A DNA stretch of 64,000 nucleotides. Origin: Olsenella uli. Lineage in GTDB: Bacteria; Actinomycetota; Coriobacteriia; Coriobacteriales; Atopobiaceae. Location: assembly GCF_016899935.1 (NCBI RefSeq), contig NZ_JACJJK010000002.1, positions 124,001-188,000 of the forward strand, written 5' to 3'. Of the stretch, positions 1 to 64,000 are shown in pieces. The translations under genes and the position numbers were made by a program. The first letter of the stretch is position 1. Each line of letters opens with the position of its first letter. Under the pieces are notes generated by a model that saw only the letters and a program-made list of their open reading frames with translations, was not told where the DNA came from and did no database searches.

Positions 1-630
1 CTGCGTGTCGTCGCGCTCGCGCAGGGCCCCCGTCGGGCAGTGCGTGATGCACTGGCCGCAGAGGGTGCAGTCGGACTCGGCGATCGAGCCGCCGCCCCGG
101 ACGTTCACACTCGTGTGCGTGGCACGGTTGGCGAGGTCCCAGACGCCGAGGCCCTGGATCTTCTCGCACACCTGGATGCAGCGCAGGCAGTTGATGCACT
201 TGTCGTTGTTGCGGATGAGCGGGAAGTTCTTGTCCCACGGGTCGTGCATGAGGCGCTTCTCGTAGGGCAGGTCGGAGATGCCGAGGTCGTTGGCAAGCGT
301 CTGCAGCGTGCAGTTGCCGGAGCGCACGCAGCTCGTGCACTCGGAGTCGTGCGTGGCCAGCAAAAGCTCCATGTTCATGCGGCGCGCGGCGCGGACCTTG
401 GGGCTGTTGGTGCGCACCACCATGCCGTCGAGCACGGTGTTGTTGCACGCGGCCACGAGCTGGTCGATGCCCTCGATCTCCACCACGCAGACGCGGCAGG
501 CGCCGATCTCGTTGAGATCCTTGAGGTAGCAGAGCGTGGGGATCTTGATGCCCACGGTGGCGGCGGCGTCGAGGATGGACGTGCCCTCGGCCACGCTCAC
601 GGCGCGGCCGTCGATGGTGAGGTTTACCAC
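1..630 (-). CDS. [FeFe]-hydrogenase catalytic subunit, N-terminal part (runs off the window)
   Basis: The visible 210 residues form the electron-input region of an [FeFe]-hydrogenase or NuoG-like protein. A plant-type [2Fe-2S] domain has Cys34, Cys45, Cys48 and Cys62. It is followed by the His-Cys [4Fe-4S] motif (His94, Cys98, Cys101, Cys107) and two CxxCxxC-type [4Fe-4S] clusters (CINCLRCIQVC and CTLCGQCITHCP). The H-cluster domain would lie beyond position 1, so catalysis of H2 formation or oxidation is inferred. Start is GTG at 630, which overlaps the stop codon of the upstream NuoF/GltD-like gene, so the two are translationally coupled. The same N-terminal layout occurs in NuoG and formate dehydrogenase, but the GltD-type partner favours a hydrogenase of the glutamate-synthase-linked type (group A2 in hydrogenase classifications). 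Confidence 0.8.
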   Translation of the reverse strand, partial: MVNLTIDGRAVSVAEGTSILDAAATVGIKIPTLCYLKDLNEIGACRVCVVEIEGIDQLVAACNNTVLDGMVVRTNSPKVRAARRMNMELLLATHDSECTSCVRSGNCTLQTLANDLGISDLPYEKRLMHDPWDKNFPLIRNNDKCINCLRCIQVCEKIQGLGVWDLANRATHTSVNVRGGGSIAESDCTLCGQCITHCPTGALRERDDTQ

Positions 631-2450
631 TGCTCGATCCTCCCCCCGCGGAACGCGCCGAAGCCGAAGTGGTCGCAGCGCAGGCAGCGCGAAGCCTCCT
701 GGTGCGCCTCCTCGTCCGTGAGGCCGTTCTCGACGATGTCGAAGTCGTTGATGCGCTCGGCCGCCTCGCGCTCGCGCATCTCGCAGCGCGCGCAGGAGAT
801 CTTGCCCTTGAACTGCACGGGCGGCAGCTCGACGTCGAGCTCGATCTGGTGGTTGTAGCCGAGGTAGTTGTCGATGTTGCCGGCCGCGACCTTGCCCGCG
901 TTGATCGCGCGGATGACGGTGGCCGGGCCGCTCTGGCAGTCGCCGCCGGAGAAGAGGCCGTCCTGGCCGGGCACGGCGCCGTCCGGGTCCGTGACGATGC
1001 GGCCCCACTTGCAGGGCACGCCCTGCTCCTCGAAGGTGGCCGAGTCGATGTCCTGGCCGATGGCAACGATCACGCGGTCGCACGGGACCACCACGTCGCC
1101 GCCCTCGGCCGGGCGCGGCGCGGGGCGCCCGCGCTTGAGGCCGCCGATGATCTGCGGCGTGACCTTGAGGCCGGCCACGCGCCCGGCCTCGTCCACGACG
1201 ACCTCCTTGGGCGCGTGCAGGTCCATGACCTCGCAGCCCTCGGCCTCGGCGCCGGCGATCTCCTCGTCCTGGGCCGTCATGTCGGCCACGCGGCGGCGGT
1301 ACGCGATGATGACCTTCTCGGCGCCCAGGCGCACGGAGGTGCGGGCCACGTCCATCGCCACGTTGCCGCCGCCGACCACCGTGACCGTGAGGCCCTTGAA
1401 GTCGGGCGGGTTGTCGTCGCCCATGTCGCGCAGGAGCTTGACGGCGGACATGACGCCCTCGGCGTCCTCGCCCGGAAGGCCGAGTTTCTTGTCCGCGTGC
1501 GCGCCGATGGCCAGGTAGACGGCGTCGAACTCCTCGCGCAGGCGGTTCATCTCCTCGCCGTCCACGCTGTGGTTGAGCTCGACGTCGATGCCGCAGTCGA
1601 GGATCCACTGGATCTCCGAGTCGAGCTGCTCGCGCGGCAGACGGTAGTTGGGGATGCCGTAGCGCAGCATCCCGCCGAGGTGCGCGCGCTGCTCGAAGAT
1701 CTTGACCTTGTGGCCCATGAGCGTGAGGTAGTACGCGCAGGAGATGCCCGCCGGGCCGCCGCCGATCACGGCCACGGTCTTCTTGGTGGGGGCCTTGATG
1801 ATGGGGCGGTAGTCGCCGGCGTGGTCCACGGCGTAGCGCTTGAGGCCGCGGATGTTCATCGGGTCGTCCACCATGCCGCGACGACAGTGCATCTCGCAGG
1901 GGTGCTCGCAGACCAGGCCGCAGACCAGCGGCAGCGGGTTGTCCTTGCGGATGAGGCGCACGGCCTCGGTGTAGCGGCCGGCCTCGACGAGCGCGATGTA
2001 GCCGGGGATGTCCACGCCGGCCGGGCAGCCGGAGACGCACGGCACCGTCTGGTGCTGCGAGAAGCCGCAGGCGTGCTTGGTCACGTGGTGCTCGAAGTCG
2101 TCGCGGAAGCCGCGGATGGCCATGAGGGCCACCTCGCCGGCCTCGTAGCCGATCGCGCAGTCGCTCGAGAGGTACACCGTGCGGGCGGTGGACTCGATGA
2201 GGTCGAGCGTCTCCATCGTGGCGCGGTTGTTCAGGACGTCATTGAACAGATGGCGCAGCATGCGCAGGCCGTTTCTGCACGGCGTGCACTTGCCGCAGCT
2301 CTGCGTCGCGCACATGGCCACGTACGAGGCCGTGAACTCGACGGGGCACGGAGCGAGCGAGCTCACCGAGAGGCGCTTCTCGAGCATCTCGTGCATGCTC
2401 GACATGATCGCCTGGGACTCGCTCTGCTCCATGACGTGCATTCTTGCCAT
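624..2450 (-). CDS. NuoF-type [4Fe-4S] domain fused to a GltD-like FAD/NAD(P) oxidoreductase, hydrogenase partner
   Basis: This 608-residue cytosolic flavoprotein probably passes electrons between NAD(P)H and the downstream hydrogenase. The N-terminus carries the NuoF C-terminal cluster motif CGKCTPCRNG (residues 52-61). A GltD-like module follows: CVSGCPAGVDIP and CGLVCEHPCEMHC cysteine motifs, an FAD-binding VIGGGPAGISCAYYL, an NAD(P)-binding VVGGGNVAMDVA, and a C-terminal SRCLRCDH pair. The reading frame is open further upstream, but the ATG at 2450 has AAGGAGAG eight bases before it, so I use that start. No flavin-binding NuoF domain precedes the cluster domain, so only the C-terminal end of NuoF is represented. 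Partner assignment is by context; domain calls are firm. Confidence 0.82.
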   Translation of the reverse strand: MARMHVMEQSESQAIMSSMHEMLEKRLSVSSLAPCPVEFTASYVAMCATQSCGKCTPCRNGLRMLRHLFNDVLNNRATMETLDLIESTARTVYLSSDCAIGYEAGEVALMAIRGFRDDFEHHVTKHACGFSQHQTVPCVSGCPAGVDIPGYIALVEAGRYTEAVRLIRKDNPLPLVCGLVCEHPCEMHCRRGMVDDPMNIRGLKRYAVDHAGDYRPIIKAPTKKTVAVIGGGPAGISCAYYLTLMGHKVKIFEQRAHLGGMLRYGIPNYRLPREQLDSEIQWILDCGIDVELNHSVDGEEMNRLREEFDAVYLAIGAHADKKLGLPGEDAEGVMSAVKLLRDMGDDNPPDFKGLTVTVVGGGNVAMDVARTSVRLGAEKVIIAYRRRVADMTAQDEEIAGAEAEGCEVMDLHAPKEVVVDEAGRVAGLKVTPQIIGGLKRGRPAPRPAEGGDVVVPCDRVIVAIGQDIDSATFEEQGVPCKWGRIVTDPDGAVPGQDGLFSGGDCQSGPATVIRAINAGKVAAGNIDNYLGYNHQIELDVELPPVQFKGKISCARCEMREREAAERINDFDIVENGLTDEEAHQEASRCLRCDHFGFGAFRGGRIEQW

Positions 2451-2593
2451 AGGCCCTCTCCTTGCACTCACGGAGTACGGTCGTCGCGGCCCCCTCGGCC
2501 GCGACACATTGGGGTCACATGGTAGCGGGAGATTGCACGTGTGTTTCCGGCCTTTCGGCGAGAAGGGCGGTTGGGCGCGCGGACGGCGTCGAA
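2451..2593. other. Intergenic region upstream of the hydrogenase operon
   Basis: The hydrogenase operon (minus) must start here. The segment contains the Shine-Dalgarno for the NuoF/GltD-like gene and a near-copy of the recurring core motif (GGCGAGAAGGGC near 2558). I could not pick out a convincing -35/-10 pair. Confidence 0.4.
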
Positions 2594-2632
2594 AACTTGC
2601 CTAAAAGGGGTCTGACCCCTTTTAGGCAAGTT
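2594..2632. repeat. Palindrome family 1, copy 1 (GGGGTCTGACCCC centre)
   Basis: This is a perfect 39-nt palindrome with 19-bp arms around a single central T. It contains the metH stop codon. Other copies lie at 11330 and 27385. It looks like a REP-type element that can also act as a bidirectional terminator hairpin, because it follows the metH stop and faces the next operon start. Confidence 0.85.
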
Positions 2633-5066
2633 CAGAGGCGATGCGGACGGTCTCGGTGGCATCCTTGGCGTAGAAGTCGGCGCCGACCATCTCGGCGTAC
2701 TCGGGCGTGAGCACGGCGCCGCCCACGACGACCTTGCACCAGGGGGCCCGCTCGCGCAGGAGCTCGATCGTCTCGGCCATCGCCGGGACCGTCGAGGTCA
2801 TGAGCGCGGAGAGGCCCGCGAGGGGCGCGTGGCGCTCCACCACGGCGTCCGCCACGGCCTCCGGCGCCACGTCGCGCCCGAGGTCGACCACCTCGAAGCC
2901 GTAGTTCTCCAGCAGCATCCGCACGATGTTCTTGCCGATGTCGTGGATGTCGCCGCGCACGGTGCACACCACGACGGGCCCCCTCCCCGCCGAGGCGGCG
3001 CCGTCGCCCGCAGAGGCCGCGCGCACGGTCTCGAAGCCGGCCTTGGCCGCCTCGGCCGAGGCCATGAGCTGCGGCAGGAAGAACGTCCCCGCCTCGAAGC
3101 GCCGCCCCACCTCGTCGAGGGCGGGCACCAGCACCTCGTTGATCGCGTGCAGCGCGTCATGGGCGAGAAGGACCTCGCGCATGGCGTCCGGCATGGGGCC
3201 GCTGCGGCCGTCCAGGACGAGCCGGCGGGCGCGCTCGACCGGGTCGGACGGGGCGTCGGCGGCGGGCGCGCCGTCCTTCTCGGCCTGCGGGTTCTTCTCG
3301 CCCGGGGCGGGGGACGGCGCCAAGTCGCTGCGGTTTGCGTAGTGCTCCACGTAGAAGCGGGCGGCCTCGTCCTCGCCGGAGAGCACGCGCCAGGAGTCCA
3401 CGACGTCCATCATGCGGCGGGTCCCGGGGTTGATGATCGCGAGGTCCAGCCCGGCGCCGAGGGCCGCCGAGAGGAACGTGGCGTTGACGAGCGGGCGGAA
3501 GGGTAGGCCGAAGCTGATGTTGGAGACGCCGAGCACGGTGCGCACGCCGGGGAGCTCGGCCTTGACCAGGCGGATGGCGTCGAGGATGGCGCGCGGCGCC
3601 GTCTGGTCGGTCGAGGCCGCCATGGCGAGGCAGTCGATCGCCACGTCGCGGCGGGGGATGCCGGCGGCGTCCGTGGCGGCCACGATCTTGCGCGCCACGG
3701 CGAGGCGGCCGGCGGCCGTGCTCGGGATGCCGTCCTCGTCGAGCGTGAGGCCCACGAGCGCGCAGCCGTAGCGCGCGGCGATCGGCACCACGGCGGCGAG
3801 CGAGTCCGCCTTGCCGTTCACGGAGTTGATGAGGGGCTTGCCCGGGTAGCGACGGACCGCCGCCTCGATGACGGCAGGGTCCGAGGCGTCGATCTGCAGC
3901 GGGAGCGTGGTCACGCCGAGAAGCTCGTCCACCAGGCGGCACATGACGGCGCGCTCGTCGATCTCCGGCAGGCCGGCGTTGACGTCGAGGATCTGCGCCC
4001 CGGCGCGCTCCTGGGCGATGGCCTCGGCGATCACGTGATCGTGGTTGCCGCTGCGCAGGGCCTCCTTCATCTTGCGCTTGCCCGTGGGGTTGATGCGCTC
4101 GCCGATGACGCCCACCTCGCCCGGGGCGAGCGACGTCACGCGCTGCGGCCCGCAGACGGCAAAGCGGTCGGGCAGCTCGCGGGGCGCAGGGGCGCGGCCA
4201 GCGAGCAGCGCGCGCTCGGCCGCGATGTGCGCCGGGGTGGTGCCGCAGCAGCCGCCCAGGACGGTGACGCCAGCCTCGAGCATGGGCGCGACGGCCGCAG
4301 CGAAGTCCTCGGGCCCGATGTCGTAGACCGTGACGCCGCCCTCCACGTGGGGCAGGCCGGCGTTGGGCTGGACCATGAGCGGGCAGCGGGCCCAGGGCGC
4401 CATGCGCGCCACGAGCGGCGCGACCTCGGCGGGGCCGAGCGAGCAGTTGACGCCCACGGCCGCCGCCCCCTGCGAGGAGAGCGTGAGGGCCGCGACCTCC
4501 GGCGTGGTGCCGAGGAAGGTGCGCCCGTCCTCCTCGAAGGTCATCGTGACCAGGGCCGGAAGCGACGAGTTCTCGCGGACCGCGAGCAGCGCGGCCTTTG
4601 CCTCCGCAAGGTCCGACATGGTCTCGATGACGAAGAGGTCGGCGCCCGCCGCCGCAGCGGCGCGCACCTGGCGCGCGAAGAACTCGTAGGCGTCGTCGAG
4701 GGAGAGCGGTCCCATGGGGGCGAGGAGCTGGCCCGTCGGCCCGAGGTCGGCGGCCACGTAGCGCGGACGCGCGGCCCGGGCGCAGGCGACGGCGGCCGAG
4801 AAGACCTCCTCGACGGTCGCGGCGTCCCCGAGCTTGGCCGCGTTGGCGCCGAAGGTGTTGGTGGTCACCACGTCCGCGCCGGCAGCGACGTAGGCGGCAT
4901 GGACCTCCGTCACCACCTCCGGGTGCGTGAGGCACAGCAGCTCCGGCAGCTCCCCGGCCGCCAGGCCGCGCGCCTGGAGCTGGGTCCCCATCGCCCCGTC
5001 CAGGAGCAGGAAGCCGTCCCCGGCGAGGGCCGTGGCGAGAAGGTCGGTGTGCGTGGAATCGGACAT
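2622..5066 (-). CDS. metH: Cobalamin-dependent methionine synthase, short form without reactivation domain
   Basis: MetH transfers a methyl group from 5-methyltetrahydrofolate to homocysteine via cobalamin. The 814 residues contain the homocysteine-binding barrel (LLDGAMGTQ near the start; zinc ligands in VNCSLGP and GGCCGTTP), the pterin-binding domain (GVIGERINPTGKRK) and the B12 cap and B12-binding domain with the DxHxxG histidine in GDIHDIGKNIV. The E. coli enzyme is about 1,230 residues; the missing C-terminal AdoMet-dependent reactivation domain is supplied by the adjacent gene at 5136-5849. I chose the ATG at 5066 because GGGAG lies just before it; an upstream ATG at 5096 is poorly placed. 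The stop codon lies inside a palindrome. Confidence 0.95.
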   Translation of the reverse strand: MSDSTHTDLLATALAGDGFLLLDGAMGTQLQARGLAAGELPELLCLTHPEVVTEVHAAYVAAGADVVTTNTFGANAAKLGDAATVEEVFSAAVACARAARPRYVAADLGPTGQLLAPMGPLSLDDAYEFFARQVRAAAAAGADLFVIETMSDLAEAKAALLAVRENSSLPALVTMTFEEDGRTFLGTTPEVAALTLSSQGAAAVGVNCSLGPAEVAPLVARMAPWARCPLMVQPNAGLPHVEGGVTVYDIGPEDFAAAVAPMLEAGVTVLGGCCGTTPAHIAAERALLAGRAPAPRELPDRFAVCGPQRVTSLAPGEVGVIGERINPTGKRKMKEALRSGNHDHVIAEAIAQERAGAQILDVNAGLPEIDERAVMCRLVDELLGVTTLPLQIDASDPAVIEAAVRRYPGKPLINSVNGKADSLAAVVPIAARYGCALVGLTLDEDGIPSTAAGRLAVARKIVAATDAAGIPRRDVAIDCLAMAASTDQTAPRAILDAIRLVKAELPGVRTVLGVSNISFGLPFRPLVNATFLSAALGAGLDLAIINPGTRRMMDVVDSWRVLSGEDEAARFYVEHYANRSDLAPSPAPGEKNPQAEKDGAPAADAPSDPVERARRLVLDGRSGPMPDAMREVLLAHDALHAINEVLVPALDEVGRRFEAGTFFLPQLMASAEAAKAGFETVRAASAGDGAASAGRGPVVVCTVRGDIHDIGKNIVRMLLENYGFEVVDLGRDVAPEAVADAVVERHAPLAGLSALMTSTVPAMAETIELLRERAPWCKVVVGGAVLTPEYAEMVGADFYAKDATETVRIASELA

Positions 5067-5135
5067 GGTGCTCCCGTCGTCGGTTTTTTCGCCCATGCTA
5101 GCAGCACAAGGTTTCCGGGGGGAAACGGGCTCCGC

Positions 5136-5849
5136 TCAGCCGCGCCCGCAGGTCCGCCCCGAGCGCCTCAGCGGGCAGAAGTCGCGGCAGTGGCAGGTCG
5201 CGCAGCTCGGCAGCGCCTCCGCGCGCGGCTCCGGGAAGAGGCCGATCACCGCCGTCACGCTCTTGCTGGGCGACATGAGGAAGTCGGCCGAGAGCGTGAC
5301 GCCCAGGCGCCGCTGGGCGTCGAGCGCGGAGAGCAGCGCGACCTGGGTGTCGAGCGGAAGGTCGCCGTAGCCGGGCGAGAAGCGCGAGCCGCAGAAGAGC
5401 CCCCGGCCCGCCGCGACGGCCACCACGCTCGCCTCGGCGGCGTCGGCGGCGCGCTCGACGAGCGCCGACCCGGCGGCGTCGCAGACGAGCTGCCCGACGG
5501 GATCGGTGAGCGAGAGGCGCCGGAGCTCGGCGTCCAGCGCGAGGCCGGCCGTCACGGCGAGCACGCCCACGGCGACCGCGCCGTCCAGGTGCGCGGCGAT
5601 CGAGCGCCCCCGCAGCTCGAGCGCGCAGCCGTCCAGGCGAATCACGGGCGCGCCGTCCTTCTCGCCCCGGGTGGCCACGTCGAAGACGCGCACGCACCCG
5701 CGCGGTCGGCCCACCTCGAGGGAGCGCGCGATGCCGGCGTCGATGCGCGCGTCGAGCTCGCCCGAGAGCGGCTGCCCGGCGTAGCCGAGGTAGCGCAGGA
5801 CCTCCGCGCGGTCCACGGAGGGGACGTCGTAGGTCTGGACCGCCTCCAC
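5136..5849 (-). CDS. Stand-alone methionine synthase reactivation (activation-domain) protein
   Basis: The 237-residue protein matches the MetH activation domain encoded as a separate gene. The typical AdoMet-binding stretch SRFSPGYGDLPLDTQ and the following LSADFLMSPSKSVTAVIGL are present. The C-terminus is cysteine-rich (CATCHCRDFCPL), as in other split versions. Its expected role is to remethylate oxidised cob(II)alamin on the short MetH, using AdoMet and a reductant. GTG start at 5849 lies three bases after the metF stop; metH begins 69 bp downstream. The order metF, activator, metH makes the functional assignment strong. Confidence 0.85.
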   Translation of the reverse strand: MEAVQTYDVPSVDRAEVLRYLGYAGQPLSGELDARIDAGIARSLEVGRPRGCVRVFDVATRGEKDGAPVIRLDGCALELRGRSIAAHLDGAVAVGVLAVTAGLALDAELRRLSLTDPVGQLVCDAAGSALVERAADAAEASVVAVAAGRGLFCGSRFSPGYGDLPLDTQVALLSALDAQRRLGVTLSADFLMSPSKSVTAVIGLFPEPRAEALPSCATCHCRDFCPLRRSGRTCGRG

Positions 5850-5852
5850 GCG

Positions 5853-6722
5853 CTAGGCCCCCAGGTACCCGCAGGCGAGAAGCGCCTTGCGGGCGGCGTG
5901 CGCGACGGCCGGCTTGTTCATGCTGTAGACGTGCAGGCCGTCCACGCCGTTGGCGGCGAGGTCGGCGAGCTGCTCGCAGGCGTACTCCACGCCGGCGCGG
6001 GCCTGGTCGGCCGGGTCGTCCCCGGCGAGGACGAGGCGCTTCACGACCTTGGCGGGGATGGACGCGCCGCAGGTGAACGCCATGCGCTGGATCTGCTTGA
6101 CGCTCGTGAACGGCATGATGCCCGCCACGACGGGCAGGCGCACGCGGTGGCGCAGGCACTTCTCGCGGAAGCGGTAGAAGTCCTCGTTGTCAAAGAAGAG
6201 CTGGGAGACCAGGTAGTCCGCGCCGGCCTCCTGCTTCTTGTAGAGGCTCTCGAAGCTCTCCCGCTCGCTCGGGGACTCGACGTGGCCCTCCGGGTAGCAG
6301 GCGGCGCCGATGCACAGGTCCGCGCCGCTCGAGCGCAGGTAGGCGATGAGGTCGGAGGCGTGGGAGAAGTCGCGGGCCTCGAGCCCGGGGGCGCGGTCCC
6401 CGCGCAGTGCGAGCACGTTCTCCACGCCCGCCTCGGCGAGCCGGGCCACGTAGGCGTCCACGTCCGCGCGCACGGAGCCCAGGCAGGTGAGGTGCGCGAG
6501 GGCGGTGACGCCGAGGTCGCGCTCGATGGAGGCGGCGATGGGCACGGTGTTGGCGGAGTTGCCCGAGCCGCCGGCGGAGTAGGTGACGGAGATCCAGTCC
6601 GGGCGGTCGGCCGCCATCTCGCCCGCGATGGCGTACGCCTCCTCGAGCGGCAGGTCCCCCTTCGGCGGGAAGATCTCGAACGAGAAGGTCTGTCGCGCGG
6701 CGAGCTTGTCAGCGATCCTCAT
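5853..6722 (-). CDS. metF: Methylenetetrahydrofolate reductase
   Basis: MetF reduces 5,10-methylene-THF to 5-methyl-THF, the methyl donor used by the downstream MetH. The 289 residues show the family signatures: FEIFPPKG near the N-terminus, WISVTYSAGGSG, HLTCLG, NVLALRGD and YLVSQLFFDNEDFYRFREKC. Length is normal for bacterial MetF. The start at 6722 overlaps the stop of the upstream HAD gene in an ATGA arrangement and has GGAGGGG before it, so this is an operon. The product is cytosolic and FAD-dependent by family. Confidence 0.94.
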   Translation of the reverse strand: MRIADKLAARQTFSFEIFPPKGDLPLEEAYAIAGEMAADRPDWISVTYSAGGSGNSANTVPIAASIERDLGVTALAHLTCLGSVRADVDAYVARLAEAGVENVLALRGDRAPGLEARDFSHASDLIAYLRSSGADLCIGAACYPEGHVESPSERESFESLYKKQEAGADYLVSQLFFDNEDFYRFREKCLRHRVRLPVVAGIMPFTSVKQIQRMAFTCGASIPAKVVKRLVLAGDDPADQARAGVEYACEQLADLAANGVDGLHVYSMNKPAVAHAARKALLACGYLGA

Positions 6723-7609
6723 GCCTCGTCCCCTCCGTGACGCGTCGATCGTGGAACGTAATTGGGACCCCTATTGTCACACATGAACGACGGCAGGCGG
6801 CCCGCAGCGGTCGCCTCGGCGATGTCGAGAAACGCGCGCGCAACAGAGTCCCGGTCGGCGGGGCCGATGTGGTAGCGGGCGCACTCCCGCACCGCGGGCA
6901 CCGCGTTGGCCACGGCGACCGAGTTCTCGTAGTGCCGCAGCACGGCGAGGTCGTTCTCGGCGTCGCCGAAGCAGCAGACCTCCTCGGGCGCGAGGCCCAG
7001 CCGCTCCATGAGGAAGTCGCCGCCGTGGTCCTTGCCAAAACCGTGCGGCGTGATGTCGATGTGGGGCGTGCCGGGCATCGGGCACACGAAGTCGAGCGCG
7101 GGGCGGCGCGCGGCGAGAAGGGCGGCCACCTCCTGGCAGCGCTCGAAGCTCCCCACCACGCGGACGTTCGCCTTGTAGCAGGGCTCCTCGGGCACCTCCG
7201 GGACCGCGGTCTCGACCCGCCAGAAGTTGTCCGGGTGCGCCACCACGAAGGAGAGCTCCGCGCCCACCGCGACCTTCTCGCCCCCGTACTCGACGACGAG
7301 GTAGGCGTCGGCGATCCCGGAGAGCTCCCCGGCCACGCCCACGAGCTCCCCGTGGTCGATCGCGACGCGCTCGACGAGCTCGCCGTCCAGGTAGACGAGC
7401 TGCCCGTTGCTCGTCACGGCGGTGGAGCAGGCCTGCTCGTCGCCGGCGAACATGTGGGGGAGGTCCCGGTAGATGCGCCCCGTGCAGGGCGCGAAGTGGA
7501 CGCCCGCCGCGCGCAGCGCGCGGATCGCCTCGAGGGCGAAGGGGGTTATCACGTGGTCGTCCCGCCAGATGAGCGTCGCGTCGAGGTCGCTGAGCACAAG
7601 GCGAATCAT
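6719..7609 (-). CDS. Cof-type HAD-IIB phosphatase, first gene of the methionine operon
   Basis: The 296-residue cytosolic phosphatase has HAD motif I as DLDATL (nucleophile and acid aspartates), motif II in PCTGR, and the late lysine and aspartate region GKDHGGDFL followed by CFGDAENDLAVL. A C2-type cap lies between. The substrate is unknown; family members act on sugar or nucleotide phosphates. It overlaps metF by four bases, so it is co-translated with the folate/methionine genes, which could point to a phosphorylated cofactor intermediate. Motif I is DLDAT rather than the usual DxDGT. Confidence 0.85.
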   Translation of the reverse strand: MIRLVLSDLDATLIWRDDHVITPFALEAIRALRAAGVHFAPCTGRIYRDLPHMFAGDEQACSTAVTSNGQLVYLDGELVERVAIDHGELVGVAGELSGIADAYLVVEYGGEKVAVGAELSFVVAHPDNFWRVETAVPEVPEEPCYKANVRVVGSFERCQEVAALLAARRPALDFVCPMPGTPHIDITPHGFGKDHGGDFLMERLGLAPEEVCCFGDAENDLAVLRHYENSVAVANAVPAVRECARYHIGPADRDSVARAFLDIAEATAAGRLPSFMCDNRGPNYVPRSTRHGGDEA

Positions 7610-7829
7610 GGGCGTTCCCTCCCTGGTACGGCTGCGGCGGGCCGCGAGTCAGAGCGCCTCGCGACTCCCGCGCGCAGCCGCCGGGAAGGCGCAGGCGCGA
7701 CGGTCGGGGGCCGCCGCGCCCGAAAACGCCGCACGCCGGTGTTGGGGGCTCGACATGCGGCCATTTCTAGGTATAACCCGCTCCGGCGAGAGCGTAGCAC
7801 AGAAAGTCGCGGACGGTAGCGCCGACACC
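7610..7829. promoter_or_regulatory. Leader and promoter region of the HAD-metF-metH operon
   Basis: About 220 bp without a gene. On the minus strand a TATACC box (around 7783) could be the -10, giving a G+C-rich leader of roughly 160 nt before the HAD start. The leader holds several inverted G+C-rich segments, but I recognise no SAM or cobalamin riboswitch consensus. Confidence 0.3.
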
Positions 7830-8333
7830 TCAGAGGGTCGCCGCGACGGGGAGCCCCGCGAGGACGAGGGGCATCGTCACCACCGCGACGGCGGGGGCGA
7901 GCGGTATCGCGCCCGTGGCGGCCCGTCGTCGGCGGCGCAGCGGCGCCGAGACCGCCCACCCGACGACGCCCACCAGACACGACAGTCCGACCGCCAGAAG
8001 GCCCCCGACCGGGCCCGTCCACACGCCGACCGCAGAGAGGAGCTTGACGTCTCCCCCGCCCACACCCGGCTCGCGCCCGTGCCGTCCCGAGAGCGCTGCC
8101 GCCGCAAGCATGACGAGAAGGACGAGCGCCCCGCCGCCCGCCGCGCGCAGAAGCGGTGCCGCCCCGCCCGTGCCCGCGAGGATACGCGCGAGGGCGCGCA
8201 CCAGGCCGGAGAGCGCCACCGCAAGGGCGCATCCGTTGGGCACGATCCTGCAGCTCAGGTCGGTCGCCGCCGCAACCCCGAGCGCGGCGGCGAGCACGCC
8301 CGCGCAGGCCGTCGTGACGACGAACTCCACCAT
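7830..8333 (-). CDS. Prepilin peptidase, A24 family (C-terminal catalytic domain only)
   Basis: The 167-residue polytopic membrane protein is an aspartyl protease that would cleave type IV pilin-like leader peptides. Both catalytic aspartates are visible: Asp25 in ATDLSCRIVPN and Asp95 in VGGGDVKLL. There is no N-terminal methylase domain, so it resembles TadV/CpaA-type rather than full PilD proteins. About five hydrophobic segments are evident. The frame continues open far upstream, but the ATG at 8333 has AAAGGGGGA before it, and the upstream part shadows other genes. No pilus genes are visible nearby. Confidence 0.82.
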   Translation of the reverse strand: MVEFVVTTACAGVLAAALGVAAATDLSCRIVPNGCALAVALSGLVRALARILAGTGGAAPLLRAAGGGALVLLVMLAAAALSGRHGREPGVGGGDVKLLSAVGVWTGPVGGLLAVGLSCLVGVVGWAVSAPLRRRRRAATGAIPLAPAVAVVTMPLVLAGLPVAATL

Positions 8334-8492
8334 GTCTCGTCCCCCTTTCCTTGCGCGGAATTGTAGGGACGCGCCCCGGCGCCCGCTTCTAGAAAACGGA
8401 GGGCTTGCAACGGGAGCCCGCCGGACCGTGTCCCACCTGCGCGAACGGAGGCGCCCGCCTGCGGAGGATTCCCGGAGTCTCGGCGAGCGGCG

Positions 8493-8498
8493 TATACT
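8493..8498 (+). promoter_or_regulatory. Probable -10 box for the acyltransferase gene
   Basis: TATACT lies 28 bp before the ATG at 8526. A weak TTCCCG about 18 bp upstream may serve as the -35. Confidence 0.45.
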
Positions 8499-8525
8499 GG
8501 GGCGCGAACGCGACGAGAGGATGAC

Positions 8526-9623
8526 ATGAGCGAGAGAGGCGCACGGCCCCGCAATCCCCGCATCGAGGCGCTGCGCCTCGTCGCCATTCTCGGCATCGCG
8601 GTCTTTCACACGTTTCAGCCCTGGTTTGACGCGATGGTCGACGGCACGTGGGACGCGTCCCCCGCGCTGCGTGCGACCCTCGGCCTCGTGAGCCTGCTCG
8701 GCGCCTACGGAAACCACGTCTTCTTCCTCATCTCGGGATACTTCCTCGTCCCACGCGCGGTCCGCTCCGCCCGGGAGCGCGAGCCCTGGCGCGCCCAGGC
8801 ACGTGCGATAGCGCGCCGGGCGCTGCCCATCCTGGCAACGGTGGCCGTCTACGCGGCGATCGCGCTTGGCGTGAGCGCGTGGGTGGTCCCGATGCCCGGC
8901 GTCTCCGTCCACGAGGCCGGCTGGCTCGTGGGCGGCCTCGAGTTCGTCTGGGTCTACCTGGCAACGGTCGTCGTGACGCCGCTGATCGGGCTCGTCTGGG
9001 CGCGGACGCGCCGCCCGTGCGCCGTCGTCTGCGCGCTCGTGGTCGCCGTTCTTCTCGTCAACGCCTACATCGCCTTCGTCTCCCCCGGAAGCGACGAACG
9101 CGGCCTGCTCGAGTGGCGCAAGCTCATGAGCGCGGCGAGCTACCTCACGTCCTTCCTCGTCGGCGGCGCGCTCGCCGACGCCCCGGCCCTGCGGGACCGC
9201 GCCGGGCGCCTGCTCGTCCCGCTCGCCCTCGTCGCGGCGGCGGTCGAGGGGGCCGCCGGGCTCGCCGGCGCCACCGACCTGATCAAGGCCCTCTCCTTCA
9301 AGTCGACCTCCGCCCTCTCGTTCGCGCTCGCCGCCGCCTCGCTCGCGCGCGCCGCCCGCGAGCCGCGGCGGGACTGGCCCCCGCGCGTCTCCGGCACCTG
9401 CCGCGCCCTCGCCCGCTCCATCCTCGGCTTCTACGTCGCGCAGTCGATGTTCTCCCCGCTCTGGCGCCCCGCCGTCACGGACCTGTGCGCCTCCGCACTC
9501 GCGTCCGGCGAGGCGGCCCTGCTCGCGACGGGGCTCGCGGGGAGCGTCGCCCTTCTCGCCCTGCTCCTTGCCCTCGACCAGCTCGTGCGCCTTCCCCTCC
9601 TGCGCCTGGCCCGCCTCTCCTGA
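8526..9623 (+). CDS. Acyltransferase-3 family membrane protein
   Basis: The 365-residue integral membrane protein belongs to the OafA/WecH-like acyltransferase-3 family, which O-acetylates surface sugars or polymers. It has the N-terminal signature RIEALRLVAILGIAVFHTF, with the conserved Arg and His, followed by FFLISGYFL and roughly ten transmembrane segments. The acceptor is unknown. The start has GAGAGGATG before it. It stands alone between the divergent prepilin peptidase and the CDF transporter. Confidence 0.82.
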   Translation: MSERGARPRNPRIEALRLVAILGIAVFHTFQPWFDAMVDGTWDASPALRATLGLVSLLGAYGNHVFFLISGYFLVPRAVRSAREREPWRAQARAIARRALPILATVAVYAAIALGVSAWVVPMPGVSVHEAGWLVGGLEFVWVYLATVVVTPLIGLVWARTRRPCAVVCALVVAVLLVNAYIAFVSPGSDERGLLEWRKLMSAASYLTSFLVGGALADAPALRDRAGRLLVPLALVAAAVEGAAGLAGATDLIKALSFKSTSALSFALAAASLARAAREPRRDWPPRVSGTCRALARSILGFYVAQSMFSPLWRPAVTDLCASALASGEAALLATGLAGSVALLALLLALDQLVRLPLLRLARLS

Positions 9624-9630
9624 GAGTGGG

Positions 9631-9636
9631 TATACT
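9631..9636 (+). promoter_or_regulatory. Probable -10 box for the CDF transporter gene
   Basis: TATACT lies 33 bp before the ATG at 9669 and just after the acyltransferase stop codon. No clear -35 is visible. Confidence 0.4.
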
Positions 9637-9668
9637 TCTTCACGCTGCAACGTGAGGGGGCATATCAG

Positions 9669-10847
9669 ATGACCAACTGGCTCGTGAGAACGTTCGTCCC
9701 GAACGCGGACGACACGTCCGACCCTGCGGTCCGCACGCGCTACGGGCTGCTTGCGAGCGTGACGTGCATCGTGTGCAACGTGGCGCTCTGCCTGGGGAAG
9801 GGCGCGGTGGGCCTGCTCGCCGGCTCGGTCTCCATCGTGGCGGACGCCGTGAACAACCTCTCCGACGCCTCCAGCAACGTGGTGAGCCTGCTGGGCTTCA
9901 AGCTGGCCAGCCGCCCCGCCGACGAGGAGCACCCCTACGGCCACGGCCGCTACGAGTACCTGGCCGGCCTCGTGGTGGCGGTGCTCGTGTGCGCAATCGG
10001 CCTCAACCTGCTGGGCTCCTCGGCCGACAAGATCGCCCACCCCGAGCCCACCGAGTTCGGCCCGGCCGTGGTCGTCGTGCTCGTGGCCTCCATGCTCGTG
10101 AAGCTGTGGATGGCGGCCTTCAACCGGCGCCTGGGGCGCGCGATCGACTCCGAAACCCTCGCGGCCACTGCGGTGGACTCGCGCAACGATGTCATATCCA
10201 CGGCGGCGGTCCTGGCCTCGGCGGTGGTCTCGCAGCTCTCCGGCTTTGACCTCGACGGCTGGGCGGGCCTGGCCGTGGGAGGCTTCATCTGCTGGAGCGG
10301 CGTCGAGCTCGTGCGCGAGGCCGTGAGCCCGCTTCTGGGCCGCGTGCCCGACCCGGCCTACGTGGAGCACATCCGCGCGCGCATCATGGGCTACCCGGGC
10401 GTGCTGGGCACGCACGACCTCATGATCCACGACTACGGCCCCGGCCGGCAGTTCGCGAGCGCGCACGTGGAGATGGCCGCCGAGGGCGACCCTTTGGCGC
10501 AGCACGACCTTCTCGACAACATCGAGCAGGACTTCAAGGTGGACGAGGGCCTGATCATGACGCTGCACTACGACCCCATCGTCACCGACGACCCCCAGGT
10601 CCGCGACATGCGCCACTGGATCGACCTCGCGGTGAAGGGCATCGACGAGCGCCTCTCGATCCACGACCTGCGCTGCGTGCCCGGACCCACGCACACCAAC
10701 GTGATCTTTGACTGCGTGAGGCCGGCCGGCTGCGCGCTCTCGGCCGCCGAGCTGCGCGAGAAGATCTCCGCCCTCGTGCGGGAGCGCTACCCGCGCGCCA
10801 TCTGCAAGATCACGATCGACGACTCCTACGTCTCCCCCCGCCAGTGA
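9669..10847 (+). CDS. Cation diffusion facilitator family metal exporter
   Basis: The 392-residue membrane protein exports divalent metals (Zn, Fe, Mn or similar) in exchange for protons. The metal-site motif DAVNNLSD lies in the second transmembrane helix, a second site is in VDSRND, and the cytosolic loop has HPYGHGRYEY. About six transmembrane helices are followed by a C-terminal cytosolic dimerisation domain of about 190 residues, longer than in the smallest CDF proteins. The metal cannot be told from sequence alone. The stop codon runs directly into a palindrome. Confidence 0.9.
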   Translation: MTNWLVRTFVPNADDTSDPAVRTRYGLLASVTCIVCNVALCLGKGAVGLLAGSVSIVADAVNNLSDASSNVVSLLGFKLASRPADEEHPYGHGRYEYLAGLVVAVLVCAIGLNLLGSSADKIAHPEPTEFGPAVVVVLVASMLVKLWMAAFNRRLGRAIDSETLAATAVDSRNDVISTAAVLASAVVSQLSGFDLDGWAGLAVGGFICWSGVELVREAVSPLLGRVPDPAYVEHIRARIMGYPGVLGTHDLMIHDYGPGRQFASAHVEMAAEGDPLAQHDLLDNIEQDFKVDEGLIMTLHYDPIVTDDPQVRDMRHWIDLAVKGIDERLSIHDLRCVPGPTHTNVIFDCVRPAGCALSAAELREKISALVRERYPRAICKITIDDSYVSPRQ

Positions 10848-10878
10848 TGTGGAAAAGGGACTGTCTCCTTTCCACATC
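10846..10878. repeat. Palindrome family 2, copy 1 (GGGACTGTC centre, imperfect)
   Basis: An inverted repeat of about 15 bp per arm starts at the CDF stop codon and ends 15 bp before the Pth2 start. Other copies are at 21691 and 29809. It may act as a terminator or a REP-type element. Confidence 0.75.
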
Positions 10879-10893
10879 CCAGATTGGAGTGAC

Positions 10894-11328
10894 ATGCCTT
10901 CCAGCAGCTACCGCGCCAAGCAGATGATCGTCATGCGCCGCGACCTCAAGATGCGCAAGGGCAAGATCGCCGCACAGGCCGGTCACGCGTGCGTGGAGGC
11001 CGTGCTCATGGCCCTCGTGCGCGAGGGGCGCGGCGCTGACCTGCGTGCGAGCGACGGCTGGGCCTGGGTCGAGCACGACGAGGACGACGTCACACCGCTC
11101 ACGGACTGGTTCGACGCGGGCGTGGCCAAGGTGTGCGTCTACGTGGACTCCGAGGAGGAGCTGCTCGACCTCGCGGCGCGCGGCCGCGAGCTGGGCTTTT
11201 GCGTGGCGCTCGTCCGCGACGCCGGCCACACCGAGTTTCACGGCGAGCCCACCTACACCTGCCTCGCCTTCGAGCCGCTTCCCGCCGAGAAGGTCGACCC
11301 GCTGACCGGCGACCTGCCGCTCTACTGA
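10894..11328 (+). CDS. Pth2-type peptidyl-tRNA hydrolase
   Basis: The 144-residue protein matches the archaeal/eukaryotic Pth2 fold. KQMIVMRRDLKMRKGKIAAQAGHACVE-type sequence at the N-terminus carries the conserved Lys and His region, and GLPT-like downstream residues are replaced by HTEFHGEPTYTCLAFEP. Pth2 cleaves peptidyl-tRNA to recycle stalled tRNAs. I use the ATG at 10894 because TTGGAGTG precedes it; an upstream ATG lies inside the palindrome. Bacteria normally rely on the unrelated Pth1; whether this genome also has Pth1 cannot be seen here. Confidence 0.75.
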   Translation: MPSSSYRAKQMIVMRRDLKMRKGKIAAQAGHACVEAVLMALVREGRGADLRASDGWAWVEHDEDDVTPLTDWFDAGVAKVCVYVDSEEELLDLAARGRELGFCVALVRDAGHTEFHGEPTYTCLAFEPLPAEKVDPLTGDLPLY

Positions 11329-11329
11329 G

Positions 11330-11362
11330 TTGCCTAAAAGGGGTCTGACCCCTTTTAGGCAA
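11330..11362. repeat. Palindrome family 1, copy 2
   Basis: A perfect palindrome of 33 nt directly follows the Pth2 stop codon. It shares the GGGGTCTGACCCC centre and flanking AAAA/TTTT with the copy at 2594. Confidence 0.85.
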
Positions 11363-11380
11363 TGTTTCCGGTCCGTAATT

Positions 11381-11392
11381 CCTACTTGTAGG
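11381..11392. promoter_or_regulatory. Candidate operator upstream of cysK
   Basis: CCTACTTGTAGG is a 12-bp inverted repeat 48 bp before the cysK start. Rrf2-family regulators of cysteine genes bind short palindromes of this general kind, so it is a reasonable CymR-like candidate. No regulator gene is in the window. Confidence 0.35.
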
Positions 11393-11439
11393 GTGGGTTT
11401 ATGCGTGGCACGCTTGGGCCACCCGAACAAGGAGGCACC

Positions 11440-12351
11440 ATGCGCGTCGCACGCACCGTTGAGGATCTCATTGGATCGACGCCCCTCGTGGACCTCTCGC
11501 CGCTGGCCGGCGGGACGGCCCGCGTCCTGGGCAAGCTCGAGGCCGCCAACCCTGGCGGCTCGGCCAAGGACCGCGTGGCCCGCGCGATGGTCGATGACGC
11601 CGAGCGCACCGGGCGCCTCTCCCCCGGCGGCACCATCATCGAGCCCACGAGCGGCAACACCGGAGTCGGCCTCGCGATGGTCGCCGCCGCGCGTGGCTAC
11701 CGGCTCGTCCTCACGATGCCCGACACCATGAGCGTGGAGCGCCGCGCCCTCGCGGCCGCCTACGGCGCGCGCATCGAGCTCACGCCGGGCGCCGAGGGCA
11801 TGGCCGGCGCCGTCGCGCGCGCCGAGGAGCTGGCCGCGACCACCCCCAACTCCATCATCGCCGGACAGTTTGACAACCCCGCCAACCCGCAGGCCCACTA
11901 CGAGACCACCGGCCCGGAGATCTGGGCGGACACCGACGGCGCCGTGGACGTGCTCGTGGCCGGCGTGGGCACGGGCGGCACGCTCTGCGGCTCCGCCCGC
12001 TACCTCAAGGAGCTAAACCCGCAGGTTCGTGCCGTCGCGGTGGAGCCCGCCGAGTCGCAGGTCCTCGCCGGCGGCGCGGCCGGGCCGCACGCGATCCAGG
12101 GCATCGGCGCCAACTTCGTCCCCGGCAACTTCGACCGCTCCCTCGTGGACGAGATCGTCCCCGTGAGCTCCGCCGACGCGCTCGCCACCTGGCGCCGCCT
12201 CGAACGCGAGCTGGGCCTGCTCGTGGGCATCTCCTCGGGTGCCGCCGTGGCTGCAGCGCTCCGGCTCGCCGCGCGCCCGGAGCTTGCGGGCAAGACCGTC
12301 GTCGCTGTGCTTCCCGACACCGGCGAGCGCTACCTCTCCGTGGAGGCGTGA
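11440..12351 (+). CDS. cysK: Cysteine synthase (O-acetylserine sulfhydrylase)
   Basis: CysK makes L-cysteine from O-acetylserine and sulfide using PLP. The 303 residues carry the PLP lysine Lys43 in NPGGSAKDR, the substrate loop TSGNTGVG, the phosphate-binding GTGGT and SSGAA near the C-terminus. I chose the ATG at 11440, preceded by AAGGAGG, over an in-frame upstream ATG at 11401. The stop overlaps the cysE start (TGATG), so the two enzymes of the pathway are co-translated and may form the cysteine synthase complex. Confidence 0.95.
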
Positions 12352-12965
12352 TGGCGGGCGAGAAGACCAGCTGGTCGCAGCTCCGCGCGCTCGTTCGCGA
12401 GGACGCGCGGGCCGCCTTCGCGCGCGACCCCTCCGCCGACTCCGTCGAGGACGTCACGCGCTTCTCGGTGGGCTTTCGCATCGTGCGCGCCTATCGCCGG
12501 CAGCACTGGCTCTACGAGCGCGGTCACCGGACGCTCGCCCTGTGGCTCGCCAGGCGCTCGCGCGTCAGGTACGGCGCCGACATCCACCCCGCCGCGAGAA
12601 TCGGCCGACGCTTCACCGTGGACCACGGGATCGGCGTGGTCATCGGCGGCACGGCCGTCATCGGCGACGACTGCCTCATGTACCAGGGGGCCACGCTCGG
12701 CATGACCGGCAAGCACGGCGGCAAGCGCCACCCCACGCTCGGCAACGGCGTGCTCGTGGGCGCCGGCTCCATCCTGCTCGGCGCCATCACCGTCGGCGAC
12801 AACGCCCGCGTCGGCGCAGGCTCGGTCGTCGTCGACGACGTCCCCGCCAACGTCACCGTCGTGGGCAACCCGGCGCGCGTCGTGCGCACCCGCGCCTGCC
12901 CCCTCGTCAACGACGTCGTCTGCGTCACCGACGACTTTGGCAAGAGCTGGCTCATGGAGTCGTAG
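12351..12965 (+). CDS. cysE: Serine O-acetyltransferase
   Basis: CysE makes O-acetylserine from serine and acetyl-CoA for the upstream CysK. The 204 residues have an alpha-helical N-terminal part and a left-handed beta helix of hexapeptide repeats (HPAARIG, VDHGIGVVIGGTAVIG, GAGSILLGAITVGDNARVGAGSVV). The catalytic His of DHGIG is visible. The start ATG at 12351 has GGAGG before it and overlaps the cysK stop. Length is short compared with the E. coli enzyme but normal for many Gram-positives. Confidence 0.93.
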   Translation: MAGEKTSWSQLRALVREDARAAFARDPSADSVEDVTRFSVGFRIVRAYRRQHWLYERGHRTLALWLARRSRVRYGADIHPAARIGRRFTVDHGIGVVIGGTAVIGDDCLMYQGATLGMTGKHGGKRHPTLGNGVLVGAGSILLGAITVGDNARVGAGSVVVDDVPANVTVVGNPARVVRTRACPLVNDVVCVTDDFGKSWLMES

Positions 12966-12990
12966 GCTCTGCCGGCCCATGCCCCGTGCT

Positions 12991-13187
12991 CAAACAGGCC
13001 GACTTGGCAGAGATTCAACCGCGCTGACGCAAAAAGATGCCAACTTGGCAGAGCGAGAAGAACCACCAACTGGGCGTTCTTCTCGCTTGCCGCATAAAAG
13101 GGCCGACTTGGCACGGGATTTCCTGCCAAGTCGGCCAATTCGTACGCGCCGCAACGCCATCCTCTGCCAAGTCGGCAGTCTTGTGCA
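12991..13187. repeat. Inverted-unit array A (41-bp step, CGACTTGGCAGAG units)
   Basis: Three forward units with the sequence (C/A)ACTTGGCA (conserved A at 13002, 13043 and 13106) are followed by two reverse units (13131 and 13172). The forward pair at 13002/13043 and the reverse pair are each exactly 41 bp apart. Between the forward units is an inverted pair of the core motif, GCGAGAAGAAC at 13053 and its complement ending at 13086. The third forward unit and first reverse unit can form a hairpin with about a 9-nt loop. It fills the space between the convergent cysE and GNAT genes. Confidence 0.85.
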
Positions 13188-13195
13188 ACGGTAGC

Positions 13196-13666
13196 CTACA
13201 ATACCTGCTCGAGGCAGGTCTTGAGCGGGGTCATGCCCATCGCGTCGTAGAACGCGCGGGCGCCGGGGTTGCACTCCCAGACGTTGAGCGTCACGTTGTG
13301 GCAGCCCAGCCCGCGCGCGAAGTCGAGCACGTACCGGTAGAGGGCGGTGGCGACGTGCCGCCCGCGATGGGTCTCGTCGACGCAGATGTCGTCGATGTAG
13401 AGGCTCACGATGGGCTGCCAGCTGTTGGACTCCCGATAGTCCTGGACCTCGCAGAAGGCGTGGCCGAGCACGGTCCCGTCGTCGTCCACGGCCACGAACA
13501 CGGGGTGCGCGTCGTCCGCAAACAGGGCGAGCAGCTCCTCGTCGGTGTACTTGCGCGTCCCGGAGCGGAAGATGTCCGACCTCCCCGCCGCGTGCACCTC
13601 GAGCACCTGGCTCAGCAGGTTGCGCACGCCCTCGAGGTCCTTCTCGGCCGCCCGTCTAATCTGCAT
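13196..13666 (-). CDS. GNAT-family N-acetyltransferase
   Basis: The 156-residue cytosolic acetyltransferase has the acetyl-CoA binding motif A region DDICVDETHRGRHVATALYRYV and the terminal NVTLNVWECNPGARAFYDAMGM. The substrate is unknown. The start at 13666 follows TGAGGAG and overlaps the end of the ATP-grasp gene by 11 bp, so it is translated from the same mRNA as that protein and the esterase-like protein upstream. Confidence 0.85.
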   Translation of the reverse strand: MQIRRAAEKDLEGVRNLLSQVLEVHAAGRSDIFRSGTRKYTDEELLALFADDAHPVFVAVDDDGTVLGHAFCEVQDYRESNSWQPIVSLYIDDICVDETHRGRHVATALYRYVLDFARGLGCHNVTLNVWECNPGARAFYDAMGMTPLKTCLEQVL

Positions 13667-14870
13667 CCGTCTCCTCACGCTCCCTCTCGTGGACGTACGC
13701 CACGAACTCGTCCGCCGCCTCGCTCGTCTCGAGGCGCGCCGTGTACTGATAGTTTCCCATGTCGTCGGAGAGCGCGTCGGGCACGCGCCCGTGCGCGACG
13801 ATCGCGTCGGCAAAGCGCGTAAGCACCTCCTCGTGGGAGTGCGCGTAGCGATGTGCGTCCCGACGGCTCGCATACACGCAGAACGCGTCCGTGCCGCAGC
13901 CCTCCACGCGACGCTCGTCAAAGCAAATCATGTCGGCCCAGATCTGATAGACGTTCACGCCGTGCGCGTAGTCCATCATCTCCGGCGTGGTCCCGCCGGG
14001 CGGGCGCACGTTGACCTCGAGGCCCACGTAGTCGCCGGCGGCGCCGAGGCCCGGGTGGTCGCGGTCCAGCCGGAAGAACTCGAGGTGGACGAAGCGGCTC
14101 GTGAGGCCGAAGGCGCGCACCGTGGCCCGCCCCAGGCGCGCGAGCTCGGGGTCCACGGTCGGGCACGAGCGATACGCGAGGTCGAGCCCGCCGTAGACGA
14201 CGTCGGCCATCGACGGCGGGAACTCCTCCTGGTTCTCAAAGAGCGGCTCCCCCCGGCTGTCCAGCACGGCGTCCCAGGAGCAGATGCTCCCGTGGACGAG
14301 CTGCTCGATGACGTAGGGCACGTCGCCGTGGTCGGCGAGAAGCGCGCGCAGGTCGGCGTCAGAGGCGAGGACGCGCGTCCCGCCCGCGCCGACGCCCACC
14401 TCGGGCTTGGCGAAGACGGGGTAGTGGCCCATCTCGCCGATGAACCAGCGGGTCTCGTCAAAGGTGGTGAGGCAGGTCTGGCGCGCCGTGGGGACGCCGG
14501 CGGCGGCGTAGAGGGGCTTCTGGGCGGCCTTGCTCTGCCAGCGCGCGACGGTGTCCGGCCGGGGGCCGTGCGCGACGTTGAAGTCCTCGCGCAGGCGGGC
14601 GTCGAGCGGAAGCCAGTGCTCGTTGTTCGACTCGATCCAGTCCGGCTTGCCGTAGTGGAACGAGAAGTACGCGACGGCACGATAGACCTCGTCGTAGTCC
14701 TCGAGGTCGTGGACCCAGTAGTACTCGTCGAGGGAGTCACGCAGCTCGGGCGCGAGCGCGTCGTACGGCGTGTCGCCGATGCCGAGGACGCGCGCGCCGT
14801 CTCGCCGCAATGCCACGCAGAACTGCCAGTAGACATGCGGGAACTGCGGCGAGACGAAGACGAAGTTCAT
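13656..14870 (-). CDS. ATP-grasp domain protein
   Basis: The 404-residue cytosolic protein has an ATP-grasp fold like carbamoyl-phosphate synthetase or PurK-type ligases. Visible elements are the central lysine region YPVFAKPEVGVGAGGTRV, the hinge YVIEQLVHGSI, and the metal-binding FVHLEFFRLD with GLEVNVRPPGGTTPEMMDY. Such enzymes join a carboxylate to an amine with ATP. The substrate is not predictable. The ATG immediately follows the stop codon of the esterase-like gene, and the GNAT gene overlaps its 3-prime end, suggesting one three-step pathway. Confidence 0.85.
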   Translation of the reverse strand: MNFVFVSPQFPHVYWQFCVALRRDGARVLGIGDTPYDALAPELRDSLDEYYWVHDLEDYDEVYRAVAYFSFHYGKPDWIESNNEHWLPLDARLREDFNVAHGPRPDTVARWQSKAAQKPLYAAAGVPTARQTCLTTFDETRWFIGEMGHYPVFAKPEVGVGAGGTRVLASDADLRALLADHGDVPYVIEQLVHGSICSWDAVLDSRGEPLFENQEEFPPSMADVVYGGLDLAYRSCPTVDPELARLGRATVRAFGLTSRFVHLEFFRLDRDHPGLGAAGDYVGLEVNVRPPGGTTPEMMDYAHGVNVYQIWADMICFDERRVEGCGTDAFCVYASRRDAHRYAHSHEEVLTRFADAIVAHGRVPDALSDDMGNYQYTARLETSEAADEFVAYVHEREREETDAD

Positions 14871-16292
14871 TTACTTGGCGCTCTTGGCCTTGGTCGCGGG
14901 CTTGGCGGCGGGCTTGGTCGTCGCGGGCTTGGCGGCGGCAGCGGGCTTCTTCTCGGCGGCGGGCTTGGTCGCGGGCTTGGTCGCGGCAGCCTTGGTCGAG
15001 GCCGGCTTCTTGGCGGCCGGGGCCTTGGCGGGAGCGGCGGGCTTCTCGGCCTTGGCCGGCGTCGCTGCCTTGGTAGCCTTGGCCGGGGCGGCGGCCTTCA
15101 CGGCCTTGGCGGGAACCGCGGCCTTGGTGGCCTTGGCGGGCGTCGCGGGCTTCTCGGCCTTGGCCGGGACGGCCGGCTTCTCCACCTTGGCCGGGGTCGC
15201 GGCCTTGGTCGCAGCTGGCTTCTTGGCGGCGGCCTTCGGGGCCGTCGTCGCCTTCTTGGCGGCCGGCTTCTTCTCCTCGGCGGCCGGCTTCGCGGCAGTG
15301 GCCTTGGTCTCGGCAGGCTTCGCGGCAGGGGCCGTGGTCGCAGCGGGCTTCGCGGCCGTCTTGGTCGCGGCCGGCTTCTTGGCGGCAGCGGCCTTCGGCG
15401 CGACGTCCTTCTCGGCGTCCGCGTCCTTCTCGGCCTTCTTGGCGGCCGTCTTGGTCGCGGCCGGCTTCTTCGCGGCAGCAGTCGCAATCGTCTTCTTGCG
15501 GGTGGTCGCGCGCTTCTTGGGGGCGGGCTTCTCGGCCGCCGTGGTCTTCTCCACGTCGGCGAGCACGATCGGCAGGAAGTAGCGCAGCTGCTTCTTCCAC
15601 CAGAACCAGGTGTGCGTCACGTCCGCGCCCCAGTAGTCGCACCAGACGTCCACGCCGAGGCGCGCGAACTGCTCGCCCAGCGCGCGCGTGGAGCGCAGCG
15701 CGTCGGCCTCGGAGCCCTCCTGGCCGGTGCAGAACAGCAGCTGGCGCTGGTTGTAGACGGCCACGTACGGGTGGTCGACGGGCATCTGCGACAGGAACGC
15801 GCAGGGGGTGTTGTCGTAGAGCGTGGCGTCCATCCAGTCGCCGAAGTAGCGACGGGCGTCGTAGCAGCCGGAGAGGCAGACGCAGCCCTGGAAGAGGTCC
15901 GGGCGGCGCAGCGCCACGACGGAGGCCTGCGTGGCGCCGGCGTCGAAGCCGAGGGCCAGCGGGCGCGCCTTGGTCTTGCCCATCTTGGCCACGAGCGGCA
16001 CGAGCTCGTCGACCACGTAGTGGTAGTAGGTCTCCTGGCGCTGGGCGCGCTCGGCGGCGTCGCCGGTGCCGCCCCAGGACTCGTCGTCGATGGTCTCGGT
16101 GCAGAAGAGCTGGATGGTGCCGGAGTCCAGGTAGTCGGCCAGCTCGTCGATGACGCCGACCTCCTCCAGGCTCTCGGGCGCCTGACCCTGCGTCGGGAAG
16201 ACCACGACGGGCAGGCCCTTCTTGCCGTAGGAGATAACGTGCAGGTCGCGGCCGAGGATGCTGCTCGTGCACATGATGTTCTTCTTGTCCAT
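14871..16292 (-). CDS. Esterase-like alpha/beta-hydrolase fused to a Lys/Ala/Pro-rich histone-H1-like tail
   Basis: Residues 1 to about 247 resemble the putative-esterase family (ISYGKKGLPVVVFPTQ, SGCYD, YWGADVTHTWFWW with the likely catalytic His227). The position where I expect the nucleophile elbow GxSxG reads GFDAG, so Asp117 replaces the serine. Residues 248-473 are almost only Ala, Lys, Pro and Thr in PAKA/KPAA repeats, strongly basic like bacterial histone-H1-like proteins or cell-wall/nucleic-acid-binding tails. No signal peptide is present. The start at 16292 follows GGGGGAAAC. The downstream ATP-grasp gene begins at the next base after the stop. Confidence 0.8.
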   Translation of the reverse strand: MDKKNIMCTSSILGRDLHVISYGKKGLPVVVFPTQGQAPESLEEVGVIDELADYLDSGTIQLFCTETIDDESWGGTGDAAERAQRQETYYHYVVDELVPLVAKMGKTKARPLALGFDAGATQASVVALRRPDLFQGCVCLSGCYDARRYFGDWMDATLYDNTPCAFLSQMPVDHPYVAVYNQRQLLFCTGQEGSEADALRSTRALGEQFARLGVDVWCDYWGADVTHTWFWWKKQLRYFLPIVLADVEKTTAAEKPAPKKRATTRKKTIATAAAKKPAATKTAAKKAEKDADAEKDVAPKAAAAKKPAATKTAAKPAATTAPAAKPAETKATAAKPAAEEKKPAAKKATTAPKAAAKKPAATKAATPAKVEKPAVPAKAEKPATPAKATKAAVPAKAVKAAAPAKATKAATPAKAEKPAAPAKAPAAKKPASTKAAATKPATKPAAEKKPAAAAKPATTKPAAKPATKAKSAK

Positions 16293-16501
16293 GTTTCCCC
16301 CAAAAGGTTGGATCATGTCCCCGAATGCGCATCAGTCATGATACCGCTCGCGCCCGGGACGCATGTTTTGCCTGTGTAAGGGTGACACAAATCGGAAACT
16401 TCCGCCATGTCGGGGCCCCGTGGGGCCGCAGTTTGTGGCGCGGCGGCGGGCGGGGCTCGTGATACCCTTTCCTATCGTGAGACTTTGAGGGAAGGGGCCC
16501 C
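16293..16501. promoter_or_regulatory. Divergent promoter region between the esterase-like and DUF1846 genes
   Basis: This 209-bp spacer must hold promoters for both directions. TATCAT on the minus strand near 16336-16341 is a possible -10 for the esterase-like operon. The DUF1846 side has no box I can support. Confidence 0.3.
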
Positions 16502-17983
16502 ATGCGCATCGGCTTTGACAACGACAAGTACATCGCTCTTCAGGCGGAGAAGATCCGCAAGCGCATCGGGCAGTTCGGCGGCAAGCTCTACCTCGAGTTC
16601 GGCGGCAAGCTCTTTGACGACTACCACGCGAGCCGCGTCCTTCCCGGCTTTGCGCCCGACTCCAAGATCCGCATGCTCGAGAGCCTCAAGGACGACGTCG
16701 AGGCCATCATCGTCATCAACGCGGACAACATCGAGAACGCCAAGCGCCGCTCCGACATCGGCATCACCTACGAGGAGGACGCGCTGCGCCTCATGGACTC
16801 GTTCCGCGCGCGCGACCTCATGGTCGGCGGCATCTGCATCACGCACTTCACCGGCCAGCCGCACGCCGAGGCCTTCCAGCGCCGCCTCGAGGCGATGGGC
16901 GTCTCAGTGTGGCGCCACTACCTGATCGACGGCTACCCCTCCGACGTGAACCACATCGTCTCCGACGAGGGCTTCGGCAAGAACGACTACATCGAAACCA
17001 CGCGCCCGCTCGTGGTGGTAACGGCCCCCGGCCCGGGCTCGGGCAAGCTCGCCACCTGCCTCAGCCAGCTCTACCACGAGCACAAGCACGGCGTGCAGGC
17101 CGGCTACGCCAAATACGAGACCTTCCCGGTGTGGAACCTCCCGCTCAAGCACCCGGTGAACGTGGCCTACGAGGCCGCGACCGCCGACCTCGACGACCGC
17201 AACATCATCGACCCGTGGCACCTGGAGGCCTACGGCGAGGTCACCGTCAACTACAACCGCGACGTGGAGACCTTCCCCGTGCTCAAGGCCATGATGGAGA
17301 AGATCGCCGGCGAGAGCCCCTACCAGTCCCCCACCGACATGGGCGTCAACATGGTGGGACTCTGCATCTCCGACGACGAGGTCTGCCAGGAGGCGGCGAG
17401 AAACGAGATCGTGCGCCGCTGGTTCGCCGCAGCCGAGGAGCTGCGCCGCACCGGTGAGGGCAAGGAGGCGCTCGACAAGATCGAGCTGCTGATGAGCCAG
17501 GTGGACGTGACCTGCGACCACTCCCCCGCGCACCAGGCGGCGCTCGCCAAGGAGGAGGCGACCGGCGGCCCGGCGGCGGCGATGGTGTTGCCCGACGGCG
17601 CGCTCGTGACCGGCAAGACCTCCGAGCTCATGGGCGCCGCGGCGTCGCTTCTGCTCAACGCCGCCAAGCACATGGCCGGCATCCCCAAGGAGACCTACGT
17701 GGTGAGCGAGGAGGCGCTCGTGCCGATCTGCCACCTCAAGACCGAGCACCTGCGCAGCCACAACCCGCGCCTGCACTCCGACGAGATGCTCATCGCGCTC
17801 TCGCTCTCCTCGGCGGAGAATGCGCAGGCCGAGGCCACCGTGGACGCGCTCGAGCAGCTCGCCGGCTGCGACGCGTACTTCTCGGTCATCCTCTCCGAGG
17901 CCGACAAGAGCACCTACCGCAACCTCGGCATCAACGTCTGCTGCGAGCCCAAGTACGAGCGTCGCGGCTACTATCACCGCTAG
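16502..17983 (+). CDS. DUF1846 (UPF0371) family protein
   Basis: The 493-residue protein matches the DUF1846 family along its whole length: MRIGFDNDKYI at the start, FGGKLFDDYHASRVLPGF, LVVVTAPGPGSGKLATCLSQLYHE with a P-loop-like glycine stretch, and the C-terminal TYRNLGINVCCEPKYER. Family members are cytosolic; the structure of a streptococcal member is known, but I know of no established function. The start is preceded by GGGAAGGGG. It is the first of three plus-strand genes, followed by a HAD phosphatase and asparaginase. Confidence 0.88.
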   Translation: MRIGFDNDKYIALQAEKIRKRIGQFGGKLYLEFGGKLFDDYHASRVLPGFAPDSKIRMLESLKDDVEAIIVINADNIENAKRRSDIGITYEEDALRLMDSFRARDLMVGGICITHFTGQPHAEAFQRRLEAMGVSVWRHYLIDGYPSDVNHIVSDEGFGKNDYIETTRPLVVVTAPGPGSGKLATCLSQLYHEHKHGVQAGYAKYETFPVWNLPLKHPVNVAYEAATADLDDRNIIDPWHLEAYGEVTVNYNRDVETFPVLKAMMEKIAGESPYQSPTDMGVNMVGLCISDDEVCQEAARNEIVRRWFAAAEELRRTGEGKEALDKIELLMSQVDVTCDHSPAHQAALAKEEATGGPAAAMVLPDGALVTGKTSELMGAAASLLLNAAKHMAGIPKETYVVSEEALVPICHLKTEHLRSHNPRLHSDEMLIALSLSSAENAQAEATVDALEQLAGCDAYFSVILSEADKSTYRNLGINVCCEPKYERRGYYHR

Positions 17984-18036
17984 GCCGCCCGCCGCGCCCC
18001 CCGGCCCGACGTCACCCCCATGTGCAAGGAGCCCGC

Positions 18037-18858
18037 ATGACCTACCAGCTCATCGCCTTTGACATGGACGGCACGCTGCTCGACTCCAACAAGCGGGTCC
18101 TGCCCTCCACGACGGACGCCATACGAGACGCCATGGCCGCCGGCAAGACGGTGGCGATCTGCACGGGCCGCTGCCCCAAGATGGTCGAGATCGCCAACGA
18201 CGGCTTCCGCGACGTCCGCTACGCCGTCTGCTGCAACGGCACCATCGTCTACGACCTGGCCGAGCGCCGCCTCCTCGAGGAGCGTCCCCTCGACCACGCG
18301 ATCGTCGCGCGCGTCCACGAGCTGCTCGCGGGCGAGGACGTGATGGTCGAGGCCTTCTCCGGGCGCGGCGTCTACTTCCAGCGCTCGTTCATCGACCGCG
18401 TGGCGGACTACAACATGGGCCCCTACCGGGAGCTCTATCGCGCGACCGGCACCTTCGTGGATGACATCGCGACCGTCCTGGACGACCCCTCGATCAGCAT
18501 CCCCAAGTTCATCGTCCACTCCCGCACCCCCGAGGCCCGCGAGCGTCTGATCGAGCGCGTGGCGGACCTGCCCGTCGAGCTCGCCAAGGCCGAGATCTCA
18601 AGCCTGGAGTTCACCGCGCGCGGCACCGACAAGGGCACGGGCCTGCTCGCCCTCGCCGACCTGCTGCACGTCCCGCACGAGCAGACCATCGCGGTCGGCG
18701 ACTCCTACAACGACCTGCCGATGATTCGCGCCGCCGGCCTCGGCGTCGCGATGGGCAACTCCCGCGAGGCCGTCCTCGAGGCAGCCGACGTCACGGTCGC
18801 GGACAACGACGCCGACGGCTGCGCCGAGGCCATCCGCCGCTACCTGCTCGCCGGGTAG
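18037..18858 (+). CDS. Cof-type HAD-IIB phosphatase
   Basis: The 273-residue phosphatase has motif I FDMDGTLL, motif II in ICTGR, and the motif III/IV region DKGTGLLALADLL plus VGDSYNDLPMI. The middle part is a C2 cap. The substrate is unknown. The ATG at 18037 has AAGGAG before it. It lies six bases before the asparaginase start, so the two are probably one transcript. Confidence 0.9.
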   Translation: MTYQLIAFDMDGTLLDSNKRVLPSTTDAIRDAMAAGKTVAICTGRCPKMVEIANDGFRDVRYAVCCNGTIVYDLAERRLLEERPLDHAIVARVHELLAGEDVMVEAFSGRGVYFQRSFIDRVADYNMGPYRELYRATGTFVDDIATVLDDPSISIPKFIVHSRTPEARERLIERVADLPVELAKAEISSLEFTARGTDKGTGLLALADLLHVPHEQTIAVGDSYNDLPMIRAAGLGVAMGNSREAVLEAADVTVADNDADGCAEAIRRYLLAG

Positions 18859-18864
18859 GCCGCC

Positions 18865-19875
18865 ATGGGGCGCATCCTCATCGTCGCCACCGGGGGCACC
18901 ATCGCGTCCACGCCCGAGGGCTCCGGCCTCACGCCCACCCTCACCGGCCGCGAGCTCGCCGCGCGCGTCCCCCTGCTCGACACCCTCTGCGAACTGGACT
19001 TTGTTCAGCCGCTGAACATCGACAGCACCAACATGCGCCCGCGCGACTGGCTGCGGATCGCCGCCGTGATCCGCGAGGCCTACGACCGCTATGACGGCTT
19101 CGTGATCCTGCACGGCACGGACACCATGGCCTACACCGCCGCCGCCCTCTCCTACCTTATCCGGGACAGCGAGAAGCCCATCGTGCTCACGGGCTCCCAG
19201 CAGCCGATGGCCAACCCCTTCACCGACGCCAAGCTCAACCTCTACCACAGCGTCCTCTACGCCTGCGACCCCGCGTCGCGCGACGTGAGCGTGGTCTTTG
19301 GCGGCGAGGTCATCTGCGGCACGCGCGCCCGCAAGCAGCGCACCATGAGCTTCAATGCGTTCACCAGCATGAACTTCCCGCCGCTCGCCTACGTGCGCGG
19401 CGACCGCGTCGTGCGCTCCGCCGTCCCGGCGCCGGGCGAGAAGGACGGTCGGCGCCCGCGCTTCACGGACGCCCTCGACGACCGCGTCATCGTGCTCAAG
19501 CTCACCCCGGAGCTGCGCCCGTCCATCTTCGAGCTGCTGGCGCCCGACTACGACGCCGTGATCCTGGAGACCTTCGGCATCGGCGGCATCCCCGCCTACG
19601 ACGGGGCCTACCAGCGGGCGATCTTTGACTGGGTGGGGTCCGGCCGCACGCTCGTCGTGACCACGCAGGTGCCCGAGGAGGGCCTCGACCTCGGCGTCTA
19701 CGAAGTCGGTCGCGCCTACGCCGATCGGCGCGGCATCCTGCGCGGCGACGACATGACCACCGAGGCGCTCGTCGCCAAGACGATGTGGACGCTCGGCCAG
19801 ACCCGCGACCCCGACGAGGTCGCGCGCCTCTTCTACGAGCCCGTCAACCACGACCGCTCCGTACAGCAACGGTAG
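18865..19875 (+). CDS. ansA: Cytosolic (type I) L-asparaginase
   Basis: AnsA hydrolyses asparagine to aspartate and ammonia. The 336 residues have both catalytic threonine motifs, ATGGTIAS near the N-terminus and HGTDTMAYTA around residue 90. There is no signal peptide, which fits the cytosolic type. A linker contains APGEKDG, encoded by a copy of the recurring GGCGAGAAGGAC motif. The gene converges with the large membrane-protein gene, leaving only 12 bp between stops. Confidence 0.92.
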   Translation: MGRILIVATGGTIASTPEGSGLTPTLTGRELAARVPLLDTLCELDFVQPLNIDSTNMRPRDWLRIAAVIREAYDRYDGFVILHGTDTMAYTAAALSYLIRDSEKPIVLTGSQQPMANPFTDAKLNLYHSVLYACDPASRDVSVVFGGEVICGTRARKQRTMSFNAFTSMNFPPLAYVRGDRVVRSAVPAPGEKDGRRPRFTDALDDRVIVLKLTPELRPSIFELLAPDYDAVILETFGIGGIPAYDGAYQRAIFDWVGSGRTLVVTTQVPEEGLDLGVYEVGRAYADRRGILRGDDMTTEALVAKTMWTLGQTRDPDEVARLFYEPVNHDRSVQQR

Positions 19876-19887
19876 CCTCGCCCGGCG

Positions 19888-21630
19888 CTACAGCAACTCG
19901 GTCACCGTGACGGTGGCGGCCTCCTCGTTCTTCTCGGCGCAGCGGAACGCGATCTGGTCACCCGGCTGGTAGGTCACGATCTCCAGCAGGTCGGGTAGGG
20001 CGAAGTCGTAGATCATGCCCGAGGCGTCGCCCGCCAGCGTCACGTAGAAGTGCGAGTTGCCGTCCACCACCGCCTGCGCGATCGTGGCCACCTCGCCGGA
20101 CACCTCCACCGTTGCCCCCGCGGCCTCCGCCTCCTCCTCGCTGAGCAGGCCGTCCGCCGCAAGCAGCGCGAGATAGGCCTCCTGGCACTCCTCGACCGTG
20201 GAGCCCGTGGCCACGCTCTGGTACTGCTCGATGTTGATCATCGCGAACATCTTGACCAGGCCCGCGTCGTCCTTGAGGCTCACGAAGTAGGTGGGCTGGC
20301 CGGCCACGTTGAGCAGCAGCGGGTAGGTGGCCTGGTAGCGCAGGTTCTGCAGCTGGCCCTCGGCGCTCGCCATGGCCGAGGCCTCCGTCGCGCCCGCCAC
20401 CGGGTAGAAGTGCGACTCTCCGGTGCGCTGGTTCACCAGGATGAAGCCCACGCTCGAGTCGTCCGCCGTCACGGAGGTCACGCCGGTGTAGAGGTAGATG
20501 TCCTCGCCCTGCGCGATGTAGTTGTAGCCCAGCTGCCCGTTGGTGCCCGGCGTGGTGCGCACCACGCCCTCCTGGCCGAGCCACGAGTTGAGCCAGCCGT
20601 TCTCGTACATGCCGCTCCAGTTGTACTGCTCGATCAGCAGGTCGGAGGGGTAGGCTCGGTCCACCCACGTGGGGACCTCCTCCACGGCATAGAAGTCCGT
20701 CTCGCCCGTGCAGGCGTCCACGAGCACCACGGCGTAGATGTCCGTGCCGCCAAAGGTACCGATCGTGCGGCGCTGGACCGGGTAGACCCACCAGGGGTGG
20801 CCCTCCTCGTCCAGCTCGAAGGACTTCTGGTCAAACATGAGACCGGGATAGGAGAGCTGCGTGTGACGGTCAACGTTGCGCGCGAGCGGCTCGGAGTCGG
20901 AGTACATGATCGGCTCGTCCAGGCGCACGACCTCCGCCTCCTGCGTCACCATGTCAACGAGCACGTACGCCGGGATGCCCGAGTCGCGGTTGGCAAACCA
21001 CTTGAAGAGGTCCGCGTAGACGAGCGGGCTCACGCGCACGGGGCGGCCCTGGTAGTTGATCTGGCTGTAGGTGTCCGCGATCTCGAACTGGCTCACGTAC
21101 TCCGGGATGGAGCCCATCGCGCGGTTGCCCAGAAGGATGGCGGAGTCGCGGTCGATGACGGGGACCTCGGAGTAGTCGACCTCCTGGATGTCCTCGGCGA
21201 AGACGCCGTCGGTGGTGTCGAGCACGCTCGCGTAGCGCTCGGCGTTGCCGGGGAAGAACGGCTGGGAGAGCAGCAGGCCCACGAGAAAGCCCACGATCGG
21301 CGCGGCCGGCACGATCATGAGGCGGCGGAACAGCCGCTCGTTCTTGACGCTGCGCGCCGCCAGCACGGGCAGGACCAGAAGCGCCACGACGCAGATGCCC
21401 ACGATCCACGTCCACACCTGCATGCTCTGCAGGTTGAGGGAGGGGTGGAACCACCAGTAGCAGGCGAGAAGCGCCACCACCAGCACGACGGCCAGGATGA
21501 CGAGCGCCCGGCGCCCCCAGGAGGCGAGCCGGTCCACGAACGAGGTGCCCGGGCGCGGCATGTTGCCGGGCGCGCCCTGCCGATTGAGGCGGTCGAACAG
21601 GTCCTGGAAGTCAAAGCCGTTGTGGGGCAT
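19888..21630 (-). CDS. Large membrane protein of unknown function
   Basis: I do not recognise this 580-residue protein. After about 45 hydrophilic residues there are three hydrophobic segments (VILAVVLVVALLACYWWF; WTWIVGICVVALLVLPVLAA; LMIVPAAPIVGFLVGLLL). About 420 mostly extracytoplasmic or soluble residues follow, rich in Tyr and acidic residues (for example YAVVLVDACTGETDFYAVEEVPTW and FILVNQRTGESHFYPVAGATE). The repeated pattern of a value, then a TGE-x-FY turn, suggests tandem beta-rich domains. The start at 21630 follows AAAGGACCCC. It lies downstream of the ABC exporter genes but separated by a palindrome, so it is probably its own unit. Confidence 0.75.
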   Translation of the reverse strand: MPHNGFDFQDLFDRLNRQGAPGNMPRPGTSFVDRLASWGRRALVILAVVLVVALLACYWWFHPSLNLQSMQVWTWIVGICVVALLVLPVLAARSVKNERLFRRLMIVPAAPIVGFLVGLLLSQPFFPGNAERYASVLDTTDGVFAEDIQEVDYSEVPVIDRDSAILLGNRAMGSIPEYVSQFEIADTYSQINYQGRPVRVSPLVYADLFKWFANRDSGIPAYVLVDMVTQEAEVVRLDEPIMYSDSEPLARNVDRHTQLSYPGLMFDQKSFELDEEGHPWWVYPVQRRTIGTFGGTDIYAVVLVDACTGETDFYAVEEVPTWVDRAYPSDLLIEQYNWSGMYENGWLNSWLGQEGVVRTTPGTNGQLGYNYIAQGEDIYLYTGVTSVTADDSSVGFILVNQRTGESHFYPVAGATEASAMASAEGQLQNLRYQATYPLLLNVAGQPTYFVSLKDDAGLVKMFAMINIEQYQSVATGSTVEECQEAYLALLAADGLLSEEEAEAAGATVEVSGEVATIAQAVVDGNSHFYVTLAGDASGMIYDFALPDLLEIVTYQPGDQIAFRCAEKNEEAATVTVTELL

Positions 21631-21690
21631 CGGGGTCCTTTCGCGGGATGCTGTGCCGACGTCGATTGTCTCATACCCGCCGGACGGCAA

Positions 21691-21719
21691 TGTGGAAAAG
21701 GGACTGTCCCTTTTCCACG
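21691..21719. repeat. Palindrome family 2, copy 2
   Basis: An almost perfect inverted repeat with GGGACTGTCCC at the centre directly follows the ABC permease stop (minus strand) and precedes the membrane-protein gene. Confidence 0.85.
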
Positions 21720-23522
21720 TCAGCGCTCGCGGCGGGAGAGGCTGCGGGCGCAGGGGCCGAGCACCCACCACGCGAGGCCGGCGCACTCCGCGACGAAGAC
21801 GGCGAGCGCCAGGGCCAGCGCGACCGGGACCGCGAGCACCTCCCAGAGCGCGCCGGCGAGCAGCGCGAGCGCGGGCAGCGCCATCACGACGACGCCCACG
21901 ACGAGCCCCGCGAAGACCATCAGCGTGGCCCCGCCGCCCTTGACGAGCTGGGCCTCGTTGTCCCACGCGAGACGCGGGAAGAGCGCGCCGAGCCCGAGCG
22001 AGAGCAGCCCGAGCGAGGCGGTGGCGCCCAGGTAGACCGCCACGAGGTAGGCGCCCGAGGCGGCGGGCACGCCCAGCACCACCAGAAGCGCCACGATGAG
22101 CACCAGCATCGGCACCGTGGAGAGCGCGAACGGGGCCACGAACTTGGCGGCGAGGTAGGCGCCCCAGTCCATGGGCAGGCCGCGCATGAAGAAGAAGTCC
22201 TCGCCGTCGCGGCTCACGCCCATCGTGAACGAGTAGGACGAGAAGCCCAGGAAGAGGCCAAAGACGAGCACGCCCACGGCGCACCACGCGAGCGCCACGC
22301 TGTCGAAGGTGAGGCCCGCCGTCAGCGAGCGCGCCATCTCGAGCAGCGTCGCCGGGTCGAGGCCCGCGTCGGCCGCCTGCGAGACGCCCATGGCGCCGCC
22401 CACCACCATGATCACGACGAAGTAGAGCGGCATGAGCAGCGAGCTCAGGACGAACTGGTTGAAGAACACCGGCACGCGCACCAGCGTCTTCCAGTCGCGG
22501 CTGAGGTTGGCCGCGAACGCGCCGCGCGTGCGCGTGGCCCGCCTGAGCTCGGCGCCCTCCACCCGGCGGCCGCGCCGGCCGCCCGCGCCCTGGAGCGCCT
22601 GCACGCCCTCGAAGTACCAGCGCCGCGCGACCGCAGAGAGGATGACGGCGTAGACGGCCACGGTCGCGACCATGCCGAGAAGCCCGGCTGCGGCCTCCGG
22701 GACGCCGCCCGCCACGACGGGCCGCGCAAGCAGCGACGGCGGGCACAGGAGCCCCATTACGACCGCAGGGACGCCGCCCGAGAGCAGGTCGCTCGAGCCC
22801 GCCGCGAGCGACGCCAGACCGTCTCCCCGCAGGGCGAACTGGCTGCCCACGCCCACGGCCAGCGCAAAGACGACGACCACCGCGCCAAAGACGCGCGAGA
22901 AGCGGTCCTTGTCGTGCGCGAGGCGCGAGAAGCGCATCACGGGCACGCACACGATCACGAGCGCGAGGTTGATCGCCACGGCGCACAGCAGGAAGGCGAG
23001 CGTCATCGTGACCCACGCGAGCGGGGAGGCGCCGGTCGCCAGCAGGCAGCCGAGGCCCACCGGCAGGACGATGAGGTCGCCGAGCAGCGACATCCCCAGG
23101 AAGTGCGTCAGCTTGGCCCACATGATCGTGGTCGCGGAGACGGGCAGCGTGAGGTAGTAGCCGAGGTCGCGCACGAAGTAGAGGATGTTCACGGCCTGGT
23201 AGAGGCCCGTGAGCACCGTGAGGCCCACGAGGCAGACCACGCAGAGGCTGAACGCGGCGTACGGCGTGGTGCCGAGCTCGCCCATCATGTAGCCCATCAT
23301 GAAGAACATCGCGGCCACCAACAGCAGGAGCAGGACCATCGCGGCCGTGCGCGCGCCGGCGCCGAGCCTGCCCCACAGCCCGCCGCGCTTCTCGCCCGTC
23401 TCGTCGCCGCCGAGGCCCATGCCGGTCTGGTCCAGGTGCTGCTCGCCCTTGCGGATCACGCGCAGCATCACGCGGAACTGACGCCAGGAGAGGCCCTGGG
23501 GCTCCGTCGTCGCGCGCGCCAT
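21720..23522 (-). CDS. ABC-2-type transporter permease
   Basis: The 600-residue membrane protein has about twelve hydrophobic segments and no ATPase domain. It forms an exporter with the ATPase encoded just upstream; the start ATG at 23522 overlaps the ATPase stop (TGATG). The reading frame extends upstream inside the ATPase gene, but that part is a shadow. The N-terminal cytosolic stretch contains QFRVMLRVIRKGEQHLDQTG. The substrate is unknown. Confidence 0.85.
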   Translation of the reverse strand: MARATTEPQGLSWRQFRVMLRVIRKGEQHLDQTGMGLGGDETGEKRGGLWGRLGAGARTAAMVLLLLLVAAMFFMMGYMMGELGTTPYAAFSLCVVCLVGLTVLTGLYQAVNILYFVRDLGYYLTLPVSATTIMWAKLTHFLGMSLLGDLIVLPVGLGCLLATGASPLAWVTMTLAFLLCAVAINLALVIVCVPVMRFSRLAHDKDRFSRVFGAVVVVFALAVGVGSQFALRGDGLASLAAGSSDLLSGGVPAVVMGLLCPPSLLARPVVAGGVPEAAAGLLGMVATVAVYAVILSAVARRWYFEGVQALQGAGGRRGRRVEGAELRRATRTRGAFAANLSRDWKTLVRVPVFFNQFVLSSLLMPLYFVVIMVVGGAMGVSQAADAGLDPATLLEMARSLTAGLTFDSVALAWCAVGVLVFGLFLGFSSYSFTMGVSRDGEDFFFMRGLPMDWGAYLAAKFVAPFALSTVPMLVLIVALLVVLGVPAASGAYLVAVYLGATASLGLLSLGLGALFPRLAWDNEAQLVKGGGATLMVFAGLVVGVVVMALPALALLAGALWEVLAVPVALALALAVFVAECAGLAWWVLGPCARSLSRRER

Positions 23523-24277
23523 CACGCGCCCTCCCCGGCGGCGAGCGGGGACTCGTCGGAGGTGAGCTCGAGGAACATCTCCTCGAGGGAGCCGCCCATC
23601 CGGAAGTGCTCGCGCATCTCGTCCACGGTGCCAACGAACAGCAGCTCGCCGTGGGCGATCACGCCCACGCGGCCCACGACCTTCTCGGCCACGTCGAGCA
23701 CGTGGGTGGAGAAGAGCACGGTCTTGCCCGCGTCCGCGTGGCGGCGCATGGACTGCTTGAGCAGCCACGACGCCTTGGGGTCGAGGCCGGTCATCGGCTC
23801 GTCGAGGATCCAGATGGCCGGGTCGGGCAGAAGTGCCCCCATGATCATCATCTTCTGGCGCATGCCGTGGGAGTAGGACTGGATCTGGTTGTCCAGCTCG
23901 CCCTCCATGCCGTACTCGCGCGCGAGCTCGGCGATGCGCGGGCCGCGCACGTCCTCGGGCACCTCGTAGACGTCCGCGATGAAGCGCAGGAACTCGTGGC
24001 CCTTGAGGCGCAGCAGGTGATCGGGCGAGTCACTCACGTAGCAGAGGTTGCGCTTGGCGGCGAGCGGGTCCGTGGCCACGTTCACGCCGTCGAGCTCGAT
24101 CGTGCCCGAGGTGGGCGCGAGCACGCCGGCGAGCATGTTGAGCAGCGTGGACTTGCCCGCGCCGTTGGGGCCGAGCAGGCCGAAGATCTCCCCGGAGCGG
24201 ATCTCCAGCGAGAGGTCGCGCACCGCGCGGGTGGCGCCGCCGTCGTAGGACTTGGAAACGTGGTCGATCCGGATCAT
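23522..24277 (-). CDS. ABC transporter ATP-binding protein
   Basis: The 251-residue ATPase has Walker A GPNGAGKST, the signature YSHGMRQKM, Walker B IWILDEPMTGLDP and the switch FSTHVLDVAE. It energises the overlapping ABC-2 permease. By family, single-ATPase plus large-permease pairs export drugs, peptides or polymers; the substrate here is not evident. Confidence 0.92.
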   Translation of the reverse strand: MIRIDHVSKSYDGGATRAVRDLSLEIRSGEIFGLLGPNGAGKSTLLNMLAGVLAPTSGTIELDGVNVATDPLAAKRNLCYVSDSPDHLLRLKGHEFLRFIADVYEVPEDVRGPRIAELAREYGMEGELDNQIQSYSHGMRQKMMIMGALLPDPAIWILDEPMTGLDPKASWLLKQSMRRHADAGKTVLFSTHVLDVAEKVVGRVGVIAHGELLFVGTVDEMREHFRMGGSLEEMFLELTSDESPLAAGEGA

Positions 24278-24372
24278 GGGTCTCCCGTCGTCGTGGCCAA
24301 ACAGTCACGCGCGCCATTCTACGACAGGAGAACCCCCCCCCGACAAGCGGCGGGTTACGGTTTGGTCACGAA

Positions 24373-24407
24373 GGGGGCGGGGGCAGCCCGCGCCGCGCCC
24401 CGCCCCC
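24373..24407 (-). terminator. G+C-rich hairpin after the LDH/MDH gene
   Basis: A 10-bp inverted repeat (GGGGGCGGGG with its complement) lies 26 bp after the dehydrogenase stop on the minus strand. It lacks a clear U-tract, so rho-independent action is uncertain. A core motif copy GTTCTTCTCGCC (24416-24427) lies between it and the gene. Confidence 0.5.
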
Positions 24408-24432
24408 ATGTCGACGTTCTTCTCGCCCGGCG

Positions 24433-25401
24433 CTACGCCTCGGCCGGGAGGGCCTTCTCGCAGTAGTCGCGGATGATCGCGCAGGACTTGCGCATCGCGC
24501 GACGCTCGTCGTAGGAGAGGTCGATCTCCAGGACGGCGTCGACGCCCGTGTCGCCGATGACGCAGGGCACGCCGGCGGAGATGCCGGACTCGCCGTACTC
24601 GCCGTCGAGGTGGGCGGAGAGCGGCACCACGCGCTTCTCGTTGTGCAGGATCGAGGTCACGAGCGTGGACACCACCGACGCGATGCCGAACTCCGTGCAG
24701 CCCTTGCCGGAGATGATCGCGGCGCCGGACTCGCGCACGCGGCGCATCACGTCGTCGAAGTCGATGGAGTCCACCACGTCGTCGCGCAGGGACAGGTACT
24801 CGCGCAGGCCGATGCCCTCGACGGAGATGCGCGAGGTGGGGATGAACATGGAGTCGCCGTGCTCGCCCATGCAGAAGGCCTGGATCTGGCGGCTGCCCAC
24901 GTCGATCGTCTCGGAGAGCACGCGGCGCAGGCGCGCGGAGTCGAGCGCGGTGCCCGTGCCAAAGACCTGGCTGCGCGGCAGGTCGAGCTTGCGGTAGAGG
25001 TACTCCACCACGATGTCGGCCGGGTTGGAGACGCTGATCAGGATGCCGTGGAAGCCGGACTCCTTGAGCGGGCCCACGATGCCGTCGAGCACCTTGATCG
25101 TGCCGTCGAGCATCTGGAGGCGCGTCTCGCCGGGGCGGCGGCTGCGGCCGGCGGTGAGGATCACGAAGTGGGCGTCCTTGCAGTCCGCGTAGTCGCCCAC
25201 GCGGATGGTGAAGGAGTCGCCGAGGCCGGAGGCCAGGTCGTCGAGGTCGAGCGCCTGGGCGCGCGCGGCGTCCTTGTTGACGTCCACGAACACGATCTCG
25301 TTCACGAGGTGCTGGAACATGAGGCAGAGGGCCACGTGGCTGCCGACGCGACCGGCGCCGATGATGACCGCCTTGCGGGTGCGGATGTCTTCTCCGTGCA
25401 T
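24433..25401 (-). CDS. L-lactate/malate dehydrogenase family enzyme
   Basis: The 322-residue NAD-dependent dehydrogenase has the Rossmann motif GAGRVGS, NPADIVVEYL, the catalytic-His segment GEHGDS and normal family length. The overall pattern GETRLQM is LDH-like. The residue that sets substrate choice (Gln102 in LDH, Arg in MDH) aligns with Arg88 in TAGRSRRPGETR, which predicts oxaloacetate/malate or a bulkier acid rather than pyruvate. The start at 25401 has AGGAG eight bases before it; an upstream ATG at 25419 lacks one. I leave the gene symbol blank because of the specificity conflict. Confidence 0.85.
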   Translation of the reverse strand: MHGEDIRTRKAVIIGAGRVGSHVALCLMFQHLVNEIVFVDVNKDAARAQALDLDDLASGLGDSFTIRVGDYADCKDAHFVILTAGRSRRPGETRLQMLDGTIKVLDGIVGPLKESGFHGILISVSNPADIVVEYLYRKLDLPRSQVFGTGTALDSARLRRVLSETIDVGSRQIQAFCMGEHGDSMFIPTSRISVEGIGLREYLSLRDDVVDSIDFDDVMRRVRESGAAIISGKGCTEFGIASVVSTLVTSILHNEKRVVPLSAHLDGEYGESGISAGVPCVIGDTGVDAVLEIDLSYDERRAMRKSCAIIRDYCEKALPAEA

Positions 25402-25442
25402 GCGAGCTCCTATCGTCATGGCGCCGAGCGCCGCCTCTCACA

Positions 25443-25472
25443 CAAAAAAGGGCGCCCCGTGGGGACGCCCCT
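25443..25472 (-). terminator. Rho-independent terminator of the ABC-F gene
   Basis: On the minus strand a G+C stem (GGGCG, a bulged T and CCCC paired with GGGGCGCCC) is followed by six T residues. It is about 190 bp past the ABC-F stop; the intervening 25473-25659 holds no gene. Confidence 0.7.
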
Positions 25473-25659
25473 TCATTCTAACCGGCTGTGGACATTCTGT
25501 GAGGAGAATGTTTCGAGAAAACGACGCCGTTCGCCGAGAAGTGCGGGCGCGCCGCAGACGCTCGCAAACTGCGTGGGCTTCCGCTTCCAGATTCTCGCCG
25601 CCAGAGGGTCAATTCTGGCACTGGAGGCCCAACGAGTTGCCGAGCGCGTCGCGCCGCCG

Positions 25660-27339
25660 CTAGTCGCGCGTGAGCTTGCGGTGGAGGCGGTGCGGCTTGG
25701 CGGCGTCCGCGCCGAGGCGCTTCTCGCGGTCCGCCTGGTAGGCCTCGAAGTTGCCCTCGAACCAGTGCCAGCGGCCGGGGTTCTCGTCCGTGCCCTCCCA
25801 GGCGAGGATGTGCGTGGCAACGCGGTCGAGGAACCAGCGGTCGTGTGAGATCACCACGGAGCAGCCGGGGAACTCCTCGAGCGCCTCCTCCAGGCTCTCC
25901 AGGGTCTCCACGTCGAGGTCGTTGGTGGGCTCGTCCAGGAGCAGCAGGTTGCCGCCCTGGCGCAGCGTGAGCGCGAGGTTCAGGCGGTTGCGCTCGCCGC
26001 CGGAGAGGACGCCGGCGCGCTTCTGCTGGTCGGAGCCCTTGAAGCCGAAGGCCGCCACGTAGGCGCGGCTCGGGATCTCGGTCTCGCCCACGCGGATGTA
26101 GTCGTTGCCGTCGGAGACGACCTCCCAGAGGGTCTTCTCGGCATCCAGGCCCTGGCGCATCTGATCAACATAGGAGAGCTGCACGGTCTCCCCCACCGTC
26201 AGGGTGCCCGACGTCGGCTGCTCCTGGCCCACGATCATCTTGAACAGCGTGGACTTGCCCACGCCGTTGGGGCCGATCACGCCCACGATGCCGTTGCGCG
26301 GCAGGGAGAAGCTGAGGTCGTCGATCAGCGCGCGGTCGCCGAAGCTCTTGCAGAGGTGCTCGGCCTCCAGCACCTTGGCGCCCAGGCGCGGGCCCACGGG
26401 GATGTGGATGTCCGTGAAGTCCACGCGCTTGGAGGCGCGGGCCTCGGCCTCCATCTGCTCGTAGCGCTCGAGGCGGGCGCGGTTCTTGGCCTGGCGGGCC
26501 TTGGGGCTGGAGCGCACCCACGCGAGCTCGGACTTCATCTTCTTGGCGCGACGGGCGTCCTGCTGGCTCTGGGCCTCCAGGCGCGCGGCCTTCTTCTCCA
26601 GGTAGGTGGAGTAGTTGCCCTCGTAGGGGTAGAGCTGGCCGCGGTCCACCTCGCAGATCCACTCGGCCACGTCGTCCAGGAAGTAGCGGTCGTGCGTGAC
26701 GGCCATGACGGCGCCGGGGTAGCGGTGCAGGAACTGCTCCAGCCACAGGACCGACTCGGCGTCCAGGTGGTTGGTCGGCTCGTCAAGGAGCAGAAGGTCG
26801 GGGGCCTCGAGCAGCAGGCGGCACAGGGCCACGCGACGGCGCTCGCCGCCGGAGAGGATGGAGACGGGCGCGTCCGGGTCCGGGCACTGGAGGGCGTCCA
26901 TCGCCTGGGAGAGCTGGGAGTCCAGGTCCCAGCCGTTGGCGGCGTCGATCTCGTCCTGGAGCTGGCCCATCTCGGCCATCAGGGCGTCAAAGTCCGCGTC
27001 CGGGTCCGCCATCTCGGCGCTCACCTGGTTGAAGCGCTCGATCTTGGCCAGCAGGTCGCCAAAGGCCTGCTCGATGTTCTCGCGGACGGTCTTGTCCTCG
27101 TCCAGCGGCGGCTCCTGCTGGAGGATGCCCACGGTGTAGCCGGGGCTCAGCATGGCCTCGCCGTTGGAGACGTCCTCGAGGCCGGCCATGACCTTGAGCA
27201 GCGTGGATTTGCCGGCGCCGTTGGGGCCCACCACGCCGATCTTGGCGCCGGGGTAGACGCCCACCGTGACGTCGTCGAGGATGACCTTGTCGTGGACGGC
27301 CTTGCGGGCGCGGATCAGCTGGTACACGAACTCTGCCAT
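25660..27339 (-). CDS. ettA: ABC-F protein, EttA-type translation throttle
   Basis: The 559-residue cytosolic protein has two ABC ATPase domains and no membrane domain. Each has Walker A (GPNGAGKST near residue 40; GPNGVGKST), a signature LSGGERRR / LSGGERNR, and Walker B LLLLDEPTNHLD / LLLLDEPTNDLD. The length and the linker with an arm-like insertion fit EttA, which gates entry into elongation by binding the ribosomal E site. The start at 27339 was chosen because MAEFVYQ is the family N-terminus; the upstream open frame runs into a palindrome. Confidence 0.9.
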   Translation of the reverse strand: MAEFVYQLIRARKAVHDKVILDDVTVGVYPGAKIGVVGPNGAGKSTLLKVMAGLEDVSNGEAMLSPGYTVGILQQEPPLDEDKTVRENIEQAFGDLLAKIERFNQVSAEMADPDADFDALMAEMGQLQDEIDAANGWDLDSQLSQAMDALQCPDPDAPVSILSGGERRRVALCRLLLEAPDLLLLDEPTNHLDAESVLWLEQFLHRYPGAVMAVTHDRYFLDDVAEWICEVDRGQLYPYEGNYSTYLEKKAARLEAQSQQDARRAKKMKSELAWVRSSPKARQAKNRARLERYEQMEAEARASKRVDFTDIHIPVGPRLGAKVLEAEHLCKSFGDRALIDDLSFSLPRNGIVGVIGPNGVGKSTLFKMIVGQEQPTSGTLTVGETVQLSYVDQMRQGLDAEKTLWEVVSDGNDYIRVGETEIPSRAYVAAFGFKGSDQQKRAGVLSGGERNRLNLALTLRQGGNLLLLDEPTNDLDVETLESLEEALEEFPGCSVVISHDRWFLDRVATHILAWEGTDENPGRWHWFEGNFEAYQADREKRLGADAAKPHRLHRKLTRD

Positions 27340-27384
27340 GGGGTCTCTCGCCTTCTCGCGGGGTTCTTCTCGTCCTCCCATCAT

Positions 27385-27421
27385 ACTTGCCAAAAAGGGG
27401 TCAGACCCCTTTTGAGCAAGT
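27385..27421. repeat. Palindrome family 1, copy 3 (imperfect)
   Basis: GGGGTCAGACCCC centre with arms that differ at two positions. It sits between the divergent ABC-F and pyrophosphatase genes, the only copy of either palindrome family not placed right after a stop codon. Confidence 0.75.
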
Positions 27422-27496
27422 TCACACGGCCTGCACGAATGTGTCCGCCGCACGTGGCACAATCAGAGGCAACGCAGCCACTCGCAAGGAGCGCCC

Positions 27497-29164
27497 ATGC
27501 CTGAGGGAATCCGCAAGATCAACGTGATCGGTCACCTGCACCCGGACACGGACAGCATCTGCTCGGCCATCGCCTACGCCCACCTCAAGAACGAGGTGGA
27601 GCACACCAACATCTACGAGCCGCGCCGCGCGGGCGCCGTCAACCGCGAGACCGCGTTCGCGCTGCGGCACTTCGGCTTCGACGAGCCGCAGCTCATCACC
27701 TCCGTGACCCCGCAGATCAAGGACACGGAGATCCAGCGCCAGGGCGGCATCGACGGCGAGATGAGCCTGTTCTCCGCGTGGAACCTCATGCGCGAGGCCA
27801 AGACCGACACCCTCTGCGTCACCGACGAGGACAACAACCTCGAGGGCCTCATCGCCGTCAAGGACATCGCCAACGCCAACATGGACGTCTTTGACACGAG
27901 CGTGATCGGCGAGTCGCACACCTGCTACGCCAACATCATCGACACGCTCAAGGGCGAGATGATCCTCGGCGACCCTACGGCGCGCGTCGACGGCGGCAAC
28001 GTCCGCGTGGGCACCACGCCCGAGCTCATGGAGGACACCGTCGAGCCCGGCGACATCGTGCTCACCACCAACCGCTACGAGACCCAGCAGTTTGCCGTCG
28101 AGTGCGAGGCGCGCTGCCTCATCATCTGCTGCAGCGCGCACATCTCGCACCGCGTGATCGCCTCGGCGGAGCGCCACGGCTGCGCGATTATCACTACCCC
28201 GTACGACACCTACGCCGCCGCGCGGCTCGTCTCGATGTCCATCCCGGTGCGCGCCAAGATGCTCTCCGAGGGCATCCTCAAGGTGAGCGTCAACACCGCG
28301 ATCGACGACGCGCGCAAGATGATGGCCCGCTCGCGCCACCGCTTCTTCCCCGTCATCGACGAGAACAGCAAGTACGTGGGCCTCGTGAGCTCGCCCAACC
28401 TGCTGTCCGCCAAGCGCAAGCACGTCATCCTCGTGGACCACAACGAGCGCTCGCAGTCCGTCGAGGGGCTCGAGCAGGCGGAGATCATGGAGATCATCGA
28501 CCACCACCGCATCGGCTCGATCGAGACCAGCGGGCCGGCCTACTTCCGCAACATGCCCGTGGGCTGCACCTGCACCATCGTCCACATGATGTATCGCGAG
28601 AACGGCGTCGAGATCCCCAGGAACGTCGCCGGCCTCATGCTCTCGGCGATCCTCTCTGACACGCTGGCGTTCCGCTCCCCCACCTGCACGCAGGTCGACC
28701 GCGCCGCCGCCGAGGACCTCGCCCGGATCGCCGACGTGGACATCGACTCCTACGCCGACGCCATGTTCGAGGCGGGCGCCGACCTCACCGGGCGCACGGC
28801 CGAGGAGGTCTTTGGCGCCGACTTCAAGGTCTTCTCCCGCGGCAACGTCAAGTTCGGCGTGGGCCAGGGCAGCTACATGACCGAGAAGAGCCGCAAGGCC
28901 GCGGAGGCCCTCGTGGGCCCCTACCTCGCCGAGGCCGCGCGCGAGGAGGAGCTTCCGCTGGTCTTCTACCTGTTCACCGACGTCAAGAGCTCGTCGAGCG
29001 AGATTCTCTGGTACGGCGAGGGCGCGGAGGGCATCATCGCGCGCGCCTTCGACGTGGACCCGCACGACGGCCTGGCGCTGCTGCCCGGCGTGGTGAGCCG
29101 CAAGAAGCAGGTCATCCCCGCGCTCATGGCAACGCTCCAGAGCATCCAGGAGGACCAGGACTAG
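27497..29164 (+). CDS. Family II (Mn/Co-dependent) inorganic pyrophosphatase with regulatory CBS-DRTGG insert
   Basis: The 555-residue enzyme hydrolyses pyrophosphate. The N-terminal DHH motif GHLHPDTDS and the later DHHRIGSIE mark the catalytic part, and the C-terminal DHHA2 domain ends with SRKKQVIP. Between them (about residues 70-310) lies a large insert with CBS and DRTGG features, which in characterised family II enzymes binds adenine nucleotides and controls activity. The start has AAGGAG before it. The stop overlaps the GTG start of the HD-domain gene by one base. Confidence 0.9.
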   Translation: MPEGIRKINVIGHLHPDTDSICSAIAYAHLKNEVEHTNIYEPRRAGAVNRETAFALRHFGFDEPQLITSVTPQIKDTEIQRQGGIDGEMSLFSAWNLMREAKTDTLCVTDEDNNLEGLIAVKDIANANMDVFDTSVIGESHTCYANIIDTLKGEMILGDPTARVDGGNVRVGTTPELMEDTVEPGDIVLTTNRYETQQFAVECEARCLIICCSAHISHRVIASAERHGCAIITTPYDTYAAARLVSMSIPVRAKMLSEGILKVSVNTAIDDARKMMARSRHRFFPVIDENSKYVGLVSSPNLLSAKRKHVILVDHNERSQSVEGLEQAEIMEIIDHHRIGSIETSGPAYFRNMPVGCTCTIVHMMYRENGVEIPRNVAGLMLSAILSDTLAFRSPTCTQVDRAAAEDLARIADVDIDSYADAMFEAGADLTGRTAEEVFGADFKVFSRGNVKFGVGQGSYMTEKSRKAAEALVGPYLAEAAREEELPLVFYLFTDVKSSSSEILWYGEGAEGIIARAFDVDPHDGLALLPGVVSRKKQVIPALMATLQSIQEDQD

Positions 29165-29808
29165 TGGCCGAGAAGAACGCGGGGCCCGCAGGCGGCACGG
29201 AAAGGGCGCGGGAGTCGCACTTCCTCGCGATCCTCTCGCGCATGAGATACATCGAGCGCTGGTCGCTCATGCGCAGCTCGCGGGCGGAGAACCTCTCCGA
29301 GCACTCGCTCGAGGTGGCGCTCATCGCGCACATGCTCTGCGTCATCGGCAACGTCCGGTACGGGCGGGCGCTCGACGCGGAGCGCGCGGCGCTCGTGGCG
29401 CTCTATCACGACGCCTCGGAGATCATCACGGGCGACCTGCCCACGCCGGTGAAGTACCACGACGGGACCATCCGCGACGCCTACAAGGCCGTCGAGCGCA
29501 GCGCCGAGACGCGCCTGCTCGACACGCTCCCCGCCGACCTGCGCCCCGCGCTCGAGGACGTCCTCTGGCCGGCCGACGACGCGGACAAGGACGAGCGCTA
29601 CCTGCGACGCCTCGTGAAGGCGGCGGACAAGGTGTCCGCGCTCGCCAAGTGCGTCGAGGAGGAGCGCGCCGGCAACACGGAGTTCCGGAGCGCCGAGCAG
29701 AGCTGCCGCACGGCCGTCGACGAGATGGCCGCCGAGCTCCCCGAGGTGGCGGACTTCATGCGGGAGTTCTTCCCCTCCTACGGCGCCACCCTCGACGAAC
29801 TGCTGTGA
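29164..29808 (+). CDS. HD-domain 5-prime-deoxynucleotidase, YfbR-like
   Basis: The 214-residue metal-dependent phosphohydrolase has the HD motif spread over RWSLMRSSRAENLSEHSLEVA, LYHDASEIITGDLPTPVKY and the late KAADKVSALAKC. This matches YfbR-type enzymes that dephosphorylate deoxynucleoside monophosphates. GTG start at 29164 overlaps the pyrophosphatase stop, so the two are co-translated. The second to fourth codons (AEKN) contain a core-motif variant. Confidence 0.85.
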   Translation: MAEKNAGPAGGTERARESHFLAILSRMRYIERWSLMRSSRAENLSEHSLEVALIAHMLCVIGNVRYGRALDAERAALVALYHDASEIITGDLPTPVKYHDGTIRDAYKAVERSAETRLLDTLPADLRPALEDVLWPADDADKDERYLRRLVKAADKVSALAKCVEEERAGNTEFRSAEQSCRTAVDEMAAELPEVADFMREFFPSYGATLDELL

Positions 29809-29839
29809 ATGTGGAAAAGGGACAGTCCCTTTTCCACAT
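29809..29839. repeat. Palindrome family 2, copy 3
   Basis: A perfect 31-nt inverted repeat centred on GGGACAGTCCC begins at the base after the HD-gene stop codon and ends 21 bp before the TrmB-like start. Confidence 0.88.
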
Positions 29840-29860
29840 CAGGAAACGGAGCCCCGGCCC

Positions 29861-30706
29861 ATGCCCCATGCCCTTCACGCCCGACTGCCCAAGAACTTCG
29901 TGCTCGAGGAGCGCCTCGAGCGCTACGGTCGCGCAATAGAGCTCGATCCCGCCGCATGGCGCGGGCGCTGGGCGCAGGCCTGCGCGCCCCTCGGCTCCGC
30001 GCCCTTCTCGGAGGTTCGGCTGGATCTCGGCTGCGGCAAGGGGGGCTTTGCCGTCGAGGCGGCCCGACGCGAGCCGGACGTGCTCTTCGTCGCCATGGAC
30101 TCGGAGCCCTTCTGCGTGGCCTACGCCGCGCAGCGCGCCTGCGAGAGCGGCCTTCCCAACGTGGTCGTGGTCCCCGGGACGGGCATGCGCGTGCGCGAGT
30201 TCTTCTCGCCCGGCGAGCTCTCCGTGATCTACCTCAACTTTCCCACCCCGTTCCCGCGCAAGCGCGACGCGGGCAAGCGGATGGCGAGCATGGAGCGCCT
30301 GATGGACTTTCGCGAGGTGCTGACGGACGGGGGCGAGGTCCGTCTGCGCACGGACAGCCAACCGCTCTTTGACTTCATGCTGACGCAGGTGCCCCTTGCC
30401 GGCTACGAGCTGCTCTGGGAGAGCCGCGACGCCCGGGCCGAGCGGCCGAACGAACCGTCGAGCGAGTACGAGCGGCGGCTCGGCGCGCAGGGCGCGCGCG
30501 TGCTGGCGCTCGTCGCGACGCCGGGGCCGGCGCCGGAGCACGTCAAGCAGACCGCCGAGCTCTCCCTGGCCGCGTACCTGCCCCAGGACCTCGAGACGCT
30601 GCAGAGCCTGGCCTACGCGCCGCACGGCATGGAGGCGACGGTCACGAACCTTAGAAACCGCGCGATCAGGAGGGGCTCGCAGAGCGCCTCCACAATTGGG
30701 GAGTAA
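29861..30706 (+). CDS. TrmB-like tRNA (guanine-N7)-methyltransferase, divergent
   Basis: The 281-residue SAM-dependent methyltransferase has the TrmB-type SAM motif LDLGCGKGGF, the acidic FVAMDSEP, and the SEYERR segment near residue 205. TrmB makes m7G at tRNA position 46. The catalytic-region motif usually written FxDPWPKxRH reads NFPTPFPRKRD here, so the expected Asp and His are missing. There is also a C-terminal extension of about 70 residues. It may have altered activity or a different RNA target. The start has GGAAACGGAG before it. Confidence 0.75.
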   Translation: MPHALHARLPKNFVLEERLERYGRAIELDPAAWRGRWAQACAPLGSAPFSEVRLDLGCGKGGFAVEAARREPDVLFVAMDSEPFCVAYAAQRACESGLPNVVVVPGTGMRVREFFSPGELSVIYLNFPTPFPRKRDAGKRMASMERLMDFREVLTDGGEVRLRTDSQPLFDFMLTQVPLAGYELLWESRDARAERPNEPSSEYERRLGAQGARVLALVATPGPAPEHVKQTAELSLAAYLPQDLETLQSLAYAPHGMEATVTNLRNRAIRRGSQSASTIGE

Positions 30707-30751
30707 GGTAGAGCCCCGCCCGCGTCCGCGGGCGCCCCGAGAGAGGTCGCC

Positions 30752-32356
30752 ATGCCAAAAATCGCCCCAGGCAACCGCCTGTATCTGTACCAGCTGCTCT
30801 CGCGCGAGATTGGCGTGGGGAGGCAGACGCTGCTGCCGCGTGTCGAGGAGGTGCTCGAGGCGGACGGCCTGTGCGTCGAGGACCTGGGGTGCTCGAGCAT
30901 GCGCGAGCTCTGCGAGCAGCTGGGCGAGTTCGTCAAGCTCACCGTCTTCAAGAAGGGCTACGTCTACGCGACGGTGCTCGCCAACGAGGAGTACGACCGG
31001 GCGCTCGAGCAGCTGGGGCGCGGCGACGCGAAGGCCCCGGGCAACAAGCCGTGGAAGCGGCGGCGTGGGGCCAAGGCGCTGAAGCCCGTCAGGCCGAGGC
31101 ACGTCGAGCGGGTCGCGGAGCCGGAGGAGGCTATCGAGCCGGAGCCCGTAGCGGAGCCGGAGATGGCGCCCGAGCCGACCGTCGAACCGGAGCCGGCGCC
31201 CGAGCCCGAATCGGAGCCCGAGGTTGAGACGACGCCCGAGCCGGAACCCGAACCAGAGCCGGCGCCGGAGGCGGCGGGCGAGCCCGATCCTGAGCCGGCC
31301 CCCAGCCCGGAGCCGGAACCCCGGTCCTCGATCTCTCTCACCATCACCTACGTCCCCGAGCAGGCCTCGGGTCAGCCTCGCAGGAGCCGGGCCCAGAGCG
31401 ACCTTCCGCAGGACTTCTACCGGGACGTCCGCTGCCCGGACGACCTGCTCAGCAAGCTCTACCAGGTCCTCCCGCCCGACGTCGACCCCATGGCGACGCT
31501 GGAGGAGGACTTCCGCGTCGCCCGCTCGACCGGGTCCGTGGAGGGGACGCGCAGCAACGCGACCTTCCCGCTCCGCTACCTGCGCGCCGGGGGCACCGAT
31601 CCCGTGACGGTCACGCTGCGGCGATCGGCCAAGACGGTCGCCGGAAAGCGCTGGACGCTCGTCGACGTTGACGCCGGCGAGAGCGCCGAGGTCGGCCTCG
31701 AGGGCCTCGACGAGGGGGCCCGGGGGCCGTGGTCGGCGTTCCTGCGCCCGGGCGACTCCTTTGACCCCGAGCGCTCCTTCGCCCAGGTCGTGTCGATCGG
31801 CTCCTGGGAGAAGGCCCTCGAGCGGCTTGCCGGGCTCGCCGCCCCCGAGGACTGGGGCGAGGGCCGTCGCGTGCTGCGCGACTACCTCACCATGACGTTC
31901 ACGCGCGTCAGGGCCGAGGGCAAGCTCGCCGTCTCGGACGACGGCGCAGCCGCCGACTTTGACACGGGCCTGCTCACCCCGGACAAGCTCCCCATCCACG
32001 CTAACCTCTCCAGCATGTCAGGTGACATCCCCTGGTCCCTGGACGGGTTCTCCACCGTCGGTCATGCGCTCCCGGCCCGCTACGTCTCCGCACTTGCCGA
32101 GATGACGCTCGACTCCGGCCTGCCCGCTCCCGAGCTCCCCTATCGAGAGGCCCTCCTCCGAAACCCGCGTCTGGCAACTCCGGCCTATGATCCCATCGCC
32201 AACGAGGTCAGGCTGCTCGTCCCCGCAGCCGAGGGGGCACTCGCGCTCGCCGTCACGAAGCACGGCTATGAGATTGTGGCGACGCTCCCCCGCGTGGACG
32301 CTTACGTCTGCGCCCGCGTTGTCAGCGCCGAGCAGCCCAGCTGGCTCGTCAGCTAG
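30752..32356 (+). CDS. DUF3825-like protein with LOTUS-like N-terminus and Glu-Pro repeat linker
   Basis: The 534-residue protein has three parts. Residues 1 to about 90 resemble an OST-HTH/LOTUS winged helix ([43 protein letters not shown]). Residues 120-190 are an EPEP-rich linker of low complexity. Residues 200-534 resemble DUF3825, with [17 protein letters not shown] and [27 protein letters not shown] domains bind RNA in other systems, so an RNA-related role is a guess. The protein is cytosolic with no membrane segments. Domain names are from pattern memory and need a profile search. The leader has GAGAGG before the ATG. Confidence 0.6.
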
Positions 32357-32374
32357 TCTTCGGAGGCCTTGTCT

Positions 32375-32601
32375 GCAAATCCTACGCTCGTGTGATGATT
32401 TTGCTTCCGTGAGCGCAAAAGAGGCGTTCGTGTGATGGATTTTTGGGCCCATTTGTGCATTTGATTCGATATTTAATTTCGAATCCTGGCCCTTTCCGCG
32501 AGTGAGTGCGATGGCGGGACAAAAGGGGGCACAAAACCCATCACACGAGAGCCCGTTTTGCTTTCGTAGCGCGCCAAACATCACACGAGAGCTCGTTTTG
32601 C
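32375..32601. repeat. Inverted-unit array C (40-bp step, CGTGTGATG units)
   Basis: Two forward units of 23 bp ending TCGTGTGATG (32375-32397 and 32415-32437) and two reverse units (32539-32561 and 32579-32601) are each spaced exactly 40 bp. Each unit starts GCAAA and has a variable middle. The 349-bp stretch 32357-32705 otherwise holds no gene and is A+T-richer than its surroundings. This array has no core motif copy. Confidence 0.85.
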
Positions 32602-32705
32602 AGAACCCCATATGTCCGGAACGTCTCTTCTTTTGCATCGGCGGCGGGCGCCTCTGCTCGGCGTGGTACATTTCACCCGGAATTCGACCGACCCGGGAGG
32701 ACGAC

Positions 32706-33920
32706 ATGGCCAAGATCGAGATGAAGACCCCGCTCGTCGAGATGGACGGCGACGAGATGACCCGCATCATCTGGCAGATTATCAAGGACGAGCTCATCTG
32801 CCCCTACGTTGACCTCAAGACCGAGTACTACGACCTCGGCCTGGAGCACCGCGACGAGACCGACGACCAGGTCACCGTCGACTCCGCCGAGGCGACCAAG
32901 CGCCTGGGCGTGGCCGTCAAGTGCGCCACCATCACCCCCAACGCCGCACGCGTGGAAGAGTACGGCCTCAAGCAGATGTGGAAGAGCCCCAACGGCACGA
33001 TTCGTGCGCTGCTCGACGGCACGGTCTTCCGCGCCCCCATCGTGGTGAAGGGCATCGACCCGGTGGTGAGCTGCTGGAAGAAGCCCATCACCATCGCCCG
33101 TCACGCCTATGGCGACGTCTACAAGAACGCCGAGATGCGCGTCGACGGCCCCGGCAAGGTGGAGCTGGTCTACACCGCCGCCGACGGCACCGAGCGCCGC
33201 GAGCTCGTCCACGTCTTCGACGGGCCGGGCGTGGTCCAGGGCCAGCACAACCTCGACGCCTCCATCGAGAGCTTCGCGCGCAGCTGCTTCGAGTACGCGC
33301 TCTCCACGGGCCAGGACTTGTGGTTCGCCACCAAGGACACGATCTCCAAGACCTACGACCACCGCTTCAAGGACGTCTTTGCGGACCTCTACGAGGCCGA
33401 GTACCGCGAGCGCTTCGAGGCGGCCGGCATCGAGTACTTCTACACGCTGATCGACGACGCCGTGGCCCGCGTGGTCAAGTCCGAGGGCGGCTTCATCTGG
33501 GCCTGCAAGAACTACGACGGCGACGTCATGAGCGATATGCTGTCCTCCGCATTCGGCAGCCTCGCCATGATGACCTCGGTGCTCGTCTCGCCCCACGGCT
33601 ATTACGAGTACGAGGCCGCGCACGGCACCGTCCAGCGCCACTACTACAAGCACCTGAAGGGCGAGCCCACCTCGACCAACTCGGTGGCGACGATCTTTGC
33701 CTGGACCGGCGCCCTGCGCAAGCGCGGCGAGCTGGACGAGCTGCCCGAGCTCGTGGACTTTGCCGACCGCCTCGAGGCCGCCACGGTCCACACGATCGAG
33801 TCCGGCCGCATGACCGGCGACCTCGCGCGCATCACGAGCCTCCCCGACCCGGAGACGCTCGGCACGCGCGAGTTCATCCTCGCCATCCGCGAGACGTTGG
33901 ACGCCGAGGCCGCCGCGTAA
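32706..33920 (+). CDS. icd: NADP-dependent isocitrate dehydrogenase
   Basis: The 404-residue enzyme oxidatively decarboxylates isocitrate to 2-oxoglutarate. It matches the eukaryotic-like NADP-IDH subfamily: [38 protein letters not shown], and the cofactor and substrate segment [13 protein letters not shown]. Length fits the roughly 405-residue subfamily. An open frame runs upstream through repeat array C, but the ATG at 32706 has GGGAGGAC before it and matches the family N-terminus. In a fermenter it probably supplies 2-oxoglutarate and NADPH for glutamate synthesis. Confidence 0.94.
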
Positions 33921-33940
33921 CCCGTCCGGAGGCCGAAGCT

Positions 33941-34022
33941 CTTGGCAAATAGCATACACTGGCAAGAGAATCCCAAACTGGCAACTGGGGTTTTACCATA
34001 GGCAACTCAGCCAGTGTATGCT
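33941..34022. repeat. Inverted-unit array B (short, degenerate)
   Basis: A perfect 13-bp inverted repeat (AGCATACACTGGC at 33951-33963 and its complement at 34010-34022) flanks a second ACTGGCAA copy 19 bp after the first. It resembles the other arrays but is shorter and has no core motif. Confidence 0.65.
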
Positions 34023-34057
34023 AATCGAGCTCCCTATCCATCGGGCACGCGCTAGCG

Positions 34058-34765
34058 TCACAGGTTGCCGACGAGCGCGTCCTTGGCAATCGCAAAGCAC
34101 TCGCGTAGCGTCGCCTGCGGCAGATAGAGCGGGTTCGTGCGGGCTGCCAGGCCGTAGGCCTCGGACAGCCCGTTCTTGTGCGCGATGCGCAACGCACGAT
34201 AGAGGTGGAAGTCGTTGGTGACGACCGCGACCGTCGCGCCCGGGGCGAGAAGCTCGGAGGAGTTGCGAACGTTCTCCACCGTGGAGGTCGAACGCTCCTC
34301 CTTGGTGACACGGTCGGCGTCGAGGCCGTGCGCGACCAGGTACTCGGCCATGGCGTCCGCCTCGGTCCGGCTCTCCCCCAGGCCCTGCCCGCCCGACACG
34401 ATGCAGCTGGTCCCGGGATTGTCCTCGAGATAGGCCAGCGCGGCGTCCAGACGGTATTGGAGCGTCTCGGTCGGCGTGCCGTCGGGACGCAGGCCGGCAC
34501 CCAGCACGACCAGGCAGTCGAGCCCTGCGGGAGGCGTCGCTGCGGCCGTGGTCATGATGAGCGCAAAAAGCGCGCCCACGGCGAGAAGAACGACGAGCAG
34601 AACCGCGCACACGACCAGGCGCACCCGCTCGACGAGCCCCGCCGCCGCAAGCGCCGTCCCCAGCGCCAGCCACACGAGAAAGAACCCGCCCGCCGGATAG
34701 AGCACGGCCATGAGCACGCCATAGGCAAGCGACAGCGCACCAAGCCCAACGAGGACGTAGACCAT
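34058..34765 (-). CDS. YdcF/DUF218 family membrane protein
   Basis: The 235-residue protein has three hydrophobic N-terminal segments followed by a DUF218 domain: LDCLVVLGAGLRPDGTPT, IVSGGQG, TSTVENVRNS and VTNDFHLYRALRIA. Relatives (YdcF, SanA, ElyC) affect envelope properties, but the biochemical activity is not settled. It starts 12 bp after the stop of the PurF-like gene, so the two are probably co-transcribed. A core motif copy GGCGAGAAGAAC lies at 34580-34591 inside the membrane-segment coding region. Confidence 0.85.
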   Translation of the reverse strand: MVYVLVGLGALSLAYGVLMAVLYPAGGFFLVWLALGTALAAAGLVERVRLVVCAVLLVVLLAVGALFALIMTTAAATPPAGLDCLVVLGAGLRPDGTPTETLQYRLDAALAYLEDNPGTSCIVSGGQGLGESRTEADAMAEYLVAHGLDADRVTKEERSTSTVENVRNSSELLAPGATVAVVTNDFHLYRALRIAHKNGLSEAYGLAARTNPLYLPQATLRECFAIAKDALVGNL

Positions 34766-34777
34766 ACGAGCCCTCAG

Positions 34778-36199
34778 CTAGTCGCGGCCGTTCCAGCAGT
34801 AGGTGCAGACCTTCTTGCGGTCGATACCGATGGCTTCGAGCATGCCGTCCAGGCTCTGGTACTCCAGCGAGTCGAAGCCCATCTCCTCGCAGATGGAGCG
34901 CAGCAGGCAGCGGCCGCGCTCGCTGCGGCCGTCGGCGTACTCGTCGAGGTGCTTCTCGCCCTCGTCGCCCTCCAGCTCGCGGACCTTGCGCCGGGCGATG
35001 AGCTCGTACTCGGAGCGGCTGCGGGAGAACGAGAGGAACTTGCAGCCGTACATGATCGGCGGGCAGGCCGAGCGCATGTGGACCTCGGCCACGCCGGTGT
35101 CGCGCAAGAAGTCAATCGTCTCGCGCATCTGGGTGCCGCGGACGATGGAGTCGTCAACGAGCAGCAGGCGCTTGTCGCGGATGAGCTCGGGCACCGGAAT
35201 CTGCTTCATCTTGGCCACGCGGTTGCGAACCTCCTGGTTGGCAGGCATGAAGGAGCGCGGCCAGGTGGGCGTGTACTTGACGAAGGGGCGCGCGAGCGGC
35301 ACGCCGGACTCGTTGGCGTAGCCGATGCCGTGGGGAAGCCCCGAGTCGGGCATGCCGGCCACGTAGTCCACCTCGGGCAGGAGGCCTGCCGCGCGCTCGT
35401 CGCGGGCCATGATGGCACCGTTGCGATAGCGCATGACCTCCACGTTCACGCCCTCGTAGTTGGAGTTGGGGTAGCCGTAGTAGACCCACAGGAACGCGCA
35501 GATGCGCATCTCGTCGCGCGCCGGTGAGAGCGTCTCGTAGCCGTCCGGCGTGATGCGCACAATCTCCGCGGAGCCAAGCTCGTACTCGTCCGCGTAGCCG
35601 AGCTTGCCGTAGGCGAAGGACTCGAAGGAGACACAGTAGCCGTCGTCGTCACGGCCGATCAGCACCGGCAGGCGGCCCATCTTGTCGCGCGCGGCGATGA
35701 GCTCGCCGGCCTCGGTCATGATGAGCAGCGTGAGCGAGCCCTCGATCTCGTCCTGGGCGTAGCGGATGCCCTCGACGATGCTGGCCTGGGAGTTGATGAG
35801 CGCGGCCACGAGCTCGTTGACGTTGACGGCGCCGGAGCCCATGGCGGCGAACTGGTGGCCCGCCTCCTCGAAGCGCGCCACGAGCTCGTCCTGGTTGGCG
35901 ATCGCGCCCACCGTTGAGATGGCGTAGACGCCCAGGTGGGAGCGGACGAGCAGCGGCTGCGGGTCGTTGTCGGAGATGCAGCCCATGCCGCAGGTGCCCG
36001 AGAGGGTGGGCAGGTCATGCTCGAACTTGGTTCGGAACGGGGTGTTCTCGATGGAGTGGATCTGGCGGTTGAAGCCGCCGCCCTCGCGGCAGGTGACCAT
36101 CCCCGCGCGACGGGTCCCGAGGTGAGAGTGGTAGTCAACGCCAAAGAACACGTCCAGAGCAACGTCGCGGTGAGAGACAGCGCCGAAGAACGCCCCCAT
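34778..36199 (-). CDS. PurF-like amidophosphoribosyltransferase homologue lacking the N-terminal cysteine
   Basis: The 473 residues follow PurF: an Ntn-type glutaminase domain (VDYHSHLGTRRAGM, GCISDNDPQPL) and a phosphoribosyltransferase domain with the PRPP loop LLLVDDSIVRGTQM. PurF normally starts MCG, with Cys as the glutaminase nucleophile; this protein starts MGAFFGAV, so the catalytic cysteine is absent. It may use free ammonia, act on another phosphoribosyl substrate, or be regulatory. I recall similar MGGFFG-type paralogues in clostridia. The ATG at 36199 has GGAGG before it. It is followed by ydcF. Confidence 0.85.
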   Translation of the reverse strand: MGAFFGAVSHRDVALDVFFGVDYHSHLGTRRAGMVTCREGGGFNRQIHSIENTPFRTKFEHDLPTLSGTCGMGCISDNDPQPLLVRSHLGVYAISTVGAIANQDELVARFEEAGHQFAAMGSGAVNVNELVAALINSQASIVEGIRYAQDEIEGSLTLLIMTEAGELIAARDKMGRLPVLIGRDDDGYCVSFESFAYGKLGYADEYELGSAEIVRITPDGYETLSPARDEMRICAFLWVYYGYPNSNYEGVNVEVMRYRNGAIMARDERAAGLLPEVDYVAGMPDSGLPHGIGYANESGVPLARPFVKYTPTWPRSFMPANQEVRNRVAKMKQIPVPELIRDKRLLLVDDSIVRGTQMRETIDFLRDTGVAEVHMRSACPPIMYGCKFLSFSRSRSEYELIARRKVRELEGDEGEKHLDEYADGRSERGRCLLRSICEEMGFDSLEYQSLDGMLEAIGIDRKKVCTYCWNGRD

Positions 36200-36247
36200 G
36201 GTACCTCCGATAGTCTGCGGCCTTGCCGCACCTTTTTGGACCTCACG

Positions 36248-36253
36248 AGTATA
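36248..36253 (-). promoter_or_regulatory. Probable -10 box for the PurF-like operon
   Basis: TATACT on the minus strand lies inside the palindrome CGAGTATACTCG (36246-36257), 49 bp before the start codon. No purine-riboswitch consensus is recognisable in the leader. Confidence 0.45.
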
Positions 36254-36345
36254 CTCGCGCCTCTCTTCGTCCCCACACTCCGAATGAAATCGAAACATCG
36301 GGACTTCAGAAGGAAACGGAGATACACATTATGTTCCGGACGCCC

Positions 36346-37074
36346 CTAGTTGGACACGTCGAACTCAAAGACGTTATTCTCCCCGCGATACGTCGCAATG
36401 GAGTACTCAACGGCAACACCATCCTCGTTGCGCCCCACGGTGTGCAGCAAAATCAGGGGATCTCCCGGCTCCACGTCGAGGAGAGCGGCGAACGCGGCAG
36501 TCGCTTTAATTGCCTCAAGCCGTCGACGCGCGCGCACGACCGGCTTACCTCGCTCAGTCATTGCAGCATAAAGCCGCTTGGTCTCGAAGTCGTAGTCCTC
36601 AAAATCCGGATAGAGCGCACAGGGAATGTAGCTCTCAACAAATACGTTGGCACGGTCATCCACGTAACGCAGACGCACAAGCTTATATACTTCAGAGCCG
36701 TTGGAGACCTCAAGGTTCTTCGAAACATCCGAATTTGCGCGAACTCTCTTGAAGTTGATCACCGTAGTGCGTATGACACGTCCAACGTTTCGCTGCTCAT
36801 CCTCAAAGCTTCTGATTCCCATGGCCATAAACTGATCGACCTTGGGCCGCGTTACGATACTGCCTCGACGCTTCCTCCGTTCGAGATACCCCTCATCGGA
36901 GAGAATCTGCAGCGCCTGGCGAATAGTCGAGCGACTCACCCCATAGCTCTGCGAGAGCTCGATCTCGGACGGGATGGGCATCCCCTCGGGATAGGTCCCA
37001 TCACTGATCTTCTCGTAGAGGTCATCTCGAATCTCTGTGTAGAGAGCCATCGGTTCATCCAGTCTTTCGAGCAT
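36346..37074 (-). CDS. GntR/HutC-family transcriptional regulator of the PTS island
   Basis: The 242-residue regulator has an N-terminal winged helix (MPIPSEIELSQSYGVSRSTIRQALQILSDEGYLERRKRRGS) and a C-terminal UTRA ligand-binding domain (KLVRLRYVDDRANVFVESYIP; GRNEDGVAVEYSIATYRGE). UTRA domains usually sense a sugar phosphate. It lies downstream of PTS IID on the same strand with a hairpin between, so it probably represses this operon and the divergent deoC-manA. The start is uncertain: 37074 has only a weak ribosome site, and 37047 (MALYTEI) is an alternative. Base composition is lower in G+C than neighbours outside the island. Confidence 0.9.
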   Translation of the reverse strand: MLERLDEPMALYTEIRDDLYEKISDGTYPEGMPIPSEIELSQSYGVSRSTIRQALQILSDEGYLERRKRRGSIVTRPKVDQFMAMGIRSFEDEQRNVGRVIRTTVINFKRVRANSDVSKNLEVSNGSEVYKLVRLRYVDDRANVFVESYIPCALYPDFEDYDFETKRLYAAMTERGKPVVRARRRLEAIKATAAFAALLDVEPGDPLILLHTVGRNEDGVAVEYSIATYRGENNVFEFDVSN

Positions 37075-37150
37075 ATTTTTCTAATTGTATGTCATATGAG
37101 ACGCTTCACCAACACGTCTCAACTCTGTTCTACGACGTAAGACGCGAGAG

Positions 37151-37179
37151 GCGCCGGACCGGTTTTCCCGGTCCGGCGC
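37151..37179. terminator. Hairpin between PTS IID and the GntR gene
   Basis: A perfect 12-bp inverted repeat GCGCCGGACCGG with a 5-nt loop follows the IID stop on the minus strand. There is no U-tract, so it may attenuate transcription into the regulator gene or stabilise the upstream mRNA. Confidence 0.6.
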
Positions 37180-37204
37180 TCAGAACATAGCTTGTATTCA
37201 CCAA

Positions 37205-38059
37205 CTAGAAGACACCAAGCAGGCAGAAGACAGTGACCGCAACAATGAAAATGATGATCACCTTCGTTGGCGAGAAGTGCTTCTTGCTGATCATCCACCA
37301 AGTGAGAAGAACAGCGATAAGCGGCAGAAGACACGGGAAGATGCTGTTAAGCGTGTCCTGCAGCGGGAGCCACTCCTCGGTGCCGTGAGGAATACTCAGC
37401 GTCGTCGTGAGAGCAATGTTGCCCGCAGCCAGTGCACCAACGACCATAATTCCCAGAACGTTAAAGGCGTTCATAATGCGGCGCGCACCCTCGCCGACGA
37501 TGAGGTCGATAGCGCTCACGCCCATCTTGTATCCCGTCCGGAAGCATCCGAACGAGACCGCAGTGCCAACGATGGCATAGGCGACAATATAGAAAATCGG
37601 ACCAATCGCACTGCCCTCTGAGGCGAGACTCATGCCGATGGAGAGCAGAATCGGAACAACAATGCCCTGCATGACAGAATCACCGATGCCGGCAAGGGGA
37701 CCCATGAGCGTCGTCTTGACGTTGTTGGGCATCTCCTCAGAAACTCCGCCGCCGAGGGCGATGTTCTCCTCGAGGGAGGCGGTTATTCCGTTGATGAGCT
37801 GCCCGGTCTGGGGTTCGGTGTTGAAGTACACCGCTTGCCTCATCAGCAGACGCCTGCGGGCTTCAGGATCATCCTTATAGTACTTGTGTCCGAAGGGGAT
37901 ATAGGACCAGGCATACGCAGGACCCTGAAGCTTCTCCCAGCCCATCGAAGAGAGGTGCGTGCACGCCCAGCGGAGCCAGATGGTATTGAGGTCCTTCTTG
38001 GTTAGTCGACCGGGGTTCTCCGACTTCTGAACGCGGACGGCGTCTTCGGTGTTTGCCAT
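37205..38059 (-). CDS. PTS mannose/fructose/sorbose-family EIID component
   Basis: The 284-residue membrane subunit of a mannose-class phosphotransferase system has the family patterns LTKKDLNTIWLRWACTHLSSMGWEKLQG at the N-terminus, VKTTLMGPLAGIGDSVMQGIVVPILLSIGMSLA in the middle and hydrophobic C-terminal segments. With IIC it forms the channel. It starts 14 bp after the IIC stop; AAAGGAG precedes the ATG. The sugar cannot be named from sequence. Confidence 0.93.
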   Translation of the reverse strand: MANTEDAVRVQKSENPGRLTKKDLNTIWLRWACTHLSSMGWEKLQGPAYAWSYIPFGHKYYKDDPEARRRLLMRQAVYFNTEPQTGQLINGITASLEENIALGGGVSEEMPNNVKTTLMGPLAGIGDSVMQGIVVPILLSIGMSLASEGSAIGPIFYIVAYAIVGTAVSFGCFRTGYKMGVSAIDLIVGEGARRIMNAFNVLGIMVVGALAAGNIALTTTLSIPHGTEEWLPLQDTLNSIFPCLLPLIAVLLTWWMISKKHFSPTKVIIIFIVAVTVFCLLGVF

Positions 38060-38073
38060 TATCTTCTCCTTTC

Positions 38074-38913
38074 TTAGAAGAGATCGTCGTCTTCGTAGGC
38101 AGCCTCATGGGCAGACGGCTCGGCGACTGTCTCCACAGCCATCTGCCCCTCCTGCTTATTCGCAGCGAGATAAGTCAAGTACGCGACGAGCGCGGCAAGG
38201 AACACCACCGCGACCATGCTCAGACCCGCAAACGAGACGAGGACGAACCCCGCAAAGAAGAAGATGAGCTGCATCTTGTTCTTAATCACGATATTCATGA
38301 GCATGCCGATTCCGAGCGCAGGGAGCACACCGCCCAGAACCGAGATGATGTGAGTAACGATCTCGGGGACGCTGCTCAGGAGACTATCGACAACGCCTTG
38401 CCCGAAGTAGACAACGAGAAAGACGGGAACGGCGCGGAAGACGAGTGTCACGAGCTGGGGATAGACGATGTGCATGAGGGTAATCCCATGCTCGTCATTG
38501 TTCTCAGCCGCCTTCTCAACGCCGCTATTGAAAAACGAGGTAAGAACGACCTGCGCGTTATAGAAAATAAGGCCCAGCGTCTGTCCCACGAGAATGGAAA
38601 GGGTGACAGCAACGGCAGGATCTTTAGTGGTCGCCATGGCAAGGCCAATTCCACCGTATGAGGCGTAGGTAATCTCCGAGTTGGTCGCCCCACCCGTCGA
38701 AAGGTTGGCGATGAACACCGCCTGGACCGCAACGCCACAAAGTACGCCTTGGGTAACGTCGCCAAACACCAGACCACAGAGCAAACCGGCCACGAGCGGA
38801 CGGCCAACTATGTAGTAGCCGCCCGTCATACCGAGCAACCACGGACTTTGGATTGCGCCCAAATAGCAGAAAAGGCCACACATCAGCGCTTGAAACAACA
38901 GTGCCGCATCCAT
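38074..38913 (-). CDS. PTS mannose/fructose/sorbose-family EIIC component
   Basis: The 279-residue polytopic membrane protein starts ALLFQALMCGLFCYLGAIQSPWLLG and has the IIC pattern GDVTQGVLCGVAVQAVFIANLSTGGA, then several hydrophobic segments. It is the sugar-translocating subunit partnered with IID. GAGGAGG precedes the ATG. The C-terminal 30 residues are a charged cytosolic tail. Confidence 0.92.
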   Translation of the reverse strand: MDAALLFQALMCGLFCYLGAIQSPWLLGMTGGYYIVGRPLVAGLLCGLVFGDVTQGVLCGVAVQAVFIANLSTGGATNSEITYASYGGIGLAMATTKDPAVAVTLSILVGQTLGLIFYNAQVVLTSFFNSGVEKAAENNDEHGITLMHIVYPQLVTLVFRAVPVFLVVYFGQGVVDSLLSSVPEIVTHIISVLGGVLPALGIGMLMNIVIKNKMQLIFFFAGFVLVSFAGLSMVAVVFLAALVAYLTYLAANKQEGQMAVETVAEPSAHEAAYEDDDLF

Positions 38914-38981
38914 TCTTTCCTCCTCGTACTAACTCCGTTTACCAGTCCTATGTCCCGACGGCAGCTCGCGCTGTCCGCCCG

Positions 38982-39479
38982 CTACCCGAGAGCGTTGTAC
39001 TTTTCCTTCATAACCGCCCACGACTTGGGGGCGTCGTCAGGAATCGCCTGGAACTGAATGTCGATCCCCTGACTCGCGAGATAGTCGAGCTCTCGGACGT
39101 CGCTCTCGTTGAGCAGAAACGCATTGCCCAGGTTCCGGGCGCCCTCGCTCACAATGCTGTAATTCCCGATGTTAAGAACCCCGCCGTAATCGGCGCCCAA
39201 GCGCGTGAGGTCGGCAAAGCCCTTGATGGTGTCCGAGATGATGAAGAACCGCTTATCGGAGGCGTGAACCTTCTCGAGGGCAGCAACACCCTGCTGGATA
39301 CTAAAGACACCGAACTTGATGTTACCGGCAGCTGCTTTGAGCACCTTGACCCGAAGCGAGTCGGAGGCGACAGCGTCGCTGATGACGATAATCGAGTCTG
39401 CCCCTCTCTGCGCAACCCACCTCGTCATCGTCTGACCGTGAATCACCCGGTCGTCAACACGTGCGAGCGTAATCGCCAT
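38982..39479 (-). CDS. PTS mannose/fructose/sorbose-family EIIB component
   Basis: The 165-residue cytosolic phosphocarrier has the family N-terminus with the phosphorylated His14 in RVDDRVIHGQT. It relays phosphate from EIIA to the sugar. The ATG at 39479 has AAAGGAGT before it; an open frame continues upstream across the spacer but lacks a ribosome site. It lies between IIA and IIC in the operon. Confidence 0.93.
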   Translation of the reverse strand: MAITLARVDDRVIHGQTMTRWVAQRGADSIIVISDAVASDSLRVKVLKAAAGNIKFGVFSIQQGVAALEKVHASDKRFFIISDTIKGFADLTRLGADYGGVLNIGNYSIVSEGARNLGNAFLLNESDVRELDYLASQGIDIQFQAIPDDAPKSWAVMKEKYNALG

Positions 39480-39522
39480 ACCTACTCCTTTCTCAGCTTT
39501 CCTATGAATGACGGCCCGTGGA

Positions 39523-39957
39523 CTAGAAGAGGTCCGCATCCGCCGTTTCGTCACCTTTGTCCTCGAATCGTTTCGCGCCAACAACACCCTGCCGCCCCAC
39601 GAGAAGGGCGGTCTGATAGGCGTCCTCGAGACTGCACTCATCCATGGTCAGGAGACCAACCTCGATGAGCATGGGAAAGTTCGTCCCTGCGACGAGCCGT
39701 ACGTGGTCGGGATTCTCCTGGAATATAATGTTTGCTTCATTGTATGGCGTCCCACCTAATAAATCGGACATAATGAGAACATCGCCCTGACGAAGCAATT
39801 CATCGCAAAGCGCCCGCAGACGGCTCCTGAATTCCCCCACGCCTTCTTCCGTCAAACCAAGGCAGTGTATGTGGCCAGAACTCGACGACACAAGCATGTT
39901 AAATGCGGCGACAAGCCCATCGCAGAGCGTTGCGTGAGATGTGACGATCACATTCAT
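39523..39957 (-). CDS. PTS mannose-family EIIA component
   Basis: The 144-residue cytosolic protein is the first phosphoacceptor of the island PTS. His8 in VTSHATLCDGL is the predicted phosphorylation site, and DLLGGTPYNEA matches the mannose-class IIA fold. The usual SHG is SHA here. It is the first gene of the operon IIA-IIB-IIC-IID, with GAGGAGG before the ATG, and faces the divergent deoC-manA pair across 209 bp. Confidence 0.9.
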   Translation of the reverse strand: MNVIVTSHATLCDGLVAAFNMLVSSSSGHIHCLGLTEEGVGEFRSRLRALCDELLRQGDVLIMSDLLGGTPYNEANIIFQENPDHVRLVAGTNFPMLIEVGLLTMDECSLEDAYQTALLVGRQGVVGAKRFEDKGDETADADLF

Positions 39958-40166
39958 ACGTCCTCCTCGAAGTGTTCGGTCTTACTGTTACACAAACTTG
40001 TTGGGGATGTATTCAGATGGATATGTAAGTCCCGCGGGTGGCAATTTTTTCGTTATGAACGGTACATATCAGACATTCTTTATTATTTTGTCCGTATATT
40101 ATAGTCAGTTTGCTATCGTACATAACAGGATGGGCGCATCCCAGAACCTCGATGAAAGGATTGGAA
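39958..40166. promoter_or_regulatory. Divergent control region of the sugar island
   Basis: This A+T-rich spacer separates the PTS operon from deoC-manA. It contains three copies of a TACATA-type motif: inverted GATATGTA at 40019-40027, GGTACATATC at 40061-40070 and GTACATAAC at 40118-40126. They are likely operators for the GntR regulator. TATTAT at 40097-40102 is a plausible -10 for deoC. Confidence 0.5.
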
Positions 40167-40877
40167 ATGGCACGCTACACGCTCGACCAGCTCGCCCGGC
40201 TCATCGATCACACGAATGTAAAGCCCTGTGCCACGCGTGAGGACATGCATCGCCTTTGTGAGGAGGCGAAGGCCTACCACTTTAAGATGGTCGCAGTAAA
40301 CTCGGTCCAGTCCGAGTTCTGTTCCAAGCTGCTCAAGGGAACGGACATTGACACTGGAGCCGCCATTGGCTTCCCCCTGGGACAGACGACAATCGCATCG
40401 AAGGTCTTCGAGACTACTGACGCGCTCGCAAACGGTGCCAACGAGATCGACTACATGATCAACCTTACTGAGGTGAAGGCAGGCAACTGGGATTACGTCG
40501 CTGACGAGATGAGGCAGATCGTAGAAGTCTGCCGCGAGGCCGATGTCCCCTCCAAGGTGATTCTTGAGACTTACTTCCTTACCGATGACGAAATCGTCCG
40601 GATCTGTGAGATTGCCAGCGAGGTTCGTCCCACGTTCGTGAAGACCTCCACTGGGACGGTCGAAGGCGGCGCCACAGTCGAAGCTGTGCGTCTCATGCGT
40701 GCTCACGTGTGTCCTGAAGTCAAGGTCAAGGCAGCGGGCGGCATCCGCTCCGCTGATACCTTTGCCGCCATGGTCGCCGCCGGCGCTGAACGCATCGGTT
40801 GCAGCGCGGGAATCCCCATCATCGAGGAATTTAGGCGTCGCATGACCGAGAATGGCACCGACTATATTGAGATCTAG
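40167..40877 (+). CDS. deoC: Deoxyribose-phosphate aldolase (DeoC family)
   Basis: The 236-residue class I aldolase has [12 protein letters not shown] at the N-terminus, the Schiff-base lysine in FVKTSTGT and the second lysine in [11 protein letters not shown]. DeoC cleaves 2-deoxyribose-5-phosphate to acetaldehyde and glyceraldehyde-3-phosphate. In this PTS island it might act on a different aldose phosphate. The ATG at 40167 has AAAGGATTGG before it, better than two upstream in-frame ATGs. manA starts 15 bp after its stop. Confidence 0.9.
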
Positions 40878-40892
40878 TGTCGGAGGCGCATC

Positions 40893-41822
40893 ATGGGACC
40901 ACTGCTGTTTTCCACGAACTATATCTCCCCCATCTGGTCGGGTGCGCGCATCAACGAGGTACGCGGACTTGGGAAGGAGCCTCTTTACGGAGAGGGCTTT
41001 GACCTAACCGCACACCGCGGCATGGTCACAAACGTGAAGGGAGGACCCTTCGACGGCGTTCCGCTCGACCAGTTGATTGCCGAACACCACGACGAAATCG
41101 TGGGTGACCTCCCCGACATGGGCGTCGTTCAAACGCTCTTACTGAGCGCAAGCGAGGTCGTCTCGGTCCAGGTTCACCCCGACGAGGCATATGCCCAGGC
41201 CCATGAGGACGACCACGAAAAGGACGAGGCCTGGTACGTTTTGGAAGCTGAGCCGAACGCCACGCTCATAGCCGGCTCGTTGACCGATGATATTGAGGCC
41301 CTGCGCGCCGCAGCAGCCGACGATACGATTGGAAACACCTACGGGCGGCAGGTCGGCGTCTCCGAGGGCGACCTCATCCTCATTCCCGCTGGGACACTCC
41401 ATGCCTTTGGCCCCGGCATCTTTGCTGTCGAGCTGAGCACTCTCGGCTTCACTACCTACCGCCTGTGCGACTGGGGACGCGGCCGAGAACTTCACGTTGA
41501 GAAAGGATTTGACGTTCTCGACGTTTCTCCCCACCCCAGCCCCGTGAGCTTCGGTCGCTTCTCTCACGAAGGGCCGACACAGGTGCGGACGGGCGTCAAT
41601 CACAGACTGCTCTCCATTGATGTTGTTGATGTCCGAGACGAGTGGGGGCTTGATCTTGAGGACGTATATCGCGTCATCACCGCCGTCGCAGGAGATGCAG
41701 AAATCGAAACCCCCGACGGATCAGCTCATCTCCCGTACACTCATTCTGCCCTCATTCCCGCCTCGGCGCGACATGTAGACATCAAGGGCCCGTGCCGCGT
41801 TCTGTGCAGCCGAGCCAGATAA
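40893..41822 (+). CDS. manA: Mannose-6-phosphate isomerase, type I (zinc cupin)
   Basis: The 309-residue enzyme interconverts mannose-6-phosphate and fructose-6-phosphate. Zinc-ligand motifs are visible: SVQVHPDEAYA, KDEAWYVLEAEPNATLIAG and IPAGTLHAFGPGIFAVELS. Length matches the short Gram-positive type I enzymes. GGAGG precedes the ATG. Together with the mannose-class PTS it argues that the imported sugar, or one of them, enters glycolysis as a hexose-6-phosphate. Confidence 0.92.
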   Translation: MGPLLFSTNYISPIWSGARINEVRGLGKEPLYGEGFDLTAHRGMVTNVKGGPFDGVPLDQLIAEHHDEIVGDLPDMGVVQTLLLSASEVVSVQVHPDEAYAQAHEDDHEKDEAWYVLEAEPNATLIAGSLTDDIEALRAAAADDTIGNTYGRQVGVSEGDLILIPAGTLHAFGPGIFAVELSTLGFTTYRLCDWGRGRELHVEKGFDVLDVSPHPSPVSFGRFSHEGPTQVRTGVNHRLLSIDVVDVRDEWGLDLEDVYRVITAVAGDAEIETPDGSAHLPYTHSALIPASARHVDIKGPCRVLCSRAR

Positions 41823-41842
41823 CACCCGAACCCACCCTCTTG

Positions 41843-41884
41843 ACCGAACCCGGTGACCCCCCTCTGTCACCGGGCTCGGTCTTT
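41843..41884 (+). terminator. Terminator after manA
   Basis: A long stem (ACCGA, bulged A, CCCGGTGAC paired with its complement) with an 8-nt loop ends in CTTT, 21 bp past the manA stop. It closes the deoC-manA unit before the PFK gene. Confidence 0.7.
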
Positions 41885-41928
41885 GGGGTATCGTGGAAGC
41901 ATCAGATGCCGAGAGGACGGGAGGCGCC

Positions 41929-43122
41929 ATGACGGACGAGAAGTGCGTGCTGGTCGGACAGTCGGGCGGACCCACCGCCGCCATCAACGCGAGCCTGGCG
42001 GGCGTGATCGCCGCCGGCATGGACGCGGGCGCGCGCGTCGTGGGCATGCGCTACGGCATCCAGGGGTTTCTCGACGGGCGCACCGTTGAGCTGAGCCGCT
42101 CCTTCGGCGACCCGCGCGACCTCGAGCACCTGCGCAGCACGCCCTCGAGCTGGCTCGGCAGCTGCCGCTACAAGCTTCCCGACCCCGCCGACGACGAGGC
42201 CACCTACCAGCGCCTCTTCGCCCGCTTCCGGGAGCTCGGCGCCACCGCCGTGCTCTACATCGGCGGCAACGACTCCATGGACACGATCGCCAAGCTCGGC
42301 GCCTACGGCCGCGAGTACGGGAGCGACATCCGCTTTATCGGCGTGCCCAAGACCATCGACAACGACCTTGTGCAGACCGACCACACCCCCGGCTACGGCT
42401 CCGCCGCGCGCTTCGTGGCCACCGCCATGCGCGAGATCGCCTGCGACGCAGACGTCTACGACCTCAAGAGCGTCACGTTCGTGGAGATCATGGGCCGCGA
42501 CGCCGGCTGGCTGGCCGCCGCCTCCGCGCTCGCGGGCCCCGACATCGTGCTGCTGCCCGAGGCCCCGCTCGACGAGGCGGCGCTGCTGGCACGCATCTCC
42601 GAGCTGCTGGCCGAGAAGAACACCGTGATGGTGGGCGTCAGCGAGGGCGTGCGCACGCCGGACGGCCGCCTGGTCTGCGAGGCGGCCGCGCGGGCCGAGG
42701 GCGTGGGCGTCGACGAGTTCGGCCACCTGGCCGCGCTCTCGGGCGCCGCGCGCTACCTGGCCGCGCTCGCCAAGGAGCACCTGCACTGCAAGACGCGCGC
42801 GATCGAGCTCTCCACGCTGCAGCGCTGCGCGAGCTACGTGGCCAGCGAGGTCGACCTCGACGAGGCCTTTGAGCTGGGGCGCACCGGCGTGCGGGCCGCG
42901 CTGGCCGGCGAGACCACCAAGATGTGCGCGCTCGAGCGCGTGAGCGACGATCCCTACGAGGTCCGCACGCGCCTGGTGGACGTGCTCTCCGTGGCCAACC
43001 AGGTCAAGCACGTGCCACGCGCGTGGATCAGCGAGGACGGCATGGGCGTCACCGACGAGCTGCTCACCTACGTTCGCCCGCTCGTCGACTGGATCCCCAT
43101 CGAGCTCGCCTCGCTCGACTAG
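41929..43122 (+). CDS. Phosphofructokinase, PPi-dependent type predicted
   Basis: The 397-residue enzyme converts fructose-6-phosphate to the 1,6-bisphosphate. The active site reads GGNDSM and PKTIDND. ATP-dependent enzymes have Gly at the two key positions (GGDGS, PGTIDND), while PPi-dependent ones have Asp and Lys as seen here, so PPi is the predicted donor. GGGAGG precedes the ATG at 41929. A PPi-PFK beside a regulated pyrophosphatase elsewhere in the window suggests active PPi economy. Confidence 0.9.
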   Translation: MTDEKCVLVGQSGGPTAAINASLAGVIAAGMDAGARVVGMRYGIQGFLDGRTVELSRSFGDPRDLEHLRSTPSSWLGSCRYKLPDPADDEATYQRLFARFRELGATAVLYIGGNDSMDTIAKLGAYGREYGSDIRFIGVPKTIDNDLVQTDHTPGYGSAARFVATAMREIACDADVYDLKSVTFVEIMGRDAGWLAAASALAGPDIVLLPEAPLDEAALLARISELLAEKNTVMVGVSEGVRTPDGRLVCEAAARAEGVGVDEFGHLAALSGAARYLAALAKEHLHCKTRAIELSTLQRCASYVASEVDLDEAFELGRTGVRAALAGETTKMCALERVSDDPYEVRTRLVDVLSVANQVKHVPRAWISEDGMGVTDELLTYVRPLVDWIPIELASLD

Positions 43123-43127
43123 CGGGG

Positions 43128-43163
43128 GCGGCAAAGGAGGGAGCTCGCCCTCCCTCCCGCCAC
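43128..43163. terminator. Bidirectional hairpin between convergent PFK and thioesterase genes
   Basis: GGAGGGAG pairs with CTCCCTCC, extended by imperfect G+C pairs, between two stop codons. There is no long T-run. Confidence 0.5.
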
Positions 43164-43165
43164 CC

Positions 43166-43582
43166 CTAGCGCTGCAGGTGCATGCAGGTCTGGGTGGCGC
43201 GGGCGACGGGCGTGCCCAGCTCGTCGGTCACGGAGCAGGTGTAGAACGCGAGCGTGCGGCCGTTCTTGTCCACGTCCGCCGTGGCGATGAGCTTCTCGCC
43301 CTTGGCGGCGCTCATGAACTCGATGGTGCTGCTCACGGAGACCGTAACGGACTCGCCCACGTTGGACGCCACGGCAAACGCGAGGTCGGCCACCGTGAAG
43401 ATGGCGCCGCCCATCACGCCACCCTTCTCGTTGCGATGACCGGGCGTGATGTCGAACTCGGTGACCGCGTGGCCGCGCGCGGCCTCCACCACGCGGCACC
43501 CGCAGGCGTCGGTGGCAAAGTGGTCGTTCTTGAAGACGGCCTGGACCTCCTCGAGGGAGGCATTCTCGTCGATCAGAGCCAT
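43166..43582 (-). CDS. Hotdog-fold thioesterase, PaaI-like
   Basis: The 138-residue cytosolic protein has the hotdog pattern GHRNEKGGVMGGAIFTVADLAFAVASN, with the Asn/Gly/Asp active-site region of PaaI-type acyl-CoA thioesterases. AAGGAGG precedes the start. The start overlaps the end of the pentapeptide-repeat gene by 10 bp, so it is translated from the same mRNA. The substrate is unknown. Confidence 0.87.
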   Translation of the reverse strand: MALIDENASLEEVQAVFKNDHFATDACGCRVVEAARGHAVTEFDITPGHRNEKGGVMGGAIFTVADLAFAVASNVGESVTVSVSSTIEFMSAAKGEKLIATADVDKNGRTLAFYTCSVTDELGTPVARATQTCMHLQR

Positions 43583-44253
43583 TCGTCCTCCTTGATCTTG
43601 ACGCCGAGAAGCCCCATGAGCTCCGCGGCCTGGTCGGGGTCTATGACGGCGCCGCGCAGCTCCCGCAGGTCGCTCGAGACGCGCAGCCCAGCGATGTCAC
43701 AGGTGGAGAGGTCGACACCGGCAAGGCTCGTGCGGAAGAAGGTCGCACGCGTGAGGTCGCAGCGGTCGAGCACGAGGTGTCGCAGGCGCGTGGCGTGAAA
43801 GCTCGCCTCGGTGAGCTTGGTCTCGCTGGCCACAAGCCGCTCGACGGTCGCCTCGGAGAGGTCCGCGTAGGAAAGCTGGCTGTCCGCCACGGAGACGCCG
43901 GAGAGACGGCCCTTGAGAAAGGAGAGCCCCGGCGCCGAGCAGCTGCGGAAGTCCACGCGATTGAGCCAGCTGCGCCCCAGGTCGCAGCGCACAAAGCGGC
44001 AGCCCGAGAAGAGCACGTCGGTGAACGTGCAGTTGGAGAGGTTCGCGCGCTCGAAGGCGCAGCCGCGAAAGATGACGTTCTCGAAGACGGTGCCGTTGGC
44101 CGCGACGTCCGCGAGCTCGAGGCCCGAGAGCGCCGTGTTGGCCACGTGCGCGTCCGGCGCCGCGAGCGCGGCGAGCAGCTCGTCCTGGCCGAGGTTCTGC
44201 CCCAGGTCGTCGCGCACCTGCGCGGAGCGGGCGGGCCGCCGGGGGCGCGCCAT
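43573..44253 (-). CDS. Pentapeptide-repeat protein
   Basis: The 226-residue protein consists largely of A(D/N)Lxx-type five-residue repeats (CAFERANLSNCTFTDVLFSGC; DSQLSYADLSEATVE; CDLTRATFFRTSLAGVDLS), predicted to form a right-handed square beta helix. Some such proteins mimic DNA and protect gyrase; most have no known role. Its ATG overlaps the stop of the ArsC/Spx-like gene (TAATG), so the genes are coupled. Confidence 0.87.
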   Translation of the reverse strand: MARPRRPARSAQVRDDLGQNLGQDELLAALAAPDAHVANTALSGLELADVAANGTVFENVIFRGCAFERANLSNCTFTDVLFSGCRFVRCDLGRSWLNRVDFRSCSAPGLSFLKGRLSGVSVADSQLSYADLSEATVERLVASETKLTEASFHATRLRHLVLDRCDLTRATFFRTSLAGVDLSTCDIAGLRVSSDLRELRGAVIDPDQAAELMGLLGVKIKEDEWL

Positions 44254-44615
44254 TACAGCAGCGCCCTCTCCCACTCGGCCTCGCGGAAGCCCACGAGCAC
44301 GAAGCCCTCGCCCACGACGATCGGCCGCTTGACCAGCATGCCGTCCTCGGCGAGCAGCGCGAACGCGTCCGCGTCCGTCATGCCGGCGTCAAGCTGCGCC
44401 TTCACGTTGCGCTCGCGGTAGAGCCGGCCGCTCGTGTTGAAGAAGCGGCGCACGGGCAGCCCGGAGCGCGCCTGCCACGCGGCGAGCTCCTCGGCCGTCG
44501 GGTTGTCCTCGACGATGTGCCGGTCGGTGTACGCGACGCCGTGCGCGTCCAGCCACGCCTTGGCGCGCCTGCAGGTACTGCACTTCGGATACTCAACAAA
44601 CAGCACGTTAGACAT
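44253..44615 (-). CDS. ArsC/Spx-family thioredoxin-fold protein
   Basis: The 120-residue protein has a redox CxxC in YPKCSTCRRAKAWL and the C-terminal family pattern KRPIVVGEGFVLVGF. It could be an arsenate-reductase-like or Spx/YffB-type protein; arsenate activity is not implied by context, as no ars genes are present. The start at 44615 overlaps the end of the DNA methyltransferase gene by 8 bp. Confidence 0.85.
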   Translation of the reverse strand: MSNVLFVEYPKCSTCRRAKAWLDAHGVAYTDRHIVEDNPTAEELAAWQARSGLPVRRFFNTSGRLYRERNVKAQLDAGMTDADAFALLAEDGMLVKRPIVVGEGFVLVGFREAEWERALL

Positions 44616-45975
44616 GGCGGGTCCTTTCAATCTCTGCAATCTCTCTCCCTATCGCATGGGGCACACCGACGACAAGGGCGTTGCCCATGCAGAAGGCTCT
44701 TCTGCCGTCAGTCATTCCGGTGTCGGTCCAGCCCCGAGGAAAGCCCTGGAGTTGGTCGAGCTCATCGGGAACGAGTCGGCGGTAACGTCCATCCTTGGTC
44801 TTGATGACGTGCTTGAACCGAGAGGCACCACGACCGCCCTCGCCCGTAAGAATCGTGCGAGAAGGACGGTCGAGCGCGTCGGGGAACGCCATCGCCCCCT
44901 CGGAGTATCGGTAGGTAAATCCCGTCTTCTTGTTGACGCGCTCCTCGCTCTTCGCACCCTTGAGGTACTCCCACTTGGGAAGCTGCTCCGGCTCGATGAA
45001 GAACTCCTCCGGCACGTCGGAATCGTCGACAAGAACGTCACCAAGCACCCGCCGCGCGCCCGTGAACACTTCGGTCACCTTGCAGGTCGCAACGTGGCCG
45101 TCCTGCATGACGCCGGCGTCCAGAAAGGGCGAGTCCTTTCCTCCCTTGTTGAACTCACGCGTCGCAATATAGGGGTCATCCGGGATGTCAACGTGGTGAA
45201 TCGTCTCGGAGGCGGGCTCTTCGATAGGAAACGCCCGTGCCATCAGACCACAGGAAATCTGAGCGTCAAGATTCCACTGCTCCCCCGTCAGGCGCGCAAG
45301 AATGTACGTGCGCTTGCGTCGCTGCGGGAACCCGTATTCCGCACTGTTCACCACACGCCACTCAACCGAGTAGCCAAGGTCGTTGAGACAGGACAGGATG
45401 ATCGCAAAATCACGGCCGCGCTGAGACGCGGGGCTCTTGAGCAGGCGATCGACGTTCTCGAGAAGAACGTATCGGACGGGGCTCTCCGGTCTGCTCTTCA
45501 ACTTGAGGAAGCGGTAGATATCCCACCAGAGCACGCCCTTCTTGCCCTCGATACCACCCGCCTGCGAGAGGGGCCTGGCGACGGAGTAGTCCTGGCAGGG
45601 AAATCCCCCCACCACCATGTCTACGTCAGGGATGTCCACCTCGCCGCGCTCGAACCGGTCAAGAACGACGTGAATGTCCTCGTTCAGCACAGCGTCCTCG
45701 CCAAAGCGGGCTCGGTAGCAGCGGGCTGCAAACTGCTTGGTCTCGGTTCCCGGCGGCTCCCACTGATTGGCCCAGATGGTCTTGAAGGGGCCCGCCGCCG
45801 GCAGCTCCATATCAGGCTCATCAGGGTTGTGGTATCCCTCGAGCCCCAGCCTGAACCCACCGACGCCCGCAAAGAGCTCGGCCACTTTGATGGTCTTCTC
45901 GGACGACACGTTTCTCCGTTCGCTATCTGTGTCGCATTGCCAGATCATCATAACCGATCGACCGGACGAGATCAA
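44608..45975 (-). CDS. DNA (cytosine-5)-methyltransferase of a Sau3AI-like R-M system
   Basis: The 455-residue enzyme has the ordered C5-methyltransferase motifs: I (ELFAGVGGFRLGL), IV with catalytic Cys (GGFPCQDYSVA), VI (LLENVDRLL), VIII (QRRKRTYILA) and the late X motif (AFCMGNALVVGVPHAIG). The target-recognition region lies at about residues 255-370. The start may be TTG at 45975, overlapping the endonuclease stop, or ATG at 45951. Together with the MutH/Sau3AI-like endonuclease it would protect GATC by methylating cytosine. Base composition is lower in G+C than flanking genes, consistent with transfer. Confidence 0.92.
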   Translation of the reverse strand: MISSGRSVMMIWQCDTDSERRNVSSEKTIKVAELFAGVGGFRLGLEGYHNPDEPDMELPAAGPFKTIWANQWEPPGTETKQFAARCYRARFGEDAVLNEDIHVVLDRFERGEVDIPDVDMVVGGFPCQDYSVARPLSQAGGIEGKKGVLWWDIYRFLKLKSRPESPVRYVLLENVDRLLKSPASQRGRDFAIILSCLNDLGYSVEWRVVNSAEYGFPQRRKRTYILARLTGEQWNLDAQISCGLMARAFPIEEPASETIHHVDIPDDPYIATREFNKGGKDSPFLDAGVMQDGHVATCKVTEVFTGARRVLGDVLVDDSDVPEEFFIEPEQLPKWEYLKGAKSEERVNKKTGFTYRYSEGAMAFPDALDRPSRTILTGEGGRGASRFKHVIKTKDGRYRRLVPDELDQLQGFPRGWTDTGMTDGRRAFCMGNALVVGVPHAIGREIAEIERTRHV

Positions 45976-47306
45976 CTCGACAGGACCCGTTCAATCTCGC
46001 TCTGCAGATAGTCCTGGTTCAACCAAAAACACTTCTTCACGACAGGCGGGCCAAACGGCTGTGGACGCGTGTCCCGCGAATCACGCCCGTGTGGCCTTAC
46101 GTGGCAGCATCTGTTTTCACTAGACTTAACCGATATCTCGGCACGCCCCTTCCGCACGTTGTCTCGCATCTGGTCGTAGCAGCGCTTCGCGTCCCTGAGG
46201 TCACCCTCCGGCATCTGCCAAAAACAGATGTCACGAAGTCGATAGGCGCCCGCCTCGTCTTCGCGATAGAGTACGAAAAGATACTTCTTCTGGAGATAGC
46301 CCAAAAAGTCGGAGTCCTCAAAGTCTCGCTCAGCAAGGTCGAAGTAGCTGAACGCCGGGAAGGACAGTGCCTCCTTTGGACGACCGCCCTTCTTGAGACG
46401 TATGGTCTTGGGAACGATACCCGCCTTTGCAAACTCTTCAATCTCCGCGTCGTCGGCAACACCCAGAATCTTCTTGGTGATGCGCGCACAACGATTCTTT
46501 GACTTGGAGACGCCAAATTGCGTCGCCAGTTCTTCTTCGGTCATCCCGAAGTACGGAGAGAACCTCTTCCTGAGAAGCCCGAGAAGATTGAGGTCCTTCT
46601 CTTCAGCCTCCCTTGGAATTCTTCTCAACTGATCAAGAATCCGACGTTGGATTGCCGTCATGTATGAGGCTTTAAGCGCCCAGGCGCGCGGCTTTGCCGG
46701 AACATCCGAGAAAGGCTGCCCGGTTCTTACGGACGAGTCCTTGGCCTTGGTACACGCCTCGAGATACAAGGTGTCGCCACCGGAGATATCCTCGGCATGG
46801 CCCGCTCGAACCTTGTTTACGACCGTCTCCCAGTCGCACTTAATCTGAGGAAGGTCCTCGGCGGGGAAGCCCCACTGGACGACAGATTTAATCTCATAGT
46901 CCAACGGGCTTTTGTCAGGCTCATAGAGATACGACACCAGCAGTATGCTCTTTGCCTTCTCCATGAGATGGCTGTGCTCAAAGTCCTCGTTGACCACAGT
47001 CATGTAGTTGATTTGCGAAATGACGAGACGCTCCTTTGCGGAAAGCTCTCCCTTTCCGTTCTTCTTGAGCGGAGTTGATTTGAGTTCAAGTCCAGCTCCA
47101 TCGAAGTCTGCGGTCGGCCTGCTGTTTGCCGTAAGACCAAAATAGAGCTCTTCAAGTGCGTTGCCGAAGGCCCCTCTCCTCCTACGAGGGTCATCAATAT
47201 CTGTTGCTCCAGTCGCTTCGCGGAGAGTCTTTCCAGCCAGATGTCCCGCATATTCAAGAATGGACTCCGGGTCGTTTGGGTCATAGTCAATCCACATCTC
47301 ACCCAT
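45972..47306 (-). CDS. MutH/Sau3AI-like type II restriction endonuclease
   Basis: The 444-residue protein has the MutH/Sau3AI catalytic pattern: RRRGAFGNALEELYFG followed by DFDGAGLELKSTPLKK (D...ExK). Sau3AI has two MutH-like domains and is about 490 residues; the length here is compatible. Sau3AI cuts GATC. The cytosine methyltransferase lies directly downstream and overlaps. GATC is frequent in the window (at least five sites in the first 600 bp), so the site is not depleted. GGAGGGGG precedes the ATG at 47306. Confidence 0.85.
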   Translation of the reverse strand: MGEMWIDYDPNDPESILEYAGHLAGKTLREATGATDIDDPRRRRGAFGNALEELYFGLTANSRPTADFDGAGLELKSTPLKKNGKGELSAKERLVISQINYMTVVNEDFEHSHLMEKAKSILLVSYLYEPDKSPLDYEIKSVVQWGFPAEDLPQIKCDWETVVNKVRAGHAEDISGGDTLYLEACTKAKDSSVRTGQPFSDVPAKPRAWALKASYMTAIQRRILDQLRRIPREAEEKDLNLLGLLRKRFSPYFGMTEEELATQFGVSKSKNRCARITKKILGVADDAEIEEFAKAGIVPKTIRLKKGGRPKEALSFPAFSYFDLAERDFEDSDFLGYLQKKYLFVLYREDEAGAYRLRDICFWQMPEGDLRDAKRCYDQMRDNVRKGRAEISVKSSENRCCHVRPHGRDSRDTRPQPFGPPVVKKCFWLNQDYLQSEIERVLSS

Positions 47307-47707
47307 AGACGTCCCCCTCCGCTCCAAACGGAATCACTGAACCGACTTTATCCGAATCGGCCTAAATCGGCATCGTCCTTTTCTCCTGATAGACACTCTG
47401 TACGAACTGGGATAATTGCCGGCATCACCCATGGACTCCTGAAACCATCTTGGCGAACAAGCAGAGCACGTCTCCCTGTCCCCAAGACGAACAGAACCCG
47501 TCTGATGTCTCCACTCCCAACGCCCTCGCCGAGGTTTGGGTTCACGTTTCGCCACCTTCCCAACTAGCCCCGTGGACCACACCCCCGCTGACCTGCTCAA
47601 ACGTGATTCGTCTTTCGACTTGACCACGAAGCATGAACCCAAACCACGGGAAGGGGCATCCTCGCACGCCGCGCGTTATACTCGCCTCAGGCAACGAAGG
47701 GAGCCAC
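47307..47707. other. Gene-free 401-bp stretch upstream of the R-M genes
   Basis: No convincing gene is present; the short open frames lack ribosome sites and family resemblance. It has a 12-bp perfect inverted repeat (GGTTTGGGTTCA at 47533-47544, complement at 47634-47645). TATACT at 47677-47682 is a good -10 for the HAD gene at 47708. The left part must hold the promoter for the endonuclease gene. Confidence 0.5.
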
Positions 47708-48316
47708 ATGGACCGCAAGCTGCGCGCGATCGTCTTTGACATGGGCAACGTGCTCATGACCTTTGACGGCCCGTACTTCGCCTCGCACTTCACGGACACG
47801 CCCGAGGACGCGGCGCTACTCAACGACGCCCTCTTCGGCTCCGTCACGTGGGCGCTTCTCGACTCCGGCACCGTTAGCCACGAGACGATGGCGCGCGTGG
47901 CGGCCGCGCACCTCCCCGAGCGCCTGCACCCCAACCTGCGCGAGTGCCTCGCGCGCTGGCCGGAGCTCTCAGAGCCCCTCGACGCGGTCAACGAGCTGGG
48001 CATCCGCCTCAAGCGGGAGGGCTACGGCATCTATGTGCTCTCCAACGCCAACACGCGCATCATGGAGCAGCTCGGACACGCGCCGATCACGCCCCTTCTC
48101 GACGGCTGCCTCGTCTCCGCGCAGGAGCGCCTCATGAAGCCGGACCCCGCGATCTTCCGCCTCCTCTGCGAGCGCTACGACCTCGCGCCCGAGGCGTGCC
48201 TCTTCGTGGACGACAACGCGGACAACTGCGAGGGCGCGCGCGTCGCCGGCATGCACGCGTACCACTTCACCGGTGACGTCGCGGAGCTGGAGGCCACGAT
48301 CCGCGCGCTGGGCTAG
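47708..48316 (+). CDS. HAD-superfamily hydrolase, subfamily IA (YihX-like)
   Basis: The 202-residue phosphatase has motif I VFDMGNVLM, in which the second Asp is replaced by Asn as in YihX-type and dehalogenase-like members. Motif II is LSNAN, motif III the lysine in RLMKPDPAIF and motif IV FVDDNADNCEGA. YihX acts on glucose-1-phosphate; the substrate here is unknown. GAAGGGAG precedes the ATG. The 3-prime end overlaps the convergent kinase gene by 4 bp. Confidence 0.87.
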   Translation: MDRKLRAIVFDMGNVLMTFDGPYFASHFTDTPEDAALLNDALFGSVTWALLDSGTVSHETMARVAAAHLPERLHPNLRECLARWPELSEPLDAVNELGIRLKREGYGIYVLSNANTRIMEQLGHAPITPLLDGCLVSAQERLMKPDPAIFRLLCERYDLAPEACLFVDDNADNCEGARVAGMHAYHFTGDVAELEATIRALG

Positions 48317-49527
48317 GCCTGCGCGACCGCCGACGCCACGACCCACGCCACAAACAGGACGAGAATGACGACGAGCCCCACGGCCGTCTCGCGGCGCACG
48401 GTGAGGCGCGCGAGCGCGGGAATCTCCCGCCGCAGCGGGCGCCGGTCGAGCAGCAGGTAGCCCGCGACGAGAAACGTCGGGACCAGGAAGCCAAAGTACG
48501 AGAGCAGGAGATACCACGTGGGCCAGGCGGCGTTCTCCGGCGTGGGGTCAATGACGGCCATCACGCACCCGATGACGAGGACCGCCACGACGCCCACGAC
48601 CACCACGTCCCACAGCGCGCCGAGCCAGCGCGGGACGCGGGCGAGAAGGGCGGGGCGCTCGGTGCGGGGCGCCTCGAACGCAGGCGGCTCGGGCGGCACG
48701 TTCTTCTCGCCTGCGTTCTTCTCGCCCGGGGCGGCAGACAGCGCGGCGAGCAGGGCTTCCTTGAATGCGCGGACAGACGGAAAGCGCCGCGCGGGATCGA
48801 GCTCGGTCGCGCGGACGATGACCGGGCGCAGGGTCTCCGGCACGCCGTCCGCCACAAAGCCGCGCGCACGGTCCTCGGGCGCGGGGTCGCGCCCCGTCAG
48901 GCAGAAGAAGAGCAGCATGCCGAGGGCGTAGACGTCGCTCGTGACGTCCGTCTGCCCAAAGCCGAACTGCTCCGGCGGCGCGTAGGCGCGCGTGCCGAAG
49001 TGGGTGGTGTCCCGCTCGGCCCCCGCGTGCCAGCTGCGCGCGATGCCCAGGTCGATGAGGGTGACGCCGCCGTCGGACACCATGACGTTGCCCGGCTTGA
49101 GGTCGCGGTGGATGACCGGCGGGTCGAGAAGCTCATGGAGCTCGCTCACCGCGTCGCAGAGGTCGGGGAAGACGCGGCGCACGAGGTCGAGTCGGTCGCT
49201 CGCATGTGCCACGGCGTCGGCCAGCGTCTCCCCGCCCACGTGCTCCATCACCACGACGAGGCGCTCGCCCTGGCGGTGGCACTCCACAATGCGCGGCAGG
49301 TGCGGGAGCCGCACGCCGCGCCGCTGGGCCGCGAACACGCTCTCGTACGCGCCGCCCAGCCCCGGGGCGAGGTACTTGCGCACGAAGGGGCCCAGCTCGG
49401 AGCCGTTCTCGCCCACAAAGTAGACGCGCTGCGTGGTCTCGAGCGGGCCCTGCTTGAGCGTCGCGTCCACGCGGTAGCAGCTGTCGCGGTCGAGCGCCGC
49501 GAGGTAGTTTGAGAGCTCATCTTCCAT
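48313..49527 (-). CDS. Membrane-anchored Ser/Thr protein kinase
   Basis: The 404-residue protein has a Hanks-type kinase domain (residues about 20-265): the catalytic loop VIHRDLKPGNVM, DLG for DFG in LIDLGIARS, and the activation segment end GTRAYAPPEQFG. Three transmembrane segments lie near the C-terminus (LWDVVVVGVVAVLVIGCVMAV; WYLLLSYFGFLVPTFLVAGYL; AVGLVVILVLFVAWVVASAV), without PASTA domains. The linker contains GEKNAGEKN, encoded by two tandem GGCGAGAAGAAC core motifs. The small HTH protein gene lies 157 bp upstream on the same strand and is a frequent neighbour of such kinases in Firmicutes, as I recall. Confidence 0.9.
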   Translation of the reverse strand: MEDELSNYLAALDRDSCYRVDATLKQGPLETTQRVYFVGENGSELGPFVRKYLAPGLGGAYESVFAAQRRGVRLPHLPRIVECHRQGERLVVVMEHVGGETLADAVAHASDRLDLVRRVFPDLCDAVSELHELLDPPVIHRDLKPGNVMVSDGGVTLIDLGIARSWHAGAERDTTHFGTRAYAPPEQFGFGQTDVTSDVYALGMLLFFCLTGRDPAPEDRARGFVADGVPETLRPVIVRATELDPARRFPSVRAFKEALLAALSAAPGEKNAGEKNVPPEPPAFEAPRTERPALLARVPRWLGALWDVVVVGVVAVLVIGCVMAVIDPTPENAAWPTWYLLLSYFGFLVPTFLVAGYLLLDRRPLRREIPALARLTVRRETAVGLVVILVLFVAWVVASAVAQA

Positions 49528-49566
49528 GCGCCCATCCTAGCAGAGGGCGGCGCGGAGACGGGGCGT

Positions 49567-49657
49567 ACAAAGTGGCCGACTTGGCAGAGAGTCGCGCCGG
49601 CAGGTGCACAAAAGGGGCGACTTGGCAGGATGCGCGCTGCCAAGTCGCCCCTTTTTG
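49567..49657. repeat. Inverted-unit array D (41-bp step)
   Basis: Two forward CGACTTGGCAG units have their conserved A at 49579 and 49620, exactly 41 bp apart. One reverse unit follows (49645). The second forward unit and the reverse unit form a near-perfect hairpin of about 20 bp with a short loop. There is no core motif inside. The array lies between the HTH gene and the kinase gene. Confidence 0.82.
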
Positions 49658-49684
49658 ACACCCGAGGCAGCCGCAGACGAAACG

Positions 49685-50104
49685 CTAGCAGATGGTCTTC
49701 TCGCCAAAGCGGTAGAGCTCCTCGTTAACCTTTTGGAGCGAGCAGCCCCGGTCCAGGCAGAAGATGATGATCGCGTCGCGCCGGTCCTTGCAGTAGAGCT
49801 CGCTCACGCCCGCTGCGGTGAGCGCCCGGTTGGTCTCGCGCAGCGTGAGCGCCATGGCAAAGGCGATCTGCAGCACCTTGTCGCGGCTCGGGTGCCGCGT
49901 GCCCTGAAAGATCTGGTAGCCAAAGGTATCGTTGAGGTTGGCCATGCGCACCACGCGCGAGCGCTCGAGGCCCTTCTCCTCCAGCAGCTGCTGCAGGTAC
50001 TCGGAGAGGCTCAGGGCGCGCGGCTCGTGCTCCTCCAGATACTCGTCCAGGCTCGACGTGGAGAGGAGCTCGTCGAGCAGCTCCTCGGTCAGCGGTTCGC
50101 TCAT
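49685..50104 (-). CDS. Small HTH-like protein, probable partner of the kinase
   Basis: The 139-residue protein has an acidic N-terminus, then an XRE-like helical region (LSEYLQQLLEEKGLERSRVVRMANLNDTFGYQIFQGTRHPSRDKVLQIAFAM) and an end with DRRDAIIIFCLDRG. I recall this family next to Ser/Thr kinases in many Firmicutes and Actinobacteria, but know no defined function. It is cytosolic. The DNA-binding role is inferred from the helix pattern only. Confidence 0.75.
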   Translation of the reverse strand: MSEPLTEELLDELLSTSSLDEYLEEHEPRALSLSEYLQQLLEEKGLERSRVVRMANLNDTFGYQIFQGTRHPSRDKVLQIAFAMALTLRETNRALTAAGVSELYCKDRRDAIIIFCLDRGCSLQKVNEELYRFGEKTIC

Positions 50105-50123
50105 GAAGCCCCCCCCCCGCGTT

Positions 50124-50561
50124 CTAGAAGCCGGTGACGTCGACGAGCTCGTAGGACGCCACCTCGTCGGGCGAGGCGGTCCCGACGGCCTCGAACTTCC
50201 ACGTGCCCCCGGCCTTGAGGTTGTTGGTGTTGGCGAGCGCCGTGCCCACCTGCGCGCCGTCGGCGTCGTAGAGGTTGTACTCGACCTGGATGTAGCTCGC
50301 CTCGTTCTCCGTGTTGTTGGTCAGCGTACCATTGATGTAGACCGCGAACTGGTTCGAGGTGTCGAGCTGCTCGTCGGAAATGGTGTACGGCTCCGTCTCC
50401 TCGGCGGGCTGCTGCTCGCTCGTCTGGGCCTCCTCGCCCGCAGGCGCCTGGTCCGTCCCGCCCTTGCCGCCCATCGAGCCGATCGCTCCGATCACCACGA
50501 TCGCAACCACCACGATGAGGACGATCTTCCCGATGCCCTTCTTGCCTTCCTTTGCCGCCAT
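50124..50561 (-). CDS. FxLYD-domain membrane-anchored protein
   Basis: The 145-residue protein has a charged start (MAAKEGKKG), one transmembrane segment (IGKIVLIVVVAIVVIGAIGSMGG), an acidic Ala/Glu/Gln linker, and a beta-sandwich domain with NNTENEASYIQVEYNLYDADGAQVGTALANTNNLKAGGTWKFEA, matching the FxLYD family of extracytoplasmic domains. The function is unknown. AAAGGAAC precedes the ATG at 50561. Confidence 0.78.
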   Translation of the reverse strand: MAAKEGKKGIGKIVLIVVVAIVVIGAIGSMGGKGGTDQAPAGEEAQTSEQQPAEETEPYTISDEQLDTSNQFAVYINGTLTNNTENEASYIQVEYNLYDADGAQVGTALANTNNLKAGGTWKFEAVGTASPDEVASYELVDVTGF

Positions 50562-50631
50562 GTCCGTTCCTTTCCTCACGCCCCGCAGGGCACCTTGTGC
50601 CGACGTCCCCGACGATACGGATATTCATCTG

Positions 50632-50662
50632 GCGTTTCATTAGCTGGGAGCTAATGAAACGC
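50632..50662. promoter_or_regulatory. Perfect 14-bp hairpin between divergent genes
   Basis: GCGTTTCATTAGCT is followed by GGG and its exact complement. It is A+T-richer than the surroundings and lies 67 bp before the JetD-like start, so an operator or regulatory RNA structure is more likely than a terminator. Confidence 0.6.
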
Positions 50663-50728
50663 GCGGGGCCGGGCCTCTCCGCGCGATACGCGCTATGCTG
50701 TGAGGGCAACCAACAGATAAGGACCCCC

Positions 50729-51931
50729 ATGGCACACCGACTCACCGAGCAGGAGCACGACACGGTGCTCACGCTCGCCAAGATCATCGGCAAGAAGCTC
50801 CCCGCGCAGTTCCGCAGCGTGGCCGGCGGCATCGCGAGCGGCCTCGTCCGCCTGCGCAAGAGCCCGCTGCCCGCTGACGACGTGACGGCGGTCCTGGAGA
50901 AGTACGGTGCGGACCAGACGGCGCTCGAGGCGCTGGTCGACGCCGGCGTCCTCGAGCCCGCGGGCAACGGCTACGCGCTGCGCGTCCCCCAGGACCAGGA
51001 CGCGCCGGCCGAGAAGGACGAGCGCTCGATCGCCCGCACCGAGCCGCCGCGCCCGCCCGCGCGCCGAGCCGCGCGCGGCCTCACCGGCCTGGACACCGTC
51101 CGCAAGCAGACGCCCGAGCTGAACGACGTGCGCCGCCAGATCATCGACCTCGACCCGCGCCTGTGGATCAACGGCTGGCTGCTCAGCACCCCTGACGCCT
51201 TCCTTCGCTACGAGCGCGAGCTGCGCGCCCTCGACGCCGCGCTCGCCGGCGGCGCCACCCTCGGCGACGGCACGCTCAGCCTGCGCGAGCTCTCCTACCA
51301 GCTCTTCGGCGACGAGAAGTTCCTCGCCGTGGAGTCCGACGGCCGCAAGCTGCTGCACCTCATGGGCATCACCGACGTGGTGAGCTGCCGCCCGCAGGTC
51401 AAACTCGAGCTGCTGCACCACATCCCCAAGCACCACCGCCACCTGCGCCTCGTTGTCTCCGAGAACCTCGACCCCTGGGTCAACATGCGAAACGCCCTCT
51501 TCGTGGACGGCCGCAAGAAGCTCCTCGGCGAGCGTGTGCACGGCGTCGTCTTTGGTAACGGCTACCTCGTGGACGACCCCCACAAGCTGCCCGATCTTAT
51601 CGACACGCTGCACGCGGACGACGTGCGCGTGCTCTACTGGGGCGACGTCGACCGCGCCGGCCTCTCCATCCTGGCCAAGCTCGTCGACATGGCGGACGGG
51701 CGCTTCTCGGTTGAGCCGTTCGCGCCCGCCTACCGCAAGATGCTGCGTCGCGCCATGCGCCGCTTCCCCGACCCGCTTATGAACGAGGAGACCGACCAGG
51801 GCGGCGTGCGCGTGGTCGGCCTCGAGCTCATGGAGGGCGTGCTGGGCGCGGACGAGATGGCCTACCTGCGCGCCGTCGTCGAGGGAGCACGCCTCATCCC
51901 GCAGGAGATTCTCACCGCTCGCGACCTGTAG
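50729..51931 (+). CDS. Orphan JetD-like protein (Toprim-type, DUF3322/DUF2220)
   Basis: The 400-residue protein resembles JetD, the nuclease subunit of Wadjet anti-plasmid systems. The C-terminal part has the metal-binding Toprim features (LVVSENLDPWVNMRNAL; VLYWGDVDRAGLSILAKLVD), and the middle part has LRELSYQLFGDEKFL, typical of the domain before it. Wadjet also needs JetA, JetB and JetC (an SMC-like complex), and none is nearby, so this is an orphan. The ATG at 50729 follows ATAAGGACC; the upstream open frame lacks a ribosome site. TATGCT near 50694 may be the -10. Confidence 0.78.
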   Translation: MAHRLTEQEHDTVLTLAKIIGKKLPAQFRSVAGGIASGLVRLRKSPLPADDVTAVLEKYGADQTALEALVDAGVLEPAGNGYALRVPQDQDAPAEKDERSIARTEPPRPPARRAARGLTGLDTVRKQTPELNDVRRQIIDLDPRLWINGWLLSTPDAFLRYERELRALDAALAGGATLGDGTLSLRELSYQLFGDEKFLAVESDGRKLLHLMGITDVVSCRPQVKLELLHHIPKHHRHLRLVVSENLDPWVNMRNALFVDGRKKLLGERVHGVVFGNGYLVDDPHKLPDLIDTLHADDVRVLYWGDVDRAGLSILAKLVDMADGRFSVEPFAPAYRKMLRRAMRRFPDPLMNEETDQGGVRVVGLELMEGVLGADEMAYLRAVVEGARLIPQEILTARDL

Positions 51932-51963
51932 AAACGCCCACTCGCGCGTGGACGCGAATAATT

Positions 51964-52164
51964 GCCGACTTGGCAGAGTTTCTCGCCTGCAGATGTTCAA
52001 AGCACCAAACTTGGCAGACGATGCAGGGGCGAGAAGAACCGCGACCTGTGGTTCTTCTCGCCAGCCCGCACGAAAGAGCCGACTTGGCAGACGGATTCCT
52101 GCCAAGTCGGCTCTTTCGTGCAGGCATCACCCCACCTCGCCGCCAAGTCGGAACCCCTGTGCGC
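51964..52164. repeat. Inverted-unit array E (41-bp step)
   Basis: Forward units have their conserved A at 51968, 52009 and 52082; reverse units have the matching T at 52106 and 52147. The forward pair 51968/52009 and the reverse pair are both exactly 41 bp apart. An inverted pair of perfect core motifs (52028-52039 and 52051-52062) forms a hairpin in the middle. Part of a 400-bp gene-free stretch before the DUF559-like gene. Confidence 0.88.
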
Positions 52165-52287
52165 ACCAAGACGCGACGTACGGCAAGAGGGGCGCCGAGC
52201 CGGTCGCGCTCGAAGCGCACAAGGTCCTCGATAGATTCGTGTCAGATTCACGATAGTTTTGTGTTAGGTCAATTACCAGCTTTTTTC

Positions 52288-52316
52288 TTGTTTTTACATT
52301 CTACTATTGATATTTT
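52288..52316 (+). promoter_or_regulatory. Promoter of the DUF559-like gene
   Basis: TTGTTT (52288-52293) and TATTTT (52311-52316) are 17 bp apart in a very A+T-rich stretch. The start codon at 52332 follows so closely that the mRNA would be nearly leaderless; no Shine-Dalgarno is visible. Confidence 0.5.
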
Positions 52317-52331
52317 TGCTACCATGCACGC

Positions 52332-53456
52332 ATGGACATTCTGCTCACACATGCCACGGCCCTGGAGACGCTGCGTAGCTCCCGACTGCGCTGGCGCCTC
52401 GAGCGGCGGGAGCGCTGCGACGCACGCGTCCCCGACCGCGCGCCCACCAACGAGGAGCTTCGCGCGCACCTTGCCGCCGTGCCGGAACTAACCCGCGCGG
52501 CACGACCCCTCGAGCTGCTCGTGACCAGGGGTGCACGCCGCTCGCGCACGGCACTGATGCGCACCCATCCCTCTCCCGCCGAGCTCCCCTCCGGGTCGGC
52601 CTTCGAGGTCGCGCCCGGCATCCGATGCGTCTCTCCGGAGCACCTGCCCGTGACCATGGCCCCCGAGCTCACCGATCTTGAGCTGACGTTCCTGCTCTCC
52701 GAGCTCCTTGGCCTCTACGCCATCGCACCAGGACTCGAGGACGGGATGTTCCAGCGCCAGACGCCGCTCACCACTCCCGAGCTGGTGCTCTCCCATCTCG
52801 ACGCGCTCGGCTCGGAGCGCGGGACGGCGCGGGTTCGGCGTGCGCTCGCGTGCGCGTGCGTCCGGTCGGGCTCCCCGCGCGAGACGAAGCTCTCCCTGCG
52901 GCTCGGGCTCGCGAGGACGCGGGGCGGCTATGGCTTTGACGTGCTGTCCATGAACGACCCGATCGCCGTGCACCACGTGCACGATGCGATGAGACACGGG
53001 ATCCGCAAGCCCGACATCCTCCTGCGAGCTCCCAAGGGAGCGGGCCGCGGAGCCGTGCGTGGCGTCGCGGTCGAGTACGACGGGAAGGACCACGACAGCG
53101 CCGAGGCCCACGCACGCGACGCCGAGCGGCACACCGAGCTCATCGCGCTCGGGCTGGACGAGCACATCGTCACGGCCAAGCAGTACGGCGACCTCGACTA
53201 CCTGGACGGACTCGCAGAAATCATCCGAAAGGCGCTGGGCATGCCGGCCCCACGCCTCACACCCGAACGCGCGGCGAAGCAGCGCCGGCTCCGCCAGGAG
53301 CTGTACGAGGAGCTCGAGCTCATCGACGGCATCCACTGGAGCGGACGCGCGCGGGCGCGGGCGAGAAGGGCGTGCGGAACAGGGCAGGCACCCAACCGGG
53401 ACGCCGCCGACGATGCCGGCTGGGACGTCGTGCCTGTGGACGCGTACGGCGTCTAG
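52332..53456 (+). CDS. DUF559/AbiEi-like protein with nuclease-type fold, between two repeat arrays
   Basis: The 374-residue protein has a C-terminal segment resembling DUF559/Vsr-like PD-(D/E)xK proteins: ETKLSLRLGLARTRGGYGF, RKPDILLRAP and VAVEYDGKDHDSAEAHARD, then HIVTAKQYGDLDY. The middle (ECVSPE-like IRCVSPEHLPVTMAPELTDLELTFLLSELLG) resembles AbiEi-type antitoxin C-terminal regions. The tail is basic and Arg-rich. No toxin partner is adjacent. It is flanked by arrays E and F, which share units. Function is unknown; a DNA-binding or DNA-cutting role is inferred. Confidence 0.6.
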   Translation: MDILLTHATALETLRSSRLRWRLERRERCDARVPDRAPTNEELRAHLAAVPELTRAARPLELLVTRGARRSRTALMRTHPSPAELPSGSAFEVAPGIRCVSPEHLPVTMAPELTDLELTFLLSELLGLYAIAPGLEDGMFQRQTPLTTPELVLSHLDALGSERGTARVRRALACACVRSGSPRETKLSLRLGLARTRGGYGFDVLSMNDPIAVHHVHDAMRHGIRKPDILLRAPKGAGRGAVRGVAVEYDGKDHDSAEAHARDAERHTELIALGLDEHIVTAKQYGDLDYLDGLAEIIRKALGMPAPRLTPERAAKQRRLRQELYEELELIDGIHWSGRARARARRACGTGQAPNRDAADDAGWDVVPVDAYGV

Positions 53457-53462
53457 TGGACG

Positions 53463-53690
53463 GTTCTTCTCGCCAGCTTACACGAAAGAGCCAACTTGGC
53501 AGAGAAATGCCGGTCCGAGCGCACAAAGCACCCGACTTGGCAGAGAATGGCCTGCCAAGTCGGGTGCTTTGTGCACCATGCTGAGAAGAACCGCTGGTCG
53601 CGTCCGCCAATGCCGCCGCGTTGTCTGCCAAGTCGCCCCAAACGTGCAGTGTAGGCCGCAAATCTCTGCCAAGTCGCCAGCTTTGTGCAG
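53463..53690. repeat. Inverted-unit array F (41-bp step)
   Basis: Forward units have their conserved A at 53494 and 53535 (41 bp); reverse units have the matching T at 53560, 53633 and 53674 (the last two 41 bp apart). A perfect core motif copy is at 53463-53474 and an inverted partial copy at 53583. The central forward/reverse pair makes a stem of about 20 bp. It follows directly on the DUF559-like stop codon within a 322-bp gene-free stretch. Confidence 0.88.
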
Positions 53691-53778
53691 CCACTCGCCG
53701 ACGCACGCTTCCCTCTCGCGCCGATATGCTACTTATTTAGTTACAATTCGGGCATCGACCCAAGCCGAGAGGAGCCCC

Positions 53779-55113
53779 ATGAACGTCGTCATCGTCGGAG
53801 CCAACCACGCCGGCATCGCCGCCGCCAACACCCTGCTGGACAACTACCCGGACGCGCGCGTCACCATGATCGACCGCAACACCAACCTGAGCTACCTCGG
53901 GTGCGGCACCGCGCTGTGGGTCGGCCGCCAGATCGACTCCTACGAGAAGCTCTTCTACACCAACAAGGAGGCCTTCGAGGCCAAGGGCGCCACGATCCAC
54001 ATGGAGACGAGCGTCACCTCCGTGGACTTTGGCGCGCACGTGGTGCGCTGCGCGGGCGCGGACGGCAGCTCGCTCGAGGTGCCCTACGACAAGCTGATCC
54101 TGGCCACGGGCTCGCTGCCCATCGCGCCGCAGATCCCCGGCCACGACCTTGCGGGCATCAGCTTCCTCAAGCTCTTCCAGGAGGGCCAGGAGGTGGACCG
54201 CCAGGTCTCCGACCCCAAGGTGGACACCGTGGCCGTGGTGGGCGCGGGCTACATCGGCGTGGAGATCGCCGAGGCCGCCCGGCGCCGCGGCAAGCGCGTG
54301 CGCCTCTTCGACATCGCGCCGCACTCCCTGGCCAGCTACTACGACCCCGAGTTCACCGAGCTCATGGACGCGCGCCTGGCCGAGGGCGGGATCGAGTGCC
54401 ACTTTGGCGAGGCGGTGACCTCCTACGTGGGCGACGACGCCGGCCACGTGCGCTCCGTCACCACCGAGAAGGACAGCTACCCCGCCGACCTCGTGATCAA
54501 CGCCATCGGCTTTGTCCCCAACGTAGAGCTGGGCCGCGAGCACCTGGAGCTCGGCGCGAAGGGTGCCTACCGCGTGGACGCCCACCAGCGGACCAGCGAC
54601 CCGGACGTCTACGCCGTCGGCGACTGCGCGACGATCTACTCCAACGCGCTGCGCGAGGAGACCTACATCGCGCTGGCCACCAACGCGGTGCGCTCCGGCA
54701 TCGTGGCCGGCCACAACGTGGGCGGCACCCCGCTCGAGGCCATCGGCGTGCAGGGCTCCAACGCCATCTCCGTCTTTGGGCTCAACCTCTGCTCCACCGG
54801 CCTCTCCGTGGCGGCGGCCGGGCGCGCCGGGATGGACGTGGCGTTCTCCGACTTCACCGACCTGCAGCGCCCGGGCTTCATGCGCGAGAACGCCGAGGTC
54901 AAGATTCGCATCGTCTACGAGAAGGGCAGCCGGCGCGTGGTGGGCGCCCAGCTCGCCAGCGAGTACGACGTCTCCATGGCGATCCACATGTTCTCGCTCG
55001 CCGTCGAGGAGGGCGTGACGATCGACAAGCTCAAGCTGCTGGACATCTTCTTCCTGCCGCACTTCAACCAGCCGTACAACTACATCACCATGTGCGCGCT
55101 CGGCGCGGAGTAG
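53779..55113 (+). CDS. nox: NADH oxidase (probably water-forming), pyridine nucleotide-disulfide family
   Basis: The 444-residue flavoenzyme has the FAD motif VIVGANHAGIAAAN, the single redox cysteine in LSYLGCGTALWVG (about residue 43), the NADH motif VVGAGYIGVEIAEA, the second FAD motif VYAVGDCAT and a C-terminal dimerisation domain. The SYLGCG pattern is typical of H2O-forming NADH oxidases of lactic acid bacteria. CoA-disulfide reductase is the alternative. It would remove oxygen and recycle NADH. AGAGGAG precedes the ATG at 53779. Confidence 0.88.
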   Translation: MNVVIVGANHAGIAAANTLLDNYPDARVTMIDRNTNLSYLGCGTALWVGRQIDSYEKLFYTNKEAFEAKGATIHMETSVTSVDFGAHVVRCAGADGSSLEVPYDKLILATGSLPIAPQIPGHDLAGISFLKLFQEGQEVDRQVSDPKVDTVAVVGAGYIGVEIAEAARRRGKRVRLFDIAPHSLASYYDPEFTELMDARLAEGGIECHFGEAVTSYVGDDAGHVRSVTTEKDSYPADLVINAIGFVPNVELGREHLELGAKGAYRVDAHQRTSDPDVYAVGDCATIYSNALREETYIALATNAVRSGIVAGHNVGGTPLEAIGVQGSNAISVFGLNLCSTGLSVAAAGRAGMDVAFSDFTDLQRPGFMRENAEVKIRIVYEKGSRRVVGAQLASEYDVSMAIHMFSLAVEEGVTIDKLKLLDIFFLPHFNQPYNYITMCALGAE

Positions 55114-55170
55114 GGGCCGGCTGCGCGGGCGAGAAGAACTGTGGAGAACCCTCCACAATCGAGAAAGCCC

Positions 55171-55199
55171 TTGCAGCCGAGAGGATCGATGCGTATAGT
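55171..55199 (+). promoter_or_regulatory. Promoter of the initiator tRNA
   Basis: TTGCAG (55171-55176) and TATAGT (55194-55199) are separated by 17 bp and lie 30 bp before the tRNA, a near-consensus housekeeping promoter. Confidence 0.75.
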
Positions 55200-55229
55200 T
55201 ATTCCTTGCACACACGAGGTGCACCACAG

Positions 55230-55306
<77 letters not shown>

Positions 55307-55315
55307 TGAACTTGC

Positions 55316-55347
55316 AACCCGGAGGTCTCATGGCCTCCGGGTTTTTC
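55316..55347 (+). terminator. Rho-independent terminator of the initiator tRNA
   Basis: An ACCCGGAGG stem pairs with CCTCCGGGT across an 8-nt loop and ends in five Ts, ten bases after the CCA end. Confidence 0.88.
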
Positions 55348-55363
55348 GTGTGCGCACCCCTTC

Positions 55364-55477
55364 GCCGAGTGTACGAATTGGCGCGCCAAGTCGGCCCGGA
55401 CGCGTTCTTCTCGCCGGCGTTTTCCCAGTTGGGCGGTTCCGAGCGGGCACGTACATCAAATAATTCGTACACTCGGC
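55364..55477. repeat. Inverted-unit locus I with one core motif
   Basis: A perfect 16-bp inverted repeat (GCCGAGTGTACGAATT at 55364-55379, complement at 55462-55477) flanks a core motif copy GTTCTTCTCGCC at 55404-55415. One further ACGTACA-like half unit is at 55449. It lies between the tRNA terminator and cutC. Confidence 0.75.
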
Positions 55478-55501
55478 CAAAGCCGGCGACGGGCAGGCGC
55501 C

Positions 55502-56197
55502 CTACCCCAGCCTCACGATCTTGGTACCGTGGACCTCGTGCACGCCGAGGGCATCGGCCACGGACTCGGCGTTCTCGAAGGTGATGCCGCCGCCGGGCAG
55601 GATGGTCAGGCGCCCGTCCGCGTGCGCGATCAGGCGGCGCAGGCGGTCGAGGTTGTCCGCGATCGGGGTGCCGGCCGCGCCGCCGTGCGTGAGGATGCGC
55701 TCCACGCCCAGCCCCGCGAGAAAGTCAATCGCCTCGCGCTGACGCTCCTCGGTAAGCTCGTCGAAGGCCATGTGGAAGGTCACCATGACCGGCGGCACCT
55801 CGACGCCCTCCCCGTCGGTCACGGGCCCGTGCGCCGCCTCGACCAGGCGCGCCGTCATCTCGCGGTCCACTACCGGCTCGCCCGTCCGGGCGTCTGCGGT
55901 CAGGCAGCCAAAGACGACGCCGTCGACGCCCAGGCTGCGCGCCATCGCGACGTCGTCGAGCATCATCTGCTCCTCGTCGGCGGTGTAGACGAAGTCGCCG
56001 CCGCGCGGGCGCGCCATCGCCATGACGGCGGTCCCGGTCCGGCGCGCGATGCCCACGGCGGCGCGAATCACGCCGTAGCTCGGGCTCGTGCCACCCGCGG
56101 CCAGGTTGTCGCAGAGCTCGATCCTTCCCGCCCCCGCGACGATGGCCGCCGGCACCCGCTCGACGTTCTCCGCGCAGAACTCCCTCAGCAGCGTCAT
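55502..56197 (-). CDS. cutC: CutC family protein (copper homeostasis)
   Basis: The 231-residue TIM-barrel protein has the CutC signatures RIELCDNLAAGGTSPSYGVI, VMAMARPRGGDFVYT and the late RILTHGGAAGTPIADNLDRL. CutC was named for copper tolerance, but its biochemical role is unsettled. GGGAG precedes the ATG. It lies downstream of the 377-bp gene-free stretch holding array H. Confidence 0.9.
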   Translation of the reverse strand: MTLLREFCAENVERVPAAIVAGAGRIELCDNLAAGGTSPSYGVIRAAVGIARRTGTAVMAMARPRGGDFVYTADEEQMMLDDVAMARSLGVDGVVFGCLTADARTGEPVVDREMTARLVEAAHGPVTDGEGVEVPPVMVTFHMAFDELTEERQREAIDFLAGLGVERILTHGGAAGTPIADNLDRLRRLIAHADGRLTILPGGGITFENAESVADALGVHEVHGTKIVRLG

Positions 56198-56277
56198 GAG
56201 TCTCCCATCGCCCCGGAATCGTTGCCCTCATGATAGCGGCAGTCGCCGTGCCTGAGAACGCCCACACGGCCGCCCGT

Positions 56278-56528
56278 CCGAGAATCGGGGACCTTGTCCC
56301 GGGGTCTTCCGAGAAACCGGGACCTTGGCGCACGCCGATCCGGGAATCGCAGGGCTTGGCGCACGTTGATCCGAGAATCCGGGACCTTGACGAGAAGAAC
56401 TCCGGGAATCGGCAGGTTTGCGCAGGCAGAGGTCCTTCTCGCCGGGACAAAAGCGGCGATTATCGGAGCGCACCGGGACAAGGGCGGCAAATCCTAGACG
56501 ACCCCGGGACAAGGTCGCCAAATCCCGG
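56278..56528. repeat. Inverted-unit array H (five forward and three reverse units, 31-bp step)
   Basis: Five forward units of the form CCGRGAAWCNNNNRNNTTG start at 56278, 56309, 56340, 56371 and 56402, exactly 31 bp apart: 19-bp repeat plus 12-bp spacer. Three reverse units follow, each beginning CAA, at 56448, 56479 and 56510, again 31 bp apart. The fourth forward spacer contains GACGAGAAGAAC, and an inverted GTCCTTCTCGCC lies near 56433. It fills the gene-free stretch 56198-56574. Confidence 0.9.
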
Positions 56529-56574
56529 AGCCGGACCCCGCACCCGCACCCGGGCCCCAAGCGCCCCGCAGCCC

Positions 56575-57369
56575 CTACAGCGTCTCCAGCAGCTCGCGCA
56601 TCGCGGCCTGCACGGCGTGCTCCGCGTTGGACCCGATCACGCGCTGGGCCACCTGCTTCACGGCGTAGCGAGCGTTCTCCATGACGCACGGGTGGCCCAC
56701 GTAGCGCAGCATCGCGTAGTCGTTCATCGAGTCGCCGAAGGCCATGACCTCGTCGCGCTCGATCCCCCAGTAGCGCATGACCTGCTCGAGGCCCGTCGCC
56801 TTGCTCACGTGGCGCGGCGTCACGTCGATCCAGCGCGAGCCGCTCGGCAGGAACGTGAACCACTCGGAGAGCTCGCGCTCCAGCACGTAGGCCATGTCCA
56901 TGATCTGCTCGGGCCGGTCGCAGCAGATGGCGGCCTTGATGATGCTCACGTCCGGCGACGGCGGGTCAAAGACGCAGATCGCGTCGGGCAGGTCCTTGTC
57001 GAGCTCACGGAGATAGCTGCTCTGGTCGTTGAGCAGGTAGGCGTGATGCGCGTCGTAGAGTGCGAGGTGAAGGCAGTCAAAGAGCTGGCACGTCTCAAAG
57101 AGCCGCATCACCGAGAGCGTGGAGAAGACCTCGCGGTCCAGCAGGCGCCCGTCGGCGTAGACCTGCGTTCCGAGCGAGGCCACGTAGTCCATCTCGTCCG
57201 CCACCGGGCCAAAGAACCAGCGCAGCGTGTCGTAGCGCCGGCCCGAGCTGGCCACGAAGCGCACGCCCTTCTCGGCCAGGCGGTGAATCAGCTCAAAGGT
57301 CTCCTCGGGAACCCGGGAGTCCTCGTCGAGCAGGGTGCCGTCCATGTCGGATGCGATGAGCTTGATCAT
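56575..57369 (-). CDS. Cof-type HAD-IIB phosphatase (second of a tandem pair)
   Basis: The 264-residue phosphatase has motif I ASDMDGTLLDED, motif II VASSGRRYDTL and motif III/IV SKATGLEQVMRYWG with MAFGDSMNDYAML. Its start overlaps the stop of the upstream HAD gene (ATGA), so the tandem genes are co-translated. The substrate is unknown. Confidence 0.9.
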   Translation of the reverse strand: MIKLIASDMDGTLLDEDSRVPEETFELIHRLAEKGVRFVASSGRRYDTLRWFFGPVADEMDYVASLGTQVYADGRLLDREVFSTLSVMRLFETCQLFDCLHLALYDAHHAYLLNDQSSYLRELDKDLPDAICVFDPPSPDVSIIKAAICCDRPEQIMDMAYVLERELSEWFTFLPSGSRWIDVTPRHVSKATGLEQVMRYWGIERDEVMAFGDSMNDYAMLRYVGHPCVMENARYAVKQVAQRVIGSNAEHAVQAAMRELLETL

Positions 57370-58220
57370 GAGGCCTCCTCGGTCAGAAACGCGGGCACCT
57401 CGCCCGCCCGTGTCGCACGAACGATCTCAAGGAGCGCGTCGGCGACCCCCTCGTCGGCGCTCGCCCCCACGCGGTAGCGGGCCGTGCGCAGCACCTCGTC
57501 GGTGGCGTTGGCCACGGCGACGGAGCGCGGGACCCGGCGCATGATCTCCAGGTCGTTCTCGGCGTCGCCAAAGAAGACCACCTCGTCGACGTCGATGCCC
57601 AGCGCGTCGAGAAGGACCTCGAGGCCGTCGGCCTTGGAGACCCCTGGCGGCAGGATGTCGAACCACGACGGGATGGGCGAGACGATCCGCACGTCGGGCG
57701 CCGCCTCCGCGACGATGCGCCGGCAGCGGTCCATGCGCTCCGGACCACCGGAGCAGGCGATCGTTGCCGCGATGAAGTCCTCATTGGGGACCTCGTCCAC
57801 CGCCGTGCCCGTGAACTTGGTGATCGGCTCCCAGACGGCGAGCTCCTCGCGCGAGACCCCCACGCCGTAGGCGGGGTTGGTGAGGTCGGTGGCCTCCGGG
57901 TAGCACACGAGGAACATGCCCGGCTCGGGGCGCAGCGCCCGGTCGATGCGCACGAGCGCGTCATGGTCGAGAAGGACGGTGCGCACGGGGCGCCCGTTCG
58001 CGCGGACGCGCTTGCCGTTGGAGAAGACGCCCGTCATGAGGCCCGCCTCGTCGCCCTGGAAGAAGCGCTCGATCTCCACGCAGTCACGGCCCGTCGCCGG
58101 CCCGAAGAGCACGCCGGCGTCGAGAAGCGCGTGGACGGCCCCCAGGGTGCGCGCCGAGACGTGCGGGCTGCCAAAGGGGACGAGCGTGTTGTCCATGTCG
58201 GAGAGGACGAGCCTGATCAC
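57366..58220 (-). CDS. Cof-type HAD-IIB phosphatase (first of a tandem pair)
   Basis: The 284-residue phosphatase has motif I LSDMDNTLVPFG, motif II GPATGRDC and motif III/IV SKADGLEVLLDALG with VFFGDAENDLEIM. It resembles the HAD of the methionine operon (7609) more than its tandem partner in its C-terminal half. GTG start at 58220 follows AGGGGGTCCC. It lies 8 bp after the upstream membrane-protein gene. Confidence 0.88.
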   Translation of the reverse strand: MIRLVLSDMDNTLVPFGSPHVSARTLGAVHALLDAGVLFGPATGRDCVEIERFFQGDEAGLMTGVFSNGKRVRANGRPVRTVLLDHDALVRIDRALRPEPGMFLVCYPEATDLTNPAYGVGVSREELAVWEPITKFTGTAVDEVPNEDFIAATIACSGGPERMDRCRRIVAEAAPDVRIVSPIPSWFDILPPGVSKADGLEVLLDALGIDVDEVVFFGDAENDLEIMRRVPRSVAVANATDEVLRTARYRVGASADEGVADALLEIVRATRAGEVPAFLTEEAS

Positions 58221-58228
58221 GGGACCCC

Positions 58229-58768
58229 CTAGCTCGCCTGCGGCAGCAGGTCAAAGCGGTCGATGCTCATGATGATCTGCTCCACGTCCACGATGCCGAG
58301 CAGGGTCACCGCGCGCCGGCCGTCGACCCACACGACCAGGTTGCGAAAGCCCGTGCCCGAGCGCACCCCCGCCCACTCGAGGCGGTCGATCCGGTCGTAG
58401 CGCACCCACACCTTGGGGCCCACGAGCGGCGTGACCACCATGCAGTCGCCGAAGGTCGAGACGCGGTAGCGGCAGACGCAGCACCACATGACGAAGCACG
58501 TGACGAGAAACGCGTCGAAGAAGCTCAGCACCGTGACCGCCCCGGTCAGGAAGACGTCGCGCTCGCAGAGCCAGGCGAGGAGCAGCCCGAGCGCCGCCAT
58601 GAACGTCATGGTCAGCGCGAGGGAGCGCGTGAACTCGGCGGAGACGACATAGGTGTCATGGTGGCTGTGGTGGCGCTCCGCGATGCGCACGTTGCCCACG
58701 TGCCCCGCGACGAGGGCGACGAGCGGCACGAGCACGTCGACGGCCACGGCGACAAACGGGACCGCCAC
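58229..58768 (-). CDS. Small membrane protein with PH-like domain
   Basis: I do not recognise this 179-residue protein by name. It has three hydrophobic segments (start to about 25; TMTFMAALGLLLAWL; VLSFFDAFLVTCFVMWCCV), then a soluble beta-rich part with TPLVGPKVWVRYDRIDRLEWAG and RNLVVWVDGRRAVTLLG, like a PH-type domain. GTG start overlaps the end of pepT closely (pepT stop at 58773), so the genes are co-transcribed. Confidence 0.65.
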   Translation of the reverse strand: MAVPFVAVAVDVLVPLVALVAGHVGNVRIAERHHSHHDTYVVSAEFTRSLALTMTFMAALGLLLAWLCERDVFLTGAVTVLSFFDAFLVTCFVMWCCVCRYRVSTFGDCMVVTPLVGPKVWVRYDRIDRLEWAGVRSGTGFRNLVVWVDGRRAVTLLGIVDVEQIIMSIDRFDLLPQAS

Positions 58769-58772
58769 GGGC

Positions 58773-60023
58773 CTACGCCTCCCCCGGCGCGGCGGCGAAC
58801 TTGGCCACCAGGCGCTCGAGCAGGTCCACGGTGAGCTCGAGGCTGCGCACGGGGACGAACTCGCGCACGGAGTGGGCGTTGTAGCCGCCGGTGGCGATGT
58901 TGGGGCAGGGCAGGCCGCGGAACGTGAGCTGGGCGCCGTCGGTGCCGCCGCGCGCGGGCACGGCCACCGGCTCGATGCCGACCTCGCGGTTGGCCTCCAG
59001 CGCGTAGTCGATCAGACGCCGGTCCTCTGGGCCGAACTTCTCGGCCATGTTGCGGTACTGCTCGCGGAAGGAGACCTCGACGGTGCCCTCGCCGTAGCGG
59101 TCGTTGAGGAAGACCGCGATCCGGCGGAAGGTCTCCTTGCGCGCGTCAAAGTCCGCGGCGTCAAAGTCGCGCAGGATGTAGGAGAGCGTGACGTCGGAGG
59201 CGGTGCCCTCGATGTCGGTGGGGTGGTAGAAGCCCTCGCGGCCCTCCGTGTGCTCGGGACGCTCGGCGGCCGGGACCAGCTGCTGGAACTCGGAGGCCAC
59301 CGTGATCGCGTTGACCATGACGTCCTTGGCGCTGCCCGGGTGGACCATCACGCCACGCACGCGCACCGTGGCCTCGCAGGCGGAGAAGCACTCGTAGTTG
59401 AACTCGCCGAGGGCCTCGCCGTCCACGGTGTAGCCCCAGCGCGCGCCGAGCGCCTCGAGGTCGAGCAGCGCGGCGCCGTGGCCGATCTCCTCGTCCGGGA
59501 CAAAGGCGACCTTGATGGCAGGGTGCGGGAGCGCGGGGTCCGCCGCCAGACGGGCGAGAAGGGCGCAGATCTCGGCGACGCCGGCCTTGTCGTCGGCGGA
59601 GAGGAGCGTGGTGCCGTCGGAGCAGACGATGTCCTGACCGACGAAGCTATCGAGGTCGGGCACCTGGTCCGGCGTGGTCTGGACCGGCTCGCCTTCCACG
59701 ACGCCGGCGACGAGCGGGCCGCCCTCGTAGCGGACCACGTGCGGGCGCACGCCAGCGGCCGGGGCGTCGGGCGAGGAGTCGATGTGGGCGCAGAGCAGGA
59801 GCGCCGGGCACGCCTCGGCGCCGGCGGAGGCGGCGAGCGTTCCCGTGACGTAGGCGTGCTCGTCCACGGTCACGTCCGTGCAGCCGATCTCGCGCAGCTC
59901 GTCGCCCAGGTAGCGGGCCATCTCGTGCTGGCGCGGCGTGGACGGGGTCTCGTCCATGTTGTCGGGGTCGGACTGCGAGTCGATCTGCACGTAGCGCATG
60001 AAGCGCTCAAGGACGTCGGACAT
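58773..60023 (-). CDS. pepT: Peptidase T (tripeptidase)
   Basis: The 416-residue M20-family aminotripeptidase has the metal motifs LLCAHIDSSPDAP, SADDKAGVAEI, and FVPDEEIGHGAALLD with the catalytic Glu. ARGGTDGAQLTFRGLPCPNIATGG ends the catalytic domain. PepT removes the N-terminal residue of tripeptides in the cytosol. AAGGAGG precedes the ATG. It heads a minus-strand run with a membrane protein and two HADs. Confidence 0.94.
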   Translation of the reverse strand: MSDVLERFMRYVQIDSQSDPDNMDETPSTPRQHEMARYLGDELREIGCTDVTVDEHAYVTGTLAASAGAEACPALLLCAHIDSSPDAPAAGVRPHVVRYEGGPLVAGVVEGEPVQTTPDQVPDLDSFVGQDIVCSDGTTLLSADDKAGVAEICALLARLAADPALPHPAIKVAFVPDEEIGHGAALLDLEALGARWGYTVDGEALGEFNYECFSACEATVRVRGVMVHPGSAKDVMVNAITVASEFQQLVPAAERPEHTEGREGFYHPTDIEGTASDVTLSYILRDFDAADFDARKETFRRIAVFLNDRYGEGTVEVSFREQYRNMAEKFGPEDRRLIDYALEANREVGIEPVAVPARGGTDGAQLTFRGLPCPNIATGGYNAHSVREFVPVRSLELTVDLLERLVAKFAAAPGEA

Positions 60024-60140
60024 GGTGCCTCCTTAGACGTTTTTCTCGCCTGCTAGTCTAGCGCAGGGAGCCGCGCCGAGTGTCAGCCGGAGGTCACGGA
60101 ACGTCCGGAGAAAGCCGCGCGCCGCGCCTCCCGCGCATCC

Positions 60141-60146
60141 TACAAT
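60141..60146 (+). promoter_or_regulatory. Probable -10 box for the CapA-like gene
   Basis: TACAAT lies 26 bp before the ATG at 60172 in the short divergent spacer between pepT and the CapA-like gene. Confidence 0.45.
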
Positions 60147-60171
60147 GAACGCGGACGCGTGAGGAGGCACC

Positions 60172-61497
60172 ATGTCAGAGGGCTACAGCGAGCGCAGGCG
60201 CACGAAGCAGCCGCACCGTCGGGGGACGCCCCTGACCGAGCGGCGCGAAACCCCGCAGAAGCGACACGCAGAGCCGAAGGCACGCGAGACCCCGAGAGGC
60301 CACGCCAGGCCCAAGCAACGCACCAAGACGCGGGCCCTGCCGCTCGTCGGCGTCGGGGCGGCGGTCGCGCTCGTCGCTGTGCTCGCGCTCGCCCTGCACG
60401 GCGCCCTCTCCGCGCCGGCACCCGCAACCGAGCCCGAGCCCGCTGGCCCCGCGACCGTGCACTTCGTCGCCGTGGGCGACAACCTCCCCGAGATCGACAT
60501 CGCCGCCTACGCGGACGCGCAGGCCGGCGAGGTCGGCGACGGCGACTACGACTACCGCCCCGTCTACGCCCCGGTGCGCGACCTCGTGAGCTCGGCGGAC
60601 CTCGCCTACGTGAACGAGGAGACGCATCTCGGCGGTGACGACATCGGGCCCAAGGGCTACCCCTCGTTCAACACCACCGACCAGATGGCCGACGCGATCG
60701 TGGACACGGGCTTTGACCTCGTGGCGTCCGCGACGAACCACTCCTACGACTGGGGCGCATTTGGCGCGAACGAGCACTCGCGCGCGGTCTGGAACGCCCA
60801 GCCCGTCGCCTTCACCGGCACGGCCACGAGCGCGGAGGAGGCCGAGAAGATCGTCACGGTCGAGAGGAACGGCATCACGTTCGCCCTGCTCGACTACACC
60901 TACGGGCTCAACGGCTACGATCGCGACGACGTGCCCGACTACGCCGTGAACTTCATCGACAAGGACCGCATCGCCGACGACGTCGCCCGCGCTAGGGAGC
61001 AGGCGGACGTCGTGCTCGTGGCCATGCACTGGGGCACCGAGAACCTCATGGAGGCGGACGACTACCAGACCGAGTACGCCCAGTACCTGGCCGACCTCGG
61101 GGTCGACGTGGTCCTCGGCTCGCACCCGCACGTCATCGGGCCCATGACCTGGCTTACGGGCGAGGGCGGCAACCGGACCCTCGTGGCCTACTCGCTCGGC
61201 AACTTTGTGGTCAACCACGACGCGCCCAGCCCGCAGAACCAGCTCGAGGGAATGCTGAGCTGCGACTTCGTCCGCGGCGAGGATGGTGACGTGAGCGTTG
61301 AGAACGTGGTCTGGACCCCGCTCGTGATGCACACCGACGGCAGCGCCTTCGCCGTCTATCCCCTCGCGGACTACGCGCCCGAGCTTGCCGCCGCCAACCC
61401 GGTGCTCGCGGGACTCGACGACCCCCTCGCCTGGCTGCGCGACACGAGCTCCCAGGTGGTCAACTCGCTCGGGGACGACTTCGAGATAGACGCCTGA
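60172..61497 (+). CDS. CapA-like metallophosphatase-fold protein
   Basis: The 441-residue protein has a long basic cytosolic N-terminus (about 55 residues), one transmembrane segment (LPLVGVGAAVALVAVLALALHGAL) and an extracytoplasmic CapA domain: VHFVAVGDNLPE, LAYVNEETHLGG, SATNHSYDWGA, LVAMHWGTEN and LGSHPHVIGPM. CapA-type proteins take part in poly-gamma-glutamate or related surface polymer production; no capB or capC is nearby, so the polymer is unknown. GTGAGGAGG precedes the ATG. Confidence 0.85.
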   Translation: MSEGYSERRRTKQPHRRGTPLTERRETPQKRHAEPKARETPRGHARPKQRTKTRALPLVGVGAAVALVAVLALALHGALSAPAPATEPEPAGPATVHFVAVGDNLPEIDIAAYADAQAGEVGDGDYDYRPVYAPVRDLVSSADLAYVNEETHLGGDDIGPKGYPSFNTTDQMADAIVDTGFDLVASATNHSYDWGAFGANEHSRAVWNAQPVAFTGTATSAEEAEKIVTVERNGITFALLDYTYGLNGYDRDDVPDYAVNFIDKDRIADDVARAREQADVVLVAMHWGTENLMEADDYQTEYAQYLADLGVDVVLGSHPHVIGPMTWLTGEGGNRTLVAYSLGNFVVNHDAPSPQNQLEGMLSCDFVRGEDGDVSVENVVWTPLVMHTDGSAFAVYPLADYAPELAAANPVLAGLDDPLAWLRDTSSQVVNSLGDDFEIDA

Positions 61498-61525
61498 CGC
61501 CCCCCGCCGCCTAACCGATCGATTG

Positions 61526-61680
61526 CTGACGGTTATGCGCAGTGCTGACGGTTATGCGCATCACCAACGGTTATGCGCGGCGGCACCGAAAGCAAATCGC
61601 CAGGTAGATAGCCTGGCGAGAAGAACGCTCTTCTCGCAGGGTGCGCACAACCTTCGGCGCTGCGCACAACCTTCGCCGAA
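61526..61680. repeat. Inverted-unit array G (19-bp step, GGTTATGCGCA units)
   Basis: Three forward units ACGGTTATGCGC start at 61529, 61548 and 61567, exactly 19 bp apart. Two reverse units TGCGCACAACC start at 61642 and 61661, again 19 bp apart. Between them the core motif (61615-61626) and its partial complement form a perfect 9-bp stem with a 4-nt loop. Confidence 0.88.
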
Positions 61681-61683
61681 GGG

Positions 61684-61716
61684 GGGGGCGGAGGGAAGCC
61701 GTCTCCCCTCCGCCCC
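61684..61716 (-). terminator. Hairpin after the dehydratase-activator gene
   Basis: GGGGCGGAGGG pairs with CCCTCCGCCCC across a short loop just beyond the stop codon at 61725 (minus strand). There is no strong U-tract. Confidence 0.55.
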
Positions 61717-61724
61717 GGGTCACC

Positions 61725-64000
61725 CTAGTCCACGCCGGCGTGGGCGCGGATCTCGGCCAGACGGGCGCGCTGCTCCGCGGAGAGCGGGATCCCGTAGTCC
61801 TCGCCGACCGTGGGGTCGTCGGGGTTCTCCAGCTTGAAGCCGCCGCGGTTCTGGCGGAAGTTCTCCTTGGCCACGGAGATCATGAGCTTGATGCGGTTGA
61901 GCTGGTTCACCTCGGAGGCGCCGGGGTCGTAGTCCACGGCCACGATGTTGCTCTCGGGGTGCATCTGGCGCAGCCGCTTGATCACGGACTTGCCGACCAC
62001 GTGGTTGGGCAGACACGCGAACGGCGAGCAGCACACGATGTTGGGCGTGCCGGTCTCGATGAGGTCGCACATCTCGGCCGTGAGCAGCCACCCCTCGCCC
62101 ATCGTGTTGCAGAGGGACAGCACCTGCTCGGCCTTGGCCGACAGCTCGAAGATGTCCGGGTAGGGCGAGAAGCGCGTGGTCTTCTCGAGCATCTTGTTGA
62201 TCGGCGCGCGGAAGCCCTCGATGAACTTGATGCCCGCCATGTGGCTGAGGCGGCTCGTCGCCTTGGTGCCCAGCTCGGCGTTGGTGTTGATCGCGTTGGT
62301 CATGCCAAAGAGGAAGAAGTCCACGAGACCCGGCACGTTGGCCTCGCAGCCCTCCTGCTCGATGACCTTGACCACCTGGTTGTTGGCCGTGGGGTGGAAC
62401 TTGACCAGAATCTCGCCCACCACGCCCACGCGCGGCTTGGAGCGGTCGTTCACGAGCGGCAGCGCCTCGAAGGCGTCGACCGTGCGCTGGCAGAGGTCGT
62501 AGAAGCGCTTGCGCCCACCGGCCACGATCGCGCCCTTGGCCTCGGCCATCATGCGGTCGTAGAGCGCGTTGGCCGCGCCGGGCTCGGCCTCGTAGGGGCG
62601 CACGCGGTAGAGCAGCTGCATGATGAGGTCGCCGTAGAGCAGCGCGTAGACGGCCTTGATGAGCAGCGCCGGGTCCTTGAAGACGTTGAAGCCGGGGTTC
62701 TTCTCGTCCAGGCCGGACGCGGCGGTGAGGCTGATCACCGGGATCTCCGGGTGGCCGGAGTCCTTGAGGGCCTTGCGGATGAGCGCGATGTAGTTGGTGG
62801 CGCGGCAGCCGCCGCCAGTCTGGGTGATGATCACCGCCAGACGCGAGAGGTCGTACTTGCCGGAGAGCACCGCCTCCATGATCTGGCCCGTGACCAGGAT
62901 CGAGGGGTAGCAGATGTCGTTGTTGACGTACTTGAGGCCGGCCTCCACGGCGCCCTGGTCAACGGAGGGGAGCAGCACCACGTTGTAGCCGGAGCTCTTG
63001 AAGAGCTCCTCGATGAGCTCAAAGTGAATCGGCGCCATCTGCGGCACGAGGATCGTGTAGCCCGCCTTCTGCATGTCCTCGGTGTAGCGAACCTTCTCGA
63101 AGGCGGCGCTGGCGGCCTCGCGGTAGACCGGCACGCGGCCGGGCTGGGTGGCGCGGGCGCGCTCGAGCGAGCCGTCGGCCTGGTGGACGCCCACGGGCTC
63201 GACCTCGCGGATCTCGCCCCGGCTGGCCTCGCGGCGCAGCTCCTCGCGCTGCTCGGTGAGGGCGGCCATCAGCGAGCGGATGCGGATGCGCGCCGCGCCC
63301 AGGTTGGACACCTGGTCGATCTTGAGGACGGTGTAAATCTTGCCCGAGGCCTCCAGGATCTCCTGGACCTGGTCGGTGGTCAGGGCGTCAAGGCCGCAGC
63401 CGAACGAGAAGAGCTGGATGAGGTCGAGGTCGTTCCGGGAGGCCACGAAGCGCGCCGCGCGGTAGAGGCGGCTGTGGAACATCCACTGGTCGATGACGCG
63501 GATGGGGCGCTCGGGCTTCATCTTGTGCGCGACGGAGTCCTCGGTGAGCACGGCAAAGCCGAAGGAGTGCACCAGCTCCGGGATCGCGTGGTTGATCTCG
63601 GGGTCGTTGTGGTAGGGACGGCCAGCGAGCACGATGCCGTGGGCGTCGTGCTCCTCAATCCAGCGCAGCGCCTCGTCGCCGGCGCGGTGCATCGCGTCCT
63701 TGAACTCGAGGTCGGCCTCCCAGGCGGCGTTCACGGCCGCGTCGATCTCGGCGCGCGTGATGTGCTCGCCGCGCACCCGGCCGCGCCCGGCGGCCGCGTC
63801 CTTCTCGCGCTGCCCGGAGATCAGCTCGTAGAGGCGACGCTTGAGCTCCTTCTTCTTGTCGTACGGGATGAACGGCGAGAGGAACTCGATCTTGGAGCCC
63901 TGGCCGAGCTCGTCCACGTTCAGGCCCAGCGCCTGCGGGTAGCTCATGACGATCGGGCAGTTGTAGTGGTTGGTCGCGCCCTCGTCCTCCTGGCGCTCCC
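61725..64000 (-). CDS. 2-hydroxyacyl-CoA dehydratase activator-like (BadF/BcrA-type plus HgdB-like) protein, C-terminal part
   Basis: The gene runs in from beyond 64000; 757 residues and the stop are visible. The start seen here (HYNCPIVMSYPQALG) is the DUF2229-type region that follows the ATPase domains in these large proteins. The rest has GIVLAGRPYHNDPEINHAIP, SFGCGLDALTTDQ, TQTGGGCRATNYIALIRKAL and CCSPFACLPNHVVGKSVIK with conserved cysteines of HgdB-like FeS domains. Full-length relatives are about 1,400 residues and are annotated as activators of 2-hydroxyglutaryl-CoA dehydratase, though the substrate is usually unproven. Confidence 0.85.
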   Translation of the reverse strand, partial: ERQEDEGATNHYNCPIVMSYPQALGLNVDELGQGSKIEFLSPFIPYDKKKELKRRLYELISGQREKDAAAGRGRVRGEHITRAEIDAAVNAAWEADLEFKDAMHRAGDEALRWIEEHDAHGIVLAGRPYHNDPEINHAIPELVHSFGFAVLTEDSVAHKMKPERPIRVIDQWMFHSRLYRAARFVASRNDLDLIQLFSFGCGLDALTTDQVQEILEASGKIYTVLKIDQVSNLGAARIRIRSLMAALTEQREELRREASRGEIREVEPVGVHQADGSLERARATQPGRVPVYREAASAAFEKVRYTEDMQKAGYTILVPQMAPIHFELIEELFKSSGYNVVLLPSVDQGAVEAGLKYVNNDICYPSILVTGQIMEAVLSGKYDLSRLAVIITQTGGGCRATNYIALIRKALKDSGHPEIPVISLTAASGLDEKNPGFNVFKDPALLIKAVYALLYGDLIMQLLYRVRPYEAEPGAANALYDRMMAEAKGAIVAGGRKRFYDLCQRTVDAFEALPLVNDRSKPRVGVVGEILVKFHPTANNQVVKVIEQEGCEANVPGLVDFFLFGMTNAINTNAELGTKATSRLSHMAGIKFIEGFRAPINKMLEKTTRFSPYPDIFELSAKAEQVLSLCNTMGEGWLLTAEMCDLIETGTPNIVCCSPFACLPNHVVGKSVIKRLRQMHPESNIVAVDYDPGASEVNQLNRIKLMISVAKENFRQNRGGFKLENPDDPTVGEDYGIPLSAEQRARLAEIRAHAGVD

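Follow-up and report, generated by a model that had tools for sequence, protein, structure and literature searches.

An aspartate-form PF00756 protein with a histone H1-like tail, encoded beside an ATP-grasp ligase and a GNAT acetyltransferase in Olsenella uli

The window, a stretch of 64,000 nucleotides from Olsenella uli, contains three abutting genes on the minus strand, encoding a PF00756 hydrolase-fold protein, an ATP-grasp protein and a GNAT acetyltransferase. Gene 1 (14871-16292) encodes the tailed hydrolase of 473 amino acids, counted from a conserved ATG at 16292 that lies behind the start of the mechanical open reading frame at 16316. It comprises an alpha/beta-hydrolase domain with the CE1/S-formylglutathione hydrolase/Ag85 fold (residues 1-250; 15543..16292, minus strand) and an Ala/Lys/Pro/Thr tail of 223 residues, followed by the stop codon (14871..15542, minus strand). 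The ATG of gene 2 (13656-14870; 404 amino acids), an ATP-grasp ligase related to RizA and BacD, comes immediately after this stop codon, and gene 3, the PF00583 acetyltransferase (13196-13666), overlaps gene 2 by 11 bases. The original prediction of three abutting or overlapping genes, with ATP-grasp and GNAT in the same operon, therefore holds, but the span it assigned to them (13656-16292) misses most of the GNAT gene.

The order hydrolase, ATP-grasp, GNAT was kept in all 19 same-genus loci examined (Thermophilibacter/Olsenella, Atopobiaceae), as a check of gene order proposed with that prediction now confirms. The flanking genes (DUF1846, HAD, asparaginase, cysE, cysK and pth2) are largely syntenic within the genus too. 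The conserved neighbours, a convergent serine O-acetyltransferase gene (cysE; 12348..12965, plus strand) and a divergent gene for a DUF1846 protein (PRK13663; 16502..17983, plus strand), are probably outside the module. Between 12900 and 16600 we found neither an RNA element nor a clear promoter. A known anti-phage defence system was ruled out, as the PADLOC models returned 0 families for the three proteins (the hydrolase without its tail) at E up to 0.01, and both dN/dS and conservation speak against a misread frame or a decaying gene.

The hydrolase domain matches PF00756 above the cut-off (34.4 against 22 bits), and its predicted model (pLDDT 92) gives VIA Z scores of about 20-23 to feruloyl esterases, S-formylglutathione hydrolases, Ag85 and MPT51, in a list from which the absence of a family does not exclude that family. 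Residue 117, at the nucleophile elbow, is Asp within the motif GFDAG, and the serine of GxSxG is absent from gene 1, confirming by alignment the pseudo-esterase that had been predicted. The same Asp was found in the window and in 19/19 genus loci (20/20 genus sequences in our tree). Alignment to the serine homologues, another check proposed at the outset, identifies Glu195 and His227 as retained, and these would be the catalytic acid and histidine of the triad. Gene 1 thus has the fold and the conserved acid and His in common with the CE1/S-formylglutathione hydrolase/Ag85 group (PF00756, including its non-catalytic member MPT51), from which it differs in its Asp at the nucleophile position, its basic tail and its partner ligase, and in that no signal peptide is apparent by eye.

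The Asp-form domain is under purifying selection (dN/dS 0.12-0.32 in six comparisons). We additionally identified three positions, G192, D228 and D66, each constant in no less than 95% of 84 Ser forms, that were changed in at least 20, 19 and 18 of the 20 genus sequences, respectively, suggesting that the active-site rim near the His and the acid has been remodelled along with the Asp in this genus. The exchange of Ser for Asp together with these rim changes suggests that the protein is probably no longer a serine hydrolase, and that it probably works with the ligase as a binding or regulatory subunit. Some catalysis with Asp may be possible, because the His and Glu are kept.

For the ligase, the best sequence match in the PDB is RizA (4wd3, E 4.9e-11), BacD also scoring highly, and a Foldseek search with the predicted model (pLDDT 91) returned L-amino-acid ligases at ranks 1-5. 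Residues K114, K118, K155, E189, E285, N287 and R289 are conserved, and K155, E189, E285 and N287, which we take to be the nucleotide/Mg residues of ATP-grasp, are kept in 8/8 aligned sequences. The window ligase looks intact from its residues; its dN/dS is 0.15-0.29 (six comparisons). It falls under the Pfam cut-off, at 12.9 against 19.8 bits, whereas two relatives lie above it (L132, 28.3; L053, 21.6). The ATP-grasp fold is shared over nearly the full length with the L-amino-acid ligases RizA and BacD (YwfE), but the window ligase is 13-18% identical to these in the Foldseek rows, and differs in having a constant hydrolase partner. We infer from these matches an amino-acid or dipeptide ligase by chemistry. 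The acetyltransferase matches PF00583 well above its cut-off (65.9 against 20.7 bits), with BH1408 (4e0a) as its nearest solved relative.

The histone H1-like tail proposed originally, at about 225 residues, was borne out at 223, of which 89 are Ala, 54 Lys, 30 Pro and 27 Thr. All 54 lysine codons are AAG, and PAKA/PAKV recurs at a 9-residue spacing with 7 starts, in a stretch that scores as tandem repeats. The tail has a net charge of about +43 and a low-complexity Lys/Ala/Pro composition like those of histone H1 and AlgP. Tails were likewise found in 20/20 genus sequences of the tree, with 21-26% Lys and net charges of +28 to +44 in all 20 despite differing repeats. The C-terminal KPAA domains of AlgP and PhaF have such a Lys/Ala/Pro, H1-like tail in common with gene 1, which differs in its N-terminal domain, its 10 KPAA in 223 residues and its nonapeptide array. 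AlgP without its tail leaves polyphosphate granules mis-spaced (PMC9239181).

We investigated the distribution of this operon more widely, and found hydrolase and ATP-grasp genes adjoining in several phyla, in varying order. The pair forms an old module that is shared by Clostridia, Selenomonads, Treponema and Atopobiaceae. The hydrolases of this wider module mostly have an intact GxSxG and no tail. Such homologues adjoin the same ATP-grasp family in L082, L084, L086, L090 and many Clostridia, largely the arrangement that had been named in advance as counting against the original prediction; thus, the Asp and the tail do not belong to the basic system. Among 396 Coriobacteriia genomes, 62 of the 68 with either gene carried both, 5 the hydrolase alone and 1 the ligase alone, in a count that ignores kinship and uses thresholds set after the lists were seen (E of about 1e-69 or better for the hydrolase and about 1e-50 or better for the ligase).

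In a tree of 137 sequences (154 before removal of 17 duplicate rows) we identified 11 nucleophile changes, a number that is approximate given the quick-method tree and its long-branch warnings; the His was kept in 134 sequences and the Glu in 133. The tree covers the dataset apart from presumed duplicates of genus loci (L001-L030, L055-L081, L135-L164) and weak Clostridia matches (L230-L254). Ser was replaced by Ala, Gly or Glu in other lineages, and L192 and L203/L204 acquired Asp separately, indicating that, on this tree, Ser has been lost several times independently in the hydrolase family. Tails of more than 60 residues were present on 29 Ser, 23 Asp, 20 Gly and 2 Ala forms, and missing from 56 Ser, 5 Gly, 1 Ala and 1 Glu form. 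These counts, and a pair test that gave no link, rejected a single joint innovation of tail and Asp, which thus appear to be separate lineage changes.

Outside the genus, the ligase was missing in 4/5 genomes with a non-Ser hydrolase, against 1/37 others, where G271 and G321 were taken as Ser unseen and G337, with Ser and Asp copies, as Ser; a sign test on independent pairs was weak (median p 0.125). The Ala form of G396 retains a ligase, about 5.8 kb off on the opposite strand. In L120, where the neighbours of the hydrolase are GshA-like and EgtC-like, another gene stands in place of the ATP-grasp, a point against the pairing. In Oribacterium (L108 and L129, aligned; L121 was read by eye and L131 left out), a Gly-type hydrolase lies beside a shortened ATP-grasp protein without the ATP-binding loop region and the E-x-N motif. 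Among 128 scored rows, with distance limits for adjacency set by us, only this genus pairs a non-Ser hydrolase with an adjoining ligase on the same strand (20/20 such rows), and a loss of Ser following loss of the ligase therefore fails to explain the genus.

We tentatively favour, at somewhat under an even chance, a reading of the operon as the Thermophilibacter/Olsenella form of this widespread module, in which the hydrolase has become a binding or regulatory subunit with its tail on polyanions. The core of the module would be an ATP-grasp amino-acid (dipeptide) ligase with an alpha/beta-hydrolase partner, ancestrally a serine enzyme that probably trimmed, transferred or checked the ligase product. 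In some Atopobiaceae genera a GNAT would have been added downstream of the ligase, so that the ligase product in these genera would probably be an N-acetylated amide. Within Atopobiaceae the hydrolase would have gained the Lys/Ala/Pro tail, which could tether the protein, and any complex it forms, to DNA, RNA or polyphosphate. In the genus, the Ser to Asp and rim changes would then probably have ended serine hydrolase activity, leaving the Asp117 protein as a putative binding or regulatory subunit of the intact-looking ligase. A variant that we hold to be very doubtful is that the hydrolase has lost catalysis again and again to become a mere subunit (in Oribacterium along with the ligase), so that the pair would act in structure or sensing beyond its chemistry. 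The Thermophilibacter Asp form would, on this view, be a regulator that has been remodelled and that anchors a functional ligase, through its H1-like tail, to the nucleoid or to polyphosphate, with tail lysines that the GNAT may acetylate.

The claim that no system of this composition has been described proved too strong. The asnO-ngg operon directs an N-acetylglutaminylglutamine amide pathway of acetylation, peptide-bond formation, amidotransferase and peptidase, and resembles the window operon in combining peptide-bond formation, acetylation and a peptidase (PMC8070244). It differs in that a single protein, Ngg, both acetylates and forms the bond there (PMC8070244), and AsnO is absent from the genes of the window operon. 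Membership of this pathway was rejected, as Ngg (TIGR03103) had no match above cut-off in the window's genome (best 25 against 569 bits), with all 14 control genomes under the cut-off too. Our literature search for a ligase-hydrolase module and lysine-rich tails in Actinobacteria did not find the pair described, and further literature may cover it. Iyer and colleagues reportedly treated amidoligases with ATP-grasp and acetyltransferase domains, and may mention this family.

Asp117 might instead act as the nucleophile, the role that Asp has in haloalkane dehalogenases and epoxide hydrolases, in an active hydrolase of altered chemistry. The invariance of the Asp in the genus with His227 and Glu195 kept, the concerted rim changes, the purifying selection and the renewed appearance of Asp elsewhere all agree with this, and two epoxide hydrolases gave weak matches by sequence (E 0.085 and 0.3). 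These matches are not significant, however, and the lack of epoxide hydrolases among the 50 fold matches listed is neutral either way. Other lineages moved to Glu, or to Ala or Gly, which are incapable as nucleophiles, and Asp as a nucleophile is suited to alkyl halides and epoxides rather than to esters or amides, so that we consider an active Asp enzyme unlikely. Slow rearrangement could also have left three unrelated genes together, given that the flanks are largely syntenic in the genus as well and that the GNAT is separable from the rest; this seems improbable to us, since the hydrolase and ATP-grasp genes are neighbours across several phyla, in an order that varies, and in Coriobacteriia one is hardly ever present without the other, a co-occurrence that already disfavours this account for the pair. 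We give similarly little credence to a pathway for cysteine or low-molecular-weight thiols, comparable to mycothiol or glutathione chemistry, in which the ligase would work with an S-acyl-thiol hydrolase and a GNAT that N-acetylates. Five loci (L114, L115, L119, L132, L133) do combine ATP-grasp, hydrolase and a GshA-like ligase, and in 4/5 the adjoining gene encodes an EgtC-like class II amidotransferase (the family assignments, PF04262 and PF13230, come from L132). The cysE and cysK genes adjoin the operon in the genus, and the fold group of gene 1 includes S-formylglutathione hydrolases. Against this, searches run without a positive control found no match to the GshA or EgtC-like protein of those loci in the window's genome, the GshA-linked ligases are just about 40% identical, and cysE and cysK lie on the opposite strand.

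The original prediction of ligation followed by acetylation remains a fair guess for a small molecule; its other proposed target, the tail lysines, is less favoured. With the tail as its target, the GNAT would switch the grip of the tail on DNA or polyphosphate, giving a regulated tether like HupS or HupB. Acetylation lowers DNA binding by HupS of Streptomyces, a protein whose C-terminal domain is rich in lysine (PMC11229371), and 7/7 distinct non-genus loci with a GNAT at most 1.5 kb downstream have a tailed hydrolase (L103, L181, L182, L195, L196, L199, L200). However, the GNAT lies at most 300 bases after the ligase in 39/59 genomes having both, and one genus has 8 genomes in which the GNAT follows the ATP-grasp gene by 17-72 bp with the hydrolase about 12-13 kb off or on another contig, indicating that the GNAT goes with the ATP-grasp and not with the tailed protein. 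Many tailed copies have no nearby GNAT, and 24/83 genomes with a GNAT have no ligase. This placement after the ligase, with the hydrolase gene elsewhere, favours a small-molecule role, and we regard tail acetylation as quite improbable.

The preferred reading, of a ligase with a hydrolase-derived binding or regulatory subunit, bears on a ligase-hydrolase pair of gut and rumen bacteria from several phyla that is apparently unstudied, and that may yield an unknown amino-acid-derived metabolite. H1-like tails, a feature of granule and nucleoid proteins, occur here on a metabolic enzyme fold as well. Finally, the repeated losses of Ser with the domain kept provide a natural series on the passage from enzyme to binding protein.

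The operon is led by a PF00756-fold hydrolase gene, whose product has an alpha/beta-hydrolase domain of approximately 250 residues, with Asp117 at the nucleophile position, and a 223-residue tail. Its start at 16292, as chosen in the original prediction, is the better one, since proteins of the same genus (the Thermophilibacter/Olsenella group) share sequence from MDKK (or MSKK) onwards and diverge upstream. The ATP-grasp ligase gene (13656-14870, -) starts directly 3' of the hydrolase stop codon, and the GNAT gene overlaps it by 11 bases and extends to 13196; the span originally proposed for all three genes (13656-16292) holds the hydrolase and ligase, and omits most of the GNAT gene. A DUF1846 gene is divergent to the hydrolase gene, and cysE and cysK are convergent with the GNAT gene. 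On the strand opposite the operon, an open frame of 944 aa (13545-16379, +) is probably spurious, a product of high G+C and repeats.

Elsewhere in the window, genes for a C-5 cytosine methyltransferase (PF00145) and a MutH-domain protein (PF02976) overlap (44608-47327, -), within a stretch of lower G+C (0.57 over 46001-48000), and probably form a type II restriction-modification pair. Open frames at 36346-38913 (-), where G+C is low (0.56), encode on reading a GntR-type regulator and two PTS mannose-family membrane subunits.

Among the named relatives listed, the hydrolase domain is 92-94% identical in Olsenella sp. An270, Candidatus Olsenella stercoravium, an uncultured Olsenella and an Atopobium MAG, and 87% identical in Thermophilibacter gallinarum. 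The gene was present in 29 of the 31 same-genus genomes searched, including that of the window (the misses being G026 and G027). Gene-order conservation, put forward earlier as a check, was borne out, with hydrolase, ATP-grasp and GNAT following one another in all 19 same-genus loci read at length, each with a divergent DUF1846 gene. The hydrolase model (pLDDT 92, pTM 0.90) matched feruloyl esterases, S-formylglutathione hydrolases and antigen 85, including MPT51 (Z approximately 20-23); the first five fold matches of the ligase model (pLDDT 91) comprised RizA, BacD/YwfE and the Bacillus licheniformis L-amino-acid ligase, and the nearest solved relative of the GNAT is BH1408.

We aligned 154 hydrolases, of which 137 were distinct once 17 duplicates had been dropped. 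The nucleophile position is occupied by Ser (85 sequences), Gly (25), Asp (23), Ala (3) or Glu (1), with the His and Glu conserved in 134 and 133 sequences respectively, and the fewest changes on the tree are 11 for residue identity and 7 for Ser versus non-Ser. The genus forms a clade (support 100), whose sister in this tree (L193, support 94) is a tail-less Ala form, from a genome with no ligase hit. The Asp form of the genus retains 92% of the 44 positions at least 95% constant among Ser forms, the most often altered being D66, G192 (near Glu195) and D228 (adjoining His227), followed by H122, also variable in a few Ser forms. A second, diverged Atopobiaceae group, mostly Gly forms with tails mostly long and less basic, retains 59% of these positions (21 Gly rows), and no ATP-grasp was found in the stretches fetched. 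Its Gly-form pseudo-hydrolases (L052, L054, L205-L223) have tails that appear coiled-coil-like by eye, and L224 of this group is a Ser form.

In all 20 genus sequences the tail contains 21-26% Lys and carries a net charge of +28 to +44, while its length (156-238) and repeats vary, as expected if composition is under selection. Tail dN/dS is 0.34-0.52, from uncertain alignments. A tail search of the window genome (E up to 0.01), under a composition correction that would hide look-alikes, recovered only itself. In published work, AlgP of Pseudomonas has a tail of this kind, required for normal polyphosphate granule spacing (PMC9239181), and acetylation weakens DNA binding by HupS, whose C-terminal domain is rich in lysine (PMC11229371).

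Our scan of named genomes returned at least 590 stretches; among the matches listed, 536 encode a relative, and 80 were kept. The hydrolase adjoins an ATP-grasp gene, in both gene orders, in Lachnospiraceae, other Clostridia, Selenomonads, Treponema and MAGs labelled Alphaproteobacteria, and a same-strand adjacent ATP-grasp was found in 74 of 128 tree rows scored. Among the Ser forms, 56 of 85 are tail-less, and no tail longer than 60 aa was seen outside Atopobiaceae in the loci read. The hydrolase and ligase are a genuine, ancient pair, and the two oddities of the module, the Asp and the tail, arose later as lineage features. No description of the pair was found in the literature searched, including passages of PMC8070244 and PMC2922099.

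At L114, L115, L119, L132 and L133, a GshA-like ligase gene comes after those for ATP-grasp and hydrolase, and at four of these five loci an EgtC-like amidotransferase gene is next. At L114:3812-7755 and L132:3808-7807 the ATP-grasp, hydrolase, GshA-like ligase and EgtC-like class II amidotransferase genes form a tightly packed operon, perhaps a new gamma-glutamyl or thiol pathway. L120 has the hydrolase, GshA-like and EgtC-like genes with another gene at the ATP-grasp position, a 404-aa open frame preceding the hydrolase (L120:2-1216) without a match to ATP-grasp. Searches of the window genome, run without a positive control, gave no match to the GshA-like or EgtC-like proteins of these loci. 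At L256:6379-7137 and L260:4828-5637 a second hydrolase lies directly beside the pair (PF00756 checked in L256).

Across 396 Coriobacteriia genomes, we identified a first-group hydrolase in 67 and the ligase in 63, with both in 62, hydrolase only in 5 and ligase only in 1, a count that ignores kinship. Of the 42 hydrolase genomes that do not belong to the genus, 5 were counted as non-Ser, and the ligase is absent from 4 of these versus 1 of the other 37 (Fisher 2e-4; Ser was assumed without reading for 2 of the 37). An independent-pairs test gave the same direction in 3.6 pairs on average and the opposite in 0, but with a median p of only 0.125. In Oribacterium (L108, L129), the partner ATP-grasp has lost its ATP-binding-loop region and E-x-N motif, and that of L121 appears shortened in the same region; both hydrolase and ATP-grasp look dead in these three loci. 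There (Oribacterium, Lachnospiraceae JC7) a Gly- or Glu-type hydrolase is divergent from the shortened ATP-grasp, and a VTC-domain gene comes next (PF09359 checked in L108), followed by what we take to be DUF4956-like and CotH-like genes. The genus of the window is the exception, with the Ser lost and a seemingly intact ligase.

The GNAT (E up to 1e-20) was found in 83 of the 396 genomes, 24 of them without the ligase. Where a genome has both, the GNAT gene begins no more than 300 bases downstream of the ligase in 39 of 59 cases (25 in the genus, 14 outside), and 8 genomes from a single further genus keep this arrangement with the hydrolase approximately 12-13 kb off or on a separate contig. 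Thus, where the GNAT goes with anything, it goes with the ligase rather than the hydrolase.

We interpret the operon as a ligase module whose hydrolase partner has been demoted. This gene pair is widespread and apparently unstudied, and offers a good natural series of transitions from enzyme to pseudoenzyme.
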